A DNA stretch of 64,000 nt. Origin: Opitutales bacterium (GTDB lineage: Bacteria; Verrucomicrobiota; Verrucomicrobiia; Opitutales; Coraliomargaritaceae). Location of the stretch: the NCBI GenBank assembly GCA_030729385.1, contig JANQXM010000021.1, forward strand, positions 22,270-86,269, in the 5' to 3' direction. The notes below the pieces were generated by a model. It was not told the origin of the DNA and made no database searches. It was given only the letters and a program-made list of their open reading frames with translations. Below, one piece after another: positions 1 through 64,000 of this stretch. Position 1 is the first letter of the stretch. Every line of letters starts with the position of its first letter. The translations under genes and the position numbers were made by a program.

Positions 1-161
<161 letters not shown>

Positions 162-229
162 AGTTAGACATACTGCGGGAATGACGCATAGAACTAGACA
201 GCCTACCATCTCTGAGTAATGTAGTTGGC

Positions 230-1228
230 ATGATGGATCGAAGAACCTTCTTGCGCAGAATGGCTGCTTTTGCCGCGGCGAGTTCTGCTCTCAATGCCGA
301 GAGTCGCCCGGACAGCCTTGGTGCTGTGCTGCCCACGCGCGCCTTGGGGCGCACCGGTGAACAAATCACTGCCTTTACTTTAGGTGGCGCGCATGTGGGG
401 CGTGCAGAGTCAGAAGCCATGGCTCAAAAGTTGATTGAGACCGCAATGGAGTTGGGTTGTCGTTCTTTCGATACCGCACGTGCTTATGAGAAAGGCCTCT
501 CCGAGGAACGCTACGGAAGATACCTAAGCCCAAAGTATCGAGATAAGGTTTTCATCGGAACCAAAACTCATGGTCGCACTCGAGACGCTGTCCGCAAGGA
601 CTTAGAAGCCTCTCTTCGCTGTATGAAGGTGGACCATATCGATCTTTGGCAGATTCATAATATTCGTTCGGTTAAAGATGCAGAAACTGCTTTTGAAAAC
701 GGAGTGGTTGAAGAATTCTATAAGGCACGCGAAGAAGGACTCGTTCGGCACATAGGTTTTACCGGGCATCGTAATTATTTGGCGCATTTACGTTTCTTGG
801 AACTGCTCAAAGAACACGGCACACCTATGGACACCTGCTTGATGCCGATGAACTTGGTGGACCCTCACTACGATTCTTTTATCGTCAATGTCATGCCCAA
901 GTTGATGGAAGAAAACTACGGCATCTTCGCGATGAAAACCTTTGCCCATGGCAATTTGATTGGTGTGGATAGGTTTGGCAAAGAAGTCGCCAAGGAGGCA
1001 CGCAAGGAAAACCCAACGGATGCCAACATCACGCCTCGCGACATGCACCATTACATTTACTCACTTCCAGTTTGTTCATTGGTCTCCGGTTGCTTGTTCG
1101 ATAAGGAGGTCCGTGAGAACATTGCTAACTTGAGCAACTTTAAAGGCATGACTGCAAAGGACCGCGATGCGCTCATCGCCAAAACAAGTCCATTCCAAGG
1201 GCGCACTTTTGAATATTACAAAGCATAA
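230..1228 (+). CDS. Tat-exported aldo/keto reductase
   Basis: Predicted NAD(P)H-dependent oxidoreductase of the aldo/keto reductase superfamily, 332 aa. The N-terminus carries a twin-arginine motif (RRTFLRR, residues 4-10) followed by an Ala-rich hydrophobic stretch, so export of the folded protein through Tat is likely. The catalytic tetrad is visible as Asp81, Tyr86 (DTARAY), Lys112 (GTKTHG) and His143 (WQIHNI). Family knowledge gives carbonyl reduction or sugar oxidation; the substrate cannot be read from the sequence. ATG at 230 is followed directly by a second ATG at 233, and either could be used. The next gene starts 26 bp downstream on the same strand. Confidence 0.85.
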   Translation: MMDRRTFLRRMAAFAAASSALNAESRPDSLGAVLPTRALGRTGEQITAFTLGGAHVGRAESEAMAQKLIETAMELGCRSFDTARAYEKGLSEERYGRYLSPKYRDKVFIGTKTHGRTRDAVRKDLEASLRCMKVDHIDLWQIHNIRSVKDAETAFENGVVEEFYKAREEGLVRHIGFTGHRNYLAHLRFLELLKEHGTPMDTCLMPMNLVDPHYDSFIVNVMPKLMEENYGIFAMKTFAHGNLIGVDRFGKEVAKEARKENPTDANITPRDMHHYIYSLPVCSLVSGCLFDKEVRENIANLSNFKGMTAKDRDALIAKTSPFQGRTFEYYKA

Positions 1229-1254
1229 GCTTTGATGCACTCTGTTCAAAGTAG

Positions 1255-2001
1255 ATGACGATCCTTGCGCTACATGGCTTCACCGGATGCGGTGAAGATT
1301 TTGCTCCATTTGCAGATATTTTCGGCGGACATTGGTTATGCCCTGACCTGCCGGGACATGGTGCTGTTGCGCAAGCTGATTGCTCACCTGATGGAATGAT
1401 TGATTCAGTGGGCAGACACGCTCGTGAAGTTCAAGCGACTCCACGCATCTTATTGGGATATTCGATGGGCGCGCGCGCAGCCCTACTCCACGCGCTAGAA
1501 AATCCACAATGCTGGGATGCTTTGATTCTTATCAGCGGTAATCCCGGTATTGAAAATGTAGATGATCGAGCGGCACGGTGCGAGTCTGACAATGCGCTCG
1601 CAGATCGAATTGAAACCGATGGCGTGGAGACCTTTCTAGAGTATTGGCAGTCGCAACCTTTGATCCAGTCGCAGCAGAACATTCGCCATGAATGGTTGAG
1701 TGTGATGCAAGCGAATCGTGCCGCTTTAACGAGTGCTGGTTTAGCAGCTAGCCTACGAGGTTTCGGTCAAGGTGCCTTCCCCAACCTCTGGTCCCAATTA
1801 CCAAAGATCACCATGCCCACGCTCTGCATAGCAGGCGATCAAGATGCAAAGTATAGCGCCATAGCTAGGCGAATGCAGGCGACTTTACCAGACGCGCAAA
1901 CAGCGATCATTTCATCGGCAGGCCACATGCCGCATTTGGAGTCGCCGGATGAAACGGCTGCTGTAATCAAGCAGTTCCTTGCTTCAGCCTTGGTGGTGTA
2001 G
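1255..2001 (+). CDS. menH: alpha/beta hydrolase, MenH-like
   Basis: An alpha/beta-hydrolase-fold protein of 248 aa. It has the oxyanion motif LHGFTG (6-11), PDLPGHG (30-36), the nucleophile elbow GYSMGAR with Ser70, Asp197 in the GDQDAKY segment, and His224 in AGHMPHLE. This pattern and length fit 2-succinyl-6-hydroxy-2,4-cyclohexadiene-1-carboxylate synthase of menaquinone synthesis, which would suit an organism with a large NADH:quinone oxidoreductase operon. No other men gene is in the window, so the specific assignment is inference; a generic esterase of the same family is the alternative. It follows the reductase gene closely on the same strand. Confidence 0.7.
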   Translation: MTILALHGFTGCGEDFAPFADIFGGHWLCPDLPGHGAVAQADCSPDGMIDSVGRHAREVQATPRILLGYSMGARAALLHALENPQCWDALILISGNPGIENVDDRAARCESDNALADRIETDGVETFLEYWQSQPLIQSQQNIRHEWLSVMQANRAALTSAGLAASLRGFGQGAFPNLWSQLPKITMPTLCIAGDQDAKYSAIARRMQATLPDAQTAIISSAGHMPHLESPDETAAVIKQFLASALVV

Positions 2002-2024
2002 CATTCGATAGTCGGGCAATAGCC

Positions 2025-2582
2025 CTACTCGATACTTGGAAGATTCGGATCTTTTTCGATACGGTTCGGGAAATTCTTAATCGCATGTTTGAGGGACTCA
2101 ATCAAGCGACCTTCGGTGAATTGTGTGGCATCAAAAATATTGGGCAGGTCATTGCGCCAAAAAAGATTGTTCGTGCCTGCTTCATAGATTTCGACCGTCA
2201 GGTGCAATCGAGAGCCGAACTTGTAGCTTGGGTTATCACGACGACCTAAACTCTCGAACGGACCATCAATAGAATCATGTATGGAGGGATAACTGCTGAC
2301 CGCCTTCTTCCATTTGGTAACCACATAGAAGTCTGCGTCTGAGTCGACCTGCTCAAAACCGCGCTGGCGGAGTTCACTAGAAAGCACCACCTCAGACATT
2401 TCCTCAATCAAGAGTTCCTCGGACTCTCGGAAATTCATGCCTGTGATGAGGGTATGCTTATAAGAGAACTGATCCAATGGAGAGAAGTCGACCGACCCTA
2501 CAAACTGCGCGTTTGGATCAGTGGTGGTGGCACAACCGGAAAATACAATAATGGCAACGAGGAGAGGTAAGATAGACTTCAT
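2025..2582 (-). CDS. DUF4136-type lipoprotein
   Basis: About 185 aa, exported and lipidated. The start is taken at the ATG at 2582; an in-frame GTG lies at 2591. A short basic N-terminus and hydrophobic stretch end in a lipobox (VFSGC), followed by Thr-rich sequence. The body resembles the DUF4136 family of outer-membrane-associated lipoproteins: a central hydrophobic beta pattern, FYVVTKW, and a final segment with YEAGTNNLFWRND, like the 'aG..lWr' motif of those proteins. Function is unknown in the family. It is convergent with the MenH-like gene, 23 bp away. Confidence 0.7.
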   Translation of the reverse strand: MKSILPLLVAIIVFSGCATTTDPNAQFVGSVDFSPLDQFSYKHTLITGMNFRESEELLIEEMSEVVLSSELRQRGFEQVDSDADFYVVTKWKKAVSSYPSIHDSIDGPFESLGRRDNPSYKFGSRLHLTVEIYEAGTNNLFWRNDLPNIFDATQFTEGRLIESLKHAIKNFPNRIEKDPNLPSIE

Positions 2583-2658
2583 GTCGACCACTAAAGCAGT
2601 TATACCGAAAAATTCAAACCTTGTCGTCCAACAATCGTTCTACTGAATGGTGGTCGCC

Positions 2659-2745
2659 ATGCGCATCACCAAACAAGAGCGAACCACCCTCTCCATCCTG
2701 CTGCTGATTTTTATAATCGCACTGTTTGGATGGCTGATCTTTTAA
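2659..2745 (+). CDS. possible 28-aa single-span membrane peptide
   Basis: ATG at 2659 to TAA at 2743-2745 encodes 28 residues: a charged N-terminus (MRITKQERTT) and one hydrophobic helix (LSILLLIFIIALF, then GWLIF). The hydrophilic-then-hydrophobic layout is like that of small bacterial membrane proteins, and also like the first helix of a ComEA-type protein, so it could equally be a decayed gene start. No clear ribosome binding site is seen. It lies between a minus-strand lipoprotein gene and the palindrome at 2809. Confidence 0.3.
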   Translation: MRITKQERTTLSILLLIFIIALFGWLIF

Positions 2746-2808
2746 CCCTAATGATGCAAACGAGTTTTCCGAACCGGAATTCTAGGTTTCTAAGTGATTG
2801 TCGATCAG

Positions 2809-2841
2809 CCACATTTATAATGTATCACATTAGAAATGTGG
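2809..2841. promoter_or_regulatory. 33-bp near-perfect palindrome
   Basis: CCACATTT-a-TAATGT-atc-ACATTA-g-AAATGTGG: two nested complementary arm pairs (8 + 6 bp) separated by one mismatch, with a 3-nt centre. There is no T-run, so it is not a standard terminator. The symmetry suits an operator for a dimeric regulator or an RNA hairpin. It sits in the gene-poor gap between 2746 and 3013, downstream (3') of argH. Confidence 0.45.
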
Positions 2842-3013
2842 TCACCTTGATGGTGTTCGAAAAACGCTTAGGCGACATGCGCACTTTACTGCCTACCCGC
2901 CCTGCGGTCACGTATTTATATACGCTCCCTTGGGTGTCAGTTGCAAAGCACACATCTCATCCGATTGCATAATCCGGGTTCCACCCGAGTCCAGTGGCAG
3001 GATAGCCGCACGC

Positions 3014-4408
3014 CTACTTGCGCCAGTGAGCGATCCGCGCGGCGACTTGCTTGGGGCCAGGCATGCCAGTTTTCTCGCGAGCTTTCAAAGCACGTTCTAA
3101 ATCGAAAACCTCGCTCCAATCTTCCCCGAGTTGTGGGTGTATCTTGGAAACTTCTGCATATGGCAGTTTATTGAGTGGTGTATCCAATTTTTCGGACAGA
3201 CCGACAAGAGCACCGACTACGTGGTGGGCTTCGCGAAATGGCACGCCTTTGACCACAAGGTAATCAACCACATCCGTGGCCAGCAATGCTGGGTCCGCAA
3301 CCGCGATCGCACACTTCGCCTCGTTCGCTGTGACACCAGGCAAACAAGCCGCGACGCAATCGAGCATGAGTAGCGTCTGATCGAGCGAGTCAAAGACCGG
3401 CGGTTTGTCTTCTTGCAAATCACGATTATAAGTCAGCGGCAGTCCTTTGACCATGGTGAGCAACATTTGCAAGTTGCCAGTCAAACGAGCGGACTTCCCC
3501 CGGATCAACTCGAAAGCATCGGGGTTTTTCTTCTGCGGCATGAGGCTGGAGCCAGTGGTGAATGCGTCGGGCAATTTTACAAAGCCAAACTCTGCACTAC
3601 TCCAAAGAATGAAGTCTTCAGACAAGCGTGAAAGGTGCACGCCAATCGTGGCGCATGCGGCAGCAAATCCGATAAATGTGTCGCGGTCGCTCACGGCGTC
3701 CATACTGTTCTGCGTGCACTTCGGGTTGCCATTGGCATCGACGAAACCGAGCGCCTTGGCGACAAATTCCCGGTCAATCGGCAAGGTCGTGCCAGCAATG
3801 GCTCCTGAGCCTAGCGGGCATACATTAGCCTGCTCTTTAACATCTGCGACACGTTGCCGATCGCGGTCAAACATTTCGACATAAGCGAGCAGATGGTGCG
3901 CCATCGATACTGGTTGAGCGCGCTGTAAATGCGTATAGCCTGGGATGATCACCGCGCTGGTCTTATCTGCCAAGTCGACCAACGACTGAATCGTTGCCGT
4001 CAATGAGGCATCCAATTGGTCGCAAGCGAACTTAAACCATAACCGCATATCTGTAGCGACTTGGTCGTTCCGGCTCCGTGCGGTGTGTAGCTTTGCAGCG
4101 GCAGGCACTTTTAGAGTCAATGCCTGCTCGATGTTCATGTGCACATCTTCGAGTGACTTGTCCCAATGAAATTTACCTGCCTCGATCTCAGCGAAGATAG
4201 CATCGAGGCCCTCTTGAATCGCATCGCGTTCCGCTTCAGTGATGATGCCGACATGGGCGAGCATCGCAGCTTGCGCTTGGCTACCCTGAATGTCGAAGGC
4301 AGCAAGTCGTTGATCGAAAGAAACCGATTCACCGATGCGTAGCATCAAATCAGCGGGTCCTTCCGAGAACCGCCCTCCCCAAGTAGCTTGCTTTTTTTCG
4401 TCTGCCAT
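3014..4408 (-). CDS. argH: argininosuccinate lyase
   Basis: Last enzyme of arginine synthesis; it splits argininosuccinate into arginine and fumarate in the cytosol. From the ATG at 4408 it is 464 aa, the normal family length. The fumarase/aspartase-superfamily signature [11 protein letters not shown] lies at about 286-296 with the catalytic serine. [10 protein letters not shown] (108-117) and the general-acid His160 in [10 protein letters not shown] are also present. An in-frame upstream start at 4447 is less likely because the family begins near the WGGRF motif, and a purine-rich GGGAAA lies upstream of 4408. The yyaL-like gene ends 62 bp upstream on the same strand, so the two may share a transcript. 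Confidence 0.95.
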
Positions 4409-4470
4409 AATGTGCGTGACTTTCCCTGCCTCTAGTGTGTTTGGCAAATCTAAAGCTACAGTGAATGTGC

Positions 4471-6489
<2,019 letters not shown>

Positions 6490-6584
6490 CTCGCTGTATG
6501 TAATTTGGTTATGAAATAATCATTAGGACGAGGAATTGTCGTGAAAAAGTCGTCGATTTACTCTTAACTAAAAGTCATCCGCTA

Positions 6585-7034
6585 ATGAGACGAAACTACA
6601 AGTCTGGATTTACGCTAGTCGAAATAATGATCGTTGTCGTGATCATTGGTCTTTTGGCAGCAATTGCGATCCCTGCGTTCTCACGTGCTCGCATAAGCTC
6701 TCAAAATGCGCGATTAGCAAACGACTTCAGAAACTATGTCGGCTTGATCGATACCTTTATACATTCGACAGGCACCTACCCTGAAAACTCTGCATCTGGG
6801 CAATTACCAGCTGGTTTCTCGGTTTATCTGAAACCTAGCCAATGGGCTGAAGGTCCATCGATTGGCGGTCAATGGGATGTTGAGAGTAACGCATTCGGAG
6901 TTAAATGCGCTGTTGGTGTGCATGGTTATACTGTCAGTAATGTCAGTTGCTTAAATTTGATCAGAAATTTGACGACGGTAATTTATCCACTGGGCAATAT
7001 CGTCAAATCTCAGGTGACCGCTATTATTATATAG
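6585..7034 (+). CDS. type IV pilin-like protein
   Basis: 149 aa. It has a short basic leader (MRRNYKSG), then the prepilin peptidase/N-methylation motif GFTLVEIMIV and a hydrophobic helix, as in type IV pilins and type II secretion pseudopilins. Cleavage before Phe and glutamate at mature position 5 are as expected. The C-terminal half has two cysteines (KCAVG, VSCLN) that could form a disulfide. It stands alone, with ligA 72 bp downstream. Two GspF/PilC-type genes occur elsewhere in the window but are not linked. Whether it is a major pilin, minor pilin or pseudopilin cannot be decided. Confidence 0.85.
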   Translation: MRRNYKSGFTLVEIMIVVVIIGLLAAIAIPAFSRARISSQNARLANDFRNYVGLIDTFIHSTGTYPENSASGQLPAGFSVYLKPSQWAEGPSIGGQWDVESNAFGVKCAVGVHGYTVSNVSCLNLIRNLTTVIYPLGNIVKSQVTAIII

Positions 7035-7100
7035 TCGAATAGCTATTTCAGGCGGATGCCTTGATTCACATTGATTTGCTTCTAATTACGCTTTCAATGA

Positions 7101-9098
<1,998 letters not shown>

Positions 9099-9132
9099 TC
9101 ATTTTAATGATACCTCCGGGAACGGACATAAT

Positions 9133-10749
9133 ATGAATTTGGAAGCACTTCACTCATTACTGCTCGAGCAACCTCTGGTCGCTCTCTTTGCAATTATTGC
9201 AACAGGCTTACTGTTGGGAAATATCACGATCAAAGGGATCAATCTTGGAAGTTCAGGAGTGCTCTTTTCGGCACTAGTTGCGGGTCATCTGGGCTACAGT
9301 ATCCCTGGTGGCGTGGGCACGCTTGGTTTAGTGCTCTTCGTGTATTGTGTGGGGATCGGAGCAGGTGGTCGCTTCTTCGCCTCTGTTGCTAGGGAAGGCG
9401 CCACTTTAGCAAAGCTCGCCTTAGTCATTGTCGCCACCGGCGGAGCGATCACTTGGGCAGGTGCCACGCTTTTTGACATACCCGCAGACCTCGCGACTGG
9501 CATCTTTGCTGGAGCACTGACGAGCACACCTGCACTGGCCGCGGCGACTGAGGGTTTGAAGGAATCGGCCTCAGGTGTCAGTATTGGCTATGGTATCGCC
9601 TACCCCTTTGGTGTGATTGGCGTGGTGCTGTTTGTTCAATTACTCCCACGTATTTTAAAACACGATTTAGAGGCGATCGCAGAAACTCATGCCGCCAAGG
9701 ATGAGGCGGAGGACCGAGTCGAAAACGTTTTGGTCGAAGTGACGAATTCGAATCTAATCGGTAAAAAAATAGCCGATGCTGGCATCGCTAACTTCAATGC
9801 GTGCCAAGTCTCTCGTGTGTTTAAAGATGAGCAGCTTGTGCCCTTGAGTTATGACGACGTCTTTAGCCAAGGTCAGTTGCTCTTACTTGTTGGGCGTAGT
9901 AAAGAAATCGCCATTGCAATCGACTACCTCGGGCACCGAAGCGAACGACACTTGCTCAAGGATGTTGAAAACGAAAGGCAGCAATTATTAGTCACCATTC
10001 GTAGGGTTGCTGGTCAAACCATCCGCGACCTGGGTCCACTTAAAAACTACGGTGTAGTGATCACCCGTATCACTCGACTCGGTCTCACCTTCGTGCCAAA
10101 CGCCTCAACTATTATTGAAGTCAACGATCAGCTGACATCAGTTGGTCGGACTGATGACCTCAAAGTTTTCGCAAAAGCCGTCGGACACCGATCCAATGCC
10201 ATCGATGCCACAGATCTGCTCTCGCTTTCTGCCGGATTAACACTCGGTATAATCGTCGGGCTCATCCCCATTGGCTTGCCGAATAGCACGCCGATCACAC
10301 TGGGCTTAGCCGGGGGACCACTATTGGTGGCACTGATACTGGGGCACTTTGGTCGGGTCGGACGCATCGTTGGCCACATCCCTCGCCCCACCCGCTTGCT
10401 ATTGCAAGAACTGGGCTTGGTTTTCTTCCTCGCCAATGCAGGGGTTCGCGGTGGAGGTTCGATGATCGCCACGCTCCAAGAATACGGACCAGTCTTGTTC
10501 GGACTAGGTGTTTGTGTGAGCACGTTGCCACTCATGGTGGCTTGGCCGTTGGCTCGTAAATTCTTCAAACTAGATCCGCTGCAAGCATTGGGCGGTATTT
10601 GCGGCGGCATGACTTCGACCCCAGCGCTTGGCGCCATCACCGCTAAATCGGATTCCCAGGTGCCCGTCGTCAGCTACGTGTCGGCCTATCCAATTGCTTT
10701 GATCGTCATGATCATAATCGCAAAAATTTTAATCGGATTATTGGCCTAG
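9133..10749 (+). CDS. AspT/YidE-type transporter with RCK_C domains
   Basis: 538 aa inner-membrane protein. Two blocks of hydrophobic helices (about 1-170 and 355-538) flank a cytosolic middle that carries two TrkA_C/RCK_C-like domains (about 195-350). The motif STPALAAATEG in the first half and GGMTSTPALGAIT in the second are the paired inverted-repeat signatures of the aspartate:alanine exchanger family. Substrate is unknown; family members move amino acids or other anions. The gene follows ligA by 34 bp with a GGGAA-like site upstream of the ATG. Convergent with the sugar kinase gene. Confidence 0.88.
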   Translation: MNLEALHSLLLEQPLVALFAIIATGLLLGNITIKGINLGSSGVLFSALVAGHLGYSIPGGVGTLGLVLFVYCVGIGAGGRFFASVAREGATLAKLALVIVATGGAITWAGATLFDIPADLATGIFAGALTSTPALAAATEGLKESASGVSIGYGIAYPFGVIGVVLFVQLLPRILKHDLEAIAETHAAKDEAEDRVENVLVEVTNSNLIGKKIADAGIANFNACQVSRVFKDEQLVPLSYDDVFSQGQLLLLVGRSKEIAIAIDYLGHRSERHLLKDVENERQQLLVTIRRVAGQTIRDLGPLKNYGVVITRITRLGLTFVPNASTIIEVNDQLTSVGRTDDLKVFAKAVGHRSNAIDATDLLSLSAGLTLGIIVGLIPIGLPNSTPITLGLAGGPLLVALILGHFGRVGRIVGHIPRPTRLLLQELGLVFFLANAGVRGGGSMIATLQEYGPVLFGLGVCVSTLPLMVAWPLARKFFKLDPLQALGGICGGMTSTPALGAITAKSDSQVPVVSYVSAYPIALIVMIIIAKILIGLLA

Positions 10750-10768
10750 CCCCTGCTGTATTGAGAAA

Positions 10769-11737
10769 TTAGGACGCTAGTTCTGCGACCAGCACTTTTT
10801 CTAACTCAGGAGGAAGCCCATCGTTCGATTTCTTACAAGCAACCACCACTGCTCCCACAATGGGTGACATCAAGCGCTTCTGGATATGGACCGCAGGTTC
10901 TGCCACTTGAAGTGTATCGATTAATTTTTTGCGGAAAAATTCGGACTTATCCAAAAGCCCTCCCATTAAGATCAACGGCGCTTTCTTCAGTTTAGATTTA
11001 CGATGCGTCACGACCACTGCGCGCACTAACTCTTGCGCTGCCCGATTCAATATATCATCTGCGTCGGAGACTCCAGTTTCTGCGAGCTGTATGACCATCG
11101 GTGCCAAAGTGGATACGTCGGGATTACTGATTTCGCCGGTCTTTACTTTGCATAAGAGCTCCTCGATCGAATCGCAGCGGAAACGGCTCAAAACATTTCT
11201 TTTCCAAGGACCTGAAGGTCGTCGCCCGTCTGATTCTTGAAACGTGGCTTGCATGGCTTGTTGCCCAATCCAAGAACCACTGCCGAGGTCATCATAAGCA
11301 GGTCCCCAGCCACCTGTGCGATGCGTCACCCCATCAATGTCACGCCCAAGGCAGATCGAACCGGTGCCGGCAATTAGCATAAGTCCGGGGCGGTTCGCTA
11401 AAGCTCCAATCAAACCAATATGCGCATCAGAAGTGAGAATCGGACGCTCTGCTGGAACTGGAGTTAAGCTCACCAGCATTTCACGGATTTCATCTTTGTT
11501 CTTCGCTGAAGCGGCACCCGCGAGGCCAAAACAAGAAGAGATGTATTCAATATCCTTGGGTAAGTTACTGAAGGTCTGATCCAGTAGTTCCTGTAGCCGA
11601 CCATATAGGGTCTCCATGTCGACTTGTTGCACATTGGAAGGACCCACGACCGCGCGCCCTAAAATTTCACCTGCTTCGGATACGAGCAAACTCCTTGTCC
11701 GCGTGCCTCCACCATCAATCCCTAAATATGCTTTCAT
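10769..11737 (-). CDS. BadF/BadG-family kinase, N-acetylglucosamine kinase-like
   Basis: 322 aa member of the ASKHA (actin/sugar kinase/Hsp70) fold. It has the phosphate-1 loop GIDGGGTRTR (6-15), FGLAGAA, the SDAH motif with a likely catalytic Asp, GTGSICLGR, and GGWGPAYDDLGSGSWIG, which is typical of eukaryotic-type N-acetylglucosamine kinases and the BadF/BadG/BcrA ATPase group. Likely role: phosphorylating an amino sugar from cell-wall recycling or glycan degradation. It lies 68 bp downstream of the YdbH-like gene on the same strand and may be read with it. Confidence 0.85.
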   Translation of the reverse strand: MKAYLGIDGGGTRTRSLLVSEAGEILGRAVVGPSNVQQVDMETLYGRLQELLDQTFSNLPKDIEYISSCFGLAGAASAKNKDEIREMLVSLTPVPAERPILTSDAHIGLIGALANRPGLMLIAGTGSICLGRDIDGVTHRTGGWGPAYDDLGSGSWIGQQAMQATFQESDGRRPSGPWKRNVLSRFRCDSIEELLCKVKTGEISNPDVSTLAPMVIQLAETGVSDADDILNRAAQELVRAVVVTHRKSKLKKAPLILMGGLLDKSEFFRKKLIDTLQVAEPAVHIQKRLMSPIVGAVVVACKKSNDGLPPELEKVLVAELAS

Positions 11738-11805
11738 TGCGCCCAGTTATACAGTGTCTGCACTCAAAGATACAAGACAGGGAAATAGAAATATTCTCGT
11801 GGCAA

Positions 11806-13827
11806 CTAATTCACCTTCAGATCGCCTCGCTGCATCATTTGCAGCAGTTGGATCAAACCAGCACTATCATTGGTATTTACGTTTAGAGTGTAATCTACCG
11901 GAACGATGGTGCCCTCTTGGTTCGATTCGCCAAAAAACGTCAGTCTTACGGGCTTAGTTGCATCTGCATTCGGAAAGAAATCGATTTGAAAGCGTTGTAA
12001 ATACAAATCCTCAAGTGCCCTTTCGGCCATTTGATATTGGGTGTGAGCGGCTGTTCCGGGTTTTAAACCTTGGGTCAGGAGACGTTTCATCGAATATGAA
12101 AGATGAGCGGGTTGATCCGCATCTAGGCCGAGGCCTCCGCCGAGGATGTTTAGCCCAGCTGGAGTCATTGCAATGCTGAGGTCCCCAGAACTCTTGCCCT
12201 CTAGCTCTCCATCAAACTGTGGCACCGCCTTCGCTAGCGTCGTCAAATCGATATTTTTCAATACTAGTTTGATCGGACCGCTTGTTCGTTTTGCTAAGAG
12301 AACTTCAAAGGACTTTAAGTATATTTCCCCGCCGAGAGCATTCATTTTTGCCCCATCCACGTTCAACTTTCCATCACCGCCACTTGCGATACTCGTTGCG
12401 AGGTCTGTTATCTCTATCCCCGCGACCTTCATCTGTTTGATATTATAAGTGCTGTTAAGTATCGGGCTGAAATCTATCAAACCATCCAGATCAATTGAAC
12501 CAGCAAAGCCTTGAAGGTTGAAGCTCTTCGATGGCCAATCAAGCGTCTCTACTGTCCATTGACTGCTTGCTTTCATATCCTGCCACTCGAAGTTATCGAC
12601 TATATGAACACCATCAATTCGAAGTTGACCTTCAAAATTCAGATCCAATGGAACACGATCAGCGGCAAGACTTCTCAGCATGTCCGCTGATAGTGCATCG
12701 AGTTCAACAGAGAATGGTAGTTCGCCATAACCTTCGAGTAATTCAAGTATGTGCGCTGATTGTATGCTAAATTTGTTCTCTCCTACTTTCAGTTCAATAT
12801 TGGCTGCGTCGTTGTGCATTTGAAAACTCAGTTCACCGCTTGGTTCACTCCAGTTGCCTGACCGCATTCCACGAATTGGAACTTGTAGATATGCGCGTGT
12901 CAGGTTGTTACCATTTGTCGCTAAGCCAAAGGCGATCGATTCAGTCGACCATTCACCATGTGGGACAAAAACCTCCGTTGGACCGATATTACCAAGCAGC
13001 GCGGCACGTAGTTCATTTGGCTTTTCGGCATGCCATCGCGCGTAGCCTGATATGTCCACAAAGCGTTCATCCGAAAGTGGGTCTAAGTAAAAATCAATCT
13101 GTTGTTTAGATAAAATAGATAGAACTGCGCTGAGGTATTTTTTGGAAAAAACATCCCACTCTTTTGCGTAGGCTGAAAAGTCCACCCCCACAGAGTCGGC
13201 AGTGCCTGACATACGCATCCGAGCGTTGCAGGTGATTTGTGGATTCACGACTTGTAGCGAAAGCACGGTTGTCCTATCGACGCCTGTAATGAGAGATGTT
13301 TCCAGTTCAAATTGGTATGTGTTGCCCTGAATCTTGCACTCTACTTCATCGATCGTGATATCAAAACTATTGACGGGGCGTTCATTCAGAGAGGCAATCA
13401 GCTTTTGAAATACCACCTCGATGGAGTCTGATAATTGCGCCAACTGCTGACCTAAGGTTTTTGAAGTTTTGTTAGGATCATCAGTTATGAACGTGGCGGC
13501 ATCCAATGACAGCTTTCCGCAATTCACGTTTACGTTGAGCGCATGCTTGTATGCTAGCAGTCCTGACCAAGGTAGTATTGCCTCTAGCTGTTCAATCGAA
13601 ATGCCGGGTTCGGTATATGAATCAACCTCTACGCGCAAACCACTGCTCGTGACTCGAATGGCGCTTATCTCAATCGTTGCAGACCGATCAACTAGACTTG
13701 GTTGTATGAGTATCTCGACTATACGAGTCGCCTGCCATGCAATCACCCCCACGAAAATAAGAGAGAGCAACAGCAAATAAAAACAGCACTTTAGGCATCC
13801 GCCCTGTGTCGCTTGCAATCGTCGCAC
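11806..13827 (-). CDS. YdbH-like intermembrane protein
   Basis: 673 aa, GTG start. One N-terminal transmembrane helix (about 15-32) anchors a long periplasmic domain made of repeating beta-strand segments, as in AsmA/YdbH/TamB-type bridge proteins that carry phospholipid between the inner and outer membranes. The C-terminal portion (ALEDLYLQRFQIDFFPNADA, then KPVRLTFFGES) matches the end of the YdbH family. The upstream LolA-like gene ends 2 bp before it, a strong sign of co-translation and of an envelope-biogenesis role. Function is inferred from family resemblance. Confidence 0.7.
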   Translation of the reverse strand: MRRLQATQGGCLKCCFYLLLLSLIFVGVIAWQATRIVEILIQPSLVDRSATIEISAIRVTSSGLRVEVDSYTEPGISIEQLEAILPWSGLLAYKHALNVNVNCGKLSLDAATFITDDPNKTSKTLGQQLAQLSDSIEVVFQKLIASLNERPVNSFDITIDEVECKIQGNTYQFELETSLITGVDRTTVLSLQVVNPQITCNARMRMSGTADSVGVDFSAYAKEWDVFSKKYLSAVLSILSKQQIDFYLDPLSDERFVDISGYARWHAEKPNELRAALLGNIGPTEVFVPHGEWSTESIAFGLATNGNNLTRAYLQVPIRGMRSGNWSEPSGELSFQMHNDAANIELKVGENKFSIQSAHILELLEGYGELPFSVELDALSADMLRSLAADRVPLDLNFEGQLRIDGVHIVDNFEWQDMKASSQWTVETLDWPSKSFNLQGFAGSIDLDGLIDFSPILNSTYNIKQMKVAGIEITDLATSIASGGDGKLNVDGAKMNALGGEIYLKSFEVLLAKRTSGPIKLVLKNIDLTTLAKAVPQFDGELEGKSSGDLSIAMTPAGLNILGGGLGLDADQPAHLSYSMKRLLTQGLKPGTAAHTQYQMAERALEDLYLQRFQIDFFPNADATKPVRLTFFGESNQEGTIVPVDYTLNVNTNDSAGLIQLLQMMQRGDLKVN

Positions 13828-13829
13828 GG

Positions 13830-14615
13830 CTACTTTTGCCTTTCAAAATAGCTATCGTATATGCCGGGGTTAAGGCGGATTTTATCCACCTCAATCAATT
13901 GCTGTTGTTTGCCATTCATGAAATACCTACTGGTTTTCGCAAACCAGACGCCATCGATTTGTTCGAAGTTTTCATAGAAAATTTCATTCAGAAGAGGTTT
14001 TTCCGGAGCGTTTGGATCAACAATGATTTTCGTTACCTTTATCTCTTGGAAATGTTCGCGACTGATCCAGATCGTATTGAACGGTATACTTGCCTCGGGT
14101 TTAACTTCGATTCGTATGGCTTCTTGACCATCGACTTCCTCGAATGCAAGAGGTGTCGCAAGCTTTTCATTACCCATTAGTGTTTGAAATGGTCCTATAA
14201 ACCGACTATTTTGCTCCGTTTCCAGTAACTCCTGAGGATCGATAACTTCATTTACAGTTTCACCGTTGGGATCACGAAAAACAGTCCAAGCCTTTTTCCC
14301 ATTATACATCGTCTCAATCTGTATCGGATCGCGGCTTACACTTACCCGCATCTTATTGGGGCGCTTTTTGTAGTAGGTTATTCGGGTGTCTTCGTCGCTA
14401 TTCGGTATAGATAATTTCCCTGTAAGCATAATCGACTGGACCTTTGCAAGTTCTGCACGTCCGCCATTAGCATTCACATGTTCAATGTGCAATTGCATTA
14501 AAGTGGGCAAGGGTTCTTCTTTAGTGGCCGCTTCTTGGCTCCAAGCCATTTGACAGAGGACCAAGTTAATTAATAACAAAATGAAGCTGGGGGTAACTGA
14601 TTTTAATAGGGGCAC
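13830..14615 (-). CDS. LolA-like exported protein
   Basis: 261 aa with a signal peptide (hydrophobic stretch, cleavage near WSQEA). The body has the layout of LolA/LolB-like lipid-binding folds: an early 'NANGGRAELAKVQSI' segment, paired beta strands with KKRPNKMRV, then YNGKKAW. It resembles the protein encoded at 23924-24730 in the same places (N-terminal gly-rich 'GG', K-P-x-K/Y-I-K/M, YxGKxAW), so the two are likely paralogues. It heads the run ending in the YdbH-like and sugar kinase genes. A role in lipid or lipoprotein handling in the periplasm is inference. Confidence 0.65.
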   Translation of the reverse strand: MPLLKSVTPSFILLLINLVLCQMAWSQEAATKEEPLPTLMQLHIEHVNANGGRAELAKVQSIMLTGKLSIPNSDEDTRITYYKKRPNKMRVSVSRDPIQIETMYNGKKAWTVFRDPNGETVNEVIDPQELLETEQNSRFIGPFQTLMGNEKLATPLAFEEVDGQEAIRIEVKPEASIPFNTIWISREHFQEIKVTKIIVDPNAPEKPLLNEIFYENFEQIDGVWFAKTSRYFMNGKQQQLIEVDKIRLNPGIYDSYFERQK

Positions 14616-14725
14616 TACTTTATCAAAGCATTCGCCCTATAAATGACAAGCGCAGAGGCGAGAAATACGAAAAGCGATGCAACTGAATGCGACTTGCACG
14701 GTCAGAATATCCATAATACGCCCCG

Positions 14726-15316
14726 ATGGACATTTCCGAACATACGTCAACAACCGAAGCACAACTGGTGACTGACGTGCTCGCGGGTGACCAACAGGCG
14801 TTTTCTGCATTATTTAAACAGCTCTACCCACGGGTATATCGCACCGTTTACGGGATGCTCGGCGATGAAGCCAGCGCAACAGAAGTCACCCAAACCGTAT
14901 GGGTCAAAGCTTGGCAGAAACGGACCAATTATAATTTTAAAGCAAGTTATTCCACCTGGATCCACAGGATTGCCGTTAATAGCGCATTGGACGAGTTGAA
15001 GCGCAAGCGTCGTTACTGGTCACGCTTCACTCAGTTGCTCAGTCATGAAGATCTCCGCAAAGAATCCGGTCAGGCAGTTGCCGGACGATCGGATCCCGCT
15101 AAAGACATGCAAACTGCCGAACGTCATGAAGAACTATATGCTGCCATCGCCCAGTTGCCCGAAGCGCAGCGCCTCACTCTTGTATTAAAGGAATTTGAAA
15201 ACTATACTTATGCAGAAATAGCGAGTATACTCGGCTGCAAAGTAGGTACCGTCATGTCGCGATTACACACTGCACGTAATCAAATGCAACGAATCCTAAA
15301 CCCAGAATCGAAATGA
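14726..15316 (+). CDS. ECF-type RNA polymerase sigma factor
   Basis: 196 aa. Sigma region 2 (about 25-92) contains the DELKRKRR segment at its end and a helical core with TEVTQTVWVKAW. Sigma region 4 (about 130-190) has LPEAQRLTLVLKEFE and YAEIASILGCKVGTVMSRLH, a clear helix-turn-helix. It is a sigma-70 family extracytoplasmic-function type lacking regions 1 and 3. The downstream gene overlaps it by 4 bp (ATGA) and encodes an exported protein, not a recognisable zinc-binding anti-sigma factor. It is divergent from the LolA-like gene. Confidence 0.92.
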   Translation: MDISEHTSTTEAQLVTDVLAGDQQAFSALFKQLYPRVYRTVYGMLGDEASATEVTQTVWVKAWQKRTNYNFKASYSTWIHRIAVNSALDELKRKRRYWSRFTQLLSHEDLRKESGQAVAGRSDPAKDMQTAERHEELYAAIAQLPEAQRLTLVLKEFENYTYAEIASILGCKVGTVMSRLHTARNQMQRILNPESK

Positions 15317-15762
15317 TCCGATCCACTCATACATACTTCCTAGCCAGCGTGCTATTTCTATTCGGTTTCATCACACAGAATACTTTTGCCGAATCAAATG
15401 TATCGACCGTGCAAATCGAAGTCATTCTCGTCAAGGCATCCAATGGCAGCGATGGCATTGACCCAGCGTTGCGGTCTTATTCAAACACACTGGAGCGTCT
15501 CTTTCGCTTTAAGAGCTATCAACAGATCTCACGCGACTCTTTCAAAGTTGACGTGCCTGGCAAGGCGACCGCCAAACTCGGTCAGGGCAATCGTTTGACT
15601 ATCGATGCCCAGTCGACGCGCAACGGCATTGCAGCTGATTTGGATTGGTCGGCGGGGATTCATGCCCGATTAAATTTAAAGAAAGGCACCCCTGCCGTGC
15701 TGGGGGGACCAAAAATCAAAGACGGCGACGGCACCTATCTACTGATTATACGACTTAAATAG
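15313..15762 (+). CDS. exported protein co-translated with the sigma factor
   Basis: 149 aa with a signal peptide (hydrophobic stretch 8-22, cleavage near TFAES). The mature part is beta-rich: QIEVILVKASNGSDG, a middle 'TLERLFRFKSYQQ' and a C-terminal run ending in LLIIRLK, with a GTPAVLGGPK turn. No transmembrane helix follows, so it is periplasmic or secreted. The start codon overlaps the sigma gene stop (ATGA), so the two are made together. The function is unknown to me; the position is where an anti-sigma gene would normally lie. Confidence 0.7.
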   Translation: MIRSTHTYFLASVLFLFGFITQNTFAESNVSTVQIEVILVKASNGSDGIDPALRSYSNTLERLFRFKSYQQISRDSFKVDVPGKATAKLGQGNRLTIDAQSTRNGIAADLDWSAGIHARLNLKKGTPAVLGGPKIKDGDGTYLLIIRLK

Positions 15763-15822
15763 TCGACCTCACTATTCGCTTAAAGCATTGCCATTGATCC
15801 ATCTAAAAACTTGTCTCTACTT

Positions 15823-16299
15823 ATGAAAATTCGCTCCTCACAATTCGCTGCCATTGGTCTATTTCTTTTGTGTGTATCACTTTTTAGTGGATGCGCAACA
15901 GTCGGCGGAGGGCGTGAAAGCCCGAAAGTTGATGTCGTCGGCATTACGAAAAGTGAGAGCGATACGTCAGCCCTGCAGTTCACTATTCAATTACGAATCG
16001 TGAATCCAAGCGCCGAGACACTCAACCTTAAGGGGCTCTACTATGAACTCAGTCTTGAAGGGATCGATCTCGTCAACGGAACGGCTCGCAACATCCCTCC
16101 AATAGAGGGTTACAGTGACACAGTTGTCTCGGTCAGTTCGGCCGCTAGCTTGATTGGCAGCGCACGCCTAGCTTCAATGATGATCAACGATCCGCGTGAG
16201 AACTGGCGCTACGAACTCAAAGCAAAACTCGGCACGAGCTCGAAATGGATGCCTTCGACTACAATTACCGAATCCGGCGAGATCCCATTGGGGAGATAA
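15823..16299 (+). CDS. LEA14/WHy-domain lipoprotein
   Basis: 158 aa from the ATG at 15823; a TTG 12 bp upstream is a less likely start. The signal ends in a lipobox (LFSGC), so it is a lipoprotein. The body has the late-embryogenesis-abundant type 2 (water stress/hypersensitive response) pattern: LQFTIQLRIVNPSAETLNLKG, a GI-L-N-G strand, and TITESGEIPL at the end. Bacterial LEA14-like lipoproteins are of unknown function. It follows the exported protein by 60 bp, so it may belong to the sigma-factor transcript. Confidence 0.75.
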   Translation: MKIRSSQFAAIGLFLLCVSLFSGCATVGGGRESPKVDVVGITKSESDTSALQFTIQLRIVNPSAETLNLKGLYYELSLEGIDLVNGTARNIPPIEGYSDTVVSVSSAASLIGSARLASMMINDPRENWRYELKAKLGTSSKWMPSTTITESGEIPLGR

Positions 16300-16315
16300 G
16301 CAAATACGCCGAAGG

Positions 16316-17455
16316 CTATTTTAAGTCTTCAAGTAAAGACATTGTAGTCATTTCCAACTGTTTGGCGTCTTCGAGATCGCCCAAATAGTTAACCAATGCA
16401 TGCATGAAACGGTGTGACGCAGTCGACTCATCTAAAGCAGTCTCATAAAGTGCACCCAAAGAACGCGCCGCATTGAAATAAGCCGGGTTGACGATCTCCA
16501 TGCGCAGCTTGATCAATTCGTAGCGCGCTTGGATCACAGCACGAAAAGCTGGATCTTCTCGTAATGCCCAGATGTCTCCAATGTTTTTAAGCTCACCACC
16601 CTCTTCGCGATAGGCATCGAACTGCGTCATCGATACAATCCATTTTCGAGAGTCCGACATACGTTCAAATAGATCATAGTCGATCGACACGATCGCATCA
16701 CGCTGCGACTGCCACCAACTATCTAAAGTCATCGGCTCTGCAATCGGATCTGGCCCCATTGCAGATTGCTCAATCGCTTCGATTGCACTGTAACCTGCTA
16801 ATGACCTTTCGACGACACTTTGCACAGTCTTCCGATTGCTAATAGATTGGCGCAATGCACTGAGTAAAAAGTAACTCTCTTCGGAAAAGTCGGATGACAT
16901 CCCCTGCTTGAACTTAGTTTCTAGTAACGATCGAATATCAATGGCCCCTCGTTCACTTGAGGTCTGCAATACACCGATTAAATGCGCAGGGCGTAAGTGT
17001 AAATATGCTTCCAACGTCAGTGCATGAATGGGCCATGCTCGCATCTTCGATGGTGCATCAGGTCCATACTGATAGATCGCATAACGAGTTAAATATGCTT
17101 GAGTGATCGCAAAGCATGTCTCCTCCAAGCTCAACTCTTGAGACCAATGGAAATCTAAACGAACGAAGCCTTGATCGCGGACTGACAATTGATACTTGCC
17201 CTCGAAATTGACATTCTCTTTTGGGCGCAAGGCAATCAACACGCGTTGCGGAAAATAGACATCCCGATGCCCTAAATACCGGTTGCACTGTGTGACTACA
17301 ATTTCGGCTAACTCGCTGACGTAAGCGACCGATCTGTTATCCACACCAACTATTTCAAATGAAGTGCTTTCTTGGGTGACTAAGGCGCTTCCTGAAACTG
17401 TGCCAGGCAGGCAAGCAAGCAAACCGCCTATAAAAATACACAGTAATCGGATCAT
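16316..17455 (-). CDS. exported protein of unknown function
   Basis: 379 aa from the ATG at 17455; an upstream TTG at 17467 is possible. There is a signal peptide (MIRLLCIFIGGLLACLP), then a beta-containing N-terminal half with YFPQRVLIALRP, reminiscent of peptidase-like domains but without an HExxH motif. The C-terminal half is largely helical. No catalytic site is recognisable. It is the last of three same-strand genes (DUF4013 membrane protein, membrane-anchored protein, this), which suggests a shared envelope role. Confidence 0.6.
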   Translation of the reverse strand: MIRLLCIFIGGLLACLPGTVSGSALVTQESTSFEIVGVDNRSVAYVSELAEIVVTQCNRYLGHRDVYFPQRVLIALRPKENVNFEGKYQLSVRDQGFVRLDFHWSQELSLEETCFAITQAYLTRYAIYQYGPDAPSKMRAWPIHALTLEAYLHLRPAHLIGVLQTSSERGAIDIRSLLETKFKQGMSSDFSEESYFLLSALRQSISNRKTVQSVVERSLAGYSAIEAIEQSAMGPDPIAEPMTLDSWWQSQRDAIVSIDYDLFERMSDSRKWIVSMTQFDAYREEGGELKNIGDIWALREDPAFRAVIQARYELIKLRMEIVNPAYFNAARSLGALYETALDESTASHRFMHALVNYLGDLEDAKQLEMTTMSLLEDLK

Positions 17456-17470
17456 AGGATGTAACAACGA

Positions 17471-18178
17471 CTAGCGCATTTGAATTCGAATCAAACCAGC
17501 AGCTTGTTCGACCGACTCAATCCGTGCCCACGCATTCTGCATCTCAATAAATTCTTCCGTGCTGGTATACGCCTTTAGAAACATATTCATCACTTGCTTA
17601 CCTGATACACTGGCGAGCGGCACACCCGCACTATTGAAGTAAATTGAATCAATGATAAATTCAACCTGTGCATCGTTTGAGAGATGCCCACGGGCGTTGA
17701 CAGTGTATTTAATACTCGAGCCAAAGAAGATGACTTCAGTCGGTAAATTGAAATAAATCGTCGTCTCATCAAAATAAAGATTGGGCACGCCAGGGACGAT
17801 TAAAACACCGCTTGAATCATCACTGTTAGGCGAAGGTGCACGGAATTTGGCAGCCAACCATCCATTTAGCTCCGCGTGAGTCAGTTCTACCGTGCCAGTG
17901 GCACCGCTTAGTAGAGCTTTACGCTTACTCTCCCAAGCTCCTGTGCGCAAGGTGCTAGCCTCCATGTAGTAAACGTCACCAGGACGAAGCGAGCGCCCTT
18001 CTATACTCTCGATGAACGAATCTAGATCCTTCCCTCCGGTAAAACCCAATGCGGGAAACGAAGAGAGGTAAAGCGCTCCGAGCAACATTCCAAATAGAGC
18101 CATGAACACAGCCACGAAAAATACCCCATTATCAGAGGTGCTTTCTTCATCCTTTTTCTTTTTTTTAGAGAGAGACAT
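17471..18178 (-). CDS. membrane-anchored protein of unknown function
   Basis: 235 aa. A very basic N-terminus (KKKKK) precedes one transmembrane helix (about 19-42), so the remainder lies outside the cytoplasm. The outer domain carries VELTHAELNGWLAAKFR, a pattern met in proteins with lipid-binding-like folds, and a strand-rich C-terminal half (VNARGHLSNDAQVEFIIDSIYF). It is the second of the three-gene cluster, 8 bp from the DUF4013 gene and 15 bp from the next. Function not recognised. Confidence 0.6.
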   Translation of the reverse strand: MSLSKKKKKDEESTSDNGVFFVAVFMALFGMLLGALYLSSFPALGFTGGKDLDSFIESIEGRSLRPGDVYYMEASTLRTGAWESKRKALLSGATGTVELTHAELNGWLAAKFRAPSPNSDDSSGVLIVPGVPNLYFDETTIYFNLPTEVIFFGSSIKYTVNARGHLSNDAQVEFIIDSIYFNSAGVPLASVSGKQVMNMFLKAYTSTEEFIEMQNAWARIESVEQAAGLIRIQMR

Positions 18179-18186
18179 AACAAATA

Positions 18187-18798
18187 TTAAAGTGAAGCTG
18201 GGCGACCACCTTGCTCAATCGCACGATAGCAAACAGCGGTATATGCGATCAGCATCATGAAGCCAAAAAAGACCGCAAAGCCATATAGCGGAGCTAAAAG
18301 TGTAAATATGCCGAGGAAGGTAAGCGCAGGTATTAAGAAACGAGAAAACTCCATGTAGGACATGCGAACAATAAGAACCACATCGAGTAAATCCTTGAAG
18401 TCCGACCGCATTTGAAGGCGATACAAAGCAGAACTGAAGAGAACTGGCGAAAGCAGAAAGACTACCGAGAAAATCAAAAATGCAATCGCCCCCAAGCCGA
18501 CCTGACGCAACAAGCTTGATAGCACCAGCGCAATGATGATGGGCAATAACCAGTAAGCCAACCAAACCACCGCGAATCTCAAACCGTCGAAAAAGAGCCC
18601 TTTCCAGTCTCCCCACTCCTGCAGTATTACACGACCAGTAGCTCTGGTTTGCTTCGAGAAGCGGTATAGATACCCGAAGGCGAAAAGGTTCAACACAGGC
18701 ACAAACGAGAGTAAGCCTCCGATCAGTAGTTTTAGCCCAAAACCAGGCTGCCGGATCAGGCGCATGAACACTTCTTCAAAAATTGGCGTTTCCTTCAT
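18187..18798 (-). CDS. DUF4013-type polytopic membrane protein
   Basis: About 203 aa. Hydrophobic segments include GGLLSFVPVLNLFAFGYLYR (N-terminal), two central helices, and two at the C-terminus. The 'P-V-L-N-x-F-x-x-G-Y' motif is the DUF4013 hallmark. The ATG at 18798 is chosen because GGGGAAC lies 9 bp upstream; an in-frame ATG at 18813 is also possible. It heads the three-gene minus-strand cluster and is divergent from the prenyl synthase, with only about 25 bp between the start codons. Confidence 0.7.
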   Translation of the reverse strand: MKETPIFEEVFMRLIRQPGFGLKLLIGGLLSFVPVLNLFAFGYLYRFSKQTRATGRVILQEWGDWKGLFFDGLRFAVVWLAYWLLPIIIALVLSSLLRQVGLGAIAFLIFSVVFLLSPVLFSSALYRLQMRSDFKDLLDVVLIVRMSYMEFSRFLIPALTFLGIFTLLAPLYGFAVFFGFMMLIAYTAVCYRAIEQGGRPASL

Positions 18799-18823
18799 AA
18801 AATTGTTCCCCATAACTAACTGA

Positions 18824-19708
18824 GTGAATCACTCATTGAAAGAAAAATTAAGCCAGTATCAACAACAGGTCGAAGAAGCAATCGATGCCCTACTGCCAGT
18901 TGCAGCTACCAGACCCAGTAAATTGCACGAAGCGATGCGCTATTCGATGGAAGCCGGCGGTAAGCGGATACGCCCAATCCTGGTGATCGCAGCAAGCAAA
19001 CTATTTCCCTCGAAGAGTGATCCACTCGCTGCAGCTGTCGCTATTGAGTGCTTACATACTTACACGCTGATCCACGACGACCTACCCTCAATTGATGATA
19101 GCGATTTACGCCGTGGGCGCCCCTCTTGCCATAGGCAGTTTGACGAAGCCACTGCTTTGCTGGCCGGCGACGCGCTGCTGACCTATGCCTTTCAGTTATT
19201 GGCCAACCAATACCGAGAGCAGCCCGCCCTTGCCGCTGCATTGATCGCTGACCTCGCCAACGCCAGTGGCAGCGAGCGACTTATCGGAGGGCAAATGGAA
19301 GATGTGGACAATGAAGGCAAACCAATCGATGCCGAGACGCTGCGCTTTATCCACGAAAACAAGACCGGCGCCCTACTTACTGCGGCACTCACCATGGGGC
19401 TTCATTTCTGTAATCCCTCACCAGAGCTGATCCAGCACATGCAAAGCGTCGGCTATCACATGGGGATGACTTTTCAAATCGTTGACGATATCCTCGACGC
19501 CACATCCAGTGCTGAAGTCATGGGCAAGCCCGTAGGCAATGACAGCGCAGCCGATAAGAGCACTTATGTCGCGCTTCATGGCATCGAGGGTGCTTATGCC
19601 GAAGCCAACAGGCATACCGCAGCCGCCATCGCAGCCGCAGAAGCACTCGGCGGTGACAACGCCTTTCTGATCGAGCTCATTCAAATGCTCAGCAGCCGAA
19701 TCAATTAG
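18824..19708 (+). CDS. ispA: polyprenyl synthetase, probably farnesyl diphosphate synthase
   Basis: 294 aa, GTG start. It condenses IPP with DMAPP/GPP in the cytosol to make farnesyl diphosphate for undecaprenyl and quinone side chains. GGKRIRP (45-51) binds IPP. The first Asp-rich motif is DDLPSIDD (85-92), with the two-residue insertion of bacterial short-chain enzymes, and Tyr80 five residues before it limits chain length to C15. The second motif is DDILD. No ribosome binding site is obvious, and the start lies close to the divergent gene start. Confidence 0.88.
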   Translation: MNHSLKEKLSQYQQQVEEAIDALLPVAATRPSKLHEAMRYSMEAGGKRIRPILVIAASKLFPSKSDPLAAAVAIECLHTYTLIHDDLPSIDDSDLRRGRPSCHRQFDEATALLAGDALLTYAFQLLANQYREQPALAAALIADLANASGSERLIGGQMEDVDNEGKPIDAETLRFIHENKTGALLTAALTMGLHFCNPSPELIQHMQSVGYHMGMTFQIVDDILDATSSAEVMGKPVGNDSAADKSTYVALHGIEGAYAEANRHTAAAIAAAEALGGDNAFLIELIQMLSSRIN

Positions 19709-19793
19709 TCTTCATTTATCGCGAAAAATTGTCGTTTCGTATTGAGTTGGAGGCAAAGGCTTCCACTCTACGTCTTTTCAAAAATTTACTATT

Positions 19794-20867
19794 GTGGATA
19801 CAGAACAAATCAAAGCTGCTCTCAAAACTGTTAAATTTCCCGGCTTTAGTCGCGACATCATTTCCTTCGGGTTGGTTCGAGAGGTCCAATTAAACGATGG
19901 CAATGCTCTAGTCGGCATCGAGATTACGACTGGAGACGAGCAAGTGCCGGAGCAAATTGCGGCAGATATTAAGACGGCAGTTGGTGCGCTTGAGGGTATT
20001 ACTGACGTTAAAGTGCGAATGGAGATTTCGCAGCCTAAGCAACAGCCTGGCGCACCAGATGCAGCCGGCACCGGTAAGCAAGCCGCATCGGCAACCATGC
20101 AAAAGGTGAAATACGCCATCGCCGTAGCCAGTGGTAAAGGCGGTGTGGGTAAATCCACTGTCACGGTCAATCTCGCTTGTGCGCTCCAGCGCTTACTTGA
20201 AGATGCAGGCAAACCTGGAGTCGGCATTATGGACTGCGATATCTATGGCCCATCAGTGCCGCTCATGCTAGGAGCTTCAGGACGCCCGGAAATTGAGAAT
20301 GATCTCATCTTACCAGTGCAAAACTTTGGTGTCCGCACCATGTCGATGGGCTTTCTTGTCGATGACGACACTCCGGTTGTTTGGCGTGGTCCTATGATCA
20401 TGAAAACCATCCAGCAGTTTGCGCAAAACGTAAACTGGGGCGAGTTGGAGATATTGGTCGTCGATTTACCGCCCGGCACAGGCGATGCCCAATTGTCTTT
20501 GGTCCAAACCATTCCGCTCGATGGCGCGGTGATCGTCACCACACCGCAGCCTGCTGCTTTCAATGTGGCACGCCGTGGCGCTCGCATGTTTGAGAAGGTC
20601 AATGTGCCTCTAATGGGAGTGGTCGAGAACATGAGCTATCTCGAAGCGCCTGACGGCACGCGCCAAGCACTTTTCGGTGAAGGGGGCGGTCAAATCACAG
20701 CTGACAGCTTAAAAGTGCCGTTAATGGGGCAAATTCCCATCGATGTCGCCATTCGCGAGGGTTGCGACAATGGGATTCCTATTGTGATCAGTGACCCCGA
20801 TTCAGCTGCTGCACAGGTGTTTATGGCAGTCGCTAAACAAATTCTCGAAGATTTGTGTAAAAATTGA
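19794..20867 (+). CDS. apbC: Mrp/ApbC-family iron-sulfur carrier ATPase
   Basis: 357 aa, GTG start. The N-terminal MIP18/DUF59-like domain (1-75) is followed by a linker and a P-loop ATPase domain with a deviant Walker A, GKGGVGKST (114-122). MDCDIYGPSVP and VVDLPPGTGDAQLSL are typical of the Mrp/NBP35 group that delivers Fe-S clusters. In many members ENMSY is followed by CxxC, which holds the cluster; here it is followed by LEAPDGTRQALFG with no cysteine, so cluster holding by that pair is not possible. Confidence 0.9.
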   Translation: MDTEQIKAALKTVKFPGFSRDIISFGLVREVQLNDGNALVGIEITTGDEQVPEQIAADIKTAVGALEGITDVKVRMEISQPKQQPGAPDAAGTGKQAASATMQKVKYAIAVASGKGGVGKSTVTVNLACALQRLLEDAGKPGVGIMDCDIYGPSVPLMLGASGRPEIENDLILPVQNFGVRTMSMGFLVDDDTPVVWRGPMIMKTIQQFAQNVNWGELEILVVDLPPGTGDAQLSLVQTIPLDGAVIVTTPQPAAFNVARRGARMFEKVNVPLMGVVENMSYLEAPDGTRQALFGEGGGQITADSLKVPLMGQIPIDVAIREGCDNGIPIVISDPDSAAAQVFMAVAKQILEDLCKN

Positions 20868-20970
20868 CCAAAAAGTTACTTTTAAACTAGCAAGTTGCAG
20901 CACTCTGTTTATCTCTACCCTAAGACACTGTTTAAGCTTAAACAATGCAATGATTGAGGAAAACAAAGAT

Positions 20971-21192
20971 ATGCAAGCCGAAACACTATCCGCGAATAAC
21001 ACTCGCGATTTCGCCCAGCGTTCTAGTCTCTATCAAGAGTTTCTTGCTGAAAGAGAAGAGATTCTACGTCACAAATGGCTAGAATCTGAAAAACAAGGCA
21101 AAGACATCGGATTTGAGCGCGCTTTGCTCGATTGGATCCGTCGCCATCGCCAAAGCTGGCGTAGCTCTCGTTCGAGTCATTCCGCTAAGTAA
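20971..21192 (+). CDS. small basic protein of unknown function
   Basis: 73 aa from the ATG at 20971, preceded by GAGGA about 12 bp upstream; an earlier in-frame ATG at 20950 lacks such a site. The core EFLAEREEILRHKWLESEK, then GFERALLDWIRRHR, is helical and rich in Arg, Lys and Trp, and has the look of a conserved cytosolic motif I have seen at the ends of larger proteins. Function unknown. A strong terminator follows 18 bp after the stop. Confidence 0.6.
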   Translation: MQAETLSANNTRDFAQRSSLYQEFLAEREEILRHKWLESEKQGKDIGFERALLDWIRRHRQSWRSSRSSHSAK

Positions 21193-21210
21193 TCTATATT
21201 TCCGGGAAAC

Positions 21211-21242
21211 AAAAAAGCACAGGTAGCCCCTGTGCTTTTTTT
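21211..21242 (+). terminator. Rho-independent terminator
   Basis: Perfect 13-bp stem AAAAAAGCACAGG / CCTGTGCTTTTTT around a 5-nt loop (TAGCC), with a T-run extending one base further. It lies 18 bp after the 73-aa protein gene. The A/T tails at both ends allow it to act in both directions. Confidence 0.9.
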
Positions 21243-21253
21243 GTGTGCCTAAC

Positions 21254-21284
21254 AAAAAGCCCACATCTTGCGAAGCGGGCTTTT
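21254..21284 (-). terminator. terminator of rpmG
   Basis: AAAAGCCC ... GGGCTTTT stem (21255-21262 with 21277-21284), read on the minus strand as a hairpin followed by a T-rich tail. It is 22 bp past the L33 stop codon. Confidence 0.75.
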
Positions 21285-21306
21285 GTAAAAGTGTATTGAA
21301 CTGCTA

Positions 21307-21477
21307 TTAGTTCTTGATTTCGCGGTGCAATGTGTGGCGGCGAAGAAACTTGTTATATTTCTTCTTTTCGACGCGGTCTGGCTGCTGCTTTTTATCGCGA
21401 GTAGTCATATAACGTGAAACAGGCTTTCCCTCAGCGCGAGCTTCGGTGCATTCGATGGTAACGTGCTCTCTTGGCAT
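21307..21477 (-). CDS. rpmG: 50S ribosomal protein L33
   Basis: 56 aa, beginning [12 protein letters not shown] with a core of [12 protein letters not shown] and the family ending [12 protein letters not shown]. It is a small basic structural protein of the large ribosomal subunit. Only one cysteine is present (Cys10), so the four-cysteine zinc site of C+ L33 is absent and this is a zinc-free (C-) form. A terminator follows the stop. Confidence 0.93.
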
Positions 21478-21659
21478 AACTAAAAACTTTCTTTGATGGA
21501 TGGTGAAAAAGCAGCGGAAAGTAGGTGCTTCCTGCGCCAGCGCAACCCTTTTTTATTGAGAATTGACTGAATTTGTAAAAATCAGATTGGAAGCAATGGT
21601 TTTACTGCTAATTTAACTGATATTACTCTCTACCTAAAAAGACCAAACCAAATACTATA

Positions 21660-21860
21660 ATGCCAAACCAAGGTTCCACCGGTAACGTTCTCGCCGCAAT
21701 TTGTAGCTTTTTTATTCCTGGACTAGGGCAATTAGTCCAAGGGCGGCTGTTGAAGGCCATCATACAATTCGTCCTCGCGGGCTTACTATGGACGATCATG
21801 CTGGGGTGGATCATCCACATCTGGTCCATTTTAGATGCGGCGCTGTTTAAGGGTAAATAG
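21660..21860 (+). CDS. small TM2-like membrane protein
   Basis: 66 aa. The ICSFFIPGLGQLVQGRLLKAI stretch, split by a 'PGLGQ' turn, and a second helix ending in WIIHIWSILDAALF are the layout of TM2-domain-like proteins (two spans with a short loop). It carries a lysine at the C-terminus. The GspF-like gene begins 14 bp downstream, so the two probably share a transcript. Function unknown. Confidence 0.75.
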   Translation: MPNQGSTGNVLAAICSFFIPGLGQLVQGRLLKAIIQFVLAGLLWTIMLGWIIHIWSILDAALFKGK

Positions 21861-21874
21861 CGCATGCACCGCTT

Positions 21875-22840
21875 ATGATTTCCCATAAACGACTTGCCCA
21901 TTGGTATCTGCAGTTGGCGCAACACCTCGAAGCAGGCACGCCGATGGCACCCGCTTTGCGTTTATCGAAGGGGCCACCACAGAGGCACCGTGACCGCATG
22001 GCCGATGAGCTCGACGATGGTCGCAGTCTTCATCAAGTGCTTGAAACTGCCCCGCGTTGGCTGCCCCGCGCAGACCGTATCTTTCTTGCTGCAAGTGAGC
22101 AAACTGGGCGCCTACCTCAAACTCTGAGCACACTCATGGATCGCCATGAACGAATCGGCGCCACACAAATGAAAGCCATTATGGGCCTGGTCTATCCGTT
22201 GGGGGTTTTTCATGTGGCCGCGTTGGTCTTACCTTTAGTGCGAATGATTGATTTCGATCGAGGCTTTGAGTGGGACATGCAACAGCATTTACTCATGACG
22301 AGCGCCCTGCTCTTACCTGTCTGGGCATTATGTATATTTATCACCTTATTGGCCAAAACCGAAAAACCGCTACTGCCGCGCTTACTTCGGTTGATCCCTT
22401 TGTTGCGGCGCTATAGTCGCGCTCAATCGCTTGCAGACTTTTCATACGCGCTGGGCACATTTATTGAAACAGGTATCCCCATACAAGCAGCATGGAAACA
22501 TGCCGTCCGCATTGGTCGAGATAACCGATTGAATACAGCCTACCGAAGGATTGAGCCGATATTAAAAGACGGCAAAGAGCCTGCTGAAATTCTCAACCAA
22601 TTCAAAGTGTTTCCGCCTGATTTCGTCGCCTTCTACCAATCCGGGGCACTGACCGGACAACTCGATAGCAATTTAATCAAGGCCGGGCAGCGCTATCAAT
22701 TGCAGGCCAATCAAGCGATGACTTTCGCCGCTATAGTTTATCCCACCCTACTCTTTGCCTTGGTCGCGGCATTTATTATATTCAGTATTTTCAAAGTATA
22801 CGGGGGCTATGTTGATATGCTGATGGATATTGCTAGCTAA
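21875..22840 (+). CDS. GspF/PilC-type inner membrane protein (short form)
   Basis: 321 aa, two type II secretion F domains. The first half has HLEAGTPMAPALRL and DDGRSLHQVLETAP, then a membrane block; the second has FIETGIPIQAAWKHA, a 'GALTGQLD' segment, and a C-terminal hydrophobic run. It is shorter than the 428-aa protein at 24872. Such proteins form the inner-membrane platform of type IV pilus or type II secretion machines, but no ATPase or secretin gene lies nearby. It ends 4 bp inside the convergent coiled-coil gene. Confidence 0.8.
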   Translation: MISHKRLAHWYLQLAQHLEAGTPMAPALRLSKGPPQRHRDRMADELDDGRSLHQVLETAPRWLPRADRIFLAASEQTGRLPQTLSTLMDRHERIGATQMKAIMGLVYPLGVFHVAALVLPLVRMIDFDRGFEWDMQQHLLMTSALLLPVWALCIFITLLAKTEKPLLPRLLRLIPLLRRYSRAQSLADFSYALGTFIETGIPIQAAWKHAVRIGRDNRLNTAYRRIEPILKDGKEPAEILNQFKVFPPDFVAFYQSGALTGQLDSNLIKAGQRYQLQANQAMTFAAIVYPTLLFALVAAFIIFSIFKVYGGYVDMLMDIAS

Positions 22841-23889
22841 TCTTCGCGAATACCTGCGTTGATTTCCTTTTGCTCTAATGAAGCTTCACGAACAGAAAGT
22901 TCGTGCAAACGCTCAATTAGAGAATTTTCAGCCTCAGTAACATACTTTGATCGACTGTCTAAATCACCTGACTGCGCTTCTAATTCTTTAATGCGCTTCT
23001 CGAGAGAATGAATCTCACTGTCGGTTTTGCCCCCCATTTCATCCTCATTCTGTAAATTAGAATGTCCGTGCATTTCCTTTTCACGAATCGCAACAGACTG
23101 ACGATCTTGCTCCAATCGTTGACGTAGAGATTCCAGTTCAGATTCCTTTTGATGGAGCCCCTCTTCTTTTTCCTTCATCGCTTTAACTAAGGACTCATCG
23201 CTCGCAGGTGCCGCATGCTTAACATCCTCACGCAACTGCTCAATTTCAGCTTCGGCTGTTTCCACTTGCGATAAGCGCTCAAGCACTAAGTCCTCGGCTT
23301 GTTTCAACTCTGTCGCGTTCTTTTCGTACTCCTTCTGATCTGCTTCCAAGCGATCTCGCTCGGCTTTTAATTGCTTTTCCATTTCGAGGATTTCTTTTCG
23401 CCGTTCATCTACATACTTTCGTTCAGAGGCAGTCATTTTTCGCGGCGTCTTTTCTGCGCTGGCAACCGGAGCGCCACTACCCTGTGCGTGCATGAAATAA
23501 GGAACAATGATCGCTTGCCATACACTGAGCTCTAGACTCGACAATATCTGCACATGTTTCTTCCGGTTCAATAGCACGACTTTCTTCGGTGTCGCCTCCT
23601 TGATCCGCCTTGGATCTTTGATCGCATCGATGATTAATTCACGAGAGGCTTTTAATACATTAGTCGGAGGGACAATGAAAATAAAAGCAAAGTTGGCCGC
23701 AATAAGCGATCCAACAAAAAATGCTCCGATACTCACCAAGGTATTTAAACTAAACGCGTAAACTCCAACAGATAGCCCAAACGATACAATGCCGACCACC
23801 AAAGTTGCCAGTGCGACGCGCTTTGCCGAATAAGTATCGAAATACAGTGCGATCTGCTTCTCTAGATCGGCTATTGAAATGGAACCCAT
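22837..23889 (-). CDS. membrane-anchored coiled-coil protein
   Basis: 350 aa. Two transmembrane helices (about 25-47 and 51-72) in the first quarter are followed by RKKHVQILSSLELSVWQAII, then a long charged coiled coil (about 145-345) rich in Glu, Lys, Gln and Arg. No enzyme motif is seen. It could be a scaffold or a membrane-attached spacer. The gene tail overlaps the GspF-like gene tail by 4 bp (convergent), and the LolA-like gene ends 34 bp upstream on the same strand. Confidence 0.65.
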   Translation of the reverse strand: MGSISIADLEKQIALYFDTYSAKRVALATLVVGIVSFGLSVGVYAFSLNTLVSIGAFFVGSLIAANFAFIFIVPPTNVLKASRELIIDAIKDPRRIKEATPKKVVLLNRKKHVQILSSLELSVWQAIIVPYFMHAQGSGAPVASAEKTPRKMTASERKYVDERRKEILEMEKQLKAERDRLEADQKEYEKNATELKQAEDLVLERLSQVETAEAEIEQLREDVKHAAPASDESLVKAMKEKEEGLHQKESELESLRQRLEQDRQSVAIREKEMHGHSNLQNEDEMGGKTDSEIHSLEKRIKELEAQSGDLDSRSKYVTEAENSLIERLHELSVREASLEQKEINAGIRED

Positions 23890-23923
23890 ATACCTAACCT
23901 TGTGATCTCTATATGCCCACTCG

Positions 23924-24730
23924 TCAATGCGGCATCTCGAACATCCAAGGCATGAGCCCTGAATTCACTTTAACTTCATCTAGGGTGAGATCACTGACCC
24001 ATTCATCATTCTCGTAACTGGAAACCTTCTTGGCTATCGGCATGCCGAATTCTCTAATATAATCGGTATAAACCACACTAGATGATCGATTATCTCGAAG
24101 GTCTAGGTTTGCAACTTTGATTTCCAAATACGTGCGGATGTCGATAAAGTAGTCTACTTGATAGTCCGAGTCTAAGAGCACTCGTATTTGGTGACAAATT
24201 GCTCCCTCAACTGGAACGGTGTCGATATAACTAACAGTTTTTCCTTTAGCATAGGGGTAAAGTAAATGATTGCCGAAATGCGCACTATGGATGAAGCGCC
24301 GTGCATCTTTCTCACTCATAAGCTGAGCGGTCCCTTTGTCTTTGGACGAACTCTGCCAGGCATTCTTACCGTCATAGCCTAATATCAAATCCCGCTGCGG
24401 TCCGTAGATGTTCATTTTGATATAATGCGGCTTTTTTTGATATGCATTCAGCTCATATTCACCGGTCTCAAGCTTAAGAGTCCCGGCGACTCGAAGGCTT
24501 TCAACTTTCTCCCAGTTCTCCGCACCACCGAGACCTTCTATGTAGTATCGGCGAAGTATTTTTTCTATACGGCTGTCCCCCATCTCTGGCATGGCAGTTT
24601 GACGGATAAGCACATTCATCTTTTCCAGATCAAAGCTCAAGGTCTCTATAGCTTCCTTCGCAGGCAACTGTGTTAAAAAGCAAAAGACGCAAGTGAGCTG
24701 AAACAAATTTGTGATGTAGGACGAATTCAT
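23924..24730 (-). CDS. LolA-like exported protein (second copy)
   Basis: 268 aa with a signal-like N-terminus (CVFCFLTQLPAKEA). It resembles the protein at 13830-14615: a gly-rich GLGGAENWEKVESLRVAG segment, AYQKKPHYIKMNI, LGYDGKNAWQ and a C-terminal VDYFIDIRTYLEI strand. This pattern fits a LolA/LolB-like lipid- or lipoprotein-binding fold. It is on the same strand as, and 34 bp upstream of, the coiled-coil gene. Role inferred only. Confidence 0.6.
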   Translation of the reverse strand: MNSSYITNLFQLTCVFCFLTQLPAKEAIETLSFDLEKMNVLIRQTAMPEMGDSRIEKILRRYYIEGLGGAENWEKVESLRVAGTLKLETGEYELNAYQKKPHYIKMNIYGPQRDLILGYDGKNAWQSSSKDKGTAQLMSEKDARRFIHSAHFGNHLLYPYAKGKTVSYIDTVPVEGAICHQIRVLLDSDYQVDYFIDIRTYLEIKVANLDLRDNRSSSVVYTDYIREFGMPIAKKVSSYENDEWVSDLTLDEVKVNSGLMPWMFEMPH

Positions 24731-24871
24731 TGGGTATTAAAATCTGACCTAAATATTAAGAAAGGATTCGCCTACAGATGGCAAGTGGTTCTTTTTTTTC
24801 CAAATCAGGGGTTAATATTAAAAAACATCGACTCTACCTTCATATCGTTTCACATCTGAGCACACCATATT

Positions 24872-26158
24872 ATGCCCGACTTTGATTATAAAGCACGCCA
24901 GAAAGACGGCCAAATAATCACCGGAATGATCGACTCCCCCGATCGCCGGCAAGCTACGCTTCGCCTACAGGAACAGGGCTTAAGCCCGATCACCCTCAAG
25001 GTTTCGAAGAACAAGAAGGCATCCCCTTTTCAAGCGATCGGCAACAAACTATCCCTGCTTAAAGAAAAAAAGATCTCAACGAGCGCAACAAGTAGCGATT
25101 CTGTCGCTAAAGGGAAAAGCCCAAAGCGCGAACGCATAGGACTGACTTTCCTCAAGCGACTGATGGAATTGCACGGCTCGGGTCTACCTGTGGGTGACTC
25201 TATCCGCATCCTTAGTCAGCGACTCAGTGATCCAGAGCAAAAGCAACTCGCCAATGCTCTCTGGCGGGACCTGAGTGAGGGGCACACGCTCGCATCTGCG
25301 CTTTCTCGCCAACCGAAGTATTATTCTGGTTCAATTACATATGTGATCGAAGCAGGTGAAGCAACCGGCAGCCTTGCTCCAATTTTGCGAAAGGTCATTG
25401 ATTACCTCGAAGAGAAACAAGCGATACGTCAAAAAGTAGTCACGAGTATGGCCTACCCCGCATTTATTTGCTGTGTCGCGTTTATCGTAGTTGTCATATT
25501 CCTGCTGGTTCTGTTGCCCGAGATTCAGAGTATGCTCAATAAACTCGGCGGTGAAATGACCATGAGTGCGCGCATCCTGATAGATGGTTCCGATTATCTT
25601 CTGAAGTTCGGACCGTTTATTATTATAGCGGTGATACTTTGCGTGATTGGCGTTCAAAAATGGCGTGCCTCTGCAAAAGGACTGAAGGCGACTGATAGCT
25701 GGGCACTAAAAATACCGCTCATTGGTAAAATTTTCTACTACTCGGATCTCTTTCAATCATGCAATCTTGTCAGCACACTATTGGAAAGTGGAATTAATAC
25801 AACGGAAACGCTACGGCTTACCGAGCGAACGATTAAGAACACTGAGTTAAGGGAACGGTTCAATGTCTCCAGAGGGCAAGTCAATGAAGGCCTTTCTGTC
25901 GCACAAGCCTTCAAGCGCAATGATTACATGCCTGACTTGGCGGTAGATATTCTAAGTGTCGGTGAGAATACCGGTAACCTGGCTCATAGCATGGAAGAAA
26001 TCACAAAAGGTTTCCGTGTCGAGCTGACCAAACGCTTGACCGCATTAACTAATATCGTGGCTACGGGCGCTTTACTTTTTGCCTTCTGTCTCGTTGCGCT
26101 CATTGCGATCGGTATCGTCACCAGTGTATTCCAAGTCAGTAAAACGCTATCGATGTAG
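24872..26158 (+). CDS. GspF/PilC-type inner membrane protein
   Basis: 428 aa, the normal length for the type II secretion/type IV pilus platform protein. The N-terminus (MPDFDYKARQKDGQIITG) is the standard PilC/GspF start; then RLMELHGSGLPVGDSIRIL, EAGEATGSL, a transmembrane helix about 200, and LVSTLLESGINTTETLRL, with SVGENTGNL in the second domain and a C-terminal helix. It is divergent from the LolA-like gene. No pilT/pilB or secretin gene is near, so it probably acts with machinery encoded elsewhere. Confidence 0.9.
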   Translation: MPDFDYKARQKDGQIITGMIDSPDRRQATLRLQEQGLSPITLKVSKNKKASPFQAIGNKLSLLKEKKISTSATSSDSVAKGKSPKRERIGLTFLKRLMELHGSGLPVGDSIRILSQRLSDPEQKQLANALWRDLSEGHTLASALSRQPKYYSGSITYVIEAGEATGSLAPILRKVIDYLEEKQAIRQKVVTSMAYPAFICCVAFIVVVIFLLVLLPEIQSMLNKLGGEMTMSARILIDGSDYLLKFGPFIIIAVILCVIGVQKWRASAKGLKATDSWALKIPLIGKIFYYSDLFQSCNLVSTLLESGINTTETLRLTERTIKNTELRERFNVSRGQVNEGLSVAQAFKRNDYMPDLAVDILSVGENTGNLAHSMEEITKGFRVELTKRLTALTNIVATGALLFAFCLVALIAIGIVTSVFQVSKTLSM

Positions 26159-26180
26159 TGCACTAGTTCTTTGGGTGCAT

Positions 26181-26217
26181 AAAAAAGCCCCAACCGGATG
26201 CACCGGTTGGGGCTTTT
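26181..26217. terminator. bidirectional Rho-independent terminator
   Basis: 15-bp stem AAAAGCCCCAACCGG / CCGGTTGGGGCTTTT with a 5-nt loop (ATGCA), between two convergent genes. A/T tails on both sides serve both directions. Confidence 0.9.
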
Positions 26218-26239
26218 GAAATAATACTGGTTATCTCAC

Positions 26240-27574
26240 TTACGCTACACGCTCTACGATAAGCTCTGGCGGATTTGGACGCTTCGGAGCTAGACGGTAA
26301 GCAGTCTTGAGATACTCCAACGCTTCTTCCATTTTAGCTTCATCGTTGTAGTGGATCATCATTAGTGGCTCACCCTGCTTAACTTGTGTGCCGACTTTCT
26401 TAATTTCAGAAACACCAACAGCTGGGTCATATTTGCCGTTTTTCATGATGGCCAGTTTCTGGACACCTTCTGCAATGAGACCTGCGTTGATCGTGTGGAC
26501 ATAGCCACGTTTCGGAGCGGGCAACTTGCGGACGTGTTTAGCGGTTGGGAACTTGTCCGGGTCATCAATCACAGAAGTGTCACCTCCTTGCGCTTTGACC
26601 ATATCCTTAAACTTTTGAAGTGCTGAACCATCGCGAAGGTGGCGTTGAACGGTTTGCTTTGCAGAAAGAGTCGAACCCGCAACACCTGCTAGGCGAACGA
26701 TTTCCATACCTAGCTTTAGGACCAATTCTTGAAGATCCTCTGGACCTTCGCCCTTAAGCAGTTGAATGGCTTCTTTGATCTCAAGTGCTGTGCCTACTGT
26801 GTCACCCAACGGTTGATTCATGTCAGTGACTAGTGCAACGCAGCGACGTTTCATTGAGCGGCCTACACGTGTGATTGATCGTGCCAATTGCTTGGCTTGC
26901 TCAACATCCTTGATAAAAGAACCATTGCCCCACTTGACGTCGATGACCAAACCTTCTGCACCCTCAGCTAGTTTACGGCTAAGTACCGAACCGGTGATAA
27001 GTGGCAAGCTGGGGATTGTGCCAGTTTGCTGACGGAGTTTGTAGAGTATCGCATCAACTGGAGCGATTTCAGGGTCCGGAGCTATAAACGTGCAGCCTAC
27101 AGTCTTCAATTGTGCTTTGAAGCCCTTCAAGTCTAAGATCGGGTTGAAGCCAGGAATTGAAGAAAGTTTATCTAAGTTACTGATAACATGTTCTTCATCG
27201 ACCCCATTCATAGTAGGCATCACGACGCCACATGCAGCAGCTAGTGGTGCAAGGACCAGTGTCGTTTTATCGCCCACCCCGCCGGTCGAATATTTGTCGA
27301 TTTTCGGGCGTGAAATGCCTGTTAAATCAATCACTTCTCCGGATAGCATCATTTCCTCCGCAAAAACAGCGGTCTCTTGAGCCGACATGTTCTGGAAATA
27401 GATCGCCATCACAAGGGCAGCTAATTGAAAATCTGGGAGTTCCTCGTCTAAAATCGAGTCAACGATATAGCGAATCTCCTCGTCGGAGAATTCCCCACCA
27501 TCACGCTTCTTTTCAATCAGATAGCTAAAGGAGGGTTTAATGAACTTACGTGCGCTTATAATTTTCTTTCTCAT
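26240..27574 (-). CDS. thymidine/pyrimidine phosphorylase homologue with altered signature
   Basis: 444 aa, as usual for the family. KYSTGGVGDKT (94-104) binds phosphate, and LAEGAEGLVIDVK and YKLRQQTG match the known phosphorylases; Lys and Ser of the pyrimidine site (GSVLSRK) remain. The family signature (S-G-R-G-L-x-H-T-G-G-T-x-D-x-L-E) is replaced at 123-138 by NGVDEEHVISNLDKLS, losing the Gly-rich loop and the acidic end. It may keep activity with changed substrate use or be a divergent paralogue. A C-terminal PYNP domain is present. Terminator after the stop. Confidence 0.85.
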   Translation of the reverse strand: MRKKIISARKFIKPSFSYLIEKKRDGGEFSDEEIRYIVDSILDEELPDFQLAALVMAIYFQNMSAQETAVFAEEMMLSGEVIDLTGISRPKIDKYSTGGVGDKTTLVLAPLAAACGVVMPTMNGVDEEHVISNLDKLSSIPGFNPILDLKGFKAQLKTVGCTFIAPDPEIAPVDAILYKLRQQTGTIPSLPLITGSVLSRKLAEGAEGLVIDVKWGNGSFIKDVEQAKQLARSITRVGRSMKRRCVALVTDMNQPLGDTVGTALEIKEAIQLLKGEGPEDLQELVLKLGMEIVRLAGVAGSTLSAKQTVQRHLRDGSALQKFKDMVKAQGGDTSVIDDPDKFPTAKHVRKLPAPKRGYVHTINAGLIAEGVQKLAIMKNGKYDPAVGVSEIKKVGTQVKQGEPLMMIHYNDEAKMEEALEYLKTAYRLAPKRPNPPELIVERVA

Positions 27575-27785
27575 TAAATGAGGGTATTAGTCTATGTATT
27601 GTGAGCCGCTCGGCGGCATAAACTTTATATATCAGTATTTTCGCCCCATTTGTCGAGCCTAAAATACAGCCTGCAGCATAATAAAACGTTATTGAGCATA
27701 AGGGAAAGTGCTTAAATTTGCCAAAAATGGTCTATCCGCAAAACGATAGCTTGACCCACCCTCGCTAGCTTCTTCCCTTTGGCGC

Positions 27786-29564
27786 ATGAAGGTCTGGTTC
27801 AATCCATCCAAAGCTATTGAAAGCGAACTCACTGCCATCGCAGCCCAAACAGAAGGCTTCGGGCCCGATTTCGTACCTGGTGTCCGACCTGCGGATCCGA
27901 AGTTCGGAGACTACCAAGCCAATGGCGTGCTTGGCTACGCAAAGCGCAACCAAGCGAATCCCCGCGAGTTGGCGCAACGACTCATCGATGCGGCCATCGC
28001 ATCCGGGCGTTTTGCCCCGGATCTGGTGACACTATCCATCGCTGGCCCCGGTTTTATCAATTTCAAGCTCTCAAACGCCTTCATTTGGCAGTGGCAATTG
28101 GACTTCTCTAAGACTGAGGACTATCGCAGCGGCGCCAAAGAGCTAAAAAATGGCCGTAAGGTGGTCATCGACTATCCGAGCGCGAACACCGCAAAGCAGG
28201 CACATATTGGTCATTTGCGTCCAATGGTCATCGGTCAAGCAATCGCCCGCCTACTAGATTTCTGCGGAGCCGACCTCACACGCGACAACCATATCGGCGA
28301 TTGGGGCACCAATTTTGGCACCTTGATCATGAAGATCAAACGCGACGGCATCGACCTCAGCCAGCTTGGTGACGATGCACTTGTCACCCTCGACCAGCTT
28401 TACAAAGACGGCAGCGCACTCGAAACAGAGCAACCCGAGCTTCGCGACATCTCTCGCAACGAGCTCGTCCTCCTGCAGAATGGTGATTCTGATAACACTG
28501 CGATCTGGGAACAGATTGTAGAGATTTCAAAAGTCGCCTTCGACAAGCTCTTCGTGCAGATGGGCGTCGAAGTAGACATCACTCTCGGCGAGTCTTTCTA
28601 CCGCGATAAAGTCGAGCGCATTTACCAAGAACTGACGGAAATCGGCCTTGCTGAGGAAAGTGATGGCGCGCTCGTCGTCTGGCACGATGAAGTGAAGAAA
28701 TTCGCCCGCGATAACGAGCGTCCCTACCCCTTTAATATTCGCAAGAGCGATGGCGCAAGTAACTACGCCTCGACCGATCTGGCCACCGTGCTCTACCGTG
28801 TCGAAGAATTAAAGGCCGAGGAAATCGTCTATTTAACCGATGCCCGGCAGCAGGATCACTTCCAACAACTTTTCCTCACCACTGAAAAGTGGTTCAAGTC
28901 CAAGCGCTACCCGCTCCCTGAAATGAATCACGTATTCTGGGGCACCATTCTTGGATCCGATAAAAAGCCGTTCAAAACGAAGTCCGGCGAATCCATCAAG
29001 CTGCAAGAACTACTCGACGAGGCGCGCAGTCGCGCTTTTGACGTGGTCACTGAAAAGAATCCAGAACTTGATGAGACCGAGCGTCGCAATATCGCCGAGT
29101 CTATTGGGATTGGAGCTATTAAATACGCAGACCTGTCATCGAACCGCACGCAGGACTATATATTTAGCTGGGATCGCCTGCTGAGCTTCGATGGTAACAC
29201 CGCGCCCTACTTGCTCTACGCAGTAGCTCGCATTAATAGCATCTTTCGCAAGGTCGGAGTCGACCCCGAGGCAACCATCGAAGGTGCCTCACCAATCGAA
29301 ACCGAGGCGGAACAAGTGCTGGCCCGTAAGCTCATGGGCTTCGTCACAGCGCTGGAACTGACCGTCAACGATTTGCGCCCGCACTTCCTCTGCACTTATC
29401 TCTACGAACTGACTAGCGCTTACAGCAGTTTCTACAATGCTGATAAGGTCATGGTCGACGATGCTCCCGTCAAAGCACGCCGCTTGATTCTTTGCGCTCG
29501 CACGCGCACGGTTTTGAAAACTGGCCTCGAACTCCTAGGCATCCAGCCACTGGAGCGGATGTAG
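27786..29564 (+). CDS. argS: arginine--tRNA ligase
   Basis: Class I aminoacyl-tRNA synthetase of 592 aa; charges tRNA-Arg in the cytosol. HIGH is intact at 140-143, preceded by YPSANTAKQ. The N-terminal Add1 domain is present (1-110), and the C-terminal DALR-type anticodon-binding domain includes CTYLYELTSAYSSFY and ends ELLGIQPLERM. The DNHIGDWGTNFG motif follows. The 212 bp upstream of it hold no recognised gene. It is convergent with the peptidase gene, 1 bp apart. Confidence 0.95.
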   Translation: MKVWFNPSKAIESELTAIAAQTEGFGPDFVPGVRPADPKFGDYQANGVLGYAKRNQANPRELAQRLIDAAIASGRFAPDLVTLSIAGPGFINFKLSNAFIWQWQLDFSKTEDYRSGAKELKNGRKVVIDYPSANTAKQAHIGHLRPMVIGQAIARLLDFCGADLTRDNHIGDWGTNFGTLIMKIKRDGIDLSQLGDDALVTLDQLYKDGSALETEQPELRDISRNELVLLQNGDSDNTAIWEQIVEISKVAFDKLFVQMGVEVDITLGESFYRDKVERIYQELTEIGLAEESDGALVVWHDEVKKFARDNERPYPFNIRKSDGASNYASTDLATVLYRVEELKAEEIVYLTDARQQDHFQQLFLTTEKWFKSKRYPLPEMNHVFWGTILGSDKKPFKTKSGESIKLQELLDEARSRAFDVVTEKNPELDETERRNIAESIGIGAIKYADLSSNRTQDYIFSWDRLLSFDGNTAPYLLYAVARINSIFRKVGVDPEATIEGASPIETEAEQVLARKLMGFVTALELTVNDLRPHFLCTYLYELTSAYSSFYNADKVMVDDAPVKARRLILCARTRTVLKTGLELLGIQPLERM

Positions 29565-29565
29565 C

Positions 29566-30714
29566 CTACTTCAATTCCCAGCGATAGTGACAGGATGATA
29601 ACAACTCACAGCCGTCCTTGGTGACTCGAACGACATCTTCAATTCTACAGCCACCGATCTCGGGGTAGTATAAGCCTGGTTCAATCGTGATCACATGGCC
29701 AGAGCGTAAGCGACCTGCCTTCGGTGACACCCGTGGTTGTTCATGCACTTCCAAGCCTAAGCCGTGGCCAGTGGAATGAATGAATCCGACAAAGCCATCG
29801 CCCCTACGCTCGGTAGGGAAACCACGTGCTACGAAAACATCATTGGCTGCCTTATGGACGCTCGCGCCGCTGATGCCTGCTTTGACTTTCGCGATAGCAG
29901 CCATTTGAGCATCTCTTACCGCAGCGACGAGTGCTCGCTGCGCGTCATTGGCTCGCCCTTTTAGAAAGGTGCGTGTCATATCGCCGTGATACCCCGTCTT
30001 TTGCACCCGTGGAAACACGTCCACGATGATTAACTCATTGGGCTTCAGAGGACCATGACCACCTTCGTGTGGATCGCAGCCCTGCTTGCCACCTGCGACA
30101 ATCGTATGCTGCGCCACGGCACCTTTGCCCAGGCAGGCTTGATCAATGGTCATGCGTAAACGTTCGGAAGTCAGTATCGTGCCTTCGAAAAGCAAGTGCT
30201 TGCCCTCGATCTTTGATGCTCGTAAGACTTGCTCAGCCGCCCGGATACCGGCAGCACTGGCCGCATTGCCTTGGCGAATCGCTTTTGCTTCTTCATCCGT
30301 TTTTAATTCGCGGGCAGGAAAAAAGGGTTCCGCGCCGATGACTACTTTTAGTCCGGCATCACAGAGTTTCGCATAATAAACAGCAGGGAAACTGGAAGGC
30401 ACCTCAACCAACTTGGCCTTATGCACCTTAACAAAATACAGCATATATTCAGCTGGTCCGATCGACCCTACGGGCAGTTTCAGCCGTTTAGCCGCATCCT
30501 GATGGATGCTTTCTTGTAAAAATACTTCGTCATACTTTGATGAAGCCTTCACCCGCCCATACTCTAGGCGATTCACCACGGCGTAAGATCGCCCGGAAAC
30601 CACCATTGATAAGTATGGGTCCGGAACAAATACACCGGATAGGTAAAATACGTCAGCCGACTGCTCGGACGCGGCATAAAGGAAGCGAATAACTGAGGAT
30701 TTACTTTTCATCAT
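29566..30714 (-). CDS. M24 family Xaa-Pro peptidase
   Basis: About 382 aa from the ATG at 30714 (an adjoining ATG at 30711 is equally possible; the ORF opens at 30759). It cleaves X-Pro bonds near the N-terminus of peptides. The 'pita-bread' metal ligands are visible: Asp in IIVDVFPRV, Asp in GYHGDMTRTF, His in HSTGHGLGLEVHE, Glu in ITIEPGLYY and Glu in CRIEDVVRV. The N-terminal half is the creatinase-like domain. It is divergent from the DUF192 gene, about 72 bp away. Confidence 0.85.
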   Translation of the reverse strand: MMKSKSSVIRFLYAASEQSADVFYLSGVFVPDPYLSMVVSGRSYAVVNRLEYGRVKASSKYDEVFLQESIHQDAAKRLKLPVGSIGPAEYMLYFVKVHKAKLVEVPSSFPAVYYAKLCDAGLKVVIGAEPFFPARELKTDEEAKAIRQGNAASAAGIRAAEQVLRASKIEGKHLLFEGTILTSERLRMTIDQACLGKGAVAQHTIVAGGKQGCDPHEGGHGPLKPNELIIVDVFPRVQKTGYHGDMTRTFLKGRANDAQRALVAAVRDAQMAAIAKVKAGISGASVHKAANDVFVARGFPTERRGDGFVGFIHSTGHGLGLEVHEQPRVSPKAGRLRSGHVITIEPGLYYPEIGGCRIEDVVRVTKDGCELLSSCHYRWELK

Positions 30715-30786
30715 GTTAGATTGCGCTATCACTCTTGTCAGTGCATCGACAACTGTCACGCCCCTATCGATACTGTTTCTAATAAT

Positions 30787-31305
30787 ATGAAAACTTTCTA
30801 CCGCAGCCTCCTTCCCATAGGTTGGATACTTTTCTTATTCGTTGGCTGCTCGCCGGAGCCAGCATCTAAAATCGTAGAACCGGCCAGCACCTATTTCCCC
30901 ATTAATATTGGTGAAAAGACGACCTATCTTCAACTCGCGCTCAATGAAGCTGAATCGCGACAAGGTTTAATGAGTCGAACCTCTATGGAAGTGGATCATG
31001 GCATGATTTTCGTGTTTGATTCACCGGGTCCACGTAGCTTTTGGATGAAAAATACACGTATTGCTCTGGATATCGGATTTTTTGATCCCAATGGAAAACT
31101 CTTGGAGATTCATGAGCTTTATCCATTCGACGAAACTGCTGTTCCATCTTATAGCCGAAATGTTTTGTATGCTGTTGAAATGAATCAAGGTTGGTTTGCT
31201 CAAAACCAAATACAGCTAAATTCTACTCTCGATCTTGAACAGCTTCGCGAGGCGATTCTACAACGTGGTGTTAAGCCAAACGCATACTTGCTTGATACGA
31301 AATAA
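30787..31305 (+). CDS. DUF192 lipoprotein
   Basis: 172 aa from the ATG at 30787, chosen because a lipoprotein signal with lipobox FVGC follows. The DUF192 core is present: NEAESRQGLMSRTSM and MIFVFDSPGPRSFWMKNTRI, then LDIGFFDPNGKLLEIHELYPF and VLYAVEMNQGWF. The family is of unknown function, and many members are exported. The stop overlaps the next start by 1 nt (TAATG), so the two are translationally coupled. Confidence 0.85.
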   Translation: MKTFYRSLLPIGWILFLFVGCSPEPASKIVEPASTYFPINIGEKTTYLQLALNEAESRQGLMSRTSMEVDHGMIFVFDSPGPRSFWMKNTRIALDIGFFDPNGKLLEIHELYPFDETAVPSYSRNVLYAVEMNQGWFAQNQIQLNSTLDLEQLREAILQRGVKPNAYLLDTK

Positions 31306-32924
31306 TGTCTGAAGAATACATACCGAAACCTCTGCAGACACGTAGAGGCGATCTGATTCTTCCGCCTGCGGACAAAAACAACCAGGTGAGGAAACGCGTA
31401 GTCAGCCAACTTGCCCCGCTTAAGCCAGCTAGTCGCTTTGCCCGTATCTTTATGGTGCTTCTCATCGTCGGGTGCTTTGCTGCAATGATGCAGTCAAATG
31501 TGCTTTGGACTGATTACGACATGCCGGTAAGAAGTGCATATGAGTCCATGGACAGTTGGACAGAGGCATGGCAGCACTCAGTAATTCGAGGCAATGACCC
31601 CATAACATTGACGAGCTATTTTTTGGAGAAGAAATTGCCATTACCAACTCCCTTGGTTCACCGGTCGATTAATTTGATCTTACACATAATCGCAGCACTA
31701 CTACTACTGAAGTGCCTTGAGAGCCTAAAAGCGCCTGCCGCATATTCCGCAACTCTGGTCTTCGCACTGCACCCTGCTGTGGTTCAACCCCTTTTCTGGC
31801 CGGGTTATCGCCCGGAATTCCTAGGCTTAGTTCTTATTTTATCTGCCCTACTTGCTGGTATTCGAAATCGTGGAGTTGCAGGTTATTGGGCGATGTTATT
31901 TTTCACCGCAATGGCATGCACGATTCATCCCGCGGGGATTGGCATACCGGTGGTTCTCGCACTGATCATAATCTGTCAGAAGAACCCGCTGCATTTACAT
32001 TCCTTTAATCGGGTTCTTCCTTTGATTTGTATTGCGCTTCTCTTGGGAGTGTGGACTCAACACCAAGCCGCAGCACCTGTTGCAGGGAAAGCACCGGATA
32101 CTCTGGAGTTAGTTGAGGTCGCGGGAGAAAACATGTTCTTCCATATTAAGCAGGCAGTATTTCCATTTGATCTAGGTCTTTTCCATCCGATGACTAATGA
32201 TAAAGATTACAGTGTCGGCGCTCAAATGAGCTTACTTCCGTTTTTCCTGTTTCTTCCTTTTTACGTATTAGCGGCACTAAATTGGCGTAAGCGATGGGCT
32301 CGCCCACTGATGCTAGGGGTGACGACCTATCTATTATTTGTTTTGCATGGCATCAGTCAGACGGGTGTTTTCTTGGACAACAGTGCGGCTCATGAAAACC
32401 ACGGGGTATATGTCGCGCTGCCCGCGATGATAGCGCTAATTATTTGCAGTCTTGGTGCCATTGTCCGCCAAATGGGACCTTTCGGTAAACCACTTTGGAG
32501 TCTCGGCTTTTCATTCTTCCTTCTGGTGCAATTAGCGATAACTGGCAGCTATGCTTACACCACCGGACATCCCGTTCTCATGTGGCAGTCTATGACTGAG
32601 CAGTGGCCGGAATCTTGGATCCCCAAGGCAGCATTGATTAAAAGTATTGAAGAAACTGGTAGCGATCTAATGACAGCGGCAGATAAGATCACCATGTTAG
32701 AGTCCATCTTGGCAGCAAAGCCAGAACTCATAGAAGAACGAATGATTTTCGCTCGTATTTTCAGTAAAGAAGGTCAAAACAACAATGCTGTCCGTGAGTA
32801 TAAGCGCATACTTCGAGAGACGGAACCCGGGAATGCGTTCCTTGAAGAAGCTGCCGCCTTCTATGATAAAGTAGGTCTCTATTGGGATGCCACAAATGCT
32901 CGAGAACGAATTCAACCCGAATGA
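31305..32924 (+). CDS. TMTC-like polytopic membrane protein with TPR-like tail
   Basis: 539 aa. The first half has many hydrophobic helices and the segment ALHPAVVQPLFWPGYRPEFLG, like the 'FALHPV-H-E-x-V-AW-x-G-R-D' loop of TMTC-type O-mannosyl-transferase and related GT-C membrane enzymes. The C-terminal part (about 460-539) is soluble, with helical pairs (EYKRILRETEPGNAFLEEA) of TPR type. It is likely a lipid-linked sugar transferase acting on exported proteins; substrate unknown. It starts within the stop of the DUF192 lipoprotein gene. Confidence 0.65.
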   Translation: MSEEYIPKPLQTRRGDLILPPADKNNQVRKRVVSQLAPLKPASRFARIFMVLLIVGCFAAMMQSNVLWTDYDMPVRSAYESMDSWTEAWQHSVIRGNDPITLTSYFLEKKLPLPTPLVHRSINLILHIIAALLLLKCLESLKAPAAYSATLVFALHPAVVQPLFWPGYRPEFLGLVLILSALLAGIRNRGVAGYWAMLFFTAMACTIHPAGIGIPVVLALIIICQKNPLHLHSFNRVLPLICIALLLGVWTQHQAAAPVAGKAPDTLELVEVAGENMFFHIKQAVFPFDLGLFHPMTNDKDYSVGAQMSLLPFFLFLPFYVLAALNWRKRWARPLMLGVTTYLLFVLHGISQTGVFLDNSAAHENHGVYVALPAMIALIICSLGAIVRQMGPFGKPLWSLGFSFFLLVQLAITGSYAYTTGHPVLMWQSMTEQWPESWIPKAALIKSIEETGSDLMTAADKITMLESILAAKPELIEERMIFARIFSKEGQNNNAVREYKRILRETEPGNAFLEEAAAFYDKVGLYWDATNARERIQPE

Positions 32925-32951
32925 TTATCTAAATATTAATATATACTCAAT

Positions 32952-34259
32952 ATGAAGAACAACCCCACTCCTCGCTTCGGCACTCTCTCTCTCCATGCAG
33001 GGCATACTCCTGACGCTGCCACTGGTTCACGCGCAGTGCCCATTTACCAAACTACCAGTTACATGTTTCGCGACACCGATCATGCAGCAAAACTGTTTGG
33101 GCTAGAAGAACTCGGATTCATTTACACCCGCATCATGAACCCAACGACAGATGTGCTGGAAAAACGAGTTGCCGCACTAGAAGGTGGTGTCGCCGGTCTC
33201 GCTCACGCAAGTGGTCAAGCGGCCATCACGAGCGCCATTCTCAACATCGCTCAAGCCGGAGACAATATCGTCTCCGCTGCGCAACTCTACGGCGGCACAT
33301 ACACGTTGTTTAAATACACCCTACCTAAACTTGGCATCGAGGTGCGCTTTGCCGACGCGGAAGACCCTTCTAGCTTCGCGTCCTTAATCGACGATAAGAC
33401 AAAAGCCATCTACGGCGATACTGTCGGTAACCCGAAGCTAAATATCTTTCCCTTTGAAGAAATCTCTGCACTCGCGAAAAAGGAAAAGCTTCCACTGATC
33501 ATCGACAATACGGTCGCCTCGCCTGCTGTCTGCCGTCCGCTTGAACACGGAGCGAATGTCGTGGTGAACAGCCTGACTAAATACCTTGGCGGTCATGGCA
33601 CCAGTATTGGTGGCATTGTCATCGATGGTGGCAACTTCGATTGGGGTAGCGGACGATTTAGCGGATTCACAGAGCCAGACCCGAGCTATCACGGTCTAGT
33701 GCATTGGGATGCTTTCAAGGCATTCGAACCAGCCGGTGGCGCCAACATCGCCTATATTATGAAGATGCGTCTGCAATGGCTTCGTGATACTGGTAATTGC
33801 ACATCCCCTTTCAATTCATTCCTGCACATCCAAGGGATCGAAACCCTACACTTGCGCATGGAACGTCATTGCGAAAATGCACTGAAGGTCGCCGAATTCT
33901 TGAAAGGACACGATGCAGTCAGTTGGGTCAATTTCCCTGGGCTACCTGATAGCCCGCATCACGAAGCAGCTAAAAAGTATTTCTACGATGGCAAATACTG
34001 TGCGCTTGTAGGTTTCGGTCTTAAGGGTGGTCTCGATTCGGGACGCAAGTTCATTGATAGTCTCCAATTATTCAGTCATCTCGCAAATATTGGCGACGCC
34101 AAATCATTGGCCATCCACCCTGCTACGACGACACACCAACAACTTGATGAAGCGCAACAACAGTCAACTGGGGTCACGCCAGACTTTGTTCGCCTATCTG
34201 TTGGCATTGAAGACATCGAAGATCTACTTGCGGACCTCGATCAAGCACTGAAGGCTTAA
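32952..34259 (+). CDS. metY: O-acetylhomoserine sulfhydrylase
   Basis: 435 aa PLP enzyme of the Cys/Met metabolism group; makes homocysteine from O-acetylhomoserine and sulfide. PLP lysine is Lys210 in [30 protein letters not shown] and ADAEDP match the family, and the length favours O-acetylhomoserine aminocarboxypropyltransferase over cystathionine gamma-synthase (about 390 aa). It is 27 bp downstream of the TMTC-like gene, on the same strand, though function gives no reason for linkage. Confidence 0.9.
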
Positions 34260-34332
34260 GCGATTAATCGGTTTTAGTTGGAATAGACCAAGAGACTAAA
34301 GCTCTTATGGCTGTCACTAAGAGATACATATT

Positions 34333-34527
34333 ATGGAAGAACTACCAACTACCCCAACTGAAACCGAAATTCACGTCTGTCCAACCGATGACGCGTGCAG
34401 CAGCTGTAGCACATGCGCCACTGGTTTATGCCCCGGCGTAATGATCGCTGGCGGCATCCTCCTAGTCGCCGTAGTTTACCTACTATTCAAGAAGCTCTTC
34501 GCAAAAAGTAGCAAAACTGAATCCTAG
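34333..34527 (+). CDS. small Cys-rich single-span membrane protein
   Basis: 64 aa. Five cysteines (16, 22, 25, 28, 33) form a CxxCxxCx4C cluster in a short soluble N-terminus, followed by one helix (about 36-54) and a basic tail (KKLFAKSSK). The tight cluster suggests metal or Fe-S binding, or a redox patch. The function is unknown. Its stop codon overlaps the end of the convergent TPR gene by 4 bp, and it lies 73 bp after metY. Confidence 0.6.
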   Translation: MEELPTTPTETEIHVCPTDDACSSCSTCATGLCPGVMIAGGILLVAVVYLLFKKLFAKSSKTES

Positions 34528-36599
34528 CAGTCTGGTTCTGAATCAGATTCGAACGGTTCAACACTCTCATCAGGCAGCGAGGGCAACCAATGCGATGCGC
34601 TCGCTACCTGTCCGAGTGTTGTATTCGGGCAGCGAACAACTAACAACTTGTATAGACGGTCGGCGGCTTGCGGATCGCGTAGTTTCAACCAGTTGCCTGC
34701 GATTGTGTAAATAAGCGCAGCATCTTCGCTATCGTTGGGTAAAAGTCCCGCTGACCACTCCGCGAGTTGAGCTGCTCGATAGCGATAATGGAAACGTTTA
34801 TTCGGGACCACGGCAGTTTTATTCAAGCGCTCACGCTCGTCATCCGAGACTGTGTTTAACTTACGTCTTGGACTATATGCATACGGGGCGTAATTATTGT
34901 GTAGTCTCGCTCCTGATGTCGACCCCCACTCAAAAGAACCGTCAAACCATGCAAAATCAGGCTCCAGTTCAGTGCCGAATAGATTGATTCCTTGATCCCG
35001 CATTAGTTTTGCAGCCTTCCAATACTGTTGTGCGCGATTACCTGGATCATTGGTAGCGTCGCTCGCTTCACGCATCGTCGTTACGTAGTCCTCCGCATTT
35101 GATCGTATTTCCGTATCGAAGAATTCCATGGCAGACTCAAATTGCGCTTCACGCATTAACCGACGCGCAATTAATGCCGCAACACCAGAGCCATCGTAGA
35201 AATCAATTGTCGGTTTTTTTACGGTATGAGCACGGGCAAATGCCATCAACGAGTCCGTGTCCAATAAACGCTCTAAAACATAAGCGAGGTCTTCCCAGCT
35301 TTCAGACTTCTCGAAATATTCAGCAGCTTGAACATAGCGCTCTTCCCGCAACATCAATAGTCCAAGTTCTGCCCAAGCTCGTTTAGTATCTAGGCGTTGC
35401 CAATCGTTGCCCTTCGTTCCGATTTCATCGGTCAATGCCAACATCAAAGTGCGCCCTTCGTCGATTTTGCCTTCCCGTAACAGTAATTTGCTGCGCACCC
35501 ATAGTGCTAAGGCATCTTGGGGATCGGCATAACTTAACCATAACTTCGCGGTCGTTAGTTCATTGTGCTGATATTCCAACAAGGCAAAGCGGCCTGCCTC
35601 TTTCATTGTTATGGATTTTGCATCCGGTAAAGCGCTCAACATTCGACGACGTTTATCGGCTAACTCAGCATCATAGTTCGTTAAAACATATGCCAATAGA
35701 ACCGCTCGGCTTTGTGCAACTGCGGCTAAGTCTTCAACGACAGAACTATCACGATCTTCCCATGCCTCGCGTGCGGTTATTTTTAAGCTATGTATGGCGT
35801 TCGAGTATCCAGATTGCCATTGCTTGAAGTAGAGATCTATCGCGCGTTGATAGCGAACCGATGGCGTTAAGTGGCAATCGGCACTATACAAATAATATCG
35901 CGCTTCTCTCCCATAGCTCGCTGCAGCAAGCCCCTGCGCATCTGCGTAGCCTTCATTGACGAGTTGTCGCACGAGTTGATAGGTCTCTGACGCTTGTTCA
36001 TCTCCAGTTCGAGCAATCATGAAGGCGGCCATCACTGAGCGAAAGTGGCGTGACTCTTTCGGTAAATCTAGCACTGCCTGCCAACTCGATCGCGCTGTGG
36101 AAATGTCATATCGGTAAAATGCCAAAGCACCCTTCAAATAGAATTCAAATTCCTTCGGCAAACCGTCGGGCACCTCTAGCTCATTCAATAGATTTAGCGC
36201 GGCATCCAGTGCAGGGACGTCAACTGGTGGCTCATAATATTTAAAAGGCTGTCGATCTTGAAACTGCTTTACTGCCGTAAGCTGACTGCGAAATTTTTGA
36301 TAGTCTTCCAGAAGCCGATCACGCTCAGTATCAGCTAGTGACAACGGTTTAAGTGCTTCTAGCAGCTCTTGCACTGCACTCTTGATCACAATTTCATCGT
36401 CTTCAAAGACCGCTGCGTGGGGCACAGAGTCTGGCAATAAGTGTTCGATCTCAGCTGAGAAGCCCACTCGCGGAGGCGCGTAAAAGACCTCATCGTTGCG
36501 GGATACGTAAGATTCCGGTAACCATGGTCCACAGGCGAAACTCGTTGAGACGAATAAAACAGCACAGAAAAACAATAGTGAAAACATAGGCTTAGTCAT
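34524..36599 (-). CDS. exported TPR-like protein
   Basis: 691 aa from the ATG at 36599, chosen because a signal peptide (MTKPMFSLLFFCAVLFVSTS) follows, just before FACGPWLPESYVS; the ORF opens at 36641. The remainder is nearly all helical, with repeating short helical pairs like TPR/SEL1 units (about 100-660), and a 'LYKLLVVRCPNTTLG' segment near the end. It is translated together with the DUF3142 gene, which it overlaps by 8 nt. No enzymatic motif is seen. It probably lies in the periplasm. Confidence 0.6.
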   Translation of the reverse strand: MTKPMFSLLFFCAVLFVSTSFACGPWLPESYVSRNDEVFYAPPRVGFSAEIEHLLPDSVPHAAVFEDDEIVIKSAVQELLEALKPLSLADTERDRLLEDYQKFRSQLTAVKQFQDRQPFKYYEPPVDVPALDAALNLLNELEVPDGLPKEFEFYLKGALAFYRYDISTARSSWQAVLDLPKESRHFRSVMAAFMIARTGDEQASETYQLVRQLVNEGYADAQGLAAASYGREARYYLYSADCHLTPSVRYQRAIDLYFKQWQSGYSNAIHSLKITAREAWEDRDSSVVEDLAAVAQSRAVLLAYVLTNYDAELADKRRRMLSALPDAKSITMKEAGRFALLEYQHNELTTAKLWLSYADPQDALALWVRSKLLLREGKIDEGRTLMLALTDEIGTKGNDWQRLDTKRAWAELGLLMLREERYVQAAEYFEKSESWEDLAYVLERLLDTDSLMAFARAHTVKKPTIDFYDGSGVAALIARRLMREAQFESAMEFFDTEIRSNAEDYVTTMREASDATNDPGNRAQQYWKAAKLMRDQGINLFGTELEPDFAWFDGSFEWGSTSGARLHNNYAPYAYSPRRKLNTVSDDERERLNKTAVVPNKRFHYRYRAAQLAEWSAGLLPNDSEDAALIYTIAGNWLKLRDPQAADRLYKLLVVRCPNTTLGQVASASHWLPSLPDESVEPFESDSEPDC

Positions 36600-37848
36600 C
36601 GGATTGAAATGTTGTGATTTGTAACTTTGCTTTTCGATCAAAGCGGACCCATCCGATTGTCCAACGAGTCTGTGTCGAAAGCTCGGGCATCAGCGTTTCA
36701 GAGGACCACTTCCATGTAAGCCCATGGTCGGTGTTTGTTAGAACCTGATAATTGCGTTGTCCGTCCCATGCCAGCGCAGTGCCTTCAGCCCATGTCAAGC
36801 GCACCTCCATTGGCGGTTTCGATGCAGTGGGTGTCTTTAGTTCGATTTGGATTTCTACTGCCCCATCCTCCTGTGGAACTGCAAAAGTCTGCCAATCTGG
36901 ATCATCGATTGTGCCATCCATCACAGCATGCCAGGTAAGGTTATCCCAATTGTATCGTTCTTTTCCAATGGGTAAGCGATACCATATGATCCCTTCACAA
37001 TTTGGATAAGCGTGTGCTTCGATTGATTGAACCAGAGCCGCCATCAATTTGGGACCTGATCGAATTACACGATAACGCCAATCTGGATTTTGCATCAAGG
37101 AAGCATTCTCGCCTGATACTTCGACCAACTTACCTTCGGAATCAAATGCCAACCGATATGCATAAGTTGGCAGTGCAACATGGAACGGGACGCCAAAGCT
37201 TGCTGCCTGCTTCGTCCATTTGAGTGATTGCTCTCGTTCGCATAGAGCAACTGCATCGTCAAATGTCTCAGGTCGTTTGATGCTGTGCGCTTGCAGGACA
37301 AAGTGATCTGTAGCTTCCACTAGTTGGCGAAAGGCATCAGGTCGCTGCATCCATGTGGGTAAGGTTGTAATCGAAAGCGGCACTCCGCCTAAATATTTGC
37401 GTAGATCTCGTAGTTCTTCTGAATATGCATCCAGCTGGCTTGTCGGACAGTCAAAGTCAATTTCCAGGGCGACCGGATCGACTCCATTCTCTCTGGCAGT
37501 TTCAATGGCTTTTGAAACCCAGATTTTGAAACCACTATTGAACGATCGAGAAACATTATACTCTGGAGCTAAGTTCAAACGTAAGGCCAATACCGCCGGC
37601 AGTGCCCTCAACTTGAGCGCATTATAATCAATGTCCGCTTGAAAGTAATCCAAACCATCTGCGGGGTGAAACTCAGCAAAGAGCACGGTCAGACCATCAA
37701 TATTTTTCGTATTCTCTAGGACTGAAGCCTTCACTCTAGCATCCCATACTCGTTGCCAGATATACGCTTTCTGCTCCATTTTTGCACTCATCCAGCACAG
37801 AGATGCTAAGAAGAGGGTAATGAAATACAGCAAACGCAACATATTCAA
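36592..37848 (-). CDS. DUF3142 exported protein
   Basis: 418 aa with a signal-like N-terminus (MNMLRLLYFITLFLASL). The core is a TIM-barrel-like DUF3142 domain: AYIWQRVWDARV, a VDPVALEIDFDCPTSQLDAYS motif with acidic residues, VPLSITTLPTWM, FVLQAHS and WYRLPIGKE. Glycosidase-like chemistry is plausible given the acidic strand ends, but no reaction is known. It overlaps the start of the TPR gene by 8 nt (ATG inside GATGACTAA), which means tight coupling. Confidence 0.75.
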   Translation of the reverse strand: MNMLRLLYFITLFLASLCWMSAKMEQKAYIWQRVWDARVKASVLENTKNIDGLTVLFAEFHPADGLDYFQADIDYNALKLRALPAVLALRLNLAPEYNVSRSFNSGFKIWVSKAIETARENGVDPVALEIDFDCPTSQLDAYSEELRDLRKYLGGVPLSITTLPTWMQRPDAFRQLVEATDHFVLQAHSIKRPETFDDAVALCEREQSLKWTKQAASFGVPFHVALPTYAYRLAFDSEGKLVEVSGENASLMQNPDWRYRVIRSGPKLMAALVQSIEAHAYPNCEGIIWYRLPIGKERYNWDNLTWHAVMDGTIDDPDWQTFAVPQEDGAVEIQIELKTPTASKPPMEVRLTWAEGTALAWDGQRNYQVLTNTDHGLTWKWSSETLMPELSTQTRWTIGWVRFDRKAKLQITTFQSDD

Positions 37849-37927
37849 AAGCGATAGATGACACTCATGAATACATCAAGTGTAGTCACTCTCGTGTGAA
37901 TAAGTTTCAGTGTATTCCTGTAGTTAC

Positions 37928-37961
37928 AAAAAAAGCCTAGAGCATTAGGTCTCGGCTTTTT
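37928..37961 (-). terminator. terminator of the nuo operon
   Basis: Imperfect stem AAAAAGCCtAGA / TCTcGGCTTTTT around an 8-nt loop, read on the minus strand into a run of seven T. It lies 18 bp past the nuoN stop and ends the 13.6-kb operon; the DUF3142 gene begins 80 bp further on. Confidence 0.8.
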
Positions 37962-37978
37962 GAGAAACTGAAAATCGA

Positions 37979-39487
37979 TTAAGGAATGATTGGAAGCGCA
38001 GCGGGCACGATGCCGATGATGACAGTCCCAACAACAAGCGCACCGAGTAGAACGCGATCACTCATGTTAAAGGGGGCCTTGACGTCATGTATGACTTCAT
38101 CGGAAGCATTACCGAAATAGCATTCACGCACCCATCCGAAGTAATAGTAAATCGAGATCACGACACCGAGCACTGAAATGCCAAGTAGTCCAAAGAGCTC
38201 TGCCTGGAAAGCCGCAACGAAGAGGAATAGTTTTCCGATAAATCCTCCCAATGGTGGAATACCGGCTAAAGAACCCAGACCACACGCAAGAATGCCACCT
38301 AAGAACGGGCGCTTACGGGCAAGGTTCTCATAGTCGTCCAATTCCTGATTGGCATCGTCGGATCCCGCCAAATGCGTCATTACACCGAAGACGGCAAACG
38401 AAGCCAGTAGATAGGTCACGAGATAAAAGATGACTGCATAGGGTGCCCACGCAACGCCTCGCATCGCGGCAATTACGCCGACGAGTATGTAGCCCGCATG
38501 TGCGATACCGGAAAGTCCCATTAGACGCTTCACGTTGCGTTGTGTGACCGCGGCGAAGTTGCCGAATAGAATCGTTGCAGCGGCAACAAATGAAAGCACT
38601 GGCACTAGCAAACCTTGCAGACCCATGAAAGGTCCAGTGACAAGTTGCAGAAGGACGATGAATCCGGCAGCCTTCGACGCAACAGCAAGATAAGCTGTCA
38701 CCGGAGTCGGCGAACCTTGATAAACATCTGGCACCCAAATCTGGAAAGGAACCGCGCCGATTTTAAAGCAGATACCAGCAATCACCAACAATGCTCCAAC
38801 ACGCACGAGTAAATTGTCCGAATTTAGAGCAATGAAATTCCGCAGCTCATCAAAGTTTAACGCATCTTGGCTATTGAATGCCAACTCGGGGTTACCGGCT
38901 ACGCCATACAACAGCACAATGCCAAAGAGCAAAATCGATGAGCTCAAGGCGCCCATTACCAAATACTTTAAACCCGCTTCAAGCGACAGTGAGCTGCTGC
39001 GGCAATACGCCACCAATACATAGAAGGCAACTGTCACAGTTTCGAGTGCCACAAACAGCATGACGAAGTTCGAGCTCTGCACGAGTAGCATCATCGCGGC
39101 GGATATGATGATCACTAAATGGTAAAACTCTGTCTTCGGTAGTTGCTGCTTTGAGAGGTAAATGTGTCCCAGGTAACAAACTAAAATAGAGCATACTAAG
39201 AAGAAGCCGCGCATGAATTGCGTGATATCCGTCTGGTATATCATGCCGCTGAAATAGCTTTTTGATTCAAAGCCAATGTAGCTGCCAGCCGTCATCGCAA
39301 CGACGAGAACAAAAAGCTGCCCCCAAAGTGCAAGGCGCGGGATCAGACCATGGCTCTTCTTTGGTAAAACCATTTCAGCGCCGAGTAAGCCCAAGGCCAA
39401 TACGGCGAGCATGATTTCGGGCATGATGATTGCCCACTGATTATTCGCGGTATAACCGCGGAGAAATTCTGCTAGAAGATCGTTCAT
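37979..39487 (-). CDS. nuoN: NADH-quinone oxidoreductase subunit N
   Basis: 502 aa, one of the three antiporter-like subunits (with L and M) that pump protons in complex I. About 14 transmembrane helices are visible; the conserved region KIGAVPFQIWVPDVYQGSPTPVTAYLAVASKA and GIAHAGYILVG support the call. It is last in the operon, overlapping nuoM by 1 nt (TAATG), and the terminator follows. Confidence 0.93.
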   Translation of the reverse strand: MNDLLAEFLRGYTANNQWAIIMPEIMLAVLALGLLGAEMVLPKKSHGLIPRLALWGQLFVLVVAMTAGSYIGFESKSYFSGMIYQTDITQFMRGFFLVCSILVCYLGHIYLSKQQLPKTEFYHLVIIISAAMMLLVQSSNFVMLFVALETVTVAFYVLVAYCRSSSLSLEAGLKYLVMGALSSSILLFGIVLLYGVAGNPELAFNSQDALNFDELRNFIALNSDNLLVRVGALLVIAGICFKIGAVPFQIWVPDVYQGSPTPVTAYLAVASKAAGFIVLLQLVTGPFMGLQGLLVPVLSFVAAATILFGNFAAVTQRNVKRLMGLSGIAHAGYILVGVIAAMRGVAWAPYAVIFYLVTYLLASFAVFGVMTHLAGSDDANQELDDYENLARKRPFLGGILACGLGSLAGIPPLGGFIGKLFLFVAAFQAELFGLLGISVLGVVISIYYYFGWVRECYFGNASDEVIHDVKAPFNMSDRVLLGALVVGTVIIGIVPAALPIIP

Positions 39488-41070
39488 TAGTGTGACACCT
39501 CCTTATGGGTCTCCTTAGACGGTATAGCACTCACCTCGTGATGTGGCAGTGTATCTACAGTTGGATAAATTTCAGCGAGTTCACGGTTTGCGTCGTCGGA
39601 AAGAATACGTGGGAAAATGCCTACAATGACCAGGGCTGCGATGAGGATGCCCGCGGGCAATTTCTCAAACCCCTTCAAGTCTTCGATGGTGCCGCCATTC
39701 AGTTGTGCCTCGAACTCTTCCTTCGGCTGACCGAAGAAAATATTTGCCACTGCACGCAGCCCGTAGATTGCGGAAATGATAATGCCAATGGCAGCCGGTG
39801 CGACGATCCAGCGTGTTTTTTCTACTTCAGCCAAGGCAGCGAAGATTGTAAACTCACCCCAGAAATTACCAAACCCGGGGAGACCGATGCTTGCCATCGT
39901 TGCTGCGACGAAAAATGCCGCCAAGACCGGAGCCTTAGTTGCCAATCCACCCATTTTGGAAAGGTCAAATGTCTGACTCCGATGGTAGATGCAGGTAGAT
40001 AGCATGAAGAGCAAAGCAACTGAAAGGCCGTGCGCGACCATCATAAGCAGTGCCCCACCCACGCCGACGATTGAGAAAGTTGCGATGCCGAGGAAGGCAT
40101 AGCCCATGTGCATGACAGAACTATAACCGAGCATCATCTTGAGATCCTTCTGTGCCATCGTCACTAAACCGATGAAAAGAATATTACACAGCGCGAGACC
40201 AACGATCCAAGGGAACCAATGCGCGGCTCCTGCAGGTAACAACGGTGCGGATATTTGCAAGAGACCGTAGAGACCGAATTTCTTCAATACACCCGCATGT
40301 AGCATGGCTGCGCCAGAAGGAGCGACTGCGTATCCCTTTGGTGCCCACGAGTGAAATGGGAAGAGCGAAACTAGTATACCAAAACCGAAGAGTAAGAGCG
40401 CGAAGATGTTATTCTGCACCGTTTCGGAAAGTGGTTGCGCCAACAGGTATTGACGGAGTTCCAATAACGAGAACGAGTCCACCCCACTTTGCACGTAGAG
40501 TGCGATCAAACCGAGTAAGGAAAGCAATGCGCCCAGTGTTAGGTAGATCGTCATTTCGATCGCTGCGCTCCGACGACCAGCCCCACCCCAAATGCCGATC
40601 ATGATGAAAGTCGGAATTAGTGCGAACTCGTGGAAGAAGTAAAAGAAGAAGATATCGACCGAAGCAAAGGTGCCCATCAAACCGCCCAGCATAAACAGCA
40701 AGAGTGCGAGATAGAGGTGCAAGCGTTCCGCGTTGGAATACATGGCATACAGACCTGCCGCAAAGCCGACTGTGCCAGCGAGTAAGAACAATGGCATGGA
40801 TATGCCGTTCAGACCTAAGTGCAGATAAATACCGATGCTTTCCAAGCCGGTTGGCATGCGCATTTCGAAATTGTAGTCTCCGACGAGCGAGGGCTCGAAA
40901 AGACTGTATAACATCAAACCGATAATCAGAGGCCAACCGAAGCCAAAGGCACCGATTGCTCGCAAGGTATTGATATGGAAGCGGCCACCAAAGAGCAAGA
41001 TGACACCCGCGATAAGCGGGGCGAGAATCGCCGCAAGGAGGAAAAGTGAAGTTGTATCGTAGTGTCCCAT
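39487..41070 (-). CDS. nuoM: NADH-quinone oxidoreductase subunit M
   Basis: 527 aa from the ATG at 41070 (the ORF opens at 41145, inside nuoL). It is an antiporter-like subunit with many helices. PFHSWAPKGYAVAPSGAAMLHAG and YSSVMHMGYAFLG are the conserved channel motifs. The first residues (MGHYDTTSLFLLAAIL) form a helix at the expected place. It lies 11 bp after nuoL. Confidence 0.93.
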   Translation of the reverse strand: MGHYDTTSLFLLAAILAPLIAGVILLFGGRFHINTLRAIGAFGFGWPLIIGLMLYSLFEPSLVGDYNFEMRMPTGLESIGIYLHLGLNGISMPLFLLAGTVGFAAGLYAMYSNAERLHLYLALLLFMLGGLMGTFASVDIFFFYFFHEFALIPTFIMIGIWGGAGRRSAAIEMTIYLTLGALLSLLGLIALYVQSGVDSFSLLELRQYLLAQPLSETVQNNIFALLLFGFGILVSLFPFHSWAPKGYAVAPSGAAMLHAGVLKKFGLYGLLQISAPLLPAGAAHWFPWIVGLALCNILFIGLVTMAQKDLKMMLGYSSVMHMGYAFLGIATFSIVGVGGALLMMVAHGLSVALLFMLSTCIYHRSQTFDLSKMGGLATKAPVLAAFFVAATMASIGLPGFGNFWGEFTIFAALAEVEKTRWIVAPAAIGIIISAIYGLRAVANIFFGQPKEEFEAQLNGGTIEDLKGFEKLPAGILIAALVIVGIFPRILSDDANRELAEIYPTVDTLPHHEVSAIPSKETHKEVSH

Positions 41071-41081
41071 CTGAACAAAAA

Positions 41082-42941
41082 TTAGAAAGCTTTCAAAACC
41101 CCGGTGGCAACGACCCAGAAAAAGATCAACCCGGCAAGGAACCAATAAACATAACCATGGATGCTACCCACGTGCTGCGATTTCGAGCACATGCCGATGA
41201 GTCCCACGAGACCAGCACTGCCACGAACGAGGACACCCTTGATCACAAACACATCCAGCACGCTCAATAAGCCGGCAAAACGTTGTTGGATTTTGGCGAC
41301 ATAATAACCGTAGATTTCATCAAACCAAAGGCGGTCTTTAAGGAATCCATAAACAGGTGCTGCCCTCTTTTCGAGTTGGTCTTCAGTGGCACCTTTGCCG
41401 TAGAAAAGAAGCGAACCAAGCAAGCCAACAATCCAAGCGGCACTGCCGAGAATGAGCACTAAATGGTGCTTGTCCGCATAACCAGCAGCATTGTGAAGTT
41501 TGACTTCATCGAGGTGAATGATGTGGCCAAGTTGCTCAGGCCAGAATTGTAGCCAACCGCCAGTCACGGAAAGCACTGCCAAAACGATAAGTGGCAGTAA
41601 CATCGTGAACCCACTTTCGTGCGCGTGTGATGCAGCGTCTGACTTCGGCTTGCCGAAAAAGACGATCCAAACCAAGCGACCCATATAACCAGCGGTCAAG
41701 AAGGCACCACCTGTCAGCAGAAAGAAAAGCAGTGTTCCATCGAGTCCAGCAGCGATCAAAATCGCATCTTTGGAATAGAAGCCGGAGAAACCATACACGC
41801 CGCAAAGCGCTAAGACGCCGAGCACGAAAGTAATGGAAGTGATCGGCATCTTTTTGAATATGCCACCCATCTTGAAAATGTCCTGCTCGTGGTGGCAGCC
41901 ATGAATGATCGAACCCGCACCTAAGAACAACAATGCCTTAAAGAAGGCGTGTGTGATCAAGTGAAAGAGCGCGATGCCGGGAAAGCCCAATCCGAATGCA
42001 GCTGCCATATAGCCTAGCTGCGATAGCGTGGAGTAAGCTAAGATTTTCTTAATATCATTTTGACCGTAAGCACAGAAGCCAGCATAGACCGCAACCGATG
42101 TGCCGAGGATGCCAATGCCGCCAAGCACGCTCTCGGGGAAGAGGAAGGCGATACGGATAAGGAAATACACACCTGCCGCGACCATGGTCGCAGCGTGGAT
42201 CAGTGCAGAAACCGGAGTCGGGCCTGCCATCGCATCGGGCAACCAAACATGTAGAGGGAATTGCGCAGACTTACCGATGAATCCACACATCAAGCAGGCA
42301 GCAATCACTGCATTCACTAGATCTGCATTGGCAGCAACGATCCCGTGCATCTCACTGATATTAGTTGTGCCAAAGTGCCAGTAAGCGTAAACGATACCGA
42401 CCAAGAACCCAAGGTCACCGATACGGTTAACGATGAAAGCTTTCTTAGAAGCGGCTGCCGCTTCTTCAGTATCCAAGTAGTGCCCGATCAACATGTAGGA
42501 GCTAAAACCAACGAGCTCCCAGAAGACGAAGATCATGATCAAGTTGTCCGCCAGAATGATACCCAGCATAGAGAACATGAAAATCGAAAGTCCGCCGAAG
42601 AAACGTGCGCGTGCTTTGTCGTCGGCCATGTAACCGAGACTGAAAACATGGATCAAGAAGCCGACAAAAGCGACCATCGTCAGCATTGTCGCAGCCGTGC
42701 CGTCAAAGAAGAAGCCCATCGACACATTGAAGTTGCCGAATGTCAGCCAGTCCCATGATGCGACGACCGACCCTGTTCCCATCTCACGAATGGCGAAAAG
42801 CGAAAAGATGAAGATTGCAGCAGCAGCAACGACGGAGATTGTCGATGCGATCACGCCACGTCGGCGGAAAAAGAATGTGATCAGAGCGGCAGAAAGCAGC
42901 GGTGCAAGTAATGCGGCGAGAAGTGATTGAGTAGCGGTCAT
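41082..42941 (-). CDS. nuoL: NADH-quinone oxidoreductase subunit L
   Basis: 619 aa, the largest antiporter-like subunit, with the long lateral helix at its C-terminus. Conserved motifs: SAQFPLHVWLPDAMAGPTPVSALIHAATMV and YSTLSQLGYMAAAFG, then HAFFKALLFLGAGSIIHGCHHEQDI. It couples quinone reduction to proton transfer across the membrane. It is 8 bp after nuoK and 11 bp before nuoM. Confidence 0.95.
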   Translation of the reverse strand: MTATQSLLAALLAPLLSAALITFFFRRRGVIASTISVVAAAAIFIFSLFAIREMGTGSVVASWDWLTFGNFNVSMGFFFDGTAATMLTMVAFVGFLIHVFSLGYMADDKARARFFGGLSIFMFSMLGIILADNLIMIFVFWELVGFSSYMLIGHYLDTEEAAAASKKAFIVNRIGDLGFLVGIVYAYWHFGTTNISEMHGIVAANADLVNAVIAACLMCGFIGKSAQFPLHVWLPDAMAGPTPVSALIHAATMVAAGVYFLIRIAFLFPESVLGGIGILGTSVAVYAGFCAYGQNDIKKILAYSTLSQLGYMAAAFGLGFPGIALFHLITHAFFKALLFLGAGSIIHGCHHEQDIFKMGGIFKKMPITSITFVLGVLALCGVYGFSGFYSKDAILIAAGLDGTLLFFLLTGGAFLTAGYMGRLVWIVFFGKPKSDAASHAHESGFTMLLPLIVLAVLSVTGGWLQFWPEQLGHIIHLDEVKLHNAAGYADKHHLVLILGSAAWIVGLLGSLLFYGKGATEDQLEKRAAPVYGFLKDRLWFDEIYGYYVAKIQQRFAGLLSVLDVFVIKGVLVRGSAGLVGLIGMCSKSQHVGSIHGYVYWFLAGLIFFWVVATGVLKAF

Positions 42942-42949
42942 GGTATTAC

Positions 42950-43255
42950 TTAGCGACTCAGAGCGTTTAATTGATCAACCATCACAGACTGACGGCGACG
43001 GAAAAGTGCAACGATGATGGCAAGACCTAATGCAACTTCCGCAGCAGCCACCGTGATAATAAAAAAGACGAAAAGGTTACCGTCCATCGTTCCGTTGTAG
43101 CGGGAGAAAGCGACTAGCGCGAGATTCACCGCGTTGAGCATGAGCTCCAACGACATGTAGATGACGAGTGTATTCTTTCGCAAAATTACCCCGAGCAGCC
43201 CGATTGCAAAGAGCAATCCGGAAACAAGGAGAAAGGCATTCAGTCCGACAGTCAT
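42950..43255 (-). CDS. nuoK: NADH-quinone oxidoreductase subunit K
   Basis: 101 aa, three transmembrane helices, normal for Nuo[30 protein letters not shown] carries the conserved glutamate in helix 2 (MSLELML) used in proton transfer. It is placed between nuoJ and nuoL, as in most nuo operons. Confidence 0.95.
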
Positions 43256-43275
43256 TTGGAAATGGGATTTAAATA

Positions 43276-43818
43276 TTAAGAATTTTCTTCGTGTTTTTTA
43301 GAGACGACGATGACGCCGATCATTGCGGCCAGAAGAAGGAATCCAGTCACTTGGAAAGGCAGCATGTATTTGGAAAATAAACTGTAGCCGAAGGACTTCG
43401 ACGAAGTGGTAAATGGAATGCCAACGCCCTCGCCTGTTGGATTTTCGAGAACTGGCATCAAGCCTGGTTCAGGTAAATGATTCGCTCCCGCAAATGCACT
43501 GCAGACCAAGATCGCAACAAGCGCAAAACCGATGATCGCAGCTCCGAGTGTTAACTTATCTTTGAAGTAGCTACCCTCACTCTTATCCACGTCCAAGAGC
43601 ATAATAATGAAGAGAAACAAAACCATGACCGCCCCCGCATAGACCAATACTTGAAGAATCGCGAGGAAGTAGGCTTCCAATAATACAAAGAGCGCAGCAG
43701 TGCCGACGAAAGAAACGATCATACACATCGCACCGTTCACAGCGTTCGGGCTGACCACCATTAACAGGGCGGACACCAAAACGATCGCGGCAAAAACGTA
43801 AAATAGTATATCTAACAT
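43276..43818 (-). CDS. nuoJ: NADH-quinone oxidoreductase subunit J
   Basis: 180 aa with five helices. [25 protein letters not shown] is the conserved pi-bulge helix of NuoJ. The terminal helix ends in a short basic tail. A 108-bp gap separates it from nuoI, the longest gap in the operon. Confidence 0.92.
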
Positions 43819-43926
43819 GGAGAATTAGGAATTTAGAGATGAGAAATAAGAAATGTATGTATCGGGAGTTAACATGAGTTGTAGTCAGATGAATTTCTTA
43901 AGTCTTAAGTCGTATTTTTGATTTCT
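43819..43926. other. longest intergenic gap inside the nuo operon
   Basis: 108 bp between nuoI and nuoJ, AT-rich with purine runs and no gene, hairpin terminator or convincing promoter recognised. Other junctions in this operon are mostly under 30 bp. Confidence 0.6.
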
Positions 43927-44475
43927 TTAGTGCGCATTGCCGGCGGACTCGGCTGCTTTCTTTTTATCCCACTTGAGATGCTTGTCAGGCAAAGTGCCCC
44001 CAAGCTCATAAAGTTTTGCTTTGTTGTTCACCATCTCCTCACGGCTATATCCGGAAAGTGAGAAAATATCTTGTAGGAAAATCGCTTCTTCAGGGCAGAC
44101 CTCTTGGCAAAGACCACAGTAGATGCAACGGAGCATGTTGATGTCGAATTCCTTCGGTGCTTTTTCAACGTGTGCACGATCTGGCTCAGCCTCGGCATCG
44201 ATTTCACCTGGAGTGATTCGGATCGCTTTGGGTGGACAGACGAATTCACAAAGCTGGCAAGAAACGCATTTCTCACGACCATTGGGATCTTTGACCAAAG
44301 TCGGCACACCGCGATAGTTATTAGGAATGACTGGGCGCTCTTCTGGGTATTGAAGCGTCACGCCCTTCTTCAGCATTGTGCCGAAGGTCGTCTTCAAGCC
44401 ACCAATAATTTGCGGAATGAATGTCTTTTCCGCGAAGGTCAGTGGTTTTCTTTCGAGAACTTTTGTTTTGGCCAT
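43927..44475 (-). CDS. nuoI: NADH-quinone oxidoreductase subunit I
   Basis: 182 aa. Two [4Fe-4S] motifs, CVSCQLCEFVCP and CIYCGLCQEVCP, hold clusters N6a and N6b in the arm next to the membrane. The N-terminal amphipathic stretch (GGLKTTFGTMLK) sits on the membrane. It starts 1 bp after nuoH ends. Confidence 0.95.
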   Translation of the reverse strand: MAKTKVLERKPLTFAEKTFIPQIIGGLKTTFGTMLKKGVTLQYPEERPVIPNNYRGVPTLVKDPNGREKCVSCQLCEFVCPPKAIRITPGEIDAEAEPDRAHVEKAPKEFDINMLRCIYCGLCQEVCPEEAIFLQDIFSLSGYSREEMVNNKAKLYELGGTLPDKHLKWDKKKAAESAGNAH

Positions 44476-44476
44476 A

Positions 44477-45580
44477 TTAGTTGCGGGTAAAGTGATCGTA
44501 AGCGGCGATGATCAGTGTGTTGAACACCAAGTTGCCAATTGCGAGTGGTAGAAGGATCTTCCAACCAAGGCTCATGACTTGGTCGTAGCGGAAACGCGGT
44601 AAAGTCCAACGCACCCAGATAAAGAAGAAGATCATGAAGAAGACTTTGCTCATGAACCAGAGCACGGACAGGACTGTGCCAAAAACGTTGTCAGACCATG
44701 GATCAGCGATGCCAGGTAGGAAATTCCATCCACCTAAGAAGAGGCAGACGAAGAGCGCGGAGCCCATGATGACGTGAGCATACTCTGCCACGAAGAAGAG
44801 ACCGAATTTGAAACAACCGTATTCTGTATGGAAACCACCAACGAGGTCAGTTTCCGATTCCGCCATATCGAATGGCAAGCGATTGGTTTCCGCAAATACT
44901 GCGACGAGGAAAATCAAAGCGGACAATGGCTGCCAAATGATCAGCCAGAGTGACTGTTGCGATTGGACCACTCCGAAAAGGCTAAGACCATACTCAGAAC
45001 CCGGTGCCGAGCTCCACATGAAGACGGGCAAAATCGCCAAGCCCATTGCAAGCTCGTAAGAAATCATCTGCGCGGACGAACGAATCGCACCGAGGAATGG
45101 GTATTTACTATTCGAAGACCAGCCGGCCAGAACGATACCGTAAACTCCAAGTGATGACACCCCGAGAATGAAGAGGATGCCGACATCGATGTTAGCCAAC
45201 ACGAGTGGCTGCACCACTCCTGCAGGGTCAACATAGCGACCAAACGGTAGCACAACCATCGTGGTCAATGCTGGAGCCAAAGCGATGATCGGCGCCAAAT
45301 AGTAATACCCAACTTTAACGTGACCAGGTATGATTTCTTCTTTGAAAAGAAACTTCAGACCGTCGGCTGCGGGTTGAAAGATACCTAGACCGGTTAGCAA
45401 GTTGCCCAAGATCGGAATGTGTCCGACGAGGGGGATACGCGTGCGGTTCGGTCCGACGCGACCTTGGATCCAACTGGAGACTTTACGCTCGGCGAGCACA
45501 GAGTAACTGCACAGCCCCATGAACACGGAGATCATGGTCAGCGAAAACGCGATGGGAAGAAGCATGGCAAGTATGTCCAT
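44477..45580 (-). CDS. nuoH: NADH-quinone oxidoreductase subunit H
   Basis: 367 aa, eight helices. It forms the quinone entry site with NuoB, D and A. RKVSSWIQGRVGPNRT (near 30), GWSSNSKYPFLGAIRSSAQMISYE and AETNRLPFDMAESETDLVGGFHTEY are the family signatures; the acidic loop is complete. It lies between nuoG and nuoI. Confidence 0.95.
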   Translation of the reverse strand: MDILAMLLPIAFSLTMISVFMGLCSYSVLAERKVSSWIQGRVGPNRTRIPLVGHIPILGNLLTGLGIFQPAADGLKFLFKEEIIPGHVKVGYYYLAPIIALAPALTTMVVLPFGRYVDPAGVVQPLVLANIDVGILFILGVSSLGVYGIVLAGWSSNSKYPFLGAIRSSAQMISYELAMGLAILPVFMWSSAPGSEYGLSLFGVVQSQQSLWLIIWQPLSALIFLVAVFAETNRLPFDMAESETDLVGGFHTEYGCFKFGLFFVAEYAHVIMGSALFVCLFLGGWNFLPGIADPWSDNVFGTVLSVLWFMSKVFFMIFFFIWVRWTLPRFRYDQVMSLGWKILLPLAIGNLVFNTLIIAAYDHFTRN

Positions 45581-45594
45581 ATTGGAAAGTCTGC

Positions 45595-47319
45595 TTAAGC
45601 TCCGGCGGGAGTTGCATGCGCCTCCTTAAACGCGACGGGGTCGAACTTTAAGTTTTTAGTTTCCACAAAAGGTATATCCAAGAAAGCTTTGGCATCTAAC
45701 GCGAGGCCTTCATCCGGGATGCCGCGCCAACGTAGCGAATCTTCGAACTGGCTGATTGATTTAGCGATGTATTCCCAAGCCACATCAATTGTAATGGCAG
45801 CGGGCTTCTCATCGTTCAGAGAAGCTGCGACCTGCTCCAAAACGGAAAAGTCAGAAGTCACTCCGCTTGGACCAGGGACTGCTGCTTTAAAGCGTTGTAA
45901 GCGGAAGGACTGATTGATGAATGTGCCGTCCTTTTCAAAGACTGAAAGCGATGGCAGCACCACAGCTGCACCTTGGCTCGTCTCATTCGCATGTGTGCCG
46001 ACGTAAATGACTTTCACCTGACTCAGGGCGTCTGCAGGGATTCCCAATTTGGTGACGTCTTCATTCACGACGAACAATGTCTTCACCGCACCGGAGTTGA
46101 TCTCACGGGCAATTGCTGACAACTCAGCTTCCGGAAGTGAATCGATCAAACCAGTGACCAAGGCACCGCGTAAGTTCGGTGTGCGATCTTCAGATTGGAG
46201 AATGCCATCAGCACTGTCGTAATGGCTGACGAGCGCCACTTTTGCACTACTGCGATCCGCTATGGCTTTGTAATAAAATTGTTCTTCGACGGAGCTGTGT
46301 GCTGAACCAATCAATGCAGCATCGCCTGCTTTGAGAAGCTCCGCAGCGGCGACAGCGGCTTGCGTAGGTGTTTTGTGGACACCGTCGATCGTGTAATGAG
46401 TTAAACGATCATCTGCATCGATCGACTTGAAAAGCCCACGACCAGAATCCGTCATCCAAGTGTCATTCACCGCATCATTACGACGTGGCGTGACACGATA
46501 AATTTTTCCTTCGCGGCTCCAGATCTCAGTATTCGCTCCGACACTGCTCTCCGTGCAAATACTATGTGTGCGCTTGAGGAACCATACGCGCATCTTAAAA
46601 CGGAAGTCCGTGCTGGTGAGTGCACCAACCGGGCAGATGTCTACCGTGTTTAAAGAGTAGTTGTGCTCCAGCTCTTTGCCGGGGTAGCAAGTGAGCGTTG
46701 AGTAAGTGCCACGATCTACGAAACCGAGCACGTCGTCGTTGGCGATTTCCTTACTGAAGCGAACGCAACGAGAACAAAGAATGCAGCGTTCGTCATCGAG
46801 TGTAACACGTGGTCCGAGCTTTGTGCGCTTTGGCTTAACGTTCTTCTCTTCAGTGAAACGACTGTAACCACGACCATGTTCTGCCGAAAATTCTTGTAGG
46901 CGACACTCCCCTGCTTGGTCGCAAATCGGGCAATCCAGCGGGTGATTGATCAAAAGAAACTCGGTCACACCGTTGCGTGACTCTTTGACCATCTCAGAAT
47001 TTGTGCGGATGTGCATACCTGGGGCAGCATTGGTTGCGCAGCCAATCGTCGGTTTTGGCATCCAGCCGATCTTTTGCGTTCCATCATCATCAAGGATGGC
47101 TTCGCCAGTGGCACGGTCACGCATCGGCATGCCCATTTCGACCATACACATGCGGCAGTTGCCTGCGATGCTGAGCTTCGGGTGGTAGCAATAGTGTGGC
47201 ACTTCCTTGCCCTTACCCACCATCTTCACGGCTTCGATGATGTTGGTGCCTTTCGGCACATCTACATCCTGCCCATCGATGTTGATGGTGATATTTTCGA
47301 CAATGTTTTTGATCTCCAT
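45595..47319 (-). CDS. nuoG: NADH-quinone oxidoreductase subunit G (short form)
   Basis: 574 aa, short against the 680-910 aa of many bacterial forms. The N-terminus has the [2Fe-2S] site (CYHPKLSIAGNCRMC ... GCATNA), the His-ligated N5 site (HPLDCPICDQAGEC) and the N4 site (CILCSRC ... DICPVG). The N7 site, usually CxxCxxxC near residue 230, is lost: HSICTESSVGANTEIW keeps one cysteine. The C-terminal molybdopterin-like domain is partial. Electron flow through N1b, N4 and N5 should be intact. Confidence 0.93.
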   Translation of the reverse strand: MEIKNIVENITINIDGQDVDVPKGTNIIEAVKMVGKGKEVPHYCYHPKLSIAGNCRMCMVEMGMPMRDRATGEAILDDDGTQKIGWMPKPTIGCATNAAPGMHIRTNSEMVKESRNGVTEFLLINHPLDCPICDQAGECRLQEFSAEHGRGYSRFTEEKNVKPKRTKLGPRVTLDDERCILCSRCVRFSKEIANDDVLGFVDRGTYSTLTCYPGKELEHNYSLNTVDICPVGALTSTDFRFKMRVWFLKRTHSICTESSVGANTEIWSREGKIYRVTPRRNDAVNDTWMTDSGRGLFKSIDADDRLTHYTIDGVHKTPTQAAVAAAELLKAGDAALIGSAHSSVEEQFYYKAIADRSSAKVALVSHYDSADGILQSEDRTPNLRGALVTGLIDSLPEAELSAIAREINSGAVKTLFVVNEDVTKLGIPADALSQVKVIYVGTHANETSQGAAVVLPSLSVFEKDGTFINQSFRLQRFKAAVPGPSGVTSDFSVLEQVAASLNDEKPAAITIDVAWEYIAKSISQFEDSLRWRGIPDEGLALDAKAFLDIPFVETKNLKFDPVAFKEAHATPAGA

Positions 47320-47323
47320 GGTC

Positions 47324-48688
47324 TTAAATCAAAGTTGTTTTCGTGGCAGCGGCTTTGCCTTCTTTGCGACGGGCTGCTTGTTCGCGAGCTTTCTGGACAA
47401 ACTCGTCTTTAAATTTTGCGATAAAACTCTGCACTGGCCATGAGGCCGCTTCACCGAAAGCGCAAATCGTGCGACCTGCGATTTGATCGGCGATATTCTT
47501 GAGTAAGTCGGCGTCTTCCTCGCGAGCCTCGCCGTCGACCATGCGTTGTGTTACCTTACGCATCCAGGGCACACCTTCACGGCAAGGCGTGCATTGACCA
47601 CAGCTTTCATGGGCGTAGAAATAGTTAATGTTCGCAAGGGCCTCGACCATATCGGTCGAATCATCCATCACGATCACCCCACCCGAACCGGACATCGAAC
47701 CGACAGCCATTAGGCTATCGAAGTCCATCGGGATATCTTCAATGCCCCAGTCAAACTCTGTGCCGTCCTTTAGTTTACCGGTAAAACGCTCATCGGCTCG
47801 TAGAATTTTTGCAGACGAACCGCCGGGAATGACTGCCTTGAGTTTACGTCCTGGCTTGAGACCACCGCAAACATCGTAAATCAATTGACCGAGTGTCACC
47901 GCTGAACAAGGAAACTCGTAGTAGCCCGGTTTTTCAACGTGCCCGGAAACGCACCAAATACGTGTGCCGGTGTTGCCAGGTGTGCCGATTTGGGCAAAGC
48001 CTTTACCGCCTAGTTCGATGATGTGTTTCACATCACAAAGCGTTTCCACATTGTTCACGATGGTTGGGCATTGATAGAGTCCCAAGGCTGCGGGAAAATA
48101 CGGAGGCTTAATGCGTGGATTGGCGCGATTACCTTCGATTGATTCGATCAAGCCGGTTTCTTCGCCGCAAATGTAAGCGCCTGCACCACGGTGAACGATG
48201 ATATCGCAGGAGTAACCAGAACCGAGGATGTTATCACCAAGCAGGTTCTTTTCGCGGGCCTCTTCGATCGCGCGTTCAAGGATTTTGTAACCTTGGAAAA
48301 ACTCACCACGGATATAGATGAAGGCGAGTTTCGCCTGAATCGCAAAAGCGGAACACATCATGCCCTCGATCAATTGATGCGGATCCTGATGCACAATTTC
48401 ACGGTCCTTGAAAGTGCCCGGTTCGGACTCGTCACAGTTGCAAACAAGATAGATTGGTTTGCCAGACTTGCGGTCGAGAAACTTCCATTTCATCCCTGCA
48501 GGGAAACCAGCTCCGCCACGTCCACGGACACCAGACTCCAAGACTTCGGCGCAAATATCTTCGGGCTTCATCGTGACAGCCTTCTTCAGTTGCTCGTAGC
48601 CACCATGCTTGATATAGCAGTCGATATCGTTGGTGTAGCCCGGCTCGTCAATGTGCTTAAAAATAAGCCTTTGTTCTTGTATAGCCAT
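47324..48688 (-). CDS. nuoF: NADH-quinone oxidoreductase subunit F
   Basis: 454 aa; binds NADH and FMN and takes electrons into complex I. GRGGAGFPAGMKWKF is the FMN loop, CNCDESEPGTFKDR and YICGEETGLIESIEG follow, and ESCGQCTPCREG with a later cysteine (GRTICAFGE) holds cluster N3. An Ala-rich C-terminal tail (RREGKAAATKT region) is basic. It is 5 bp after nuoE. Confidence 0.95.
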   Translation of the reverse strand: MAIQEQRLIFKHIDEPGYTNDIDCYIKHGGYEQLKKAVTMKPEDICAEVLESGVRGRGGAGFPAGMKWKFLDRKSGKPIYLVCNCDESEPGTFKDREIVHQDPHQLIEGMMCSAFAIQAKLAFIYIRGEFFQGYKILERAIEEAREKNLLGDNILGSGYSCDIIVHRGAGAYICGEETGLIESIEGNRANPRIKPPYFPAALGLYQCPTIVNNVETLCDVKHIIELGGKGFAQIGTPGNTGTRIWCVSGHVEKPGYYEFPCSAVTLGQLIYDVCGGLKPGRKLKAVIPGGSSAKILRADERFTGKLKDGTEFDWGIEDIPMDFDSLMAVGSMSGSGGVIVMDDSTDMVEALANINYFYAHESCGQCTPCREGVPWMRKVTQRMVDGEAREEDADLLKNIADQIAGRTICAFGEAASWPVQSFIAKFKDEFVQKAREQAARRKEGKAAATKTTLI

Positions 48689-48693
48689 GAGTT

Positions 48694-49173
48694 CTAGATT
48701 TCGCCGTTTTTAATTTTTTCTGCAAACTCGGACGCTTTGTCCGGGCTGATGTTTGTGTATTCGTCTTCGCCGACCATGACGACGGGCGCTTTACCGCAAT
48801 CCGCATGGCATTCGACAAACTCCAACGTGACTGAACCGTCTTCGCTGGTATGCCCGACTTTACAATTAAAAGCTTCCTCCAATTTCTTGCAGGTTTGGTA
48901 GGCTCCGGCGAGCGCACAAGGCAACGTGCGGCAGACGCGGACATGATGCTTGCCCGTAGGCTCTGTGCGAAGCATCGGATAGAAAGTAACCAGTTCGAGA
49001 ATGTTGATCGGCTGCAAGTCTAGGCGGTTAGCGATCCACTCCATGGCCTCATTCGAAAGGTAGCCCTGGTCTTCTTGCACCAAATGGCAAAGCGGCAAGG
49101 CAGCACTCTTTACCGTCGGATAGCGCGGCACGAGCTTGTCGATTTTTTCGATTGTTTCGGGTTTTAAATTCAT
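48694..49173 (-). CDS. nuoE: NADH-quinone oxidoreductase subunit E
   Basis: 159 aa thioredoxin-like subunit. The [2Fe-2S] cluster N1a is held by CRTLPC and ECHADC (Cx4C and Cx3C). It pairs with NuoF at the tip of the peripheral arm. It begins 29 bp after nuoD; the gap carries TTTCAGC-type octamer repeats. Confidence 0.95.
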   Translation of the reverse strand: MNLKPETIEKIDKLVPRYPTVKSAALPLCHLVQEDQGYLSNEAMEWIANRLDLQPINILELVTFYPMLRTEPTGKHHVRVCRTLPCALAGAYQTCKKLEEAFNCKVGHTSEDGSVTLEFVECHADCGKAPVVMVGEDEYTNISPDKASEFAEKIKNGEI

Positions 49174-49202
49174 CGGTTCAGCTTTTCAGCGTTTCAAATT
49201 TT
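49174..49202. repeat. octamer iterons between nuoD and nuoE
   Basis: On the plus strand: GGTTCAGCTTTTCAGCGTTTCAAA, i.e. repeats of TTTCAGCN with an 8-bp period. The same unit is found at 51844-51887. It is intergenic in both places. Confidence 0.5.
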
Positions 49203-50441
49203 CTAGCGGTCACACTCTCCCATCACGAAGTCGAGCGAGCCAAGGATGACGGTGATATCCGTCAGGTAGTGGCCGGGGATCAACTTATCAAGGATACTCA
49301 AATTACAAAATGACGGACCACGGATCTTCAAGCGGTATGGCACGCCCCCACCCTTGGAAACGACGAAGAAACCAAGTGCCCCTTTTGGGTTTTCAGCTTC
49401 GAAGTAAACTTCGCCGGCTGGCACTTGTGGGCCTTCAGTCACGATCATGAAGTTTTGGATCAACTCCTCCATGCTGGTCAGCACCTTCGCCTTGTTTGGA
49501 GCAAAGATCTTCTTTGCATCTTCAGCGTAGTATGCGCCTTCCGGGAATTGGTCGATACATTGACGAACGATTCGCACACTTTGACGAATCTCTTCTGCAC
49601 GCATTAGGTAACGATCGTAACAATCGCCGTTGGTGCCGATCGGTACATCAAAATCATATTTTTCGTAGCCAAGGTAAGGTTTGTCCTTACGTAGATCGAG
49701 ATCCACACCACAAGCTCGCAAATTCGGACCGGTGATGCCGTATGCAATCGCATCTTCTTTCGAGATAGCGCCAACACCGACTGTGCGGTCCATGAAGATA
49801 CGATTACGTGTGAGCAACTTGTCGACTTGATCCAGCACGGGCAAAACACCCTTACAGAATTCAAGCACGCGACCGAGCCAACCTTCAGGAATGTCTCGAG
49901 CGACACCACCGATACGCGTATAGCTGGTGGTGAAACGAGCGCCGGTTAACTCTTCAAACAAAGTATATAACTTTTCGCGTTCTGTGAACGTGAACATGAA
50001 CACCGTCCATGCACCCGCATCCATGCCGTAAACGCCCACTCCGAGGAGGTGTGAGGAAATACGGGCCAACTCGCAGCACAGCACACGAATCGATTGGCAA
50101 CGCTCAGGCACTTCTAGGGCAGCCAATTTTTCCACCGCCATCGCATAAGCGACGTTATTGGCCAAAGGTGCTAGGTAGTCCAATCGGTCCGTGTAAGGCA
50201 CAAACTGATTATAAGTCATATTTTCGGCAATTTTCTCATCGCCGCGGTGTAGGTAGCCGAGCACTGGCTCACACTTTTTGACGACATCGCCGTCGAGCTC
50301 CATCATCAAGCGAAGCACGCCGTGTGTAGTCGGGTGAGAAGGTCCGACGTTCAGCGCCATGGTCTCACCTTGCAGCTCAGTTTCGAGCTCGCTTGCGCGT
50401 GCATTGACGTCACCGATTGTTATTTCTTTGGTAGTGGCCAT
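49203..50441 (-). CDS. nuoD: NADH-quinone oxidoreductase subunit D
   Basis: 412 aa; 49-kDa subunit, forms the quinone-binding pocket. MALNVGPSHPTTHGVLRLMMELDGD begins the domain; GYLHRGDEKIAE and PYTDRLDYLAPL follow, and the C-terminus ends with the usual LGSLDFVMGECDR. It is a separate gene, not fused with nuoC (nuoC ends 6 bp upstream). Confidence 0.95.
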   Translation of the reverse strand: MATTKEITIGDVNARASELETELQGETMALNVGPSHPTTHGVLRLMMELDGDVVKKCEPVLGYLHRGDEKIAENMTYNQFVPYTDRLDYLAPLANNVAYAMAVEKLAALEVPERCQSIRVLCCELARISSHLLGVGVYGMDAGAWTVFMFTFTEREKLYTLFEELTGARFTTSYTRIGGVARDIPEGWLGRVLEFCKGVLPVLDQVDKLLTRNRIFMDRTVGVGAISKEDAIAYGITGPNLRACGVDLDLRKDKPYLGYEKYDFDVPIGTNGDCYDRYLMRAEEIRQSVRIVRQCIDQFPEGAYYAEDAKKIFAPNKAKVLTSMEELIQNFMIVTEGPQVPAGEVYFEAENPKGALGFFVVSKGGGVPYRLKIRGPSFCNLSILDKLIPGHYLTDITVILGSLDFVMGECDR

Positions 50442-50447
50442 GGGAAA

Positions 50448-51062
50448 TTATTTAACGGGTTTCTCCTTCTTTTCAGTCCAACTCTCGTCCTTAGCGCGAG
50501 GCTCTGTTTGGCTCATGGGCCCATCTCCAGAAGAAGTGAACGGTCCGCCCATCATCGGTGCAGGTAAGACGCTGGCTCCTGTGACTTCGGCGACATCGTC
50601 CGCTGGAAGCGGTGTTTCGATACCGGCAAGTGGAAAATCTTTGCGCAACGGGTGATACGGATAGCTGTCCCACATCAAGATGCGGCGTAGATCAGGGTGC
50701 CCCTCGTAAGTGATCCCCATCAAGTCGTAAGTCTCACGCTCGTGCCAGTTGGCCGCGGGATAGAGTCCGGTCAAGGATGGTAGTGCCGGATTGATATCAT
50801 CCGTGCAGTCCGCAGCGATACGGATGTATTCGTGCTTCGTAGTCGAAAGAAAGTGGTAAATGCCGGTGAAGCGCGGGCTTTGCACGTCCCAGTCCACCGC
50901 AGTCACGTCGATCAGCATATCGTAGCCGAAGTCGTCGCGCAGCGCCGAGCAAAGCTCGATAAGCTTATCTGCCGGGCAATTCAATGCCAGATGATCAGAC
51001 GACGCTCTTTCTGTTAAGAAATCAAAGCGCTCTGTTAATTGAGCCAAATCGCTCTCAGCCAT
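50448..51062 (-). CDS. nuoC: NADH-quinone oxidoreductase subunit C
   Basis: 204 aa, 30-kDa subunit. ERETYDLMGITYEGHPDLRRILM and YHPLRKDFPL are the family motifs. The C-terminal extension (about 160-204) is charged and low in complexity, with many Ser, Pro, Glu and Lys. It lies 3 bp after nuoB. Confidence 0.93.
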   Translation of the reverse strand: MAESDLAQLTERFDFLTERASSDHLALNCPADKLIELCSALRDDFGYDMLIDVTAVDWDVQSPRFTGIYHFLSTTKHEYIRIAADCTDDINPALPSLTGLYPAANWHERETYDLMGITYEGHPDLRRILMWDSYPYHPLRKDFPLAGIETPLPADDVAEVTGASVLPAPMMGGPFTSSGDGPMSQTEPRAKDESWTEKKEKPVK

Positions 51063-51065
51063 GGT

Positions 51066-51611
51066 TTAGCTTTCCTTTCCTGCTCCAGCCGATTCAAGCG
51101 AATAGGCCTTTCGGGCGGTCAAGTTTTTAGCCGAATTCTCACGGCCAATCTTGTCCTGCAATTTAATCATCGCGTCGAGTAACGCTTCCGGACGTGGCGG
51201 ACAGCCACTTATATAAACATCTACGGGGATAATACGGTCCACGCCTTGTAAAGTCGCATACGAGCGATACATGCCGCCCGTGCTCGCACAGGCTCCCATC
51301 GCGACCACCCATTTTGGCTCGGCCATTTGGTCGTAAATACGACGCACAACTTCGGCCATTTTATAGGTCACGGTGCCGGCAACGATCATACAATCGGCCT
51401 GACGAGGTGAAAATCGCATCACTTCCATCCCGAATCGGGAGATGTCGAAGCGTGATGCGCCAGCGGCCATCAACTCGATCGCACAGCAAGCCAACCCCAT
51501 TGGCATCGGCCAAACGGAGTGCTTTCGAATCCAATTAATGACAGCATCTGCTTGAGTGACAATGATTTCACCCTCTACTTTGCTATCGTAGGCTACGTTT
51601 TGATTTTGCAT
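51066..51611 (-). CDS. nuoB: NADH-quinone oxidoreductase subunit B
   Basis: 181 aa; carries cluster N2. ACCAIELM gives the tandem cysteines, [11 protein letters not shown] and [14 protein letters not shown] give the other two. It is the first gene of the operon in this window. nuoA usually lies just upstream, but only 281 bp separate this start from a plus-strand gene, so nuoA must be elsewhere or absent. Confidence 0.95.
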
Positions 51612-51715
51612 GTTGATTTCAGTGCCGGTTAATGGGCGTCCTAAAACGCTCAGAACTTAGTTTGGACGCTATGCCATGCAAGCTACAATTTGACTTTGTG
51701 ACACTTGAATGGCGC

Positions 51716-51750
51716 GATTCGTGATATGACAGGCGAGATTCGTGATATGA
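51716..51750. repeat. short tandem repeat, period 21 bp
   Basis: GATTCGTGATATGA occurs at 51716-51729 and 51737-51750. It lies between the divergent nuoB and the FmdB-like gene, so it overlaps the likely control region of the nuo operon. Confidence 0.6.
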
Positions 51751-51843
51751 GATGCGAGAATCATGTTGCGAGCTGCCTAATATCTCTAATTCTCAACAAG
51801 CATATATCCGTCCCCTTCTTCCAGCTTTACACATTCCTGATCA

Positions 51844-51887
51844 ATTTCAGCGTTTCAGCATTTCAGTTATCAGCATTTCAGCCTTTT
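51844..51887. repeat. octamer iterons before the FmdB-like gene
   Basis: Tandem TTTCAGCG, TTTCAGCA and TTTCAGCC octamers with one interruption (TTATCAGCA), just upstream of the ATG at 51893. They match the unit at 49174-49202. Confidence 0.55.
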
Positions 51888-51892
51888 AAAAC

Positions 51893-52231
51893 ATGCCCAC
51901 CTACGTTTACCAAGAAATCCTCCCAGACGGTTCAGACGGCGAAGCCTTTGAATACATCCAACGCATGGCCGACGATCCAATGAAGACCCATCCACGAACC
52001 GGCAATCCGGTCCGCAAAGTCTTCCACGCCCCCAACGTATCGAGCAAATACACCGAAGGCGCGACCAAGAACAAATTGACCGACGAAAACGTCGAAAAAC
52101 ACGGCTTCACTCGCTACGAAAAAGACAAAGTCACCGGTCGGTATCATAAGACCGCCGGCAAGGACAAGCGCGCCCCCGATGTCGTGGATGCCAACAAGCT
52201 AAAAGAGATCCAAAAGAACGGACTGGTGTAA
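51893..52231 (+). CDS. FmdB-like small protein without zinc cysteines
   Basis: 112 aa. The start (MPTYVYQEILPDG) and the HPRTGNPVRKVFHAPNVSSKY segment follow the FmdB/zinc-ribbon small-protein layout, where a CxxC ribbon usually lies early. No cysteine occurs at all here, so the zinc site is lost or the family is a zinc-free branch. The C-terminal half is basic and hydrophilic. Role unknown. Its upstream gap holds the octamer iterons. Confidence 0.65.
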   Translation: MPTYVYQEILPDGSDGEAFEYIQRMADDPMKTHPRTGNPVRKVFHAPNVSSKYTEGATKNKLTDENVEKHGFTRYEKDKVTGRYHKTAGKDKRAPDVVDANKLKEIQKNGLV

Positions 52232-52349
52232 GCCTCGCTCAGCCGTTATAGCTTGGAAGTTGGCAGGATGCTGGCAAACTGATTTAGAGGCAAAATGATG
52301 CGACTGGATCGCGACGGAGGCAGTCCAAGGTTTTGGTATTTAGTATAAT

Positions 52350-52373
52350 GTAGCCACGTCACTCTGTGACGTG
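52350..52373 (+). repeat. REP-type palindrome (GTAG head), copy A1
   Basis: GTAGC followed by a hairpin CACGTCAC-TCT-GTGACGTG. The 5' GTAG tetranucleotide next to a palindrome is the layout of REP elements moved by REP-associated tyrosine transposases. Both arms are altered together relative to copy B2 (CACGGCAC/GTGCCGTG), keeping the pairing. Confidence 0.75.
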
Positions 52374-52407
52374 ATCGTCAGCATAGTCTATATCAGCTAA
52401 AACAAAA

Positions 52408-52432
52408 CACGGCAGGAGACTGCCGTGGCTAC
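52408..52432 (-). repeat. REP-type palindrome, copy A2 (inverted)
   Basis: CACGGCAG-GAGA-CTGCCGTG followed by GCTAC, the reverse of copy A1. With A1 it forms a pair with both GTAG ends outward, about 34 bp apart, as in REPIN-type units. Confidence 0.75.
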
Positions 52433-52714
52433 AATATTAAGTCAGGCTGTATATTTCGTCTCTTCGCACCCAATATCACCACTTCAGGAACTTCGCATTT
52501 GTCGGAATCAAAAAGTAACGTTTTCCAGGGAAATCAACTCTTCCTAAAAGCGTGACAACTTCTCGATCCTAGAGTTTAAAGGCAATGGACCGTTGCTCAA
52601 CGCGTCTAACATGAACCCCGACCCCTCAATTCCCACACAAACCAAATCCGTCAAATGCGTCATTCAAGGACGCAGATAACACTGATATACAGAAGAGTGA
52701 ACCCAGATTTTTAA

Positions 52715-52797
52715 CCGCTTAATCACGCTTAATGAACGTTTAACCAGCACGACGAAAGAGATCTCATTTTAAGCGTAAATTAAGCGTGATTAAGCGG
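52715..52797. repeat. 19-bp perfect inverted repeat
   Basis: CCGCTTAATCACGCTTAAT at 52715-52733 and its exact complement at 52779-52797 (ATTAAGCGTGATTAAGCGG), with a 45-bp spacer. The right arm also contains iterated TTAAGCGT units. No gene is enclosed. It may be a small transposon-derived element or an iterated binding site. Confidence 0.7.
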
Positions 52798-52950
52798 ATC
52801 CAGCTCCGCTGGCCTCTGGGAATATTTAAATTGAAGGAATCCACGTTCTAACCAGTCTGAACGAATCTAAAAAGTCCCACTGAAATGAACCTTAACCCCA
52901 TCGAATCGTCGAACCTCATTGCACTCCCCTATGGTATATCCAGGCGCGGT

Positions 52951-52998
52951 GATCAACTCCGTTCGTGCCTCACTCCGTGAGCACGCTCTACGTTAGGT
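52951..52998 (+). other. attC-like site (first)
   Basis: R'' GATCAAC, 7-nt spacer, L'' GTG-C-CTCAC, 3-nt loop, L' GTGAGCAC, 7-nt spacer (GCTCTAC), R' GTTAGGT. The stem pairs perfectly except for one extra base (C52968) in L'', the feature that sets attC strand choice. GTTAGGT fits R' GTTRRRY; R'' fits six of seven. At 48 bp it is shorter than most attC sites, so confidence is moderate. Confidence 0.55.
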
Positions 52999-53381
52999 TA
53001 AGAATTTATGAGCGCTCCAGTAGTCCACCACCAACAAAACCGGTGTATGCGCCGCTTCAACGACGCGGGAGCGGTTAGTCAACAGCAAGCGGCGACACTG
53101 GATGAGATCGGAACAGGCGATTCTCCAGTGCTTCGTTATTTGCAGTCACGTGGTGTAATTGTCGAAGCGGGCATAGGACGGTTTTACCTCGACGTCGAAG
53201 CGGAGCATAGATTCCGTCGATCGCGGTTGGTTTTTACGGTTACAGTGATTGCTGTAGCTCTAGCGATTCTCGCGGTGGTTGCCCTTGCAACAGGAAGAAC
53301 CTAACAAGACGCTGCATCCAACGGCGGGCAACGTCCTTCTTTGAATTCGGGCTTTCCTCCCCGCCGTGGATGAGCTAGATG
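52993..53381 (+). mobile_element. candidate integron gene cassette
   Basis: One gene with one attC site. The cassette would begin at TTAGGT after the G of GTT (52992) and end at the G of 53381. The R'' of its own attC is ACCTAAC, the exact complement of its GTTAGGT start, as a circularised cassette requires. The gene starts 15 bp inside and its stop codon lies inside R''. No integrase is visible, so it would be part of a CALIN-type cluster or a decayed array. A second, broken gene follows. Confidence 0.6.
53008..53304 (+). CDS. cassette-borne membrane protein of unknown function
   Basis: 98 aa. A soluble N-terminal part is followed by an Arg-rich RFRRSRL segment and one transmembrane helix at the C-terminus (about 72-93, VFTVTVIAVALAILAVVALA). 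The 'SPVLRYLQSRGVIVEAG' stretch is a winged-helix-like or small mixed fold. No homologue recognised. It lies between two attC-like sites, and its TAA is part of the R'' ACCTAAC, so it is probably an integron cassette gene. Confidence 0.6.
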   Translation: MSAPVVHHQQNRCMRRFNDAGAVSQQQAATLDEIGTGDSPVLRYLQSRGVIVEAGIGRFYLDVEAEHRFRRSRLVFTVTVIAVALAILAVVALATGRT

Positions 53382-53387
53382 TTCTCA
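53299..53387 (+). other. attC site of the cassette
   Basis: R'' ACCTAAC (53299-53305); L'' CATCC-A-ACGGCGGG (53315-53328) pairs with L' CCCGCCGTGGATG (53360-53372) with a single unpaired A in L''; R' GTT at 53381. The 89-bp length and the loop of about 31 nt are inside the normal range for attC sites. The R' of the next cassette is GTTCTCA, a poorer match to GTTRRRY. Confidence 0.7.
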
Positions 53388-53390
53388 GAA

Positions 53391-53764
53391 ATGGAATTAA
53401 CTCAGGACATTTTAATACAGTCGCTGAAACATATAGTGCGAACGGCTGATGAGATGTTAAATGCCGAAGAAATGAATGGTGACGCCCTACTTCGTTTAGA
53501 ACGAGAGGTCTTTAATATTCAGAGGAATTAGATGACTTTACGGAAACGAATAGTCTTTTAATCGAAGCTGTTCGAGGGATACACATCCGAATGGATCGAT
53601 CAGCACTAGACAAGGAACAGAATGGTTTTAGGACATTCATATTGGACCTTCTTCCTCATCATATCGGTATGTATTTTAGAGCCGAGGATCAGCAAGAAAT
53701 CGCACAAGTAATCCACGATATCAAAGGTCAGGTCGACCATGCCTTATTCACGCTAAAGATATAG
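53391..53764 (+). pseudogene. frameshifted gene after the attC site
   Basis: From the ATG at 53391 the frame reads MELTQDILIQ and ends at a TAG (53529-53531). A shift of one frame at about 53520 opens EELDDFTETNSLLIE, which continues to a TAG at 53762-53764. The two halves together would make a charged helical protein of about 125 aa, family not recognised. A single base insertion or deletion explains the break; a sequencing error is possible. It starts 10 bp past the R' of the attC site, as a cassette gene would. Confidence 0.55.
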
Positions 53765-53814
53765 AGTTGATTCTATCGCAGCTATTGATTAGCCGGGAGT
53801 GCTCCGAAATGTGC

Positions 53815-54684
53815 TTAATGGTTATGGCCATGATGACTATGCTCAGGATGACTATTTGCGGGAGCGATTACAGGGCTCACATCACCTGGATTGAAGCGTA
53901 ACAAATACTGGACTTCCAAGATGCTTTCGAGTGTGCGGATACGCTCTAAAATGATGTTCTTCTGGGCGTAAGGATCGTTGGGGAGTTCTGAGTATAATTC
54001 ACGCAGGTAGTCGTAGGCTTCGCGGTCGAGGCCTTGCCTCCTTAGGAGCTCGGCGTAAATCCGTGCGGCGAAGTATGGCGCATTGGGCATCTTGGATGTT
54101 TTCAGAAACCAATCGGCGGCGTTGGGAATATCCTTTAAGCGGTTGAGGTAAATCTGTGCGACTTCGACCACGAGCTTGGGCTCGTCGGGATGGAACTCGC
54201 GCGCCTTTTCTAAGAAGATAAAGGCCTGTTCAGCTTGTTCTCGATTGATTTCATCTTGGCGGGAATCCGGCACCTCGGAGTAGCCCCCTTCTTCTCTAAT
54301 GCGCCAATTAGGGACATCGTAAGCGATCATACGGGCTCCGTTGAACCAGAAAAAGCTTTGGCGCGGGTCCAGAGTTGTGGAGAGCCGGATCATCGCATCG
54401 AGCTTGGTGCGGTCGCGACGCTCCCAAATGGTATTTACTCGAATCCACATGAAATCGGCCATAATCGCGCGAAACCCACCGAGCACGCCGACGACGAGTC
54501 CCTGCCCTAGTGAGCCTTCAATGCCTTCTAAGTTGAGCTCTGATTGCCCAGATTTCACCACTTGCCACGCGGGTGACTCAATCGGGCGTAGCAGCGCGCC
54601 GACAAAGATCAGGACTAGCAAGACGACTACGATGCGACGCAGACGTATAACTAATGGATGCTCTATGAATGAACCTTCGTGCAT
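53815..54684 (-). CDS. membrane-anchored TPR-like protein with His-rich tail
   Basis: 289 aa. One transmembrane helix near the N-terminus (about 18-36), then a helical domain: a 'GFRAIMADFMWIRVN' motif, followed by TPR-type pairs such as AFIFLEKAREFHPDEPKL and IYAELLRRQGLDREAYDYL. The C-terminus is HPEHSHHGHNH, a possible metal-binding tail. It ends the acylphosphatase/ABC operon, 4 bp after the permease gene. It may assist assembly or transport by the ABC partner. Confidence 0.65.
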   Translation of the reverse strand: MHEGSFIEHPLVIRLRRIVVVLLVLIFVGALLRPIESPAWQVVKSGQSELNLEGIEGSLGQGLVVGVLGGFRAIMADFMWIRVNTIWERRDRTKLDAMIRLSTTLDPRQSFFWFNGARMIAYDVPNWRIREEGGYSEVPDSRQDEINREQAEQAFIFLEKAREFHPDEPKLVVEVAQIYLNRLKDIPNAADWFLKTSKMPNAPYFAARIYAELLRRQGLDREAYDYLRELYSELPNDPYAQKNIILERIRTLESILEVQYLLRFNPGDVSPVIAPANSHPEHSHHGHNH

Positions 54685-54688
54685 GGCA

Positions 54689-55522
54689 CTAAATCTCTCG
54701 ACGGCGGAAATTCACATGAGCGAGTAAGACGAAAACAACGGTATAGATCAGACCATACCCGACAATCTGCAGGATCGTCACCGCTGGGATCGGCGCCTTC
54801 ACATTGAAGACCAATTGATCACCGATATTGAACAGTTGGAAATTCGGAAAGATCAAACCGAGGAATTGCACTAACCAGCGACCAATACCCGCCTCCATCG
54901 TCGAATAGGCATCACGTGCGATGTATTGCAGTTGGCAAATGATCAGCACGAAGAAGGACACGACGATGGTGTAGAGGTTGGTGTTCGAAAAACTGGCAAT
55001 GAACAGCGTGATCGCTGTCAGCACCCCAAACTTCATCCATTGGAGCAGACCGAAGACGAAGATATCGCTATAATTGACCAAGCGTCCGTCGATAAACGCA
55101 TCGCCGAGTCGAGCCATCAATTCTGTTTCCCGCCAGTAAAGCATACCAGCCAGCACGAGCGTGATGACTGCGGTGAAGCACAGCATGAGCATATGTGCCC
55201 CGAAAAACTTGCCAGCGAGGAACTCCAGCTTGTGGATCGGTTTCGCAAGCATTGTCAGCGCGGTGCGATTTTCTATTTCATTGAAAAACAACTGCGTGGT
55301 GGCGGTCACCGATAGGATCGAGCCAAAGAAGAACAGCGCTCCAAAGCCAAAATCAGTGATAAACTTCAGCTCATTGGTGCCGAAATCGAACTGTTGGAAG
55401 AAGGTGGAACTGGCAAGCAATGCGATGGAGATCAACAAGAGCGAGTTGAAGAACTTCTGGCGCACTGCTTCGAGGAAGGTATTACCCGCGATGAAGCGTA
55501 AGCGATTAATGGAATCAATCAT
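54689..55522 (-). CDS. ABC-2 type transporter permease
   Basis: 277 aa, about six transmembrane helices. FGALFFFGSILSVTATTQLFFNEIENRTALTML is the loop typical of ABC-2 permeases, and AKPIHKLEFLAGKFFGAHML precedes another helix. It forms the membrane part of an exporter with the ATPase encoded just upstream, whose stop it overlaps by 8 nt. Substrate unknown. Confidence 0.88.
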   Translation of the reverse strand: MIDSINRLRFIAGNTFLEAVRQKFFNSLLLISIALLASSTFFQQFDFGTNELKFITDFGFGALFFFGSILSVTATTQLFFNEIENRTALTMLAKPIHKLEFLAGKFFGAHMLMLCFTAVITLVLAGMLYWRETELMARLGDAFIDGRLVNYSDIFVFGLLQWMKFGVLTAITLFIASFSNTNLYTIVVSFFVLIICQLQYIARDAYSTMEAGIGRWLVQFLGLIFPNFQLFNIGDQLVFNVKAPIPAVTILQIVGYGLIYTVVFVLLAHVNFRRREI

Positions 55523-56414
55523 GTTTGCCTCCCTGCTCTACTGTGTCGGTTGAATCGCTGCGGACCGCTTCTTGTTGCTGCACCTCTTTCAAAAAGAGCG
55601 CATCGAGACTGAGTCTTGGTTTTTCGACGCGGCACAGGCGCCCTCCCTCTGCCGTGATGGCTTGCTCGACTGCTGCGCGACCAGCCGGGCTGAGCCCTTC
55701 GACTACGAGTGACTCGGTATGCTGGTCCTGCACGAGGTCGTCGACCCGCCCTTCACGCACGAGCTTGCCGCGATGTAGGATCGCGACTCGATCGCAGAGC
55801 CCTTCGATTTGAGCTAGGAGGTGCGAGGATAGTAAAATTGTTTTCCCGCGTCGTTTGAGTTCGCGAATGATCTCAGCAATGGCGGCAGATCCCAGTGGGT
55901 CCACCCCTGCTGTGGGCTCGTCTAGGATGACTAGTTGCGGATCGTGGACCAGCGCTTGCGCGAGTCCGATGCGCTGGAGCATGCCCTTCGAATAAGTGCC
56001 CACGCGGCGATGCGTGGCTTCCGTCATGCCGACCAGCTCGATCACGGAATCGACTTGTTCCTTGATTTGGCTGCGTGGCACACCGCACACACGGGCGTAA
56101 AAACGGATCAACTCGCGACCAGAAAGGTAGCGGTAGAAATACGGTGCTTCCGGCAGAAAGCCGACACTGCGGCGCGCATCAACAGTATGGCTGGGTTTGC
56201 CATAGATCTGGCACTCGCCGACCGAGGCTTGCAGCAGCCCGAGAATGATTTTGATTGTCGTGCTCTTGCCTGAGCCATTGGGTCCGAGAAGCCCTAAGAT
56301 CTCATTGTCGCCGACTTCAAGGTTTAGCCCATCGACGGCGCGCAGTTTGAGCCCGCGCATACCGACGGAGAAATCCTTCGTCAGTCCTTGAATACGTATC
56401 GCTGGAGTCGTCAT
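55515..56414 (-). CDS. ABC-2 type transporter ATP-binding protein
   Basis: 299 aa. Walker A GPNGSGKSTT (about 43-52), signature YSKGMLQRIGLAQAL, Walker B LVILDEPT with TAGVDPLG, and SSHLL with the switch His. The C-terminal quarter is the extension common in CcmA/NatA-like ATPases. It drives the permease encoded next to it. The acylphosphatase ends 3 bp before its start, so all four genes here form an operon. Confidence 0.92.
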   Translation of the reverse strand: MTTPAIRIQGLTKDFSVGMRGLKLRAVDGLNLEVGDNEILGLLGPNGSGKSTTIKIILGLLQASVGECQIYGKPSHTVDARRSVGFLPEAPYFYRYLSGRELIRFYARVCGVPRSQIKEQVDSVIELVGMTEATHRRVGTYSKGMLQRIGLAQALVHDPQLVILDEPTAGVDPLGSAAIAEIIRELKRRGKTILLSSHLLAQIEGLCDRVAILHRGKLVREGRVDDLVQDQHTESLVVEGLSPAGRAAVEQAITAEGGRLCRVEKPRLSLDALFLKEVQQQEAVRSDSTDTVEQGGKHD

Positions 56415-56417
56415 AAA

Positions 56418-56699
56418 TTACTGTAAAATGTGGAAATTGCTCGTTAAGCGTGGGCCAAAGTCGCTCTTTATTTCAGTTTCGCGAATATAATCAGAAAGTT
56501 CGGCGGCCACCTCCTGCTGGAACTGGGTGACTTCGCTCTCTTCGCCTTCGGCATAAAGATAGACGCGACCATCGACCAAATTCTGAACAGTTCCAGTCAC
56601 TTCAAAGCCCTTGGCAACACTGATAGTTTGGTAACGGAAGCCCACGCCTTGCACGTGCCCCTCAAACCAGCATTTCATACGGAAGACATTGTCACTCAT
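56418..56699 (-). CDS. acylphosphatase
   Basis: 93 aa; splits acyl phosphates. VQGVGFRYQTISVAKG holds the phosphate loop with the catalytic Arg, and GTVQNLVDGRVYLYAEG holds the catalytic Asn. It heads the operon with the ABC exporter. Length is normal. Confidence 0.93.
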   Translation of the reverse strand: MSDNVFRMKCWFEGHVQGVGFRYQTISVAKGFEVTGTVQNLVDGRVYLYAEGEESEVTQFQQEVAAELSDYIRETEIKSDFGPRLTSNFHILQ

Positions 56700-56874
56700 T
56701 TGGTTTTAAAAGATTAAGTAAGTCGATCTGTGCTCCAAAATGGTAGCAATCAGAATAAGCAGACAATTTATAAGTCGATCAGATACGAAAAGCAATTTCA
56801 GAAGAGTTGGAAAACGGGGTTGATTTTTAAAATATATGCGCACAGATTCTGCTTATCGGAAATTACCGAATTAT

Positions 56875-57567
56875 ATGAGCGAATCAAATTTTGATCATTC
56901 TGAAGGCGATTGGGACGAAGAGTTCACCAGTGAACCTAATTGGAGCGAGTCCCAATGGCGAAACTATCTAAAAGGTTCCGACCGTGACACCTCACGCTTT
57001 CTTTCTATCTACAACAGTGTAAAGGATAAGCCGAACCATCTCGACGAGGTGGCTACATTGATGGGTTGGGATGCAGAAGACATTTCCATGACTGATGATT
57101 TCACTTTCATGGAAAGTGATGACGAGTCAACGAATGCTGCTGAAGCCAACGAAGGTGCGCCTTATACGCTGCATCGCCACCCGGTGTTCGTGGTCACGCG
57201 CGCACTTTACCGCTATTTACATCAAAGCTGGGAGCATTATATGGCTCACAGCGAGAACCACATCTCTGCAACAGTCTGTTGGAAATACGCCAAAAGCCTG
57301 CACCAAGCAGAAATGAATGTGCTTTTATCCATACAGGCCCTCGATCTCGGTGATTTCGGTCTGTCAATTTGCCACCTCAAGAACAGCTTGAGTGCGCTTA
57401 ACCAATCTTTAGCCCTGCTCAACCAGCTCACACACCCAAATCAGGAGTTCCTCGACGGTTTTCGTCGTGAAACCTGTATCCGGTTGTTTGATCTGCGTGA
57501 GCTTTGGATCCGGGTCATGGGAGACTGCCGTCACGAGTCTCAGCGTCGCCCAGGAGACAAGGACTAA
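56875..57567 (+). CDS. unknown protein, acidic N-terminus
   Basis: 230 aa from the ATG at 56875 (an in-frame ATG at 56836 is also possible, with no clear ribosome site for either). The first 100 residues are acidic and Ser/Asp-rich, with a DEEFTSEPNWSESQWRNYLKG segment. The second half is helical, with RALYRYLHQSWEHYM and KYAKSLHQAEMNVLLSIQALDLGDFGLS, like four-helix packing. No membrane segment or signal. The following unknown gene starts 18 bp after its stop. Confidence 0.55.
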   Translation: MSESNFDHSEGDWDEEFTSEPNWSESQWRNYLKGSDRDTSRFLSIYNSVKDKPNHLDEVATLMGWDAEDISMTDDFTFMESDDESTNAAEANEGAPYTLHRHPVFVVTRALYRYLHQSWEHYMAHSENHISATVCWKYAKSLHQAEMNVLLSIQALDLGDFGLSICHLKNSLSALNQSLALLNQLTHPNQEFLDGFRRETCIRLFDLRELWIRVMGDCRHESQRRPGDKD

Positions 57568-57584
57568 TCCGAGGACCACCGACG

Positions 57585-58406
57585 ATGGCTGCAATTCGCC
57601 GCTTCTTTTTCCGGCTTTTCTGTTCCACACCTGAGCGTAAAGCACGACGTGCCCAACTCAAAGCCGCTAAAGGCGAAGATCACGAGCAATACCTTGCGCT
57701 CATGGCTAACTACGCCGACTTGGCACAGACCTACTTTGGTAGCACTGTCAGCGAACCCGCTGAAGTGCGTATAGCACGTGTCGAACAGGTCTTCCTAGGT
57801 CTGTGGCAGCACTTACGCTACGCGGAACGTCTATCTGATTTTGAATACATGCTGGCGAGTGCGCTGATTGAAAATGCACCAACTGACGGTGACATTCAAT
57901 CATCAGAGGCATTGGTCACAAAGTTGCGCTTACTGGATCCAGGCACTCGTTTTGCCTACATCGCATATGCATTTGAAAACTGGCCGCTACGCTGGGTGGC
58001 ACTTGTCATGCGTCAGCGACATCCTGCGATCCATCGCATAATATCCGAAGCGCGATGTGAACTTTGCGGTGTCAGTTGGCAGTCATTGAGCGATGAAGAG
58101 CGCGACTGTTTGGTTGCGTTCAGTGAAACCATGGACAAATCGCCAGACTTTAAAGTAAATAAGGAACTAAGCCAGCGCATCAGCCTTTTCCCACGTGTCA
58201 CCGAGATCAAGGCAATGTGGTTGGAGTTGCGTCCCGAACTTGTCGAAGTCCGGCATCGCTATTTGCCCCAGCAAGCTGAGCGCGAACAGTTGTTAAAAAA
58301 TGTCTATGGAGCGATTCTGGATGCTCCAATGAAACGCCCACCGATTGTGGATCGCATGGTCAACTCCGTCCACTTCTCGCGCCATCGTAAGATCGATGTC
58401 TCTTAG
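57585..58406 (+). CDS. unknown helical protein
   Basis: 273 aa. The ATG at 57585 is chosen because GAGG lies 10 bp upstream; the ORF opens earlier at 57504. MAAIRRFFFRLF is a short amphipathic, basic start, then the body is almost fully helical (RKARRAQLKAAKGEDHEQYLALMANYADLAQ). No enzyme motif. It follows the other unknown gene closely, so they probably act together. Confidence 0.55.
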   Translation: MAAIRRFFFRLFCSTPERKARRAQLKAAKGEDHEQYLALMANYADLAQTYFGSTVSEPAEVRIARVEQVFLGLWQHLRYAERLSDFEYMLASALIENAPTDGDIQSSEALVTKLRLLDPGTRFAYIAYAFENWPLRWVALVMRQRHPAIHRIISEARCELCGVSWQSLSDEERDCLVAFSETMDKSPDFKVNKELSQRISLFPRVTEIKAMWLELRPELVEVRHRYLPQQAEREQLLKNVYGAILDAPMKRPPIVDRMVNSVHFSRHRKIDVS

Positions 58407-58534
58407 GCTGACGCCCTTGAGCAAGATCATCGATACAAGTCTGCAAATTCCAGGAGAATCGGTCCAATCACTCCTTGACCCGTGGCGCAAGCTGTTTCCA
58501 ATGGTATCTTCAGTTTTTGCTATATAATTTCGTA

Positions 58535-59860
58535 ATGTTTTCCATATCCCGCACTTTCGCCATCCTGACCGCTTTGCTTGTCATCACAAGTTCTAGCCTA
58601 CAAGCAGGCATCCTTAACGGTCCAATGCTCGGACATGTTGAGCTTCGCGAAGCCACCGTATGGCTGCAAACAGAGGAACCCGCATTGGTGCGTATTTCTT
58701 ACGATGCTGGTGAGGGCAACAAAGCACATTGGAGTTTACCGGTAGAAACGGATAGCAAATTGGCCAATACTGCGACCGTCGTGCTCCATGAAGTGGAACC
58801 GGGTAAAACATACACCTACCGCGTTGAGCTAAATGGTGCGCTCGAAAGTGAAACATACACATTTAAATCCCCTGCCTATTATCATGGTCGCACGCCCCCA
58901 CCCGATTTCCGTATAGCCATTGGTGGCGCGCATTACGTTGTGGAGGATGGATTTGAGCCTCCCTACCAAACATTCGGCGGCGGTTATAACATTTTCTCAA
59001 GCATCGTGGAGAGCAAGCCCGACATAATGCTCTGGCTTGGCAATACCGCCCATCTGCGTGAAAGTGATTGGGCATCCAAAAGTGGCTACCTTAAGCGTTA
59101 CACAAAGGCACGTTCAATTCCGGAGCTTAGCCCACTGCTTTCAAGTGTGCCCAATTATGCAACTTGGGGCGGCGCTGATTATGGGATGGAACATACTGGC
59201 CGCCACTACTCTTTCCGCGACCATGCTGAGAGCAGCTTTAAAGCATTTTGGCCTCAACCCGTAAAAATCAAATCATTGGAAGGTATCGCCACTCGCTTTC
59301 GTCGTGCGGATGTTGATTTCTTCATCCTCGATGTTCGTAGCTACCGTAATGACACCCCTACCAGTCAAGAAGTAGCGTCGATTCTAGGCAAAGAGCAGAT
59401 TGAATGGTTCCGCCAAGAGATCATTCGCAGCACAGCGACTTTTAAATTTATCGTCGCCGGTAGCCCGATCCTGAACCCCGCCGATAGTCGCGAGAATCTC
59501 AGCTATGCTGAGCGCGAGCACTCTCAACTACTACAGATGTTGCGCGACGAACGTATCCCAGGGCTATTCTTTATCAGCGGCGGCAAATACTACGGCGAGC
59601 TCACTCGACTGGTTCACGCCAACAGTTACAATCTTTACGACCTCACTGTTGGTCCATTAACCGCAAAGCCTAAAGACAACGCCGACGAGTTAAACTTCTT
59701 CCGCATGCCGGGTAGCAGCACTTTTGAGCGGCAATATGCACTTATCGATGTCACTGGTCCCGAAGAAGCGCGTCAACTCGTCCTGCATGTGATGAGCATG
59801 GAAGGCAAAGAGCTCTGGACCCGCACCATCAACTCTAGTCAGTTGGTGCCAGCGAAATAA
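58535..59860 (+). CDS. PhoD-family protein lacking its metal-site motifs
   Basis: 441 aa from the ATG at 58535 (signal peptide near 5-23). The N-terminal Fn3-like domain of PhoD phosphatases (ILNGPMLGHVELREATVWLQTEEPA) and the frame of the catalytic domain are recognisable: MLWLG (166-170), YATW (208-211), FFILD (262-266), ILGKEQIEWF (283-292). In active relatives these are followed by metal ligands (WLGDN, WDDHD, GDRHxxE); here they read WLGNT, WGGAD and GGKYYGE, so the metal site is missing. It is probably a non-catalytic binding protein. Confidence 0.75.
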   Translation: MFSISRTFAILTALLVITSSSLQAGILNGPMLGHVELREATVWLQTEEPALVRISYDAGEGNKAHWSLPVETDSKLANTATVVLHEVEPGKTYTYRVELNGALESETYTFKSPAYYHGRTPPPDFRIAIGGAHYVVEDGFEPPYQTFGGGYNIFSSIVESKPDIMLWLGNTAHLRESDWASKSGYLKRYTKARSIPELSPLLSSVPNYATWGGADYGMEHTGRHYSFRDHAESSFKAFWPQPVKIKSLEGIATRFRRADVDFFILDVRSYRNDTPTSQEVASILGKEQIEWFRQEIIRSTATFKFIVAGSPILNPADSRENLSYAEREHSQLLQMLRDERIPGLFFISGGKYYGELTRLVHANSYNLYDLTVGPLTAKPKDNADELNFFRMPGSSTFERQYALIDVTGPEEARQLVLHVMSMEGKELWTRTINSSQLVPAK

Positions 59861-59925
59861 GGCGTGGGCAAAACCACGGCACACCTTAGACAGGAACGGA
59901 CTAGGCAATTGGCTTGATAGAAGAA

Positions 59926-59949
59926 CACGGCACAGAGTGCCGTGGCTAC
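59926..59949 (-). repeat. REP-type palindrome, copy B1 (inverted)
   Basis: CACGGCAC-AGA-GTGCCGTG followed by GCTAC. It is the reverse orientation of copy B2, 45 bp away, so here the GTAG ends face each other, unlike locus A. Confidence 0.8.
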
Positions 59950-59994
59950 AACTTTGACTTGTGAGGTAGGTTGGAATTCTTTACATAGAATCCT

Positions 59995-60018
59995 GTAGCC
60001 ACGGCACTCTGTGCCGTG
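59995..60018 (+). repeat. REP-type palindrome, copy B2
   Basis: GTAGC followed by CACGGCAC-TCT-GTGCCGTG; an 8-bp stem with a 3-nt loop. Same sequence as B1 in reverse. Confidence 0.8.
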
Positions 60019-60174
60019 TTCCGTTCGTCCGCCTCAGAAGCCCTTCCACAAAACACCTCACACCTTCGACAGGATCAGCTTGGAAGAGTTGAGGTGGCTA
60101 GATTTCGAATTAGAAGCTATCACGAATGTGAAGCCGCACACCACGAACTAGACAATAAACGAAGAAGGCTCTAA

Positions 60175-61374
60175 CTAGTAAACAAAGCTAGCCGAAGACG
60201 CGTCCCCGAAGCTTGGGTTATGCAATGGACTGACTTTGCCGGTCTCGGAATCCAATAGCATCAAGCGCGTGCGCCCTTTGGTGCGTTGAGTGAAGACGAG
60301 GTGACGACCATCGTTCATCCAAGTGGGTTCGACGGCCGAGTCATCAACCGACGTTAAGATCTTGCTGCTACGTTTCGATGAATCGTAGAGTGCGATTTGG
60401 AACCCGCCACTGACCGCTGCAGTAAACGCGATTAAGTTTTGCTTCACTGGGTTCCAAGCAGGCTCAGAGCAATAGCTACTCACATTCGTGGGGATGCGGC
60501 GCATGGGTCCACCATTTACAGAAATCTCATACAGTTGCGGCTTGCCCGGTGCATCGGAAGTAAAGACCAAGCGACTACCGTCAGGCGACCAACTGGGGCT
60601 GGCCTCAAGGCTCTTATTTGTAGTCAAACGACGCAGATCTTTACCCTGAGTGTTGGCAGTATAAATCTCGGAATTACCAGAACCTGAAAGCGTCAAAGCA
60701 ATGCGTCGGCTGTCTGGGCTGAACGCGCCGCCAGTGTTGGTGCCTTTAAATGTCGCAATCGGTTCTTTGCGACCAGTGCTAATGTCATACATATACACGT
60801 CTGGGAAGCCCGTCTTGTAGTAAGTCGTGTAAAGAATACGACGGCCATCGCTCGACCAACTTGGACCCGTCAATAAAGAGCGATCTGCGGTCAATGGGCG
60901 AACACGGCTGAAAAGCAAATCACTCGTGTAGAGTTCAGAAACCCCACGTTGCTTGCCCACAAATGCCAGCTTGCCGGCAAAAAATCCTTTTGAGCGCATA
61001 GTTGCTTCAACCGCCATATCGCAGGCACGCAGCACCGCATTCAGTTGATCTGTTCCGGAAACTTCGCGGCTGAGTTGCTTTTGCAAGGGCTGTCCCGAAC
61101 TGATGGTTAAGAGCGCCGAATTACTGCCAGCAGGATTCACTTGAATCACAAATGTGGCATCCGCAGGTGTGGTTAAAGCACAACCCCCATGCAAACTAAA
61201 GGCACGGCGCACTAATTGAGCGATGGATGCATCGGTGCTATCCACCGAAATGGCTAACTCTCCCTTGCCCTGCTGTCCGGTAACATCACCCGCATCAATT
61301 AACTGTGCGTTACATAATGTAGCCGTGGTAGATAAACTAAAGAGGACAATGAAAAGAGATAAAATCGTGCGCAT
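60175..61374 (-). CDS. tolB: TolB-like beta-propeller protein
   Basis: 399 aa with a signal peptide (cleavage near CNAQ). The N-terminal alpha/beta domain (about 25-135) is followed by a six-bladed propeller with repeats such as GPSWSSDGRRILYTTYY, GGAFSPDSRRIALT, SPSWSPDGSRLVFTS and EPTWMNDGRHLVFTQ. In the Tol-Pal system it works between Pal and the inner-membrane parts. No tolA, Q, R or pal is seen nearby. It could also be a WD40-like relative in another pathway. Confidence 0.85.
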   Translation of the reverse strand: MRTILSLFIVLFSLSTTATLCNAQLIDAGDVTGQQGKGELAISVDSTDASIAQLVRRAFSLHGGCALTTPADATFVIQVNPAGSNSALLTISSGQPLQKQLSREVSGTDQLNAVLRACDMAVEATMRSKGFFAGKLAFVGKQRGVSELYTSDLLFSRVRPLTADRSLLTGPSWSSDGRRILYTTYYKTGFPDVYMYDISTGRKEPIATFKGTNTGGAFSPDSRRIALTLSGSGNSEIYTANTQGKDLRRLTTNKSLEASPSWSPDGSRLVFTSDAPGKPQLYEISVNGGPMRRIPTNVSSYCSEPAWNPVKQNLIAFTAAVSGGFQIALYDSSKRSSKILTSVDDSAVEPTWMNDGRHLVFTQRTKGRTRLMLLDSETGKVSPLHNPSFGDASSASFVY

Positions 61375-61575
61375 AGTGCTAAGTACTCCGATGCTCTGAT
61401 AAATCGCAAACGAAAATCTACATTGTGAATAAAAACGAGTGCAATATACTGAAAGTTAGCGCAGTTGCCTCTGCAACGCACGATAGTTCGATAGGTTAGC
61501 CAGCTCGTAAGTCACTAGGGATTAGATTACATACAAGTGTGGCACACCGAAGTCACAAACTTCGCACTCTGTGCC

Positions 61576-62649
61576 TTAAGCCGACTTTCGAAGATCGCTG
61601 AAACTGATCAACTTTTTCGCTTCTTCATCCCACAGGCGCAAGCTCATCGATTTTAAACTGGAGGACAGAGTTAGCTCAGGGACTTGTTGGAAATATGGTT
61701 CCGCATGGTGGCAAGCCGCCAAGTGGTAATTCGGAATACGAGAACTCAAGTGATGGATATGATGATATCCGATACTGCCTGAAAACCAATTTAACAAAGC
61801 AGGCAACTTGTAGTAAGAGCTCCCCTCCATTGCAGATGATGTGTAGTCCCACGTTTCGCCGCTGCTCCAGTAGGTGTCCTCAAATTGGTGTTGCACGTAA
61901 AAGAGCCAGACCCCTAGCCCGCCTGAAACGCCAGTCACAATCATCTGAATCCAAAAGAACGGCCAAAAACCAAACAGTGCGGTCATCCCAACAACATAAA
62001 GTGCAATCGCACCGTTCATCCAATAAACAGAATTTCGATCAGCGCGGCTGGCCTTACGATATGAAAAGCGCTGATATACCCAAAATAAACCTAGTGGAAT
62101 CAATCCAAACAAAACCAGCGGGTGGCGCATAAAACGATACTGCATACGCTGAAACATTGACGCGCTTTTGTATTCCTCAACCGTCATCGTCCAGACATCA
62201 CCGATGCCGCGCTCGTCCAAGTTCCCAGCAGTGCCATGGTGCACCGCGTGCTGCCACCGCCAATGGCGATACGGCGTCAAGGTCAGTAAACCGCTGATAA
62301 ACCCCATTACATTATTCGCTCGTTTTGAGGAAAAATAGGAAGCATGTCCGCAATCATGAAAAATGATAAAGACACGGACCAAAAACAGGGCCGCCAAAAC
62401 GGCCAAGCAGCCAGTCAGTAACCATGAAACCTGTGCGGTGAAAAACATCAGTGCCCAAAGCCCGACATAAGGTATGAATGTATTGCAGATCTGCCATGTG
62501 CTCTTACGCAGGCAAGGCTTTTGATATCGGCGAACAATCGGACGCCAGTCCACTGTAGCCTCAGCTTCAGTATCTGCTTGGTAGTTACTTTCGATAGATT
62601 GAGTAGGAGTCGCAGTCGGCGCTGGCTCTATTTCGGGGGAAGCAGTCAT
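61576..62649 (-). CDS. membrane fatty acid desaturase
   Basis: 357 aa. The three histidine boxes of the di-iron site are visible: HDCGH (98-102), HAVHH (about 134-138) and HHIHH near 300. Hydrophobic blocks surround them. It introduces double bonds into acyl chains of membrane lipids. An Ala/Glu/Thr-rich tail (about 1-35) precedes the domain. The 201 bp upstream hold no recognised gene. Confidence 0.88.
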   Translation of the reverse strand: MTASPEIEPAPTATPTQSIESNYQADTEAEATVDWRPIVRRYQKPCLRKSTWQICNTFIPYVGLWALMFFTAQVSWLLTGCLAVLAALFLVRVFIIFHDCGHASYFSSKRANNVMGFISGLLTLTPYRHWRWQHAVHHGTAGNLDERGIGDVWTMTVEEYKSASMFQRMQYRFMRHPLVLFGLIPLGLFWVYQRFSYRKASRADRNSVYWMNGAIALYVVGMTALFGFWPFFWIQMIVTGVSGGLGVWLFYVQHQFEDTYWSSGETWDYTSSAMEGSSYYKLPALLNWFSGSIGYHHIHHLSSRIPNYHLAACHHAEPYFQQVPELTLSSSLKSMSLRLWDEEAKKLISFSDLRKSA

Positions 62650-62734
62650 AAAGCGCAGTGTGTTCTAAAAATGCCACTTAGGGCGATACTTTTCGTTATA
62701 AAGTGTCGCTGCCAGCGTTCGCAAAGCATTGTGG

Positions 62735-63406
62735 CTACTCAACATTCGACGGAGCGACTATTGCAGCAATGGTTTCAGCCATGATACGCGCACCTGCAGC
62801 ATTTGGGTGCACCTTGTCGGGAAATAGATCCGCACGATGGCTCAAAGCCGCGTAAAGATCGATTTTTTCAACCGAGGCCTGCTCTGCGACCGTTTCTATT
62901 AAAGGCATAACTTCTTCACGGATAACTACGTCTGTAATCTTAAAATTGCCCGGATAAGCTGGGACTGGCTTGCAGATGTAAACCACTGGCTTACTGGGTA
63001 ATGATCGAAAGCTCTCAATAAGCGCTATATAATCACTCACAAATGCATCTTTATGAAGCCAGTTGTCAGGCTTGGAGTCGTTGGTCCCCAATTTGATGAC
63101 AACAATGTCGGGATTAAAGGCATGTGCTGGCTTGAATTGCTTAGTGGTCCAGTAGGGATTATTGCCTGCCTTCAGTAAAGTGGCACCACTTACACCAAAA
63201 TTCTGAACCACATACCCTTCTCCGAGTAAGCGCCCCAATTGAGCTGGATAGCACTGCTCTTTACGGTCCTTGATGGTCGCCCCAAAAGTGATGCTATCAC
63301 CGACACATGCTATACGAAGCTGTTGTTCCGTAGCGGAGGCACAGGTAAGTGCGCTCCAAAAAAGCAATATAAGTATGCCTACCAAAGATCGGTTTCTGTT
63401 ATTCAT
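62735..63406 (-). CDS. SGNH/GDSL hydrolase
   Basis: 223 aa with a signal peptide (LVGILILLFWSALTCA). Block I is GDSITFG (about 36), block II is FGVSGAT, block III GTND (near 108), and block V FPDKVHPNAAG with the catalytic Asp and His. It is an exported esterase, possibly of glycan acetyl groups given the neighbour on its strand. It is 26 bp after the GH172-like gene. Confidence 0.88.
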   Translation of the reverse strand: MNNRNRSLVGILILLFWSALTCASATEQQLRIACVGDSITFGATIKDRKEQCYPAQLGRLLGEGYVVQNFGVSGATLLKAGNNPYWTTKQFKPAHAFNPDIVVIKLGTNDSKPDNWLHKDAFVSDYIALIESFRSLPSKPVVYICKPVPAYPGNFKITDVVIREEVMPLIETVAEQASVEKIDLYAALSHRADLFPDKVHPNAAGARIMAETIAAIVAPSNVE

Positions 63407-63432
63407 TTCTTGTTCTGCTGTATTCGCGTCGA

Positions 63433-64000
63433 TTATTTCGCTTCAACCAAAGTCACACAATCGAGACCGAAGAAGGTATCACTGCTCTTTGAGTTTTTAC
63501 CGACGACTTCTACTGTCAGCAGGTATGCACCATCAACTGGATCGAACGAGCCGAGTTTGATTGCTCCCGAGGGCACAGGCTTGGTGGCGTAAAGATCTAC
63601 CTCATCTCCATTCGGCTTGCCGTTTACCGTGAAGCGCAGAATGCCGAAGTCATTGGATTTCGTCGCATGCAAAGTCAGTTCTTCAGCGACAGGGCTCGAT
63701 GCAGGAATACTAAACTCTAGGACATCGCCCTGCTTCGCGTTCTTGAACAATAGGTGATCATCTAGGCTCCATGCGCCTTTCAGTTTCAATGCTTTCAAAT
63801 TTTGCTGTTTTAGCGTGATCGAACCGGGCTTAGAAACTACACACTCTTTGTTAATTTCAACTGCGCCCTGAAATACATTGGCCGATCCTTTCTCTTTTGC
63901 CGACTCCGACTTGGGAAGTGGTGGCACGTTGAGCACCTCTGTTGGTTCCGGTTCACGATTGGAGGTCGTGTCCGCAAATCCATACCAATATGCGCCAACC
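63433..64000 (-). CDS. 3' part of a DUF2961/GH172-like protein
   Basis: The frame stays open through the window edge (C-terminal about 190 residues seen); a GTG at 63936 is not a likely true start. VGAYWYGFADTTSN and LNVPPLPKS match the end of the DUF2961 catalytic domain, and the rest is a beta-sandwich with a 'VNGKPNGDEVDLY' and FFGLDCVTLVEAK ending. Such proteins act on fructofuranose- or arabinose-type glycans. Partial; function by family only. Confidence 0.7.
   Translation of the reverse strand, partial: VGAYWYGFADTTSNREPEPTEVLNVPPLPKSESAKEKGSANVFQGAVEINKECVVSKPGSITLKQQNLKALKLKGAWSLDDHLLFKNAKQGDVLEFSIPASSPVAEELTLHATKSNDFGILRFTVNGKPNGDEVDLYATKPVPSGAIKLGSFDPVDGAYLLTVEVVGKNSKSSDTFFGLDCVTLVEAK

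Follow-up and report, generated by a model that had tools for sequence, protein, structure and literature searches.

Gene cassettes behind a repeated attI-like leader in an Opitutales genome assembly without an integron integrase

Is a small gene that lies between two hairpins, with no integrase in view, a gene cassette of an integron, and if so, at what site was it inserted? The question is raised by a locus in a 64,000-nucleotide stretch of DNA (hereafter the window) borne by contig C21 of an Opitutales draft genome (2.59 Mb, 73 contigs, 99.6% complete by markers), where an original prediction had placed one cassette between two attC-like sites. Clusters of attC sites without an integron integrase are termed CALINs (IntegronFinder 2.0, PMC9024848); such loci occur commonly, and the view given in PMC9024848 is that they represent integrons in decay or fragments left by assembly, while passages of PMC9668308 and PMC12444791 describe their cassettes as mobilisable in trans.

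Our analysis indicates that the segment 52485-53381 is very probably an integrase-less integron that consists of an attI-like leader, which may include a cassette promoter, and two gene cassettes (Table 1). With two cassettes behind such a leader in an assembly without an integrase, the locus is a CALIN by definition, having at least two attC sites and no intI nearby; intI adjoining attI and attC sites, as in a complete integron, is not found in this genome.

Table 1. Features at and around the cassette locus (positions in the window)
Feature	Position	Strand	Remarks
FmdB-type zinc-ribbon gene	51893-52231	+	left neighbour of the locus, adjoins nuo cluster
attI-like leader	52485-52684	+	last ~200 bp common to five loci
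Candidate cassette promoter, GTGACA - ~17 nt - TTTAAA	~52547-52580	+	six leader copies retain both hexamers and the distance between them (alignment)
Cassette 1	52685-52992	+	no convincing ORF; ends GATATAC/GTATATC match exactly
attC1, native genus type	52934-52998	+	model R1: 71 bits, E=3.2e-20
Cassette 2, as originally predicted	52993-53381	+	389 bp; G^TTAGGT ... ACCTAAC-attC-GATG^
98-aa orphan ORF in cassette 2	53008-53304	+	codon score atypical for host
attC2, widespread type (TAACAAGNCGCTGCA...TGAGCT..)	53299-53387	+	covariance model: 36 bits, E=1.2e-8
TPR gene	53815-54684	-	right neighbour of the locus

Two cassettes with different types of attC

The cassette of the original prediction is real: its start GTTAGGT (52992-52998) and its end ACCTAAC (53299-53305) fit each other exactly, and the stop codon of its gene (TAA, 53302-53304) lies within the R'' box of attC2, as had been claimed. 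It is the second of two, however. Because GATATAC at 52684-52690 is the exact complement of the attC1 R'' box (GTATATC, 52934-52940), a further, ORF-less cassette lies at 52685-52992, adjoining the ~200-bp leader on its left and terminated by attC1. Cassette 1, the leader with its six other copies and the presence of two attC types had all been missed. A third cassette starting from GTTCTCA was considered and rejected, as TGAGAAC is absent downstream.

In both window cassettes the R'' box and the cassette's own start are complementary at 7/7 positions. The same exact 7/7 complementarity was found in 13 of the 24 attC pairs in arrays of the genus, compared with 0.8 exact pairs expected for shuffled partners, and none of 20,000 shuffles reached 13. 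Both sites carry the AAC/GTT core with a crossover at G^TT or G^AT (ACCTAAC...GTT and GTATATC...GTTAGGT).

Covariance models R1 and R2, which were built in this analysis and are distinct from the attC_4 model of IntegronFinder, independently score the two hairpins that had been proposed to flank the gene, with the correction that the left site starts at 52934 and not at 52951. A single unpaired base in each L'' had also been proposed; this needs correcting, as the stem of attC1 has one bulged G (52949) together with an A.G mismatch and that of attC2 contains two extrahelical bases, G53314 and A53321. Rfam gave zero matches, and simple regex and stem scans for attC returned noise or nothing.

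The R' box of attC1 is GTTAGGT (52992-52998). The 512 bp upstream of the left site are 90% identical to contig C1, with shorter pieces elsewhere in the genome, and the aligned copy ends gave a native consensus of RNNNAWC-CAG(T/A)CGC-A(G)CTATC...GATAG-T..-CTAC-GWTCnnn. Model R1 was built from 11 copies with attC1 left out, one training copy (C1) being a close relative of attC1 and the others not. Stem covariation in the native model was 0.262 versus 0.153 in shuffled alignments (0/500), and compensatory changes back the stem. The attC1 hairpin alone is thermodynamically unremarkable (z ~ -1 by shuffle folding); the site is significant by homology and covariation. We dropped the idea that the left hairpin is a mere dispersed-repeat end, as its copies form arrays, covary and flank intI.

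attC2 is of a different type, with the layout ACCTAAC-AAGAC-GCT(G)CATCCA(A)CGGCGGG...CCCGCCG-TGGATG-AGC-TAGAT-GTT, in which R''/R' pairing is followed by GCT/AGC, CATCCA/TGGATG and CGGCGGG/CCCGCCG. The folding z-scores were -2.2 and -2.6 for the two strands, beating 195-197 of 200 shuffles. Its R' side, GTTCTCA, is supplied by flanking DNA; basal pairing in situ is limited to AAC/GTT, as expected of the last attC of an array, and the full 7-bp R''/R' pairing is available to the excised circle alone. Among GTDB contigs, the pattern YYTAACAAGNCGCTGCANCNRACNG matched 105 stretches from many phyla, several of them with 4-6 tandem copies that are clear arrays. The covariance model built from 25 of these 105 stretches, chosen with clear R' boxes and again from diverse phyla, showed a stem covariation of 0.240 versus 0.099 (0/500 shuffles) and had attC2 as its sole match in the 64-kb window; model R1 matched only attC1 and, at 11 bits (E=0.72), attC2 there. 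The bulged G occupies an equivalent position in the native and the widespread type. Because the short motif of the attC2 type is present in only 2 of 44 family genomes, cassette 2 bears an attC type that is uncommon in the family.

The 98-aa product of cassette 2 has one C-terminal hydrophobic segment after a basic stretch and is therefore, judged by eye, probably a small membrane-anchored protein. No relatives were found in GTDB contigs, IMG/VR, PLSDB, the family genomes, Pfam, NCBIfam or PHROGs. Cassette genes usually encode orphan proteins of this kind.

Three further elements were observed in the same region. Within 52685-52810, cassette 1 contains an inverted repeat of 19 bp that is nearly perfect (CCGCTTAATCACGCTTAAT / ATTAAGCGTGATTAAGCGG). 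Immediately downstream of attC2, two ORF pieces that overlap (53379-53531 and 53522-53764) resemble a single frameshifted gene; these pieces had no family match and no further attC. A REP-like palindrome at ~52350-52436 (GTAGCCACG...CGTGGCTAC) has dozens of copies in the genome and is unrelated to the attC sites.

An attI-like leader at seven loci

Copies of the ~200-bp leader are located on C1, C71 and C13, at a second place on C21 (C21:12084) and at the window locus, and all of them stop at the same crossover G (52684). On the left side, similarity to C13 reaches 52449, and that to C71 goes further still. The leader ends in ...GATAACACT^G, with the crossover before cassette 1, and its terminal ~23-30 bp (CATTCAAGGACGCAGATAACACT^G) occur at seven loci of this genome, the more diverged copies retaining mainly the junction-proximal end. 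At six of the seven loci the cassettes begin at exactly the crossover G and are mostly different, with the first cassette in common between the window and C1; C39 is ambiguous. A downstream attC model match was found at five of the seven loci, and an exact R'' match at C72, C39 again being ambiguous. The downstream R'' is the exact complement of the post-junction bases at C13, C71 and C72 and matches them at 6/7 positions at C1 and at the second C21 locus (C21:12k).

Because the leader-attC shuffle test comprised only five pairs, several of which start alike, its result (694/20,000) is weak by itself, and it is the breakpoint comparisons that carry the argument. Around the junction G52684, the window and the sister-species locus G001:C52b match at 6/30 positions on the left and at 32/45 on the right; for C71 and G001:C99, the corresponding values are 7/30 and 38/45, and the G001:C99 copy sits after an attC. 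One relative of cassette 1 lies mid-array on C42, between two attCs, and another, on G001:C52, begins at precisely the base where cassette 1 does and follows unrelated DNA. Because the start base is the same, the cassettes are mostly different and their relatives follow other DNA, the leader behaves as an attI-like insertion site and is a repeatedly used recombination point.

The fixed crossover followed by different first cassettes that is typical of attI was thus found at six leader loci, but the leader does not adjoin an intI gene. Because none of the family genomes has it beside an intI, and a search of 373 genomes of the order gave no convincing further copy, we name it attI-like only; that it is a working attI is suggested by its junctions. 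The 23-base end motif had zero matches in the congeners and one in a genome from another genus of the family (G030), and the four further 2-mismatch matches among the 373 genomes occurred at a rate like that of the reversed control. Long similarity of this leader type to the attI of related integrons is absent; the intI-proximal junctions in the congeners G001 and G002 end in ACT^G and CTT^G, a short motif that resembles the leader end. Short attI remnants that lie inside cassettes, have core ends like AAACAAAGTT and AATAAAATGTT and undergo recombination are described in PMC12901181, and the leader end in the window (GATAACACTGAT) is of the same general shape.

The alignment of the leader copies suggests a cassette promoter, which may be real and is a candidate that falls below the threshold of a plain consensus scan. 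A conserved 22-codon leader ORF, comparable to ORF-11 of class 1 integrons, was considered and rejected, since the C72 copy lacks it.

Arrays and integrases in the genome, genus and family

The original prediction named attC sites that a model fails to score, and hairpins without counterparts elsewhere, as grounds against a cassette; the opposite was found, with both sites scored and ~15 further attC sites in the genome. The largest array, on C42, has five attCs at a contig end and includes a RelB/YafQ pair, and smaller arrays lie on C13, C71, C1, C11 and C21. The native model detected 10-12 sites in each of the three genus genomes. The 4.6-kb contig G002:C67 holds eight model-detected attCs, spaced ~400-700 bp apart, with orphan genes and a Phd-YefM/YoeB-like pair.

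The absence of an integrase from view extends to the whole assembly, in which nothing exceeded the curated TIGR02249 cut-off for integron integrases and the two matches are XerC and XerD. Integron integrases over this cut-off were found in 17 of 44 family genomes; G001 has three of them and G002 has two, and both congeners encode full-length IntI. At G002:C22, G001:C99 and G001:C52, intI is divergent from native-type attCs, which is the standard layout. Together with cross-species cassettes that break at the crossover base, these integrases support the suggestion of integron activity in this lineage.

Two such cassettes have ends that are crossover bases: one for a PEP-CTERM protein, with 95.7% identity between two species (G000:C42:164000-172360; G002:C67), and one for RelB/YafQ, with 89% between G000:C42 and G002:C40. 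Many integron integrases of the family are 445-516 aa long (e.g. L074:4882-6237 and L068:7587-8924) and carry, ahead of the usual SAM-like domain, a ~130-aa N-terminal extension that falls outside all Pfam models.

The integron might be complete in the organism, with the draft assembly simply lacking the intI contig, a reading that we consider a serious possibility while leaning against it. Arrays are known to break assemblies (PMC9024848), several intI contigs of the family end shortly past intI, and a contig end interrupts the C42 array on the side that bears intI in the congeners, so that an assembly gap is possible there. The marker completeness of the genome argues against this reading, as do the ordinary chromosomal genes to the left and right of the window locus. 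Moreover, at C11 (G000:C11:18500-24500) an attI resembling that of G001:C52 (31 bp, 90%) is followed by a cassette, and a galK (galactokinase) gene, not intI, stands where intI is expected, which points to real loss of intI at this site. Real loss at C11 and an assembly gap at C42 may both be true. A search for an empty orthologous site of the window locus found unrelated DNA in the fmdB-TPR interval of G002 and an assembly break at the corresponding position of G001.

Insertion, alternative readings and implications

In the integrase-less integron that we favour, an integron integrase would have inserted each cassette by recombining the folded bottom strand of its attC with the leader, in double-stranded form, at ...ACT^GWT. 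Because new cassettes enter at attI as a rule, the 98-aa gene cassette would be the older one, and the ORF-less cassette would have been placed ahead of it later. Excision would proceed by recombination of attC1 with attC2 or of the leader with attC1, and recombination may still be occurring. The integrase could have been lost, could lie within an assembly gap or could act after transfer from relatives. We put forward only tentatively that the genome keeps seven attI-like platforms at dispersed positions, the majority with cassettes and perhaps promoters of their own, and that these are served in trans by one integrase that is encoded elsewhere, transient or supplied by relatives, forming a distributed integron and not one linear array.

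The leader could instead be a dispersed repeat that contains an attG-type genomic target into which an outside integrase repeatedly inserted cassettes. Cassette insertion outside integrons has been described (cited in passages of PMC12444791 and PMC12901181) and, like the cassettes considered here, those at attG sites are inserted into a GWT/GTT core that is distant from intI; the leader, too, adjoins none of the intI genes found. We nevertheless regard this reading as unlikely: no empty leader copy was identified among the seven loci, the junction base is identical at all of them, the more diverged copies preserve chiefly the part next to the junction, and the end motif resembles the intI-adjacent junctions of the congeners. 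In addition, attG sequences are diverse, whereas the junctions in this genome have one common leader sequence. It is highly improbable that the hairpins represent a repeat of REP-like or transposon origin with no relation to integrons, since the family of the left hairpin, although dispersed in the genome, has its bulged G where the widespread type has it, compensatory changes, ~400-700 bp arrays (G002:C67), own-end complementarity and intI-adjacent positions.

The integrase-less integron resembles the sedentary chromosomal integrons of Vibrio, Xanthomonas and others in its taxon-specific attC, its toxin-antitoxin and orphan cassettes and the cassettes common to related species, but it differs from them in that intI was not found in the window genome and the arrays are small and scattered. 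Passages of PMC12444791 describe several intI-less CALINs at fixed loci in Xanthomonas genomes, with progressive integrase loss; the several intI-less arrays per genome are similar, but a shared attI-like leader at separate loci is not reported in those passages. CALINs are thus already known, and CALIN calls normally lack an attI, whereas here an attI-like leader heads the array and recurs at seven loci. In a partial and weak search of the literature, we found no description of such a leader repeated across one intI-less genome.

These results document integrons that have an attC type of their own, in a lineage that is little mentioned in searchable integron papers, and the locus supplies exact, testable cassette boundaries. 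If the repeated leaders function as attI sites although intI is missing, cassettes could also be captured away from the locus of the integrase gene, and surveys of just intI and attC would overlook platforms for first cassettes.
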